DNA of 36,892 nt from Campylobacterales bacterium (GTDB taxonomy: Bacteria; Campylobacterota; Campylobacteria; Campylobacterales; QNZT01), in assembly GCA_016744895.1 (NCBI GenBank), contig JADGDK010000006.1, forward strand, positions 12,817 through 49,708, given 5' to 3'. This document shows positions 1 to 36,892 of this stretch, piece after piece. Position 1 is the first letter of the stretch, and every line of letters starts with the position of its first letter. Under the pieces are notes generated by a model. It had not been told where the DNA came from, searched no databases, and worked only from the letters and a program-made list of their open reading frames with translations. The position numbers and the translations under genes were made by a program.

Positions 1-1477
1 TCTATTAAGTGATCTTCAACTCGAAATCAATCGACTCCAAAATAAAAATAACAATATACAAGAAAAACTTTTCTCACTAAAAAATGATATCCAAAATGCC
101 ATTCCAAATGAATCAAATCATTCACTTTTAGCCCAGCAAATGCAGTATGCATTTTACAAAATATCCCAAGATAAAATTCAAAAATCTCTCAAACTTTACA
201 ATGAGCTTTTTAAAAAAGAGTTTAAACTATTTGAATCAGCACTCTCCAAAGTAAAATTTATTGAGCACAGTGCAAAAAAGATTATCAGAAATGTAGACTC
301 AAAAATAAGTTCGCTAAAAGATAAAAACCTTCTTTTGAGTATCGATAAAGATAGTGAAGCTCTCAGAGAAGAGAAGGAACAAAAGGTCATCATCAAAAAA
401 GAGCAAAAGATCCAAGAAGAGACTGATATCACAATCGTTAAAAAGCTTCATGCTGAAATCTTACTCTCTTTAAAATGGCTCAAAGAGAAAAAACAAGAAC
501 CATTTTTATATGCAATAGAGACTATAGAAAATGATATCAAGCTCTTAAGTGAAGAAGAAAAAAAGAAATTCTCATCTATCACAGAACTTCTTCTTGTCCT
601 TGAAGAGAAACAATTTGATACAAGCTCAACTGCCATGGCTTCAACGCAAATAGGGCTCAAGTATATCATGCAAGGAACGCTAAACTTTATCAATAAAACA
701 CTTTTTGTCTATGAAGAAAAAGCCTTTTCACTTAAAACGGTCATCACTTTTATCATACTCATCATGATAGGTTCTATCATTGCAAAAATTTATAAAAACA
801 TCGTAGATAGGTTTCATAAAGCAAATAGAATTAAAAGTCTCTCAAGTGCTAGAATGATTGCAAATAGTGGATATTACCTTATTATACTCAGTACATTTTT
901 CTTTGCACTCAAAAGTATCGGTTTAAACTTACATACGATATTTATCATCATTGGTGCAATATTGCTGTGGATTGCACTTGGGCTTCAAGGGTTTATCTCT
1001 AACTATGCGATGGGAATTTTGATGAAAATTGACCGTTCTATTCGCATAGGTGATCTTGTAGAGCTAGATTCTCAAATGATTGGATCTGTAGATGATATGG
1101 ATTTTAGATCTGTTACCATTCTTACAGGAGATCAAACACGCATCACTATACCAAACTCTAGATTTATCACCGAAACCTTTATCAATCACTCACTTGAAGA
1201 TCATATCAAACGTTTTCATATCCATTTTAGTGTAGACAATAAGATAGACAATGATGTTGTCCAAAAAATTGTTTTAGAGGCACTAAAAGAGAGTTCTATC
1301 TCACATATCGATACACCGGAAAAAAGACCCAAAGTGATTCTGATAGATGTCAATAGAAGAATCGTAAGATACGCACTTCTTGTCTGGATTGATCAACACG
1401 GAGGATACGATATCCCTGTAGAAAAATCAGCTTTTTTAGCACTCATACACCAAAGTCTTAAAAAAGTTGCACTATAA
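1..1477 (+). CDS. MscS-family mechanosensitive channel, 5' end truncated by the window edge
   Basis: The listed ORF starts at 140, but the same frame is open back to base 2 (LLSDLQLEINRLQNKNNNIQEKLFSLKND...), so the gene begins outside the window. TM helices are followed by an MscS-like beta domain (LQGFISNYAMGILMKIDRSIRIGDLVELDSQMIGSVDDMDFRSVTILTGDQTRITIPNSRFI). Confidence 0.88.
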   Translation, partial: LLSDLQLEINRLQNKNNNIQEKLFSLKNDIQNAIPNESNHSLLAQQMQYAFYKISQDKIQKSLKLYNELFKKEFKLFESALSKVKFIEHSAKKIIRNVDSKISSLKDKNLLLSIDKDSEALREEKEQKVIIKKEQKIQEETDITIVKKLHAEILLSLKWLKEKKQEPFLYAIETIENDIKLLSEEEKKKFSSITELLLVLEEKQFDTSSTAMASTQIGLKYIMQGTLNFINKTLFVYEEKAFSLKTVITFIILIMIGSIIAKIYKNIVDRFHKANRIKSLSSARMIANSGYYLIILSTFFFALKSIGLNLHTIFIIIGAILLWIALGLQGFISNYAMGILMKIDRSIRIGDLVELDSQMIGSVDDMDFRSVTILTGDQTRITIPNSRFITETFINHSLEDHIKRFHIHFSVDNKIDNDVVQKIVLEALKESSISHIDTPEKRPKVILIDVNRRIVRYALLVWIDQHGGYDIPVEKSAFLALIHQSLKKVAL

Positions 1478-1496
1478 TCTCCCAAAAAGAAGATAG

Positions 1497-2618
1497 ATGG
1501 ATTTTCAATTAGACCATAGCGACGGCAATGCTAGAGCTTGTACAATCACAACAGCACATTCAACCATACAAACACCTGTTTTTATGCCCGTAGGAACACT
1601 TGGCAGTATCAAAGCACTTGACAGTTTTGATATGACAGAACATCTCAAAACAGATATCATTTTAGCCAATACTTACCATCTCTATCTTCGTCCTGGAGAT
1701 GAAACAGTAAAACATTTTGGTGGATTACATGGATTTGCCAATTATCCTAATAGTTTTTTAACTGATAGCGGAGGTTTTCAAGCTTTTTCACTCTCTAAGA
1801 TGACCAAACAAGATGAAAATGGCATCACTTTTAAAAGTCATATAGATGGTTCCCTACACTATTTTACACCAGAAAAAGTGATAGATATACAAAACAATTT
1901 AAATAGCGATATCATGATGGTTCTTGATGATCTTATCGCACTTCCAGCAGAAGTTGAGCGGATCAAACTCTCTATTGAACGTACCACAGCTTGGGCTAAA
2001 AAATCAATCGAATACCACAAAGCGCAACAAGCAAAAGGAATTGGAACACACCAAAATATCTTTGCAATTGTACAAGGTGGTATCGATAAACAGTTTCGAA
2101 AACTTTCAGCTACACAATTAACAAAATTTGATTTTGATGGGTTTGCTATCGGAGGACTTAGTGTGGGTGAGGCAAATAGTGACATGTATGAAACGGTAGA
2201 GTTTACAGCACCATTTTTACCAAAAGACAAACCAAGATATCTTATGGGTGTAGGAACCCCAGAAGATTTGATAGAAAATATTGAGAGAGGGATCGATATG
2301 TTTGATTGTGTTATGCCAACTCGAAATGCACGAAATGGAACACTCTTTACCTCTTTTGGAAAAATGAATATCAAAGGTGCAAAACATAAACTTAGTGATC
2401 TTCCTATCGATCCTGAGTGTTCATGCCACACTTGTAAAAATTACTCAAGAGGGTATTTAAATCATCTTTTTAGATCTCATGAATTAACTTACTTTAGACT
2501 TGCTTCACTTCATAACCTACACTATTACATCACACTCATGAAAGAAGTGAGAGTTGCTATTTTAGAAAATAGATTTCAAGAGTTTAAAAAAGAGTTTTAT
2601 GCAAAAAGAGGAAAATAA
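1497..2618 (+). CDS. tgt: tRNA-guanine transglycosylase
   Basis: TGT motifs: [73 protein letters not shown] and zinc site [17 protein letters not shown]. Confidence 0.97.
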
Positions 2619-2630
2619 GGAGACCATTAA

Positions 2631-3911
2631 ATGAAAGAATTTTTTAAAGTCTGGCTTCCCATTTTTCTACTTATAGCTGCAGTTTTTTGGTTTAGTGCAC
2701 AGTTTATCAAACCAGAAGCTGATAAAGTACTGAGTATCGCAACTGGCCGTGCAGGTGGGAGTTATTATAATTATGCACAAAGATATCAGATACTTTTACA
2801 AGAGTATGGTATCGAAGTCAAAATTGTAGAGACAGCCGGTTCTCTTGAAACTCTTGATCTTTTAAAAGATCATAAAGTAGATATTGGATTTGTACAAGGT
2901 GGCACGGTTGATCACAAAGAACATAAAGATCTTGAATCCATTGCAAGTATCTATTATGAACCGTTATGGCTTTTTATGAAAAAAGTTGATAACCCTATAG
3001 AGTATATATCACAACTTGAGTCCAAAAGAGTTTCCATTGGGGAAAAAGGAAGTGGAACAAGTGCTATTCTCAAGCAAATCGTAAAAGCCAATGAACTCAA
3101 AATCGGCACAACAAAAATTGAAAATCTTTCTCTTTTAAACTCATACAATGCACTAAAAAACAAAAAACTTGATGCCTTTTTTTCTGTTATCTCAGCAGAT
3201 GCACCGATCATTTTAGAACTTCTCAAAGATAAGAGTATTGAAGCGATTTCCCTAAAAAGAATTAAAGCGTATGAAAAAAACTTCTCATCTCTTGAAGGAA
3301 TCACCATTTATGAGGGAAGTTTGAACCTTATAAATAACCTGCCTAAAAAAGATATCCATCTACTTTCAACGACAGCAACACTGGCCGTACATAAAGATGT
3401 TGATGATACCTTAGTCCGACTTTTTACTAAAATAGTCAAAAGCGAAAATCAGAGAAATAATGAATTTCCCTCTCTTAAACATTTAGAACTTCCTGTACAT
3501 CCAGAGGCTAAAAAGTATATGTTAAAAGGTGATAGTATCCTTGAGAAGATCTTTCCATATTGGATCGCATCAAATCTTGATAGACTTAAAATCATGCTCA
3601 TCCCTCTTTTGACCCTGATGATTCCTCTTTTAAAAGGATTTTTACCCCTTTATCGATGGCGTATCCGATCTAAGATCTACAGATGGTACAAACAGTTAGA
3701 TCAGCATGGACAACAATGGGAGCAATATGATCAAAAAAGTCTTTTACATGGAATACAAGAGATTGAAGCGCTCCAAAAAGAGATCAAAGAACATGTCAAT
3801 GTACCACTCCCATACATGAGTGAATATTACATGCTCAAAACACATGTGGATTTTATACATCAAAAAATGTTACAAAGTTTCGATAACATGAAAGAAAAGG
3901 AATCGTTATGA
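2631..3911 (+). CDS. TAXI-family (TRAP-type) solute-binding protein with a C-terminal membrane helix and cytosolic tail
   Basis: N-terminal TM, then SIATGRAGGSYYNYAQRYQ and VDIGFVQGGTVD typical of TAXI proteins. C-terminal hydrophobic segment LDRLKIMLIPLLTLMIPLLKGFLPLYRW is followed by a charged tail. Confidence 0.85.
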   Translation: MKEFFKVWLPIFLLIAAVFWFSAQFIKPEADKVLSIATGRAGGSYYNYAQRYQILLQEYGIEVKIVETAGSLETLDLLKDHKVDIGFVQGGTVDHKEHKDLESIASIYYEPLWLFMKKVDNPIEYISQLESKRVSIGEKGSGTSAILKQIVKANELKIGTTKIENLSLLNSYNALKNKKLDAFFSVISADAPIILELLKDKSIEAISLKRIKAYEKNFSSLEGITIYEGSLNLINNLPKKDIHLLSTTATLAVHKDVDDTLVRLFTKIVKSENQRNNEFPSLKHLELPVHPEAKKYMLKGDSILEKIFPYWIASNLDRLKIMLIPLLTLMIPLLKGFLPLYRWRIRSKIYRWYKQLDQHGQQWEQYDQKSLLHGIQEIEALQKEIKEHVNVPLPYMSEYYMLKTHVDFIHQKMLQSFDNMKEKESL

Positions 3912-4066
3912 AAAAATCTCTTTTTCTAATTTTTACACTGGTATTATTTACAGGCTGTACTGCCTCACATAACCCCTTTATAAATGTGGGTGCCAGTAAA
4001 ACTGTGAATGTCGGTGGTATTGATGTAGGTGTTGGAGTTCATGATATTATACGGTTAGGAAAATAA
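3908..4066 (+). CDS. Small (52 aa) lipoprotein of unknown function
   Basis: Not in the supplied ORF track. ATG at 3908 overlaps the TGA of the upstream gene (ATGA). Translation MKKSLFLIFTLVLFTGCTASHNPFINVGASKTVNVGGIDVGVGVHDIIRLGK* has a signal peptide and lipobox LFTGC. Confidence 0.75.
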   Translation: MKKSLFLIFTLVLFTGCTASHNPFINVGASKTVNVGGIDVGVGVHDIIRLGK

Positions 4067-4072
4067 TATATC

Positions 4073-4384
4073 TTAAAAATCTTCAATTTTAAATACTTCA
4101 TAAGCCACCTCTTCGTATGGATGAGTCTCTTTTAAAGTCTTGATTGCTTTACATATTAAATCATCTGCACATATCAACTCTACTTTATACTCCTGCACAC
4201 GCTCAAGTTCATTAATCATGCCAATATAAGGATTTGCATTTCCAATAGGTTTAAATTGACCCATACCTAAAGATTCCCAAGAACAACACTCATAATCACC
4301 TATCTTGCCAACACCAATATCAAATAGAGCCTGTTTTGTTTTCTCTTTATCTTTGGATGGGACAAAGTAATTTAATTTGTACAT
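4073..4384 (-). CDS. NIF3/YqfO-like (CutA-like fold) domain protein
   Basis: MYKLNYFVPSKDKEKTKQALFDIGVGKIGDYECCSWESLGMGQFKPIGNANPYIG...ETHPYEEVAYEVF; the GxGxF...HPYEEVAY pattern is typical of the YqfO insert domain. Confidence 0.75.
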   Translation of the reverse strand: MYKLNYFVPSKDKEKTKQALFDIGVGKIGDYECCSWESLGMGQFKPIGNANPYIGMINELERVQEYKVELICADDLICKAIKTLKETHPYEEVAYEVFKIEDF

Positions 4385-4431
4385 TTGATTTCCGATACAT
4401 AATTTTTACTTTTATTGAGACAAGGTATTTG

Positions 4432-5145
4432 CTAATTTCTAATTTCTAAATCAAACTCACTCTTACCTTTGACAGTAGTAAACCCATTTGCAACCCAGTC
4501 TTGCATCCCTCCTCTATACCATAAGAGTTTATTTCCTGGATAACCTAAGTTTATAAGTCTAATGATCATTTTCTGTGATTGTGAACACCAACTGCCATTA
4601 CAAAATATAACAGCAGTCTTACTTCGTGAAAAATCTAAATAACTTTTTCTCTGTATAATACCGAGTATATCAACCATATTTTCAAACTCTTCAAGTTTAT
4701 TATCATCTTCTTCTGTCATTGCATGAATTTGATTAAATGGTAGATTTACTGCGGTAGGTATTGTCATCTGCTCGTACCATCGTCTAGTACGTCCATCTAT
4801 CAAAACGTACTTTTCAGGTTTTTTTTGTTGATTTTTAATATGCGCTAAAACTTCAAGTTCAGCTATAGTTTTTATATCTCTATGTATTTGCATAGGTTGT
4901 GACACGCCAACTACTGTTACAAAAGTTTTTTTACATGCCTTTGGTATATCTTGATCTGCAAAATCACTACCAAATAGAGTCTTTGGATTTATATGAACGT
5001 TATCACACTCTTTACTCTTTTGCCTATGAATAACTATAGTTTTATTGCCATCAACAACTGTGACACCTTTTTTCTGAACTTCTCGTAACGAATCATTCGA
5101 TCCAAATAGATATGCTGTAAATAAAAAATATAGAAGTCTCTTCAT
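4432..5145 (-). CDS. Rhodanese-like domain protein, probably periplasmic
   Basis: N-terminal signal-like MKRLLYFLFTAYLFGS; VLIDGRTRRWYEQMTIPTAVNLPF; Cys loop VIFCNGSWCSQSQKMI; WYRGGMQDWVANGF. Confidence 0.8.
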   Translation of the reverse strand: MKRLLYFLFTAYLFGSNDSLREVQKKGVTVVDGNKTIVIHRQKSKECDNVHINPKTLFGSDFADQDIPKACKKTFVTVVGVSQPMQIHRDIKTIAELEVLAHIKNQQKKPEKYVLIDGRTRRWYEQMTIPTAVNLPFNQIHAMTEEDDNKLEEFENMVDILGIIQRKSYLDFSRSKTAVIFCNGSWCSQSQKMIIRLINLGYPGNKLLWYRGGMQDWVANGFTTVKGKSEFDLEIRN

Positions 5146-5190
5146 AACTCACCCCATAAAAAAATTTTTACATTATAACATTTTTTTATA

Positions 5191-5979
5191 CTATAAGCTA
5201 TTTTTCAAAATTTCTTTACAAAAACTAATTAACGCTTCATTTCTATGTTTCATCGCACCTTTAAGTAATATTTCTAACTTTTTCTCTATTTCTTGCTTTA
5301 CAATGGGAAGCGATCTATGTTTTAAAAGTGATTGAATCCTATATCTATCCATAGAGTGATATTTAAAAGAGAGTTGCTCATGTCCTGCAAATTTAGTCGT
5401 AAGAGCATCTTCAATTAACCCTACTTCGTATGATTTTAAAATCCGTAGCCACAAATCATAATCTTCACAAACTTCCAAATTTTCATCAAAATAACCTATC
5501 TCATCAAATAATGATCGATCGATCATAGCAGTAGAAGGAGCAATTTTACAAAAGTTTAAATTCTCTTCAAAACAAAATCCACTCGGTTTTTGATGCTGTT
5601 TTTTCTGTTTGATGCTTTTCCCATCTCTTATCCACGCTTCACCAGTATGTGAAAAAAGAATATGAGGATTTTCTTCGTGAAAAAGAAGTTGTATTTGTAA
5701 TTTTTGTTCATGCCATATATCATCAGAGTCTAAAAGGGCAATCCATCGATTTTTTGCGTATTTAATTCCACTGTTTCTAGCAGAGGAAACTCCACTATTT
5801 TTTTGAGTGATAATTTTGATTTTATCATTAAAAGATTCTAAAACTAATGGTGTATCATCACTAGAACCATCATCTACAACGATAATCTCATTTGCTGCAA
5901 GGGATTGATCCAAAACAGACTCAATCGCCCTTTTTACTAACTTTGGGCGATTATATACGGGGATAACTACTGAGATCAA
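5191..5979 (-). CDS. Family 2 glycosyltransferase
   Basis: ISVVIPVYNRPKLVKRAIESVLDQSLAANEIIVVDDGSSDDTP and IALLDSDDIWHEQKL. Confidence 0.93.
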   Translation of the reverse strand: MISVVIPVYNRPKLVKRAIESVLDQSLAANEIIVVDDGSSDDTPLVLESFNDKIKIITQKNSGVSSARNSGIKYAKNRWIALLDSDDIWHEQKLQIQLLFHEENPHILFSHTGEAWIRDGKSIKQKKQHQKPSGFCFEENLNFCKIAPSTAMIDRSLFDEIGYFDENLEVCEDYDLWLRILKSYEVGLIEDALTTKFAGHEQLSFKYHSMDRYRIQSLLKHRSLPIVKQEIEKKLEILLKGAMKHRNEALISFCKEILKNSL

Positions 5980-6584
5980 CTCTTTTTCTTAGTTGCGTAT
6001 GAAAAATACCACCAGATAAGTGAACCAAATGTTAAAAGCACAAGTGGCATGATGATAGGATTTGATTTGATATAGCCAAATGCATTAACAATCTGTTCTC
6101 CACCCCAGTAACTTAAAAGTCCAAAAAACAGACCCCAAAATATTGATGCTGGAGCATTTAAAATACCAAACTTTACAAAGCTATATTTGGTTAAACCAAA
6201 AGCAATAGGAACAAGTGTTTTAACACCATAAATATACTTTTGGATAAAAACAACCCAATTTCCATATTTTTTGATCAATACATGGGAGAGTGCAAATTTT
6301 CTTCTATGGTTCTTCATATAAGGTTGTGTAAATTGTTTGTTATATCGTGCCATGTAAAACAAGAACATGTCACCGATATAGTTGGATATAACAGCCACTG
6401 CGATAGAAGTAGAGATATCCATCTTACCCATGTATGAGAGTGCGCCAGCAGCTATTAATGCAAAAAAACCTCCACCAAATGAGTAGAGAAATAGTATGAT
6501 ATATCCATAGGTTGATAATGAGTTTAGTAAGTCTTCCACTTTAATTTTTTCCTTGGTTAAAATATTGGGCAAAATGTCCGTCAA
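5976..6584 (-). CDS. DedA-family membrane protein (start uncertain; may begin at the GTG near 6542)
   Basis: Polytopic; GGGFFALIAAGALSYMGKMDISTSIAVAVISNYIGDMFLFYMARY and KYGNWVVFIQKYIYGVKTLVPIAFGL resemble DedA. 4-nt overlap with the GT2 gene. Confidence 0.82.
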   Translation of the reverse strand: MTDILPNILTKEKIKVEDLLNSLSTYGYIILFLYSFGGGFFALIAAGALSYMGKMDISTSIAVAVISNYIGDMFLFYMARYNKQFTQPYMKNHRRKFALSHVLIKKYGNWVVFIQKYIYGVKTLVPIAFGLTKYSFVKFGILNAPASIFWGLFFGLLSYWGGEQIVNAFGYIKSNPIIMPLVLLTFGSLIWWYFSYATKKKS

Positions 6585-8316
6585 GTTCTAGCAGTTCTCT
6601 CTTGCTTCCTGACTCTACAATTTCACCATGTTCGAGTACATAAATAAAATCCGCCATGTTCACGGTACTCAAACGATGCGCGATAATTATAGTGGTTCTT
6701 TCTTTTAAAAACAATGCTAATTCATCAAAAAGTATATCTTCTGTTGTCACATCCAAAGAGGAAGTAGACTCATCTAATATCACGATATTTGGTTGGGCTA
6801 TGATCATCCTCGCAATTGAGAGCCTCTGTCTCTGTCCACCAGAGAGTTTAATACCATTTTTCCCAACCACCGCGTCTATACCATTTTCAAGAGTTTGTGT
6901 AAATTCTCCAAGTTGAGCGATACGAAGTGCTTCGTGTATCTGCTCATCACTCACCTCTTTTCCAAATGTTAAATTAAAACGAATCGTCTCATTAAACATC
7001 ATAGGACTTTGAAGTACCATGTACACATTGCTTCGCATGACATCTAGCCCTATTTTATCACTATCAACTCCATCAAAAAACAGTTGCCCACTGTTTTGTT
7101 GATAAAACCCTGCGATAATTTGTGCCAACGTAGTTTTACCACTACCACTTGCACCAACAATTGCAACTTTACAAGCTTTTGGTATCTGCATATTGATATC
7201 TTTTAAAACAGGTTTCTTATTTCCATACTCAAAATTGACGTGTTCTAATGTGATCTCATTTGTAAATTGCCCTCTAAATGGATTCTTTTCATGCTTAAAA
7301 TCTGGTTCAGCCTTCAACGCAAAAATAGCATTGATACGTTCAAGTGCTGCTTTGGCATTATGAAAATCATACTGAATATTGATGATCTCTTGTATCGGAT
7401 TCATAATTACCCACAAATACCCAAAAACAGCAAACATAAACCCAATAGTCAAGTCGCTATAAGCTACCATTAAAATACCGAGGCCTCTTAAAAATTCAAA
7501 ACCTGTCAAAAATAGCATATAGGACTTTTTTTGTGAAGCATCACTCTTGTAGCCAAAGTTTATCGCTGCAGTTTTGATCTTTTTTGCATCACCATCAAGT
7601 GCTGTAAAAAACTTTTTCTCACTGTTACTTGCACGCACTTGCCAAAAAAGATCTAGTGTTTCATTGAGTGTATCTTGAAACTTGGAAATTTTAGCATTCT
7701 CTTCTTTTTTCAAAACTGAAACTTTTCGTGCTAATTTAGTCGTAAAAATAACAATGATTGGATTTAAGATCAAGATAAAAAGTGCCAATTGCCAATGGAT
7801 CATAAAAAGCACAATCCCAATCCCAATAATCGTCAAAACTGAGATCAAAAGCCGACTAATCGAAGAGCTTAAAAATGTATCCACCGTTGCAATATCCACG
7901 ACCATCAATGAAGATATCTTTCCACTACCAAAATGTTCATATTCACTCAATGAAAGCTTTGAAATATGACTCAAAAGCTCTTGACGTATCTTATAAACAA
8001 TCTCTTTTGAGATGATATTAAAATACCAATTTTGCCAAACAGTCAGTGCAAAATAAGCCCCACGAAGTATGATAGCGATAAAAAGTGCAAGGACGATATA
8101 AAAATAATCTTCATGAGGAGCACCAAAAATATAATTGGCATGTTCTAAAAACCAGCCTGGTTTATCTAAAAGTATCTCATCTACCAAAAGAGGCATCATA
8201 AGTGGTACTGGAACACTCACAATAACTGCTAAAAGTGCAATCAAGTTTGCTTTTATAAGCATTGGTTTGTGTTTTAAAATCTCTTTGAAGATTTGATTAA
8301 ATGTGTATTTTTGCAT
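6541..8316 (-). CDS. ABC exporter, fused permease and ATPase
   Basis: N-terminal TM domain; Walker A GASGSGKTT, signature LSGGQRQRLSIAR, Walker B IVILDEST, H-loop IIIAHRLSTV. Confidence 0.95.
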   Translation of the reverse strand: MQKYTFNQIFKEILKHKPMLIKANLIALLAVIVSVPVPLMMPLLVDEILLDKPGWFLEHANYIFGAPHEDYFYIVLALFIAIILRGAYFALTVWQNWYFNIISKEIVYKIRQELLSHISKLSLSEYEHFGSGKISSLMVVDIATVDTFLSSSISRLLISVLTIIGIGIVLFMIHWQLALFILILNPIIVIFTTKLARKVSVLKKEENAKISKFQDTLNETLDLFWQVRASNSEKKFFTALDGDAKKIKTAAINFGYKSDASQKKSYMLFLTGFEFLRGLGILMVAYSDLTIGFMFAVFGYLWVIMNPIQEIINIQYDFHNAKAALERINAIFALKAEPDFKHEKNPFRGQFTNEITLEHVNFEYGNKKPVLKDINMQIPKACKVAIVGASGSGKTTLAQIIAGFYQQNSGQLFFDGVDSDKIGLDVMRSNVYMVLQSPMMFNETIRFNLTFGKEVSDEQIHEALRIAQLGEFTQTLENGIDAVVGKNGIKLSGGQRQRLSIARMIIAQPNIVILDESTSSLDVTTEDILFDELALFLKERTTIIIAHRLSTVNMADFIYVLEHGEIVESGSKRELLELDGHFAQYFNQGKN

Positions 8317-8350
8317 AAAACATTGTAGCGAAATGTTTTAAATTTTTATC

Positions 8351-11317
8351 CTATTTTCTCAAATACTTTAAAACAGTCGCTATGATGTCATCATCATCTT
8401 TACTAGGTGCTTTGAGACTCTCTTTTCGCTCATTTTCATATACAATTGTGATATTTTGTTGATACGAAGAGATGGTTTTGATACTTTTTTCGGATGCCAA
8501 TATCTTAATCACAATCACCTCAAGAAAGTTTTTTGTCAACTCATCAAGTTCACCAAAACGGTCAATCATCTCCTCTTCTATCTCATAGACTTCATTAACT
8601 TGCTCACATTTACTCAAACGACGATATAGTTCTAACCGTATACGATCTTCTCCTACTGAGTCACTATTGAGGTATGCACTGACTGCAAGCTTGACTTCTA
8701 CTTCTGATTTTTCTGTTTTTTGTTGGTTTAAAAGTAAGTTTAAGGCATCCTCCAACATCTTAAGATAGAGAGAATATCCGATATTTTTGATATGACCACT
8801 TTGAGCTTCACCTATGAGATTTCCACCACCTCTAATTTCTAGATCATGATAAGCTAGCACCGAACCACTTCCCAAAAAGGAGTTTGACTCTAGTGCAATT
8901 AATCTTTTTTTGGAGGTATCTGAAATTTTATCTTTGTTTTCAACCAAGAAGTAGCAGTAACCCACACGACTACTACGCCCAACCCGACCACGAAGTTGAT
9001 GCAGGTCTGCCATGCCAAATCGATCCGCATTTTCAACAATAATCGTATTTACATTTGGGATATGAATACCCGATTCGATAATCGTAGTAGAGATCAAGAT
9101 ATCATACTCTTTTTTCTCAAAAGCCATGATCTCTTTTTCTGTTACAGCCGCTGAAATTTTTGAGTGAAGTACCAAGATCTTAGCATTTGGCAAAATTTCT
9201 TGTAACTCTTTTTTCTTTGCATCAATACTGGCAATTCGATTATGTACATAAAAGATTTGACCACCGCGTCTTGTCTCACGAAGCACAATTTCTTTTAATA
9301 GTTTCTCATCAAACTCTTTAACAAAAGTCCGAACATCTTCACGCTCACTTGGAGGAGTTAAAAGTTGTGAATATTGTTTGATAGAGCTAAGTGCCATGTT
9401 AAGCGATCTTGGGATCGGAGTTGCACTCATGGAGAGTACATGTAAATTCTCTTTGAGTGCTTTTAACTTCTCTTTTTGTTTTACACCAAATTTATGCTCT
9501 TCATCAAGTATCATAAGGGCAATATTGTTAAACGCTACACCAAACAAGGAATGTGTTCCTACACATACATCTATTGTACCCTCTTTAAGCCCTTTTAAAA
9601 TGTTACTTTTTTCGCGAGTTGTGGTAAAACGATCTAACTTCACAACAGAAACTCCATACTTAGAAAAACGCTCTTTTAGACTTTTATAATGCTGAGAAGT
9701 GAGCAAGGTTGTTGGGGCTAAAAATGCAGCTTGATAGCCACTTTTTACCGCTGCAAAAATGGCATTCATAGCCACTTCTGTTTTTCCAAAACCAACATCA
9801 CCACTAAGAAGTCGATCCATGACTTTACCATTTTTTAAATCATCAAAAATTTCATTGATACTTTTATCTTGGTCATCCGTATAGACAAAGCCTGCATCAT
9901 TTTGAAATAGTTTTAACTCAGTATGATTGCTTTTAAGTTTGACAGCATTGATAAGTTCACGACTCGCTGCTATCTCTATAATTTCACGGGCAATTTCAAA
10001 GAGTTTGACTTTGGTCTTCTCTTTCATCTTTAGGAAACTACTTTTTCCTAACTTATCCACTATGGCTAATGCACCACCCTCAGAAATATATCTATCGATA
10101 AGTGTTAAGTTTTCCACAGGAATCAAAAGCCTATCATCTCCTTGATAAGCAATCTCCACAAAATCTCGAACTGTGCCTAAAACTTTAGTATTTTTTAGAC
10201 CTTTAAAGATACCAATTCCATAATTTTCATGCACTACATAATCATTGACTTTAAGATCATCAAGAACAATAGAACTTCGTTTTCGTCTCTTTTTTCGCTC
10301 ACTTTTATTGAGTGATACAATGAGCTCATCATCACTCAAAACATTGACAATAAGTTCATTAAATTGATAATTTACTTTAATTTCTGCATCAATTCCAGAT
10401 TGTTTTGCCAAACCCTCATTTCTTGCGATAATTGTAATTTTCTTCTTTTTATGAAAACTCACCAATGCATTTAACTCAGCAACTTCAATATCTTTATAAA
10501 TTTTTGGCTCTTGGATAAGCGGTATGGCTAAGAGTTGCTCTTTTTTGGCTTTATCTTCAGAAAACGAAAAAAAATCTTCGATATCTTCTTTAAGATTAGA
10601 AACATAAATAGCACTTTTTGATTTGAGGTAATCCTCTGACAAATCTTCAAGGCACCAAAAACCAAGTGTTGAAATCTCTTTTTCAAAACTATCACTTTGA
10701 AGATTTGAAACCATTTTTTCTAATTGCTCATATTGTACACTATCAAGGGCAAAAAGTGCAGGTATCACTGAAACCGACTCAAGCTCCTCTTTTTCACTCT
10801 TTTGGGTTTCACAAGTAAAAATCCTAATACTCTCTATCTCATCATCAAAAAGTGAAATTCTTATGGGATAAGAAGCGTTTATAGGATAGAGATCGATGAT
10901 GTCACCCCGAAATGAAACCTCTCCTTTTTCTTCAACAATTTCAACAAAGGTATACCCCCAATGAAGCAATCTCTCTTTAAAATTACTTAACTCAATCGTA
11001 TCACCAAACTCAATATCAAAAGATTGAAAAAGCTCTTTTTTTGGAAGCGCATTTATCATCGTTCTAAAAGGTGCAATGAGTAGTGATTTTTTAGGATTGG
11101 TATGATAAGAATTTAGTGCCGCATTGATCTCAAAAAGCTCCTCTTTATAAGGGCGTAAATCATCGCCATGTGCTGCTCTAAAATCAGGAAGTTGATAGGT
11201 TTGATACCCTAGATATGTGGCACAGTCAGCTGCACTTTTTGCCTCTTTGTCATCTTTGGTAATAAGAAGTTGTATATCTGGTTTTGATTTAAGGTACTCG
11301 AAGAGTCTAGCTTGCAC
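8351..11317 (-). CDS. mfd: Transcription-repair coupling factor (GTG start)
   Basis: CarD-like domain NDYVVHENYGIGIFKGL, helicase motifs SGDVGFGKTEVAMNAIFAA, LDEEHKFGVKQKEKLK, MSATPIPRSLNMAL, ADLHQLRGRVGRS, C-terminal TRCF domain. Confidence 0.97.
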   Translation of the reverse strand: MQARLFEYLKSKPDIQLLITKDDKEAKSAADCATYLGYQTYQLPDFRAAHGDDLRPYKEELFEINAALNSYHTNPKKSLLIAPFRTMINALPKKELFQSFDIEFGDTIELSNFKERLLHWGYTFVEIVEEKGEVSFRGDIIDLYPINASYPIRISLFDDEIESIRIFTCETQKSEKEELESVSVIPALFALDSVQYEQLEKMVSNLQSDSFEKEISTLGFWCLEDLSEDYLKSKSAIYVSNLKEDIEDFFSFSEDKAKKEQLLAIPLIQEPKIYKDIEVAELNALVSFHKKKKITIIARNEGLAKQSGIDAEIKVNYQFNELIVNVLSDDELIVSLNKSERKKRRKRSSIVLDDLKVNDYVVHENYGIGIFKGLKNTKVLGTVRDFVEIAYQGDDRLLIPVENLTLIDRYISEGGALAIVDKLGKSSFLKMKEKTKVKLFEIAREIIEIAASRELINAVKLKSNHTELKLFQNDAGFVYTDDQDKSINEIFDDLKNGKVMDRLLSGDVGFGKTEVAMNAIFAAVKSGYQAAFLAPTTLLTSQHYKSLKERFSKYGVSVVKLDRFTTTREKSNILKGLKEGTIDVCVGTHSLFGVAFNNIALMILDEEHKFGVKQKEKLKALKENLHVLSMSATPIPRSLNMALSSIKQYSQLLTPPSEREDVRTFVKEFDEKLLKEIVLRETRRGGQIFYVHNRIASIDAKKKELQEILPNAKILVLHSKISAAVTEKEIMAFEKKEYDILISTTIIESGIHIPNVNTIIVENADRFGMADLHQLRGRVGRSSRVGYCYFLVENKDKISDTSKKRLIALESNSFLGSGSVLAYHDLEIRGGGNLIGEAQSGHIKNIGYSLYLKMLEDALNLLLNQQKTEKSEVEVKLAVSAYLNSDSVGEDRIRLELYRRLSKCEQVNEVYEIEEEMIDRFGELDELTKNFLEVIVIKILASEKSIKTISSYQQNITIVYENERKESLKAPSKDDDDIIATVLKYLRK

Positions 11318-11339
11318 TTTTTGCCTTTATTTTATATGT

Positions 11340-11420
11340 GAACTTTCTTTTAAAACAGTGACGAGAGGCTCAGACCAAAGGGAGGATTTGCCTCGTAGGA
11401 GCTGTTTTAAAAGAAAGCTC
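11340..11420. repeat. Large intergenic inverted repeat (hairpin) between divergent mfd and serpin genes
   Basis: CTTTCTTTTAAAACAG (11343-11358) is the exact reverse complement of CTGTTTTAAAAGAAAG (11402-11417). One mismatch extends the stem outward (GA.../...TC), and an inner helix forms between ACGA(GA)GGC (11361-11369) and GCCTCGT (11390-11396). Confidence 0.85.
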
Positions 11421-11440
11421 TAATGGATTTAAAATTTTGA

Positions 11441-11459
11441 TATAATAGTATCAAGGAGT
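11441..11459 (+). promoter_or_regulatory. Putative -10 box and ribosome-binding site of the serpin gene
   Basis: TATAAT at 11441-11446, then AAGGAG shortly upstream of ATG 11464. No clear -35 box; the region it would occupy abuts the hairpin. Confidence 0.5.
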
Positions 11460-11463
11460 TTAT

Positions 11464-12684
11464 ATGAAACAGATTATAACAGCCCTTGTTGGAATGACAC
11501 TTTTAGTAAGTTGTAATTCTACTACTTCACAAGAAAATGAAGTACTTAGTAAATTACAAAGAGACCTAAATCCACAAGTGAGTGAAACAGATCTTAAACA
11601 ATTAGTCAGCAATAATAATAAGTTTGCATTTTCACTCTATCAAAACTTACATACCAATCAAAATAATACATTTTTCTCACCTATTTCAATCAGTCACGCA
11701 CTTATTATGACTTATGCAGGTACTAGTGGAGAAACTAAGAAAGAGATGAAAACGGCACTCAATTTAAGCCTTGATGATACAAAAGTCCATGCATCTTTTA
11801 ATAAATTAGATCTTGGCTTAAATATAAATGACGATACTTATATCTTTAAACTTGCTAATGCAATTTGGCCTTCACAAGATTTTAAATTTGAACAAAACTA
11901 TCTTGATACGATCATGGTCAATTATGGAGCTAGTTTAAAGACATTGGACTATAGTACCAAACCTGATGAAAGTCGCAACACCATAAATAACTCGATAGCA
12001 GAAAAAACTGAGAACAAAATACAAGATTTAATTCCAAAAGGAGCCATTACACCAATGACTAAAATGGTACTTAGTAATGCTACTTATTTTAAAGGCTCAT
12101 GGGAATTTCCTTTTGATCCAAATGATACAGAAAAAGGTATATTTGATAATTCTATAGAGACAGATTTTATGTCTCAAACAGAAATATTTTCTTATTTTGA
12201 GGATGAAAATTTATCCGCTATCAAACTAGGTTATAAAAAACAAAAAAGCTCTATGATTATCATACTTCCAAAAGATGAAACTTTCAACATATCAGAATCC
12301 ATTGTACAGCATATTCAAAATAATTTTATCAGACATAATGTCACCTTAAAAATGCCAAAATTTAAATTTACTACTGACTCGATCAGTCTCACTAACACCT
12401 TAGAATCTCTTGGAATGAAACTTGCTTTTGATAGTACTAAAGCTGACTTTAGCAATTTGAGCCAGACTAGTTCAATTTATATTAGTGATATTTTGCATAA
12501 AACATTTATCGAAGTAGATGAGTATGGCACCCAAGCAGCCGCGGCGACAACAACCCTACTCTCTACCACATCACAAGAAATTGTTTCAAATGCACAAATG
12601 TCTCTAGATAAACCATTTATCTATATGATTGTAGATGATCAGACGAGTCAAATACTATTTTTAGGCTATATGTTAAAACCATAA
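11464..12684 (+). CDS. Serpin-family protease inhibitor, predicted lipoprotein
   Basis: Lipobox LLVSC; NTFFSPISISHALIMTYAGTSGETKKEM; MVLSNATYFKGSWEFPF; reactive-centre hinge FIEVDEYGTQAAAATTTLL; C-terminal DKPFIYMIVDDQTSQILFLGYMLKP. Confidence 0.95.
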   Translation: MKQIITALVGMTLLVSCNSTTSQENEVLSKLQRDLNPQVSETDLKQLVSNNNKFAFSLYQNLHTNQNNTFFSPISISHALIMTYAGTSGETKKEMKTALNLSLDDTKVHASFNKLDLGLNINDDTYIFKLANAIWPSQDFKFEQNYLDTIMVNYGASLKTLDYSTKPDESRNTINNSIAEKTENKIQDLIPKGAITPMTKMVLSNATYFKGSWEFPFDPNDTEKGIFDNSIETDFMSQTEIFSYFEDENLSAIKLGYKKQKSSMIIILPKDETFNISESIVQHIQNNFIRHNVTLKMPKFKFTTDSISLTNTLESLGMKLAFDSTKADFSNLSQTSSIYISDILHKTFIEVDEYGTQAAAATTTLLSTTSQEIVSNAQMSLDKPFIYMIVDDQTSQILFLGYMLKP

Positions 12685-12692
12685 GGAAACAG

Positions 12693-13100
12693 ATGGGTAT
12701 TTTTACAAATTTAGAAACAGAGTTTGATATAGAAATTGTAGAGGAGTTTTTTTCACATTTCTCTTTTATGATCGAAGCACTTGAGCCTTTAATTATTGGT
12801 TTGGAAAAAGAAGTGTTTTATACAAATAACATAAATGAAATTTTTAGAATTTTTCATAACATAAAATCTTCTACTGGATATCTTAAAATTAGGCCTATTA
12901 ATAAACTCGTAACATTAGGCGAAGAGGTACTCGAAGAGTGCAGACATCAAAGTGGTGTGGGAAGCGATGAACTTATCAATTGGTTACTTCTTTTAAATGA
13001 TCAACTTTTACTTTACAGAAAAGATTTGGAAAAAGATAAAGATGTATTAAGCCCAATAAATCATAATATAATAAAAGTACCTACAAAGTATTTAAAGTAA
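12693..13100 (+). CDS. Stand-alone Hpt (histidine phosphotransfer) domain protein
   Basis: IFRIFHNIKSSTGYLKI matches the Hpt phosphoacceptor motif (HxIKSS); all-helical, 135 aa. Starts 8 nt after the serpin stop. Confidence 0.75.
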   Translation: MGIFTNLETEFDIEIVEEFFSHFSFMIEALEPLIIGLEKEVFYTNNINEIFRIFHNIKSSTGYLKIRPINKLVTLGEEVLEECRHQSGVGSDELINWLLLLNDQLLLYRKDLEKDKDVLSPINHNIIKVPTKYLK

Positions 13101-13907
13101 TTTTGCCAAACTTGCACGACCGTATAAATTCATAATCGCACGAGTAAGACTATCCCACGCGATACGATTTTCAGTGTATAAAAGATTTTCAAAATTATTG
13201 ATATTAAATGTTAAAAAGTTTTTTGGATCAAGTACATTTTTAATATATTTTACTTCATAATGTAAATGAGGACCAGTGGAAATTCCTGTATTTCCAAGAT
13301 AACCTATCACTGTACCTTTTTTTACAAAATCTCCTTTTTTGACTTCTAAATTTGTTTTCATGTGTCCATATGCTGTTTTAAAACCAAAATTATGATGAAT
13401 CACTACAAGATTTCCATATCCTGTATCAAAGTCTGCATATTCAACAATTCCATCAGCAGTTGCAATGATACCAGTTCCCATCTTACCACCAAAATCAATA
13501 CCATGATGAAATCTCTTAATTTTATGAATAGGATGCATACGATAACCAAATGGGGAAGTCACTCTTTGAGTAGAAGAAGGGTAACCACTAGGAATACTAT
13601 CAACAATCAATTTTTTTGTTTTTTGATTCATATTTGCTAAAAGTTTTGAAATATTGCTATTTTTAGTACTACTATTTTCTCCAATCAGCTCTTCAATATC
13701 TTCAATCTTATCTTGAATCTGTTCAAATTCTTCTTTTTTCTTTTGGATACTTTGGCTGAGAATAATATTTGCTTTGACAAGTTTTAACTGTTCTTTTTTA
13801 ATATCTCCTGCATAGGAGGCATAGAATGCAGATACAATTGCTACGATTACAAATGTAAAAGCTACAAGAGAGAAAATTATAATATATCTATTGTGTTTTA
13901 ACTCCAT
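13092..13907 (-). CDS. M23-family metallopeptidase (peptidoglycan endopeptidase), membrane-anchored
   Basis: N-terminal TM and coiled coil; HHGIDFGGKMGTGIIATADGIV...GYGNLVVIHH...YGHM...GNTGISTGPHLHYEV (HxxxD and HxH zinc motifs). Confidence 0.95.
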   Translation of the reverse strand: MELKHNRYIIIFSLVAFTFVIVAIVSAFYASYAGDIKKEQLKLVKANIILSQSIQKKKEEFEQIQDKIEDIEELIGENSSTKNSNISKLLANMNQKTKKLIVDSIPSGYPSSTQRVTSPFGYRMHPIHKIKRFHHGIDFGGKMGTGIIATADGIVEYADFDTGYGNLVVIHHNFGFKTAYGHMKTNLEVKKGDFVKKGTVIGYLGNTGISTGPHLHYEVKYIKNVLDPKNFLTFNINNFENLLYTENRIAWDSLTRAIMNLYGRASLAKLL

Positions 13908-15042
13908 GATGCTTTAAAAACTCCTCTACAACTGAAAATGAACCAAATACGAGATACTCATCATGGTGATTGATTTTATGAAAATTACAAAATTCTATCT
14001 CAAGCGTGCGAAGCGTCTCATCTAAAATCTTTTTTTCTTCAATTCTTTCATTTAATATCGACAAAATTTCAACTCTTTTAATAATTGGCTTTAAAATTTT
14101 TAAAATTTTCTTATAATCTTTGTCTCCATAAGAGTTATATACCAATACAATCTCAGAATTTCGAAAATGAGATAATAAAGCCTTGGCTGCAGCTACATTA
14201 TGCCCTACATCAATCGTTACATTTTCACTAATTTTTTGACATCTACCAAAAAGTTTAAAATCTTCAAATTTACTAAAATCAATTTCAATACCAAAAAATT
14301 TTGCACCAGCCATAGCTAAAAGTAAATTATCTACAAAAAATTGAGGCATAGAGAGTGACTGTATACACTCTTTTGCCTCTTGCTTCTCGAAAAAAAAAAA
14401 AAAATGATCATATCGAAACATTTCAACACCTTTTTTTCTCGAACGTAACTTTGAGACTTTATATACTTCTTTATACTCTTGCTTTCCAAGAATTGAAAAT
14501 TTCCGTACCGCATTTAATTTTGTCGTTGCAATTTGGTTTATGGTCTCACCTAAGAATGCTTCATGGTCATAAGAGATAGGAGTAACAAGAGTTAAAGCAC
14601 TTTCAAAAACACTTGTTGCATCATATTCACCGCCAAGACCAGCTTCTAAAACAATATAATCACACTCTTGAAAACATAACATAGCAAGTAGTGTTGTATA
14701 CTCAAAATAGGAGAGAGATTTTTGAAATTTACTACTTAAGATAGAAGATAATTTTTGATGATTTTTCTCTAATAAATCATCATTAACATTTTTACCATTT
14801 AACCAAATGCGCTCATTAAATTTTAAAACATGTGGCGAAGTATAATGTCCTGTTTTAAAACCAGATTTATGCAAATAATGGGCTAAAAACCTTCCACTAC
14901 TTCCTTTACCATTGGTTCCTATCACATGGATAATTGTAGGAAGTGAAAAATGTTTTTCTACACTCTCCCAAGCTCTAGGCATACGGGTATAATCAATCTC
15001 TTTATAATAAAGTGGCTTTTTCGCCAAAAAGTCCTCTAACAC
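13888..15042 (-). CDS. folC: Folylpolyglutamate/dihydrofolate synthase
   Basis: IIHVIGTNGKGSSGRFLAHYL, GHYTSPHVLKFNERI, YIVLEAGLGGEYDAT, TLVTPISYDHEAFLG, VTIDVGHNVAAA. 20-nt overlap with the M23 gene. Confidence 0.93.
   Translation of the reverse strand: MLEDFLAKKPLYYKEIDYTRMPRAWESVEKHFSLPTIIHVIGTNGKGSSGRFLAHYLHKSGFKTGHYTSPHVLKFNERIWLNGKNVNDDLLEKNHQKLSSILSSKFQKSLSYFEYTTLLAMLCFQECDYIVLEAGLGGEYDATSVFESALTLVTPISYDHEAFLGETINQIATTKLNAVRKFSILGKQEYKEVYKVSKLRSRKKGVEMFRYDHFFFFFEKQEAKECIQSLSMPQFFVDNLLLAMAGAKFFGIEIDFSKFEDFKLFGRCQKISENVTIDVGHNVAAAKALLSHFRNSEIVLVYNSYGDKDYKKILKILKPIIKRVEILSILNERIEEKKILDETLRTLEIEFCNFHKINHHDEYLVFGSFSVVEEFLKHHGVKTQ
14390..14404. repeat. A15/T15 homopolymer inside folC
   Basis: Fifteen consecutive A on the + strand, read as the FFFFF run in MFRYDHFFFFFEKQ on the coding strand. 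Confidence 0.92.
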
Positions 15043-16584
15043 CTACACAATCTCTGGCATAACTCTATTTCTGCCTGCTTGTTTAGCAGCATAAAGTGCC
15101 TCATCTGCACCCGCAATCATCTCTTTTTGCCCTTTATAATCTGTACAATGACCTACTCCAACACTGATTGTAATTGGTACTTTTTGCTCTTTATAAAGAA
15201 AATCAAATGCCTCCACTTTTTTTCTTATTTTTTCAGCAAATACTAAAGCACCATTTAAAGGAGTATTTGGCAATATCGCTAAAAACTCTTCCCCACCATA
15301 TCGTCCAATGATATCAACATCTCTTTTGACCTCTAAAAAGATTGCACCTAGTTTTTTCAAAATCACATCACCTGCTTCATGCCCAAAAGTATCATTCACC
15401 TTTTTAAAATAATCAATGTCAAAAAAGCAAATCGAATACGCAATTTTATATCTTATGTAACTTTTTTCAACACGATTTAACTCTTCATCAAGACCTCTTT
15501 TAGAGACTAGAGCAGTTAAGAAATCTTTTTTACTCTCTTTTTTAGCCACACTAAGTGCACCCTCCAACTTCTTGATTTTTAATTGAAGTGTTTTAACAAC
15601 TTCATCATCTTTTTTCATTTTTTTACCCAAAAGATCCGTCTCTACCTCAAGGGAATCCGCAATCTTAATCAATCTTGCCTTCACCGTTTCAAAATTGTGT
15701 TTGCCGTGATCAAAACTTTTAAGTTCTCTTTTAATTTCTGAGATACGATCACGACTTAAGTTACTATTGTCAACAAGATTTACAATTTTTTCAGATACAT
15801 CTCCAAGTAGTTCATCTAAGGATAAGACACGCTCTTTTACCTCTTCACGGTCTATTTTAATACGCTTTTCAACTAAATGAGCAATTCGTTTTTGTACCTC
15901 TTTTTCATTGATAATATGGGGAGCATTTTTAAGCTCATAACTAAGTGTTGCTAATTCATCATCCATTGTATCTGTAAGAGAAGGGGTTAATGAGGAAACA
16001 ATCATAGACGCCATAGTTTCAATTGTACGATCCTCTTGTGTAGCACTTAATACTGTAACAATTTCATTGAGTGTGGCCTCTAAATCACCTTTTTGAACAG
16101 TACTATATGGTTTTAGCCTATCAAGCAAATTTTCATCATAATTAGTTAAAAACTCAAACCATTTATCTTTAATAATTTCAAAGGTATTATAATCAGCTAA
16201 ATACTCTATACGCTCCAAAGAGGCATTTGCAAGCTCACTCGCCTTTTTATTATGTAAAAGTGTCATACTCTGAAGCAACCTTTTTACAAGTGTTACTAAG
16301 ATGAGATTTTGTCTATTTTTCTCTTGTCCTGTGATACGGTTTAATGTAGCGATAAGATAAGTTAAAAGTTCTTCTGTAGTATTAATATTATATTTTGATA
16401 TATCTTCTTTTAAAAAAGGATTTAATTTTGAGAGAAATCGTTTATTACGATTACAATCAATAAGATCAAAACCTCTTTTTGTAGCAATTTTACAAAACAT
16501 ATCTGCATAGTTATCTGGAGTAAGTGGTGTTTTGTTAGAATTTAGGGTCTTTAACGTTTCTCGTACGATATCACTGATAGTCAT
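15043..16584 (-). CDS. Diguanylate cyclase (GGDEF domain) with an uncharacterised helical N-terminus
   Basis: C-terminal GRYGGEEFLAILP active site with RDVD (RxxD I-site) five residues upstream; FFDIDYFKKVNDTFGHEAGD. Confidence 0.93.
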   Translation of the reverse strand: MTISDIVRETLKTLNSNKTPLTPDNYADMFCKIATKRGFDLIDCNRNKRFLSKLNPFLKEDISKYNINTTEELLTYLIATLNRITGQEKNRQNLILVTLVKRLLQSMTLLHNKKASELANASLERIEYLADYNTFEIIKDKWFEFLTNYDENLLDRLKPYSTVQKGDLEATLNEIVTVLSATQEDRTIETMASMIVSSLTPSLTDTMDDELATLSYELKNAPHIINEKEVQKRIAHLVEKRIKIDREEVKERVLSLDELLGDVSEKIVNLVDNSNLSRDRISEIKRELKSFDHGKHNFETVKARLIKIADSLEVETDLLGKKMKKDDEVVKTLQLKIKKLEGALSVAKKESKKDFLTALVSKRGLDEELNRVEKSYIRYKIAYSICFFDIDYFKKVNDTFGHEAGDVILKKLGAIFLEVKRDVDIIGRYGGEEFLAILPNTPLNGALVFAEKIRKKVEAFDFLYKEQKVPITISVGVGHCTDYKGQKEMIAGADEALYAAKQAGRNRVMPEIV

Positions 16585-17078
16585 TTTATACTCCGTATGG
16601 CTATTTGACTTCTTACTGCATCCAAAGCTTTTTGACTTGCAAACTTTATCGCTTCAAATCGTTTAGTATCAGAAATCAAAGAACTTGATTCAATAGGAAA
16701 ATCATAATCACCGGTTGTATAAATGTTATGTGATTTTCCACCTTTATCCTCATATCTTGTTTTTAGCCCAACATAGGTTTTATACGCGATAACATAACCA
16801 TTTTTATCATACTGAATAGGCATAAAAGATACAGAATTTAAATTGATATAAAATTTAGAATCTGCTTTATCTTTTGAGACGATATCTGATCGAAATTGAC
16901 TTACAATAGCTTCATTAAGGGCATCCTTAATCAACACACTATTTTCTGGATCTTCCAAAGAAATTGCCACTTCTGCATAGATTTTTTCACCCAAAACCTC
17001 TTTAGTATAAATAGAGGTGGGTTTATATCCACAAGAAACAAATAATAATACAACAAAGATAAGTGGATAAAGTCTCAT
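16581..17078 (-). CDS. lptE: LptE-like LPS assembly lipoprotein
   Basis: Signal peptide and lipobox FVSCGYKP; length and position before leuS as expected; ATGA overlap with the GGDEF gene. Confidence 0.72.
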   Translation of the reverse strand: MRLYPLIFVVLLFVSCGYKPTSIYTKEVLGEKIYAEVAISLEDPENSVLIKDALNEAIVSQFRSDIVSKDKADSKFYINLNSVSFMPIQYDKNGYVIAYKTYVGLKTRYEDKGGKSHNIYTTGDYDFPIESSSLISDTKRFEAIKFASQKALDAVRSQIAIRSIK

Positions 17079-17083
17079 ATTTC

Positions 17084-19525
17084 CTACTTTATAACAAAAT
17101 TAACCAATTTGTTTGGTACATAAATCTCTTTAATAATCTCTTTATCTGCAATCCATTTGGCACATGCCGTTTTTGAAAGGGCTAAAATTTCCTCTTTTGA
17201 TGCAGAAGCAGAGAGTTCAATTTCATCTCTTTTTTTACCATTTATAGTCAAAGCAAGTACTATAGTATCGACCGCAAACACTTCTTCAAGTACTTTTATC
17301 TCTTTAAAGTTCTCTAAATCAAAAAGTTTTTCACTAAGTTCCCAACAAATATGAGGAATAATTGGCTCAAGAACGTGCAATAATACAAAATACCCTTCAC
17401 TCCATACATCAGAATTTTTTTGATTGCTTAAAGCATTTAATGCTTCCATAGATGCTGCGATAACGGTATTAAAAGTAAAACTACCTTCATAAATCTCATT
17501 TGATTTTTTTAAAGCTTCATAAACTTTAGTACGGGCTAACTTCTCTTCTTTAGAAAGTGTACTGTGGTCAATTTGAACAAGAGCATTTTGTGCCCTAACA
17601 TTAGAAGAGCGATCTGTAAACTTTTTAATAAATTTAAAAGCACCTTCAACGGCACTATCATTCCACTCTAACTCTTTTACAGGAGGGGCAGCAAAAAGAA
17701 TAAATAGTCTTGCAGTATCTGCACCATACTTTTTGATAATCCCATCAGGATCAACCGTATTACCTTTTGATTTACTCATTTTAGAGCCATCTTTAAGCAC
17801 CATACCTTGTGTTAAAAGATTGGTAAAAGGTTCATCAATATTGATATACCCTAAATCTCGAAGTGCTTTAGTAAAAAACCGTGCATAAAGAAGATGGAGT
17901 ATGGCATGTTCAATTCCACCAACATACTGATCTACACCCATCCAATAACATGCATCATCACTACTAAAAGCTTCATTTTGGCTCACAGGCGTACAGTAAC
18001 GTAAAAAATACCAAGAGCTCTGTACAAAAGTATCCATTGTATCAGTCTCTCTTGTCGCATTTTCACCACACTTTGGACATGCACACTTTTTCCAGCTTTC
18101 ATGAGAATCAAGTGGATTCCCTTCACCTGTAATTTCTACATCATCAGGAAGCGTAATAGGCAAATTTTCAATCTTTTCAGGTACAAGACCACATGTTGGG
18201 CAGTGTACAAAAGGAAGCGCTGCACCCCAGTATCTTTGGCGAGAAATCCCCCAATCTCTGAGTTTATAATTGATTACTTTTTTTCCAAGACCCTCTTTTT
18301 CAAAGTGATAAATGATTGATTTTTTAGCTTTACTGTTTTTAGCACCATCAAACTCGCCACTATTTATAAGAACACCCTCTTCAGTATAGGCAGATGTACT
18401 AAGATCACTTTTAGGATCACTAATTACCTCTATCATAGGTAGACTGTATTTAGTTGCAAATTCATAATCTCTTTCGTCATGAGAAGGAACTGCCATAACA
18501 GCACCTCCACCATACCCAACAAGTACAAAGTTAGCAACCCAAACTGGAATTTTTGCACCTGTTAAAGGGTGTATTACTTCAAGTTCAAGATCAAGTCCCT
18601 CTTTTTCACCTACACCACGATCTCTTTCACTAACACTTTGCATTTTTTTAATTGCATCAATTTTCGTATCACTCAAAAGATTGTTCTCTATCAAATACTT
18701 AACAATCTCATGTTCAGGAGCAAGTGCTGTATAAGTGACACCATAAATAGTATCAGCCCTAGTCGTAAAAACAGTATACCCATCAAAATTATTTCCAAGT
18801 TTTTCCAAAGATTCTGAACTCAGTTTTAGATCAAACTCTAACCCTTCACTTCTACCAATCCAATTCTCTTGCATCGTCAAAACTTGCTTAGGCCAACCTG
18901 ATTCTAAAACTTTTAAATCATCTAAAAGTTCTTGTGCGTATTTTGTAATTTTGATATAAAAACCAGGCATATCTTTATGCTCAATTTCATTATCACATCT
19001 CCAGCAACATCCCTCAACCACTTGTTCATTTGCTAAAACAGTATGACAACTTTCACACCAATTTACACTCTGACTCTTCTCATACAAAAGTCCTTCTTCA
19101 TACATTTTAATGATAAATTCTTGTTCAAACTTTGTATAAAGTGGATCACTTGTAGCAAATTCTCGCTCTTTTGAGAAACTAAGTCCTAATGACTGCAACT
19201 CACCTCTCATATAGTCTATATTTTCATAAGTCCATTTTTTAGGATGGAGTTTATGTTTGATCGCAGCATTTTCAGCAGGCATACCGAAGCTATCCCAACC
19301 TATTGGATGAAGAACATTAAAACCTGAATTTCTATAATGTCTGGCTATGGCATCACTGATTGTATAATTTCTCACATGTCCCATGTGGATTCGTCCACTA
19401 GGATAAGGGAACATACTCAAAATATATTTTTTAGGTTTTTCTAAATCAGTTTTAGGTTCAAAACTTTTTCTCTCGTTCCAACTATTTTGCCATTTATTTT
19501 CAATTTCTGAAGGATTATATTCCAC
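17084..19525 (-). CDS. leuS: Leucyl-tRNA synthetase
   Basis: [50 protein letters not shown], editing domain [12 protein letters not shown]. Confidence 0.98.
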
Positions 19526-19533
19526 TCAAACTC

Positions 19534-19872
19534 CTAAAATTCTTCTTTTACTTTTGCTGATTCTACAAGGACTAATGCCATGGAGAAGATATTTGCTACT
19601 ACACCACCAATAGCCAATGCGATAGCTGTTTCTACATTTCCAATCAATTGCGCATAGATAAATGCAGGAATCAAGTGTAAATCAGCAACTAAAGATGAAG
19701 CAAAAAGTTCAGCTGAAAGTACATTTTTAACACCAATTTTTAAAAGTGTTGATACAAGATTGATACTTGCTGCAATAAAAAGTGCAGTAGTATTATGATC
19801 ATAGAGATACCCTGCTGTAGTAGTTAAACTCATCAATGCAAAAAATATAAATATTACTCGTCCCCAATCCAT
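19534..19872 (-). CDS. Small polytopic membrane protein, DUF6394-like
   Basis: 112 aa, hydrophobic, located between leuS and secF, a position I recall as conserved in Campylobacterota (compare HP1548). Confidence 0.7.
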   Translation of the reverse strand: MDWGRVIFIFFALMSLTTTAGYLYDHNTTALFIAASINLVSTLLKIGVKNVLSAELFASSLVADLHLIPAFIYAQLIGNVETAIALAIGGVVANIFSMALVLVESAKVKEEF

Positions 19873-19906
19873 TGGAAAATCCTTTATAGTTTTTTATTTT
19901 AATCAC

Positions 19907-19932
19907 GCAATAGGGAAGTAATTCCCTATTGC
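19907..19932. repeat. 11-bp perfect stem with 4-nt loop in the secF-DUF intergenic region
   Basis: GCAATAGGGAA (19907-19917), loop GTAA, TTCCCTATTGC (19922-19932). Confidence 0.85.
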
Positions 19933-20001
19933 TACGCTAACGCTAAGTTTTCCTCAGCAGAAGGCTCACGCACAGATAAACCGTGCTAAGCGTATAAATT
20001 A

Positions 20002-20021
20002 TATAACAATTTTTTGTTATA
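20002..20021 (-). terminator. AT-rich hairpin overlapping the secF stop codon, possible weak terminator or processing signal
   Basis: TATAACAA/TTGTTATA 8-bp stem with a TTTT loop (AAAA on the transcribed strand); no clean U-tract follows. Confidence 0.35.
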
Positions 20022-20988
20022 GTGTGCCACCCTCGTATTGGGCTCTCATTTTCTCTTTTTCGATTCTTAGCTTCTCTTTTCTTGCTTCATTTGTTTTATA
20101 ACCTTCTACATCAAATCCAAGCCATTTTAAAAATGGTGAAGCTATAAAGATTGAACTATAAGTTCCAACAACTACACCTACAAGCATAGTAAAACTAAAT
20201 CCACTAATAATCTCTCCACCAAATAGGTAAAGTGTTAGAACAACAAAAAATGTTGTTAGTGACGTTAATGTCGTACGTGACAAGGTTTTAGTAATTGACT
20301 CATTAATAATTTGAAATAGATCAAATATTTTAGACTCACGAATACCCTCACGAATTCTATCAAATACAATAATCGTATCATTAAGTGAATACCCCATGAT
20401 TGTTAAGATCGCAGCCAAAATATCAAGATTTACATCAATTTGAAATAGCGCAATCATACCAAGAGCAATAGAGACATCATGGACAAGTGCAAATACTGAT
20501 GCCACACCAAATCGCCACTCAAAACGAAATGCAATATAGATTAAAATGGCTACAATTGAAAGCAGCATCGCCATAAGCCCTTTTTCACGAAGCTCACTTC
20601 CCACTTTTGGTCCAACCATATCAACCCTACGAACTTCAAAATCTCCAGTTCCATTCAATAAAACTTTGATCTCATCACCAATATCACTACCAACAGAAGT
20701 TGTTGAAGTAGGAATTTTAATAATCACCTCTTCAGGCGCTCCAAACTCTGTCACACTTGCGGAGCTATACTTATCAACTTTAGTTACAGCATCTCTAATT
20801 TTATTTATAGGTGCCGGTGTATCATATTTTACTTGTACTAGTGTTCCTCCAGAAAAGTCGATACCATAATTAAGTCCTTTAGTAAACACAAGTGCCCATG
20901 AAGCTAAAATAAGAAAAGCAGAAAAAGCAATAAACATCTTACTTTTTCCCATAAAATCATGTATTTTGTGTGATTTAAAAAATTCCAT
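20017..20988 (-). CDS. secF: Protein translocase subunit SecF
   Basis: LNYGIDFSGGTLVQVKYD; IMGYSLNDTIIVFDRIRE; SRTTLTSLTTFFVVLTLYLFGG. Confidence 0.97.
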   Translation of the reverse strand: MEFFKSHKIHDFMGKSKMFIAFSAFLILASWALVFTKGLNYGIDFSGGTLVQVKYDTPAPINKIRDAVTKVDKYSSASVTEFGAPEEVIIKIPTSTTSVGSDIGDEIKVLLNGTGDFEVRRVDMVGPKVGSELREKGLMAMLLSIVAILIYIAFRFEWRFGVASVFALVHDVSIALGMIALFQIDVNLDILAAILTIMGYSLNDTIIVFDRIREGIRESKIFDLFQIINESITKTLSRTTLTSLTTFFVVLTLYLFGGEIISGFSFTMLVGVVVGTYSSIFIASPFLKWLGFDVEGYKTNEARKEKLRIEKEKMRAQYEGGTL

Positions 20989-22553
20989 TATTTTGCCTCC
21001 TTTTTAATACCGAACCATTTTCGAAGATCTTTACTTTTGTTAATACGTGTGTATAAAAGATCATAAACGCCATGTGTACCTAAAATTGCAGTCAACATAG
21101 AAGCTAAAATACCAATACTAATAGTCAATGAAAACCCTTTAATAGGTCCTGTACCATAGGCATAAAGTATCACAGCTGCAATAAGTGTTGTGATATTTGC
21201 ATCCAAAATTGCAGTTAATGCATTTGAATAACCCTTCTCTATTGCTGTTTTTATGGTTGCTCCACTGTTTAAAAGTTCACGAACCCGCTCATTAATAATA
21301 ACATTGGCATCCACTGCCATACCTACAGTAAGGACAATACCAGCCATACCAGGAAGCGTGAGTGTTGCTCCAAACATTGCCATAACAGCAACAATTATAA
21401 ACAGATTTGCGACAAGTGCGAGATCAGCAATAAGTCCTGCATAACCATAATAAAAGATCATAAAGAAAAAGACCAATGCAAATCCAGCAATCAGCGCCAT
21501 TAAACTTGCTTGGATACTATCAGCTCCTAAAGAGGGGCCAACACTTCTTTTTTCAAGCAGTTCAACTGGTGCTAAAAGTGCTCCAGATCTTAAAGCAATC
21601 GCAACATCACTCGCTTCTGCCATAGAAAAACCACCAGATATTTGACCACTTCCTCCACCAATTCTTTCACGAATCACTGGAGCACTATAAACAATACCAT
21701 CTAAAACAACAGCCATTCTATTTCCAACATTATCACCTGAAAAATTACCAAAGATTTTAGCCCCTGCAGAATTGAGTGAAAAATTAATTATCGGTTGATT
21801 AGATTCATTAAAAGCAACTCTTGCATCAGTTAACATGCTACCATCTAAAATCGGAACTTCTTTAAGTAAATGTTTCTCTTTTTTATTCACATCGTTTAAA
21901 ATTACATCACCATACTCAGCAGCGCCTGCTTCGCTCAATGTATAAACTTGATCTGCTCTTTTTTCATCTACAGCCATCATTTGGAGATATGCCGGTTTTG
22001 CTATAAGCTCACGAGCTCTCTTTTCATCTTCTTGAGTTTTAATACCAGGAAGCTCTACTAAAATCTTATCAAGACCTTGTTTTGCGACTGTAGGTTCAGC
22101 CAAACCAAATTGATCTAAACGATTACGAATCGTATCAACAGCTTGTTTAATTGCATAATCTTTTACTACAATTTTTTCAGCATCAGTTAGTGTGATGGTA
22201 TAATTAAGTGCTTCTTTTTCAACATTTAAGCCCTGAATTTCAGTCAACATTTTATCAATATATTGAATTTCATCTTTATCCAAAAGTTCAAATGTAATGA
22301 CCTCTTCACGGATTTTTAAATCATCAATAATAATATCATTGTCATCAGTTGAAAATTTAATACTTGAAGCGATTGTTTTGATCTTTGACTTAATAGCTTC
22401 TTCAGTTTTGACACCTAAAAGCATATGAAGACCACCTTGTAGATCAAGCCCTAAATTTATCTTGGAGCCTTTTTCTGTCTGCAAAAAAGATGGCATTGAC
22501 ATCACAACACCAAATATAATTGCGACTATAAATATAATAAGTCTATAAGTCAT
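20988..22553 (-). CDS. secD: Protein translocase subunit SecD
   Basis: KINLGLDLQGGLHMLLGV; IRNRLDQFGLAEPTV; GMAVDANVIINERVRE; 1-nt overlap with secF. Confidence 0.97.
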   Translation of the reverse strand: MTYRLIIFIVAIIFGVVMSMPSFLQTEKGSKINLGLDLQGGLHMLLGVKTEEAIKSKIKTIASSIKFSTDDNDIIIDDLKIREEVITFELLDKDEIQYIDKMLTEIQGLNVEKEALNYTITLTDAEKIVVKDYAIKQAVDTIRNRLDQFGLAEPTVAKQGLDKILVELPGIKTQEDEKRARELIAKPAYLQMMAVDEKRADQVYTLSEAGAAEYGDVILNDVNKKEKHLLKEVPILDGSMLTDARVAFNESNQPIINFSLNSAGAKIFGNFSGDNVGNRMAVVLDGIVYSAPVIRERIGGGSGQISGGFSMAEASDVAIALRSGALLAPVELLEKRSVGPSLGADSIQASLMALIAGFALVFFFMIFYYGYAGLIADLALVANLFIIVAVMAMFGATLTLPGMAGIVLTVGMAVDANVIINERVRELLNSGATIKTAIEKGYSNALTAILDANITTLIAAVILYAYGTGPIKGFSLTISIGILASMLTAILGTHGVYDLLYTRINKSKDLRKWFGIKKEAK

Positions 22554-22563
22554 CTATATCAGC

Positions 22564-22842
22564 CTATGCCTCTTCTTTTCTTGCGATAAACTCTCTTGAG
22601 ATTTTAACAACCGTATCGTCGTTAAGCTTTGCTTTGATAAAATCCTCTTCAGCTTTAACAACTTCGCAGATTAATCCACCGCTTGTGGTGATTTTATCAC
22701 CTTTTTTGAGTGATTCAAGCATCTCTTTGTGCTGCTTTGCCTGTTTTTGTTGAGGCCTAATTATTAGAAAATAAAAAATTCCAAATAAAACAACTAACGG
22801 TAACATTGATGCTAAAATACTTCCTTGCTCTTGCATACCCAT
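22564..22842 (-). CDS. yajC: Preprotein translocase subunit YajC
   Basis: FYFLIIRPQQKQAKQHKEMLESLKKGDKITTSGGLICEV; upstream of secD. Confidence 0.95.
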   Translation of the reverse strand: MGMQEQGSILASMLPLVVLFGIFYFLIIRPQQKQAKQHKEMLESLKKGDKITTSGGLICEVVKAEEDFIKAKLNDDTVVKISREFIARKEEA

Positions 22843-24086
22843 CCTTTAAGGTTAAAAATTTAAGTGGATATTTTACCACTACTAAGATAACAGAAGGCTT
22901 TTTAGCTGCAGCCTTACTTTCATTTTTTATATATCTTTCACATTATGAAATCTTCGATCAAACTATTTTATATACTATCAACTCCCTCAACGCAGTTTTG
23001 GGTTTTTATCTACTACTTACAGCCGATAAAAAAACACTTTTTTGGTCTGGCTTTTTTATCGGTGCATTTTGGTTTTACTGGATTGGATTTTCCTTTAGGT
23101 ATTATGATGCAAGTTTTGTAATTCCTCTGATGATTTTATTTGTTAATTTGTCCTATGGCATTATATTTTGGATTATTGGCATCTTTAAAAATCCCCTTAC
23201 AAGAGTCATTCTCATTGTATCTCTTAGTTTTGTTCATCCACTCAGTTTTAATTGGTTTGTACCAGAACTATCACTTATAGACAGTTATTTTGGAATTACA
23301 AAATGGCAATTTGGATTTTTTCTACTTGCTATTGCACTTTTTATAACGTTAAAATCATGGTATAAGGCAATAGCAGTTTTACTATTTTTGGGAAGCATCA
23401 ATTATAATACACAAGCATCTTTACCACTCTCTAAACAAAAAATTTATCTCTCACAAACTTCAGTAGAACAAGATATCAAGTGGGAAGATACTTATAGAGA
23501 TGAATCCATTCAAAACAACTTAAACATTATCTACAAAGCAATACAAGAACAACACGAAATCGTAGTTTTGAGTGAAAGTGCTTTTGCTCTATTTTTAAAT
23601 GTGGAACTGCAATTAATGGAAAAATTAAAATTACTTTCCAAGGAGATAACAATCGTAGTTGGAGCACTATATGCCGATGAAAGAGATGCTTATAACTCTA
23701 CATACTATTTTATCGATGCTAAAGTTACAATTGCAAATAAAGTGATGTTAGTACCCTTTGGTGAAGAGATACCACTTCCTAAATTCTTAGCAAAGATTAT
23801 TAATGATATTTTTTACAACGGTGCAGAAGATTATAAAACTGCAGAACATCCAACAGATGTAGAAATTGATGGTGAACTATTTAGAAACGCAATTTGCTAT
23901 GAAGCGACAAGGGAAGAGTTATTTGAAGGTGATCCAAAATTTATGATTGCTACAAGTAACAATGCATGGTTTACACCCTCAATCGAGCCTACATTACAAA
24001 AGATGTTACTTCGTTATTTTTCAAAAAAACATAATACTGTGATTTATCACTGTGCAAATAAAGGTGGAACTACGATTATTCACTAA
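22806..24086 (+). CDS. lnt: Apolipoprotein N-acyltransferase (start uncertain; TTG 22806 or ATG 22809)
   Basis: Polytopic N-terminus plus nitrilase-like domain: LSESAFAL, a Lys in VTIANKVMLVPFGEEIP, AICYEATREELF, TSNNAWF. Confidence 0.88.
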   Translation: MMLKYFLALAYPSFKVKNLSGYFTTTKITEGFLAAALLSFFIYLSHYEIFDQTILYTINSLNAVLGFYLLLTADKKTLFWSGFFIGAFWFYWIGFSFRYYDASFVIPLMILFVNLSYGIIFWIIGIFKNPLTRVILIVSLSFVHPLSFNWFVPELSLIDSYFGITKWQFGFFLLAIALFITLKSWYKAIAVLLFLGSINYNTQASLPLSKQKIYLSQTSVEQDIKWEDTYRDESIQNNLNIIYKAIQEQHEIVVLSESAFALFLNVELQLMEKLKLLSKEITIVVGALYADERDAYNSTYYFIDAKVTIANKVMLVPFGEEIPLPKFLAKIINDIFYNGAEDYKTAEHPTDVEIDGELFRNAICYEATREELFEGDPKFMIATSNNAWFTPSIEPTLQKMLLRYFSKKHNTVIYHCANKGGTTIIH

Positions 24087-25848
24087 ACCAATGTTCATAC
24101 CAGATCTGGAAAATTAAAACATTCCAGATATTTTGTTCATCATAGTGAGAATCAGAGGTTAAAAAACGCTCTTTAAGATTTAGTACTTCATCAGGTCTAA
24201 AAATTCCCTCTTTTCTTAAGCGTTCTTCATTTATATAAGTATCTAACAGTGCTCTTGACTCAGTTTTCAACATTTTTCCTGCTGGAACACTAAATCCTTT
24301 TTTGGGACGATCAATAAGTTTAGAAGGAAGGTATTTTTGTAGTATTTTATGTAAAATATATTTATTTGTACCATTTTTTCGTTTGACATCTACATCAACT
24401 GTGGCCAAAAACTCCACAAATTTTCTATCAAGATAAGGCACCTTTGGAGAGAGTTGGTGTGCTCCTGCTGCATATGAGAATTTTGTTAAAAGATTATCAC
24501 TTACATAGCTTTTAAACATCAATGGAAATAGCTTATCTAAAAGATGTACATGGGGTTTTGATTGTATCTTTTTAAATTCCATCTCTTTTTCGTACACTGG
24601 AGATATAAGAAGCTTTTTTACAATACCAAAACTTAATGTCATATCTTTATATTTCCATATATTCTCAATATTTTTTTGCTTTAACATTTTTGATAGTTTG
24701 GCATATCTTGTACGTATAGAAAAAGGTTTGAGTATATAAGATATGAGTAATCTTATTGGGTATGGTATTTTATTTATTAAATTTACCCTCTGTATAAATC
24801 CAGAAGAAGCAAAAATTTCATCCCCACCTTCACCACCAAAAAGAATTTTTACATTATCACTTGATTTTTTACTAATTAACATAGTAGGAAGTGCTGCCAT
24901 ATCAGCTAATGGTTCATCATAAACTTCAGCAAAACACATAAGCCGTGACTCTAAATAGTGAGAATTAAAATAGTATTCACTATGTTTTACATTCAAATGC
25001 TCTGCTATTTTTTGTGCAAATGGTGCTTCATCCAATTCATGGTTATCAAATCCAACCGTAAAAGTCTGAAGATCAATAGTTTTATCACAACTTAATAAAG
25101 AAGTAAGTGCACTACTATCATAACCACCACTCAAAAATGTACCCACTTTTTTAGAATTTCCTACTTTTGATTTTATCGCTGAATGTAAAAGTCTTTCACT
25201 TGTGTTGATAATCTCTGCTTCACTCATGTTCACTTTAGGCAAATTATAAAAATCAACAATATCCCAATATTTTTCTTCTTCTAGTGCTTTACTTGCAAGG
25301 TCAAATTTCATAAAATGAGAAGTTTTAACTTTATAGCAGTCCATAAACATAGTGTTTGGCTGAAAAATATAACTATATTGGAGATATTGACCAAGTGTGT
25401 CAAAATTGATCTCTTTTTTAAAAAGGGAGCAATGTTTAAATGATTTTAAACTGTTTGAAAATAAAATAATATCATCTGTTTGATAATAGTATTGATTGGT
25501 TAATCCAAAGTGATCACGAGTGAGATAAAACTGATCTCTACGCTTATCGTATAAAGTTAACGAAAAAACACCTTCAACCTTATCTAACACCTCTTGTATT
25601 TCGAGATCTCTTAAAAGTTCTAATAGTTTCATTGGTGAGAACTCTTTTGACTCTATTGCACCATTAATCAACAATACAAAATAGGCATCTTCTACAAGTG
25701 TAATTGAATCATCTGATGAAGGTGCAGAAAAATAGATATTGGCATATTTATTTCTAATTTTGATCTCTTTATAATTATCTGCTATATCTATATTCAAATT
25801 AAGTTCATTTTGTTTTGAATAATCAATATAGCAATAATTGAAACTCAT
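24076..25848 (-). CDS. Asparagine-synthetase-family protein with degenerate glutaminase domain and intact PP-loop
   Basis: N-terminus MSFNYCYIDY lacks the catalytic Cys2 and the HHRGPD motif; VGTFLSGGYDSSALTSL and FGGEGGDEIF are retained; paralogous to 26945-28846. Confidence 0.88.
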   Translation of the reverse strand: MSFNYCYIDYSKQNELNLNIDIADNYKEIKIRNKYANIYFSAPSSDDSITLVEDAYFVLLINGAIESKEFSPMKLLELLRDLEIQEVLDKVEGVFSLTLYDKRRDQFYLTRDHFGLTNQYYYQTDDIILFSNSLKSFKHCSLFKKEINFDTLGQYLQYSYIFQPNTMFMDCYKVKTSHFMKFDLASKALEEEKYWDIVDFYNLPKVNMSEAEIINTSERLLHSAIKSKVGNSKKVGTFLSGGYDSSALTSLLSCDKTIDLQTFTVGFDNHELDEAPFAQKIAEHLNVKHSEYYFNSHYLESRLMCFAEVYDEPLADMAALPTMLISKKSSDNVKILFGGEGGDEIFASSGFIQRVNLINKIPYPIRLLISYILKPFSIRTRYAKLSKMLKQKNIENIWKYKDMTLSFGIVKKLLISPVYEKEMEFKKIQSKPHVHLLDKLFPLMFKSYVSDNLLTKFSYAAGAHQLSPKVPYLDRKFVEFLATVDVDVKRKNGTNKYILHKILQKYLPSKLIDRPKKGFSVPAGKMLKTESRALLDTYINEERLRKEGIFRPDEVLNLKERFLTSDSHYDEQNIWNVLIFQIWYEHWFSE

Positions 25849-25850
25849 AA

Positions 25851-26954
25851 TTACACCTTATTCATAAAATGTTCTTCATACTCTTTAACAATTTTTTGAA
25901 CATTAAAATTAATTTTGCAAAAATTCTGAATATATATCTTATCAAACTCTATTTCCGAAGCTTTTACAATAGCTTTTGCTAAAGCTTTTGCATTAAAATC
26001 TTTAACCAAAATTCCAGTTTTTCCATTTTCTATCACTTCAACTGTCCCACCAGGAGCTGCAAATGCCACACAAGGTGTACCACAAACATTTGATTCTAAT
26101 ACGACATTTGGAAGTCCTTCATAACGAGAGCTTAATATATAAAAGTCAGCCTCAGACATATAAGCATAAGGGTTATCTTGAAAACCAGAAAGTGTGATAC
26201 AGTGTTCAAGGTCAAACTGTTTAATTTGATTTTCAAGAGATAATTTATCTTCACCCTCCCCTAAAATTGTCAAATGAAACTGATCATCCAAATAAGTCAT
26301 AGCCTCTACTAAAATATCAAACCCTTTTTGAGGTGCCAATCTTCCAGCAGCAATGAGATTAATCTTTGTATTATCATAAAGTTGATCCTCAACTTCACAA
26401 GATTTTTTAGAGATGTGTTCAATATCTACAGGATTATAAATCACTGCAGTTTTTTCTATCATTGTTCCAAAATTTTCAACTAAATCATCTCTCATGTACT
26501 TAGACTGAGTGATAATAAGGTCAAAATTATTATAAACATTTTTATAAAGCCAGTCAAAAAGTTTTGGATAATTTTCTTGCTTATTTTCTATACTTACCGT
26601 ATTTGATTCTCTCGAAATAAATTTAATTTTTTTAGAGTAAAACGGTCTAATAATGGCAATCAAAAGATTAAGATATCCTAATGTTGAAAATACAATATCA
26701 GGCTTAACTTGATAAATCACTTTTGCAATTTTAAAAATTGCATATCTCGCTTGTGAAGCATCAAGATCAATAACCTCAACCTCTTTTGGTAAAGTCTCTA
26801 CAACATTTACAAATCTACCCTCTTTTTTCATCAAAACGAAAACAGGAAGAAATTTCTTTTTATCTATATGCTTAATTAAAGTTAGCATCACACGCTCTGC
26901 ACCACCACCTGTAAGTGATGGCATGATAAACATAATTTTTTTTCTTACATCCAT
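25851..26954 (-). CDS. Family 4 glycosyltransferase
   Basis: IMPSLTGGGAERVMLTLIKHI; NLIAAGRLAPQKGFDILVEAM; SSRYEGLPNVVLESNVCGTPCVAF. Confidence 0.93.
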   Translation of the reverse strand: MDVRKKIMFIMPSLTGGGAERVMLTLIKHIDKKKFLPVFVLMKKEGRFVNVVETLPKEVEVIDLDASQARYAIFKIAKVIYQVKPDIVFSTLGYLNLLIAIIRPFYSKKIKFISRESNTVSIENKQENYPKLFDWLYKNVYNNFDLIITQSKYMRDDLVENFGTMIEKTAVIYNPVDIEHISKKSCEVEDQLYDNTKINLIAAGRLAPQKGFDILVEAMTYLDDQFHLTILGEGEDKLSLENQIKQFDLEHCITLSGFQDNPYAYMSEADFYILSSRYEGLPNVVLESNVCGTPCVAFAAPGGTVEVIENGKTGILVKDFNAKALAKAIVKASEIEFDKIYIQNFCKINFNVQKIVKEYEEHFMNKV

Positions 26955-28846
26955 TTTTCATACCACATTTCAAACATTAATATTGACCAAAGGTTATCCA
27001 CAATCTGTTTTTCACCATTAAGATAATTATCTCTGAGTCTCACTACCTCTTTAGCATTAAATATTCCCTCATCTTCAAGTCTCTGTTCATCTAAATAATG
27101 TAGAAAATACTCTTTTAACTCATCTTTAAACCACTCTTGTATCGGCACACCAAATCCCATTTTAGGACGGTCCATCATCTCTTTTGGCAAATACCTATGT
27201 GTAATCTCTTTGAGGATATGTTTTTTGGTTCCATTTTGATATTTATAGCGTGATGGAAGTTGTGCTGCAAACTCTATAATTCGATAATCCAAAAATGGAT
27301 CACGACCTTCTAAACTTACACTCATTGTCGCGCGATCTACTTTTGTGAGTACATCATCTATCATATAAGTTTTATAATCAATTGCAAGCATACTATTTAT
27401 CTCATCATTAAAGTTGTTTAATAATGTACTTTTATCATAATTTGTTTCAATTTTATGAGCCTTATGATTTAAAAGCTTATCAGCCTCTTCATAAGTAAAA
27501 TAGTATGCTGTATCTCTCATAATATCTACTGCATGTTGCGCATTTAACATCGATTGCATTTTATTATAGCGTGTTTGAAAATTAAAAGTATCTTTGAAAA
27601 ATGGAATTGAATTTGGATCTACTTTGTTCATCACAGAAGATAAAGGAGTTTTTATAAAATTTGGAACACGTGAAAAGTTTTTATAATAACTTAAAGCCCT
27701 AGTATACTTATCATACCCTGCAAAGAGTTCATCCCCTCCATCTGCACTAAGTGATACTGTTACCTTTTCACGTGCTAATTGACTTACTAAAGTAGTAGGA
27801 ATAGCTGATACATCAGAAAATGGTTCATCATAAATATTAGCTAATTTTGGGATAATATCTAAAGCATCTTTTTGTGTACAATAATACTCATGATGCTCGG
27901 TACCTAAGTATTTAGCAATCTGTTTGGCATAAGGTGCTTCATCAAAACCATTTTCATGAAAACCTATCGTAAATGTTTTTAATTTTTCAGATCTTTGATG
28001 TTGTAAAATTGCAGTGACCACCGAAGAGTCATATCCGCCACTTAAAAAGATACCTACAGGAACATCTGAAACCATGCGATACTCAAATGCAGACTTTAAA
28101 AGTCTCTGTGTTTCATCTATCGCCTCTTCTTCTGAAATATCTAGTTTTGGTCTGTTATAGTAATCAATAACATTCCAGTACTCTTTTTCTTCGACTTTCT
28201 CATCTACAAGATCTATCTCTAAGTAGTGTCCCGCTCTTAATTTATATGTAGATTTAAAAATCGTATGTGGTTCTGGTATATACTGGAGTTGTAAAAATAG
28301 AGCAGTTGCATCGATATTGATCTCTTTTTGAAAACTTGTGTGCTTATGCATACTTTTAAGTTCACTAGAAAATAGTAAAGTCCTATTTTTATGATACCAA
28401 AACAGCGGTTTAATACCTGAACGATCTCGAATCAAAAAAAGTTTAGAAATATTACGATCATAAATAGCAATTGCAAACATACCATTAAACTTATGTACTG
28501 CTTCCAAACCCCATTTATGATATGCTTTTAAAATAACTTCTGTGTCAGAGTGAGACTCAAAAAGATATCCAAAACTTTCTAACTCTTTTTTAATTTCATT
28601 AAAATTATAAACTTCTCCATTATAGACAATATCAATTTTTTCAAATTTCATTGGCTGATGTCCGTGAGAGGTAAGATCTAAAATAGAGAGTCGACGATGC
28701 CCCAATCCTATTTTTGCTGTAGAAAAAGTATCAAACATATATCCACTATCATCAGGACCACGATGATGCAAAATATCTGTCATATTTTTTAAAGTATCTA
28801 AATTAGATTTTTTATTAAAATCTACAAAACCTGCAATTCCACACAT
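26945..28846 (-). CDS. asnB: Glutamine-dependent asparagine-synthetase-family amidotransferase (glycan-locus type)
   Basis: MCGIAGFVDF (Cys2), HHRGPDDSGYM, VYNGEVYNF, VGIFLSGGYDSSVVTAIL, SADGGDELFAGY, LTKVDRATMSVSLEGRDPFLD. Confidence 0.93.
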   Translation of the reverse strand: MCGIAGFVDFNKKSNLDTLKNMTDILHHRGPDDSGYMFDTFSTAKIGLGHRRLSILDLTSHGHQPMKFEKIDIVYNGEVYNFNEIKKELESFGYLFESHSDTEVILKAYHKWGLEAVHKFNGMFAIAIYDRNISKLFLIRDRSGIKPLFWYHKNRTLLFSSELKSMHKHTSFQKEINIDATALFLQLQYIPEPHTIFKSTYKLRAGHYLEIDLVDEKVEEKEYWNVIDYYNRPKLDISEEEAIDETQRLLKSAFEYRMVSDVPVGIFLSGGYDSSVVTAILQHQRSEKLKTFTIGFHENGFDEAPYAKQIAKYLGTEHHEYYCTQKDALDIIPKLANIYDEPFSDVSAIPTTLVSQLAREKVTVSLSADGGDELFAGYDKYTRALSYYKNFSRVPNFIKTPLSSVMNKVDPNSIPFFKDTFNFQTRYNKMQSMLNAQHAVDIMRDTAYYFTYEEADKLLNHKAHKIETNYDKSTLLNNFNDEINSMLAIDYKTYMIDDVLTKVDRATMSVSLEGRDPFLDYRIIEFAAQLPSRYKYQNGTKKHILKEITHRYLPKEMMDRPKMGFGVPIQEWFKDELKEYFLHYLDEQRLEDEGIFNAKEVVRLRDNYLNGEKQIVDNLWSILMFEMWYEKWM

Positions 28847-28851
28847 TCTGA

Positions 28852-31182
28852 CTAAGCCTCATGATAAATATATTTATAGTCAAACTTTCTGCTCACATAA
28901 TGTTTTGCTTTTACAGAATTAAGTATGATACCTGCATTTTCAATTCCCAATCTTTTGACAAGCTTATCAATATCTTTGACATATTTTGCTTCGGAAAATT
29001 CTGATTTTACAACAAAAAGCGTAACATCTGCATACTTAACTAAACTTAACGCATCACTCACATATTCGAAAGGTGGCGTATCTAGTACAATATAATCGTA
29101 AGAATTACTAAGCTCCTCTATAACTTCTTTCATACGGTTTGAAGCTAAAAGCTCAGCAGGGTTAGGAGGAACACTCCCAGAAGTAACAATATTAAAATTA
29201 CTAAAATGTTCACTTTCCCAAGTCACATCATTTATATCAATCCTGTTAGCAAGTACATCACTCATACCCGCTTTATTTGAGAGTTTAAATTTATGATGCA
29301 TCTCCGGGCGACGAAGATCTAGTGAAAGAATGATACATTTTTGTTCTCCCATACCTAATATAGATGCTAAATTTGCAGATATAGTTGTTTTCCCTTCGTT
29401 AGGTACTGTAGATGTAACTAAGATCACTTTAGACTTTTTATTGCTTACTGTATATTCTAAATTGTTTTTAATATTTCTAAAAGACTCACTTACAGAAGAA
29501 TTTGGCTCATCAAGTACATAGGCTGTATTATATTTTTGTCTATTTTTTACAAATGGAATCAAACCAAATATGGGTATATCTGTCACAATAAGAACATCAT
29601 AACGATCTTTAATCTTTGTATCAAATTTTACCCTTAACAAGGTATGTAACAATGCAAAAACAAGCCCTAAAAAGCCACTTATTGCTAGTATAGGTCCAAG
29701 CTTTGGACTAAGAGCACGTCTAGGTTCCTTAGCAAAATCTAGAACTTTTTTATTAAGTATAGTAGAAGCTTTCTCAATTGAGAGTTCTGACTGCTTTTGT
29801 AATAGGTAATTATAAACTTTATCGTTAACCGTAAATACCCTCTTTCGTTTTACTAAATCTTGTTCAATTTTTGGAAGTTTTTTAAGTTTACTAGTGTACT
29901 CTCTAACTACTTTTTTAAGAGAATACACTCGCTCTTTAGATCTATTTAGTATTCCTTTTGAAACCTCTAAAATAGACCTTTTCATATTATTAATACCATT
30001 TGTAAGACTTAAAACATCAGGATGATTTTCAGTAAATATAGAGAGTTTTTGCTCTTTCTCTAATCTTGCCTTTTCCAAGCTTTGAAGTATGGTGTTGAGT
30101 ACAGGGTGATTTTTTGAGAGTGCACTGACACTATTATAATTACCTCGGCGCACTTTTAAATAAATACTTTCCATTATACTTAATTCTATCTCAGCATTTT
30201 TTAACTGCTCTTCAAATCCATTTAACTTATCAATTGTCTGCTTTTTTTGTGTCTCTAAATCAGTAATATTATGACTTTTTTTATACCCTTGCAATGAATT
30301 TTCTGAATTTTGGAGTTTTCCACTAATAGAATCCAACTGTTTGTTAATAAAATTCAATGTTTTATCATCAGTCTCAATCATATTTCTTTTACTATAAAGC
30401 AAATAGTTTTGAATATAAGCATTTAAAAAATCTTTTGCTCTTTTGGCTATTTGATCTTTATATGTAATCCTTAAAACTGATGATTTAAAAGAGGCAGGTT
30501 TGATACTCAAATTATTTTGGATATTTTTAATAATATCTTCATATTTATTGAGTTGAAAACTATACTCAACCGCTTCATATCGTCCATTTTTTTCAATTAC
30601 CATCGAACAGTTAGGAAGTTCAATAAACTCCCCATACTCATACATACGTTTTTTAGAAGGTATTAAGGAATCTGGTTTTATAATATTTGGTATTATATTA
30701 AATAACTCTGTTAAAAATGAATCTTTGTAAGCCAATTCAAACCTTTGTTGATCTATATGTTTTATAATAAATTTCTTATCAAAGATTTTATTGTTTTTAA
30801 TAGTAATATTTGAAAGTTTAAAAGGAGTTTCATTATAAAGTGTGGTTGTTTTTAATTTTGATTTTTTGTAATAAACTACATTACGATCAATAGAACGAAG
30901 TGTTTTATTGAGTAAAAATTCTGATCTTAATATATCTATCTCTGTCTCTGTACCATGAGCCCGTTCAATTGCATTTCCAAAAAAGTCTTGCCTATTTTCT
31001 TGGGGATTCGTTTTAATTTCTATCGTAGCAGTTGACTCATAAATAGGATGCTTTAAATAATAATATAAAACGCCTAAAGAGAGTGTTGTTAAAACGATGA
31101 GTAAGTTGATCCATTTATATTTAAATAGCGCATTGATAATTTTTTTAAAATTAAATGAACTACCTTCAAACTCGACTTGCAT
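28852..31182 (-). CDS. Wzc-like polysaccharide co-polymerase / bacterial tyrosine kinase
   Basis: N-terminal Wzz domain, coiled coil, second TM, then Walker A TSTVPNEGKTTISANLA, CIILSLDLRRP, VLDTPPFEY and a Tyr-rich tail HYVSRKFDYKYIYHEA. Confidence 0.93.
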   Translation of the reverse strand: MQVEFEGSSFNFKKIINALFKYKWINLLIVLTTLSLGVLYYYLKHPIYESTATIEIKTNPQENRQDFFGNAIERAHGTETEIDILRSEFLLNKTLRSIDRNVVYYKKSKLKTTTLYNETPFKLSNITIKNNKIFDKKFIIKHIDQQRFELAYKDSFLTELFNIIPNIIKPDSLIPSKKRMYEYGEFIELPNCSMVIEKNGRYEAVEYSFQLNKYEDIIKNIQNNLSIKPASFKSSVLRITYKDQIAKRAKDFLNAYIQNYLLYSKRNMIETDDKTLNFINKQLDSISGKLQNSENSLQGYKKSHNITDLETQKKQTIDKLNGFEEQLKNAEIELSIMESIYLKVRRGNYNSVSALSKNHPVLNTILQSLEKARLEKEQKLSIFTENHPDVLSLTNGINNMKRSILEVSKGILNRSKERVYSLKKVVREYTSKLKKLPKIEQDLVKRKRVFTVNDKVYNYLLQKQSELSIEKASTILNKKVLDFAKEPRRALSPKLGPILAISGFLGLVFALLHTLLRVKFDTKIKDRYDVLIVTDIPIFGLIPFVKNRQKYNTAYVLDEPNSSVSESFRNIKNNLEYTVSNKKSKVILVTSTVPNEGKTTISANLASILGMGEQKCIILSLDLRRPEMHHKFKLSNKAGMSDVLANRIDINDVTWESEHFSNFNIVTSGSVPPNPAELLASNRMKEVIEELSNSYDYIVLDTPPFEYVSDALSLVKYADVTLFVVKSEFSEAKYVKDIDKLVKRLGIENAGIILNSVKAKHYVSRKFDYKYIYHEA

Positions 31183-31243
31183 AAACCACCCTCAAAATTT
31201 TTAATTATTTTATGCTCTGAAATCGACTTTTTTAAAAATAAGT

Positions 31244-32419
31244 TTAACTATTTTTTAAAATAAATTTATTACTTCCTTTCTTTTCAATAAACATATTAAT
31301 CGTGTGAAGATACCTATCAAGCACAATATTTTCATCAAATTCTTCTTTAATGTGTGCTCTTCCTCTTTTCCCCATCTCTTGACGCTGTGATTCACTAAGT
31401 AAAATCATCTTTTCCATCTTTAATGCTAAGTCATAATAATCCATCACATCACACAAATATCCACTGTTAACATTTTCAACTATTTCACGACAACCTGGAA
31501 CATTTGATGCAATAATTGGTTTTGCCATAGATGCACTCTCCATAAGGATTTTACTAATCCCTTCACGATAAGAGGGCAAAACTATACAATCAGCTTCTGC
31601 TATAAAGTCTCGTACATCATTTGTTGATCCCATATATTTAACCCAACCTTTTTTAACCCAATAATCAACCTGTTCTTTAGATATAGCTTGTGGATTTTTA
31701 ACCCCCACAAAACCAACCAATTGTACTTCAACATTTGGATATTTATCTTTGATTTCACGTGCAGCTTTGACTAATTCTCCAACTCCTTTATCCCAAAGAA
31801 GCCTTGCTATTAACACAAACCGAAATTTATCATCTATAATACTTTTTTCTCTAGGTGCATATTTTTCCATATCAACACCTTCGCCTGAGAGAATCTCCAT
31901 AATATCTCTACTAACAATATGTTCTTTAATAAACTTTTTACGGTCTTCATGATTTATAAACCAAACTTTTTGAGAATGTTTTAGTGATATTTTATAAAGA
32001 AATTTAGCAACTTTTGAAGTAAGTCCATGATTTATAAATGTATATCCTAAACCTGTAATGACCGCAATAGATTTTACATTAGCATATTTTGCAGCTAAAG
32101 TTCCATATACGTTTGGCTTGATTGTATAGTGAAATACTAGATCTGGGTTAATTCGTTTATAATGTTTATAAAATCTTCTTAATAAAAGTAAATCTTTGAA
32201 GATATTTGAACCTTTGTTGTCCATAGGTACATCTACATAGTGACATCCAAGCGCTTCAATCTCTTTACTATGATCATCATATGGCGCTAATACACTTACA
32301 TGGTAGCCTTCTTTAACAAGACGCTTCATTAACCCTGAACGAAACATCATCATACCCCATGAAGTGTTACATACAAGTGCTATCTTTTTCATTAACGATA
32401 CCGTTCCTAATTTATTCAC
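31244..32419 (-). CDS. Family 4 glycosyltransferase
   Basis: KIALVCNTSWGMMMFRSGLMKRLVKEGYHVSVLAP; FVLIARLLWDKGVGELVKAAREI; VLPSYREGISKILMESASMAKPIIASNVPGC. Confidence 0.92.
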   Translation of the reverse strand: MNKLGTVSLMKKIALVCNTSWGMMMFRSGLMKRLVKEGYHVSVLAPYDDHSKEIEALGCHYVDVPMDNKGSNIFKDLLLLRRFYKHYKRINPDLVFHYTIKPNVYGTLAAKYANVKSIAVITGLGYTFINHGLTSKVAKFLYKISLKHSQKVWFINHEDRKKFIKEHIVSRDIMEILSGEGVDMEKYAPREKSIIDDKFRFVLIARLLWDKGVGELVKAAREIKDKYPNVEVQLVGFVGVKNPQAISKEQVDYWVKKGWVKYMGSTNDVRDFIAEADCIVLPSYREGISKILMESASMAKPIIASNVPGCREIVENVNSGYLCDVMDYYDLALKMEKMILLSESQRQEMGKRGRAHIKEEFDENIVLDRYLHTINMFIEKKGSNKFILKNS

Positions 32420-32518
32420 TAAGTGTATTTATACATATCGTATTTTATATGTAAAACTTTAATAACTATAACATAGTTTATAATTTTATATTTGAGATAA
32501 AAGTTTAACTATCATTCA

Positions 32519-33586
32519 TCATAAATCAGTCAAATACTGATAAATATCTTCATGAGATTTAGCCATACTTTTTATAGAAAACTTCTCACTAATATTTTGA
32601 TGAAGGTTTTTAGCTCTTTTTTCAGCCTCATTAGGATTACAAACAACCTCTAACATTGCCTTAGCAAAATCATCAAGTTCAGCTAAATAGCCACACGTTT
32701 CGTCTACAACTGATGGAATAGCACCCACAGGAGTAGAAACCACACTAAGTCCAGCAGCCCCAGCTTCTAACAAAGCAATAGGAAGCCCTTCAAAATGTGA
32801 AGGCATGACAAAACAGTGTGACTTTTGTAAAAGTTCTGGTATGTCACGACGAGCACCCATCATATTGATCTCTTCTTCAACACCATGTTTTTTAATTTCA
32901 GCATATATCTCTTCTCTCATATCACCACTGGCATCAGGACCACCAACAATTTGAATTTCAAAATTTTTAATTCCATTTTCTTTTAAATATGCAGCTGTTG
33001 AAGGTAAAAATAATTGATTTTTCTGCTCTCTTAAAACTCCGATAGAGATAAAAGTAAATTTTTTACTTTTTTGCACCTTTTGTTGATAAGGAGCGATATC
33101 GATACCATTTGGAATTACTACCGTATCTTCTTTATACATGCTTATGATCATATCTTTTGAAAAGACAATATCAGTATCTCTAAAAGGTTTGAGTAAGTAC
33201 GTAATCACTTCTCTTAATTTTGAGCCAATATTCACATTATGTGATGTAAAAACAATTTTTAGACTTGGATATTTTATTTTTGATATAAGTGCAAATATTA
33301 GCGGATGAAACATATGTACATGCAAAATTTGAATATCATGCTTTTTGATGTACTTATTGATATAACTTGCCGTTTGAATAAGGCTTTTTGGAGTTTTTGT
33401 CATATTTAAATTTTCAACAAAAACCCCATTTTCTTTAAAGTCTTCTGTAAAATCTTTTTCATCATTTAAACCAATCACATGGTTTGTGATTTTTTCTTTG
33501 TCAAGATTTGCACAAAGATCAAGCAGTACTTTTTCAGCACCACCAATTGGGAGTCCAGTAATAAGGTGTAAAACATTTATATTCAT
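32519..33586 (-). CDS. Family 4 glycosyltransferase
   Basis: HLITGLPIGGAEKVLLDLCANL; FISIGVLREQKNQLFL; MPSHFEGLPIALLEAGAAGLSVVSTPVGAIP. Confidence 0.92.
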   Translation of the reverse strand: MNINVLHLITGLPIGGAEKVLLDLCANLDKEKITNHVIGLNDEKDFTEDFKENGVFVENLNMTKTPKSLIQTASYINKYIKKHDIQILHVHMFHPLIFALISKIKYPSLKIVFTSHNVNIGSKLREVITYLLKPFRDTDIVFSKDMIISMYKEDTVVIPNGIDIAPYQQKVQKSKKFTFISIGVLREQKNQLFLPSTAAYLKENGIKNFEIQIVGGPDASGDMREEIYAEIKKHGVEEEINMMGARRDIPELLQKSHCFVMPSHFEGLPIALLEAGAAGLSVVSTPVGAIPSVVDETCGYLAELDDFAKAMLEVVCNPNEAEKRAKNLHQNISEKFSIKSMAKSHEDIYQYLTDL

Positions 33587-33631
33587 AATATGTCCTAAAT
33601 TAAAATAATTATATATCTATAATCGACTTAT

Positions 33632-33675
33632 TGTAATTAATCATTAAGGAAAATAATACTATTCTTTTAATTACA
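33632..33675. promoter_or_regulatory. Paired 9-bp inverted repeat in a divergent promoter region, possible operator
   Basis: TGTAATTAA (33632-33640) and its exact reverse complement TTAATTACA (33667-33675), between divergently transcribed GT4 (33586) and lyase (33704) starts. Confidence 0.35.
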
Positions 33676-33703
33676 TATTAATACTAAATATAAAGGATAT
33701 AAA

Positions 33704-34906
33704 ATGCGTGTAATAGTTTTAGGAATCAGTTTTATTGCTAGCGTACAAATATTGGCATGCGATATTACTGTAAATAATAGCACTTCACTAAAGTTCATTG
33801 CTCAAAATGCAGAACCAGGTCAAGAAATTTGTATTGATGGAATTGGTGAAAAAATATATGAAATTGATTATATTCATTTTAAAGCAAATGGAACAGAAGA
33901 TAAACCAATTATCTTTAAAGGATTAGATTCTGTGCATCTTTTAGGCGTTAACGCTCAAGAAGGAAAAGCAAATTTTCATGTCTCAGGATCTTGGTTAAAA
34001 ATTCAAAATCTCGAAATATCAAATTTTGAAAATGGTATTAATATTAGAAGAATGGAAAATAATATTCCACACAATACTAATATAATTGATATTAGATCTC
34101 ATCACAACTTATACAGCGGTATAGCTATAGAAGGTGATTATATCATAGGAGAAGGGATAAATCCTAACTTTCATAACTACACTAATGAAGATAAACCATC
34201 AAATAATATAATAAAAAATTGTGATACTTCATATAGTCAAGCGCCTGGTGATAATGGAGATGGAATCAATATTCGTAATGGTGTTGGAACTGGAAACATG
34301 ATTATTGGATGTCGTACATTTAATAACGCTGATGATGGTGTTGATCTTTGGGAAGCGGGTAATCAGGTACACATTATAAATACATGGTCATATAAAAATG
34401 GTTTTGATGAAAACGGTATTGAATCAGGAAATGGCGTTGGTTTTAAGCTAGGTCGAGCAATAAATTTAAATGGAACTATTTATGATGGAATGCATATATT
34501 AAAACATTGTATGGCTTGGGAAAATAGAGAATATGGTTTTTCATATAGTGAAGCAATATTCTCAAGAGAATTTTATAATTGTACAGCATATGGAAATTTC
34601 AATTCAGGATTTTATTTTGAAAATAATGACAATGCGTTTCTAAATAATATTTCACATTCAAATGCAAACAGTGATAGATATGGTCCTCATTATAATGAAG
34701 CAAATGAACCTAAACCATGGTATGAGTTAGGTAACTCTTGGCAACTTGCTCAAAATCTATACGATAGCTCTTTTATATTAACTCAAAATGAAAAGAATAT
34801 AGCCGAGGGTTCTAGAGGTAGTACAGATAGTCTTCCAAACACAAAATGGTTACAACTTAAAAAGAATATAAACTACCCCAATATTGGATATTGGGGAGAA
34901 GAATAA
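33704..34906 (+). CDS. Secreted right-handed beta-helix protein, PL9-like polyuronate/pectate lyase
   Basis: Signal peptide MRVIVLGISFIASVQILA; beta-helix repeats; NADDGVDLWEA resembles the PL9 calcium site (DDxxD) and NGVGFKLGRA carries the candidate catalytic Lys. Confidence 0.78.
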   Translation: MRVIVLGISFIASVQILACDITVNNSTSLKFIAQNAEPGQEICIDGIGEKIYEIDYIHFKANGTEDKPIIFKGLDSVHLLGVNAQEGKANFHVSGSWLKIQNLEISNFENGINIRRMENNIPHNTNIIDIRSHHNLYSGIAIEGDYIIGEGINPNFHNYTNEDKPSNNIIKNCDTSYSQAPGDNGDGINIRNGVGTGNMIIGCRTFNNADDGVDLWEAGNQVHIINTWSYKNGFDENGIESGNGVGFKLGRAINLNGTIYDGMHILKHCMAWENREYGFSYSEAIFSREFYNCTAYGNFNSGFYFENNDNAFLNNISHSNANSDRYGPHYNEANEPKPWYELGNSWQLAQNLYDSSFILTQNEKNIAEGSRGSTDSLPNTKWLQLKKNINYPNIGYWGEE

Positions 34907-34918
34907 ATATTGTGACAT

Positions 34919-34946
34919 AATCAAGGAGGACAATACTTCCTTGATT
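34919..34946. terminator. Candidate bidirectional terminator between convergent lyase and galE genes
   Basis: AATCAAGGA (34919-34927) and TCCTTGATT (34938-34946) form a 9-bp stem; AT-rich flanks. Confidence 0.5.
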
Positions 34947-34962
34947 AACTATATCTAATTTT

Positions 34963-35919
34963 TTACACCAAACTCTTAATAATATCCTCCAACTTATTAA
35001 TCTGGGGAGCAAACCCAAGTTCCTTTTTTGCACTTTTACTACTGGCAATTAAAGTAGCAGGATCTCCTGCTCGTCTATTAGCTTCTATGACATTAAATTC
35101 CACTCCTGTTATCTCTCTGACCTTTTCGATCACCTCTTTAACACTGAAACCTTCACCATTTCCAAGATTATAAACTTTAGAATCCCCACTACCTTCTTGC
35201 ATTAGATACTCTACACCTTGCAGATGTACACGCGATAAATCCTTGACATGGATGTAATCTCTTACACATGTTCCATCTTTGGTATCATAGTCATTTCCAT
35301 AGATACTAATTACTTCTCTTTCACCTCTAACCGTTTGCATGATCAGTGGCAACAAATGTGTCTCTGGATCATGGCGTTCTGTTAACTCACCATCGAGATC
35401 TTCCCCCGCAGCATTAAAGTATCGAAATACCACATATTTCAATCCATAAGCACTATCAAAATCTTCCAACATCTGCTCTATCATAAGTTTTGATTTACCA
35501 TAAGGATTTATTGGTGCTTTTGGATGTGTCTCATCTATAGGCGTATATTCAGGATTTCCAAACACTGCTGCAGTAGAGCTAAAGATAAACTTTTTACAGT
35601 CATGATCTATCATAGCTTTGAGTAAATTCAAAGTCCCAACGGTATTATTCTGATAATACTTATATGGATCTGTCATTGACTCACCTACCAAAGAGTAAGC
35701 ACTAAAATGCATCACAGCATCTGGTTGATACTTTTTAAACAACTCACTAAGTCTGTTGCTATCTTGAATATCACAATACTCAAATTTTCCATATAAAACA
35801 GCATCTTTATGACCTGTTGAGAGATTATCAAGTGTAATCACCTCATGTCCTGCAAGATGCGCTAATTTTACCATATGTGAACCAATATAACCAGCTCCAC
35901 CTACTATAAATAATGTCAT
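34963..35919 (-). CDS. galE: UDP-glucose 4-epimerase
   Basis: LFIVGGAGYIGSHMVKLA; VMHFSAYSLVGESM; FSSTAAVFGNPEYTPI; NPYGKSKLMIE; FRYFNAAGED. Confidence 0.95.
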   Translation of the reverse strand: MTLFIVGGAGYIGSHMVKLAHLAGHEVITLDNLSTGHKDAVLYGKFEYCDIQDSNRLSELFKKYQPDAVMHFSAYSLVGESMTDPYKYYQNNTVGTLNLLKAMIDHDCKKFIFSSTAAVFGNPEYTPIDETHPKAPINPYGKSKLMIEQMLEDFDSAYGLKYVVFRYFNAAGEDLDGELTERHDPETHLLPLIMQTVRGEREVISIYGNDYDTKDGTCVRDYIHVKDLSRVHLQGVEYLMQEGSGDSKVYNLGNGEGFSVKEVIEKVREITGVEFNVIEANRRAGDPATLIASSKSAKKELGFAPQINKLEDIIKSLV

Positions 35920-35983
35920 AGTATTATTCCTTTGAGTATCTTTTTTTAATAAATCGTAGATATGTTAGAAAACTTTAATATCT

Positions 35984-36892
35984 CTATTTACTTAACTTTT
36001 CATCTCTACTCAAATTTGAAAGCAAAATCCCTATCCATTTTGTCTTTTGACTAGAATCAAAAGCAATTTTAAGCGTCATCGTTAGTGGAACCGCTAAAAA
36101 CATTCCCACAGGCCCCAAAACCCATCCCCAAAATATAAGAGAAAAGAAGATGATAGCTGGTGACAATCCCAAGCCTTCTCCCATAAATTTTGGTTCTAAC
36201 ACATTTGAGATGAGGTTATTGATGATGACATAGATAAGTGCCAACCAAGCCACCGTAGTAAAATCATAATGAATCATTGCTAAAAACAGCGCAGGGAATG
36301 ATGCAATCAAAGAACCAATTACCGGGATAAAGTTTAAAAGAAATCCCAAAAAACCCCAAAGTATTGGATACTCAATATCAAACAACATAAGCGTAACCGT
36401 GATCATAATACCTGTTAACATGCTTGTTAAAGTTTTGATACTGAAATATTTCTGAATATTGTGTGAAAATAGACGAAAGTTTCTCTGTGCATCTTTATCT
36501 CGTTTAAAAATGATATCAAGTTTCTTTTCAAAGTGCGTAGACTCCACCAAGATAAAAGCCACACCAATAAAAACTAACATCATTTTAGAGAGAAAAAACC
36601 CAATATTTCCAGCAGCTCCTGCTGTAAAGTTGAACAACGCACCGATATTTAAACTCTCCAATATTGACTTAGGCTCGATTTCAAAACCAAAACCCTTCAG
36701 CCATGCTAAAAGATCTAAAACAATACTTTTGAGCTTCTCTTCATAAAATGGGAGATTACTCCCAAAATCTTTTAAAGAAGTATTGATGATATAAATGACA
36801 AACAAAAGCGTCATCACAATCATCGCTAAAATTATAAAATATGCTAGGAACTTTGGGACTTTATATTTTTGAAGTTTTGTTAAGATTGGAGA
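35984..36892 (-). CDS. AI-2E family transporter / permease, 5' end truncated by the window edge
   Basis: The listed ORF begins at 36823, but the frame stays open to 36892 (SPILTKLQKYKVPKFLAYFIILA-MIVMTLL). LLNFIPVIGSLIASFPALFLAMI and LEPKFMGEGLGLSPAIIFFSLIFWGWVLGPVGMFLAVPL are typical of PF01594. Confidence 0.9.
   Translation of the reverse strand, partial: SPILTKLQKYKVPKFLAYFIILAMIVMTLLFVIYIINTSLKDFGSNLPFYEEKLKSIVLDLLAWLKGFGFEIEPKSILESLNIGALFNFTAGAAGNIGFFLSKMMLVFIGVAFILVESTHFEKKLDIIFKRDKDAQRNFRLFSHNIQKYFSIKTLTSMLTGIMITVTLMLFDIEYPILWGFLGFLLNFIPVIGSLIASFPALFLAMIHYDFTTVAWLALIYVIINNLISNVLEPKFMGEGLGLSPAIIFFSLIFWGWVLGPVGMFLAVPLTMTLKIAFDSSQKTKWIGILLSNLSRDEKLSK

Follow-up and report, generated by a model that had tools for sequence, protein, structure and literature searches.

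A serpin gene in the chromosome of a member of the Campylobacterales raises two questions: what such a protein might do at the envelope of this bacterium, and whether the gene is a notable acquisition or an older possession of its lineage. The gene lies on the forward strand at positions 11464..12684 of the window (the whole stretch of 36,892 nucleotides analysed here) and forms a complete frame with an ATG start and a TAA stop, encoding a lipoprotein of 406 amino acids. The source organism, Campylobacterales bacterium, is represented by a draft assembled genome as its sole record. The gene's placement in a Campylobacterales chromosome was supported, the nearest named relative being 'Campylobacterales bacterium isolate SZUA-1433' at 62% identity.

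The identification as a serpin, originally made from the sequence alone, was confirmed by a Pfam match to PF00079 (serpin superfamily, MEROPS I4; E=3e-96) that spans residues 50-406 and covers profile positions 2-370 of 370. Its score, 323 bits where the cut-off is 27, excludes a chance match, while the NCBIfam search of the open reading frame returned no model giving it a name. A single-sequence search gave chloropin (PDB 8gxv, E=1.2e-55) as the nearest solved relative, followed by human leukocyte elastase inhibitor (4ga7, E=8.7e-55); when the query was a profile built from relatives, tengpin (E=6.6e-102) and conserpin led the PDB matches. The shutter, breach and C-terminal residues of serpins are present, with S72, P73, W213, H345 and K383-P384-F385 invariant in our alignment A1. 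Inspection of the translation also located N205 and, within the conserved S72-P73-x-S75, S75.

The first 17 residues form a type II signal peptide (MKQIITALVGMTLLVSC; 11464..11514, forward strand), which ends in the lipobox LVSC. The translation bears out the earlier reading of this region, with Cys17 as the predicted site of lipidation and Asn18 at position +2. The corresponding lipoboxes of the orthologues are FLGC and LVGC, the +2 residue among orthologues is Gly or Asn, and a lipobox is kept in the full-length orthologues and in the paralogues outside family f18, with the exception of L014. An Asn at +2 would direct the lipoprotein to the outer membrane if the E. coli sorting rule, carried over here, applied.

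The hinge reads E353-Y-G-T-Q-A-A-A-A-T362. Aligned against other serpins, among them chloropin and MNEI, the sequence has P17-P9 at E353-A361 (EYGTQAAAA; 12520..12546, forward strand), and the inhibitory consensus is complete, as the first-pass annotation had stated, comprising E353 at P17, G355 at P15, T356 at P14 and alanines A358-A361 at P12-P9. The reactive-centre loop extends from P8 towards s1C (12547..12603, forward strand), as delimited by the MNEI register, its divergence and low pLDDT, and is long and rich in Ser and Thr. In the MNEI register, the canonical P1-P1' bond would be Thr369-Ser370 (12568-12573), in a loop that is the low-confidence part of the predicted model. With Thr369 rather than Arg or Lys at P1 by this register, the earlier view that the site is not trypsin-like holds. 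The segment from P1' to the KPF/s1C stretch is 4 residues longer than in alpha-1-antitrypsin, so that the bond really attacked could differ from Thr369-Ser370.

Comparison of the three syntenic orthologues revealed a sharp change in conservation along this region. Mean pairwise identity was 0.83 for the hinge (P17-P8), 0.70 for the body of the protein and 0.26 from P7 to s1C, making the loop the lowest-identity window of the serpin among these three sequences, with no other of the 342 windows of equal length as low. The flanking mfd is ~90% identical between the same genomes. Such a combination, with the loop as the most divergent part of the protein next to a conserved hinge, would be expected if the protein were a working inhibitor whose targets change. 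The divergence could also stem from relaxed constraint, though the adjoining hinge is the best-kept segment.

The first-pass annotation had proposed fold prediction of the reactive-centre loop as a check, and an AlphaFold model built with eight sequences gave a confident serpin fold (pLDDT 84.4, pTM 0.85) with the loop drawn inserted. Confidence is low for residues 1-30 and 372-382, with pLDDT below 50 in the latter. The best 50 matches listed by Foldseek against the PDB were all serpins, the leading ones including antithrombin L chains and latent conserpin. Together with residues 355-367, which are modelled as a strand beside 339-352, these matches indicate that the model appears loop-inserted. 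AlphaFold often draws serpin loops inserted; the model agrees with a hinge that can insert but is no proof of activity.

To the left of the serpin gene lies mfd, the transcription-repair coupling factor gene (8351..11317, reverse strand; TIGR00580, 1052 bits), which is 77-90% identical over its full length in four congeners (78% in G002, 90% in both G001 and G005). To the right, an Hpt phosphotransfer-domain gene (hpt; 12693..13100, forward strand; 135 aa; PF01627 just above cut-off) starts 8 nt after the serpin stop codon, and the two are probably co-transcribed. The Hpt gene adjoins mfd or the serpin in four congeners and occurs with or without the serpin. Further right are genes for an M23 cell-wall peptidase, folC, a GGDEF protein, lptE, leuS, secF, secD and yajC; apart from the M23 peptidase, the window holds no partner protease of an obvious kind, and no likely one adjoins the serpin. 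Alignment of the mfd-serpin gap revealed an extended -10-like element, TTGATATAAT (11437..11446, forward strand), 17 bases upstream of the serpin start codon, with the counterpart TTGCTATAAT kept in the orthologues. The resemblance is to the consensus only, and a site scan of the window did not have TTGATATAAT among the sites it returned.

The gap between mfd and the serpin also contains an intergenic hairpin (window positions 11343-11420), composed of a 31-nt conserved cap, GAGGCTCAGACCNNNGGGAGGATTTGYCCTC, on a stem of 22-28 bp. It sits in an insertion of ~100 bp in the source genome and is absent from the orthologous sites of G001 and G005. Allowing at most 2 mismatches, the cap recurs in 32 of the 399 genomes sampled from the order (families f1, f6, f14, f16, f20 and f22), with up to 20 copies per genome; a reversed control gave no occurrence. 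Across 23 aligned copies, stem cells are paired in 93.9% of cases against 58% in shuffles, and the stem sequence differs between copies. Two-sided changes occur in 25 of the 27 pairs (218 cells in the real alignment, 62 in shuffles), covariation scores 0.907 compared with 0.193 in shuffles, and slid controls remain below 54% pairing. All but one of 26 inspected copies lie outside open frames of at least 70 codons, and in the source genome the 18-nt sequence of the window hairpin's arms is confined to those two arms. An Rfam search gave no match above threshold, and the exact cap had no match in viral contigs. The stems of the REP families described so far measure 6-13 bp (PMC3733652), unlike the 22-28 bp of this element. 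Inverted pairs of hairpins ~80-150 bp apart were seen at G008:C149, G009:C163, G013:C7, G013:C147 and G013:C168; in the G008:C149 pair, the one that was read, each hairpin has its own stem sequence.

Serpins were found in 4 of 6 genomes of the genus, 10 of 22 of the family and 26 of 399 sampled from the order; at the level of the order, the earlier description of serpins as sporadic holds. The source genome carries two. The second, L002 (G000:C359:16126-17226), is a distinct lipoprotein serpin of clade B with the hinge EEGTEAATSTA, and its neighbourhood is common to the source genome and G005. The order mfd-serpin-hpt is shared by the source genome, G001 and G005, whose serpins at this site are 62-65% identical. 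In two further congeners, mfd lies directly beside hpt without a serpin, at a distance of ~127 bp in G002 and ~60 bp in G004.

In G002, the gap retains a serpin leader in decayed form (IKEIIVAFDGLLV, aligned with MKEIITALFGAMLLV). The gap sequence aligns to the 5' end of the serpin gene, with ATA in place of the start codon, followed by KEIIVAFDGLLV against KEIITALFGAMLLV. The coding part of this remnant alone scored 46 against G001, a value reached in none of 2000 shuffles; the score against the source genome was matched by 4 of 2000 shuffles and that against G005 by 78 of 2000. The decayed leader indicates that the gene was lost in G002, and the alignments make it most likely that the ancestor shared by G002 and the other congeners still had it. 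Alignment of the G004 gap gave no clear sign for or against such a remnant. The mfd identities given above agree with that branching order.

In the serpin tree, the three syntenic orthologues form one clade (support 100/100), which groups with serpins of the sister genus g4, one serpin of family f6 and the long-branched L007 (95/91). Clade B (100/100) holds the second serpin of the source genome and members in G002, G005 and G008. Few references from outside the order were taken into the tree, and its deep placement is limited accordingly. L007 (G002:C79:10448-11593) is a lipoprotein serpin, probably non-inhibitory, with a subtilase-like frame ~2.6 kb away on the same strand. A partial serpin at a contig end, L028/L093 (G027:C204), lies beside genes resembling ftsA, ftsZ, hslV and hslU and groups with human leukocyte elastase inhibitor in a small tree (96/89); an assembly chimera, convergence or transfer could each account for this.

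The notable acquisition implied by the first-pass annotation finds no support in the counts in genus and family, the shared site and the remnant, or in the phylogeny it had called for, in which the serpin falls among those of its own order. A one-off acquisition was ruled out by synteny, the G002 remnant and the grouping in the tree; the serpin is part of an older gene set of its family that was repeatedly lost. Contamination, estimated at 5.38% for the assembly, was likewise rejected as the origin of the contig, since mfd-serpin-hpt-M23-folC recurs in G005 and mfd-serpin-hpt in G001. A more specific version, in which the gene is recently acquired cargo from another phylum that has not yet settled, would suit the rarity of serpins in the order, where just 26 of the 399 sampled genomes have one. 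It is nevertheless very improbable and already largely refuted by the occupation of one site in three congeners at 62-65% identity, the decay in a fourth and the grouping with same-family serpins and the f6 serpin, as well as by a base composition like that of its surroundings and an open frame with intact functional motifs.

We propose instead that the protein is a lipid-anchored inhibitory serpin at the cell envelope that traps proteases from outside, a reading to which we give a probability of about 0.6. After export and lipidation at Cys17, the protein would be retained at an envelope membrane, displaying its long reactive-centre loop as bait. A serine, or possibly cysteine, protease would attack the loop near Thr369, upon which the hinge would insert into sheet A and the protease would be trapped covalently. 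Its likeliest job would be to shield the cell from outside proteases, whether these stem from nearby microbes, from predators or from enzymes present in the environment. The sequences support the serpin fold, lipobox, hinge, variable loop, ancestry and loss; inhibition, the membrane side and the target class are what we infer. Alternatively, the serpin might restrain an envelope protease of its own cell, of the HtrA/DegP type or a subtilase. The source genome encodes two HtrA-type Trypsin_2 proteins and has six S8 subtilase matches, enzymes that a periplasm-facing anchor would meet and that make an endogenous target possible. We regard this as rather unlikely, given that S8 subtilases occur in all 22 family genomes, those with a serpin and those without, leaving no link between the two; that the two congeners with adjoining mfd and hpt manage without the syntenic serpin; and that the loop evolves far more quickly than would be expected if its target were a fixed enzyme of the cell. 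The loss of the gene in relatives is also easier to reconcile with a defence gene of conditional use than with a housekeeping regulator. Non-inhibitory serpins exist, and a role in binding or structure could be imagined from the degenerate hinge of the congener paralogue L007, EHGINIESKDDLE; for the present protein, it is improbable in view of the full hinge consensus, with Gly at P15, Thr at P14 and Ala at P12-P9, in what is the best-conserved segment among the orthologues.

Beyond this locus, a set of serpin fusions was observed in family f18. These exported proteins of ~700 aa (L017-L027, genus g23) combine an N-terminal domain, a cysteine-rich Kazal-like stretch and a serpin. Such fusions are encoded by 11 of the genus's 16 genomes; most have an inhibitory hinge, and several lie among conserved neighbours. 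The Kazal-like stretch follows the pattern PVCG...TYxNYC...GxC, and its Pfam Kazal matches fall below cut-off (best Kazal_CFAI, E=0.00088; Kazal_2, E=0.0028). The fusions may join two kinds of protease inhibitor in one chain. As a broader and still tentative idea, lipid-anchored serpins of the Campylobacterales might constitute a rapidly evolving defence against proteases in several lineages, with duplications, losses and, in f18, fusion to a Kazal-like domain. The driving force would be an arms race with the proteases of nearby microbes or of predators, not an animal host.

Most prokaryotic serpins carry N-terminal transport peptides, some are membrane-anchored, and their role is considered enigmatic; what they do and why few lineages keep them is an open question (PMC8233489). 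A search for literature on serpins in Campylobacterota or Nitratiruptor, which covered few subscription journals, found nothing relevant. Among characterized proteins, chloropin shares the hinge type and is likewise exported by a signal peptide, but it has Arg at P1 and inhibits thrombin and KLK7 (PMC10090351), whereas the present serpin has Thr by register and a lipobox. Miropin of Tannerella forsythia (PDB 5ncs) is also an envelope-exposed bacterial serpin, with a moderate sequence relation (E=3.5e-46), and differs in coming from a host-associated oral pathogen. It is described, in work cited in PMC4604654, as acting with broad spectrum through several loop bonds and as located mainly at the cell surface and to some extent in the periplasm. 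Tengpin of Thermoanaerobacter (PDB 2pee, 2vh4), the closest PDB match by profile, is a bacterial serpin too, but one from a thermophilic Firmicute, with a different loop and a special stability of its own. Exported bacterial inhibitory serpins are already known as a kind, and the protein itself is not of a new kind. What this locus offers is a set of orthologues that can be compared at one site, with the hinge kept, the loop hypervariable and one loss traceable, which makes defence against changing outside proteases testable beyond the usual host-associated cases.
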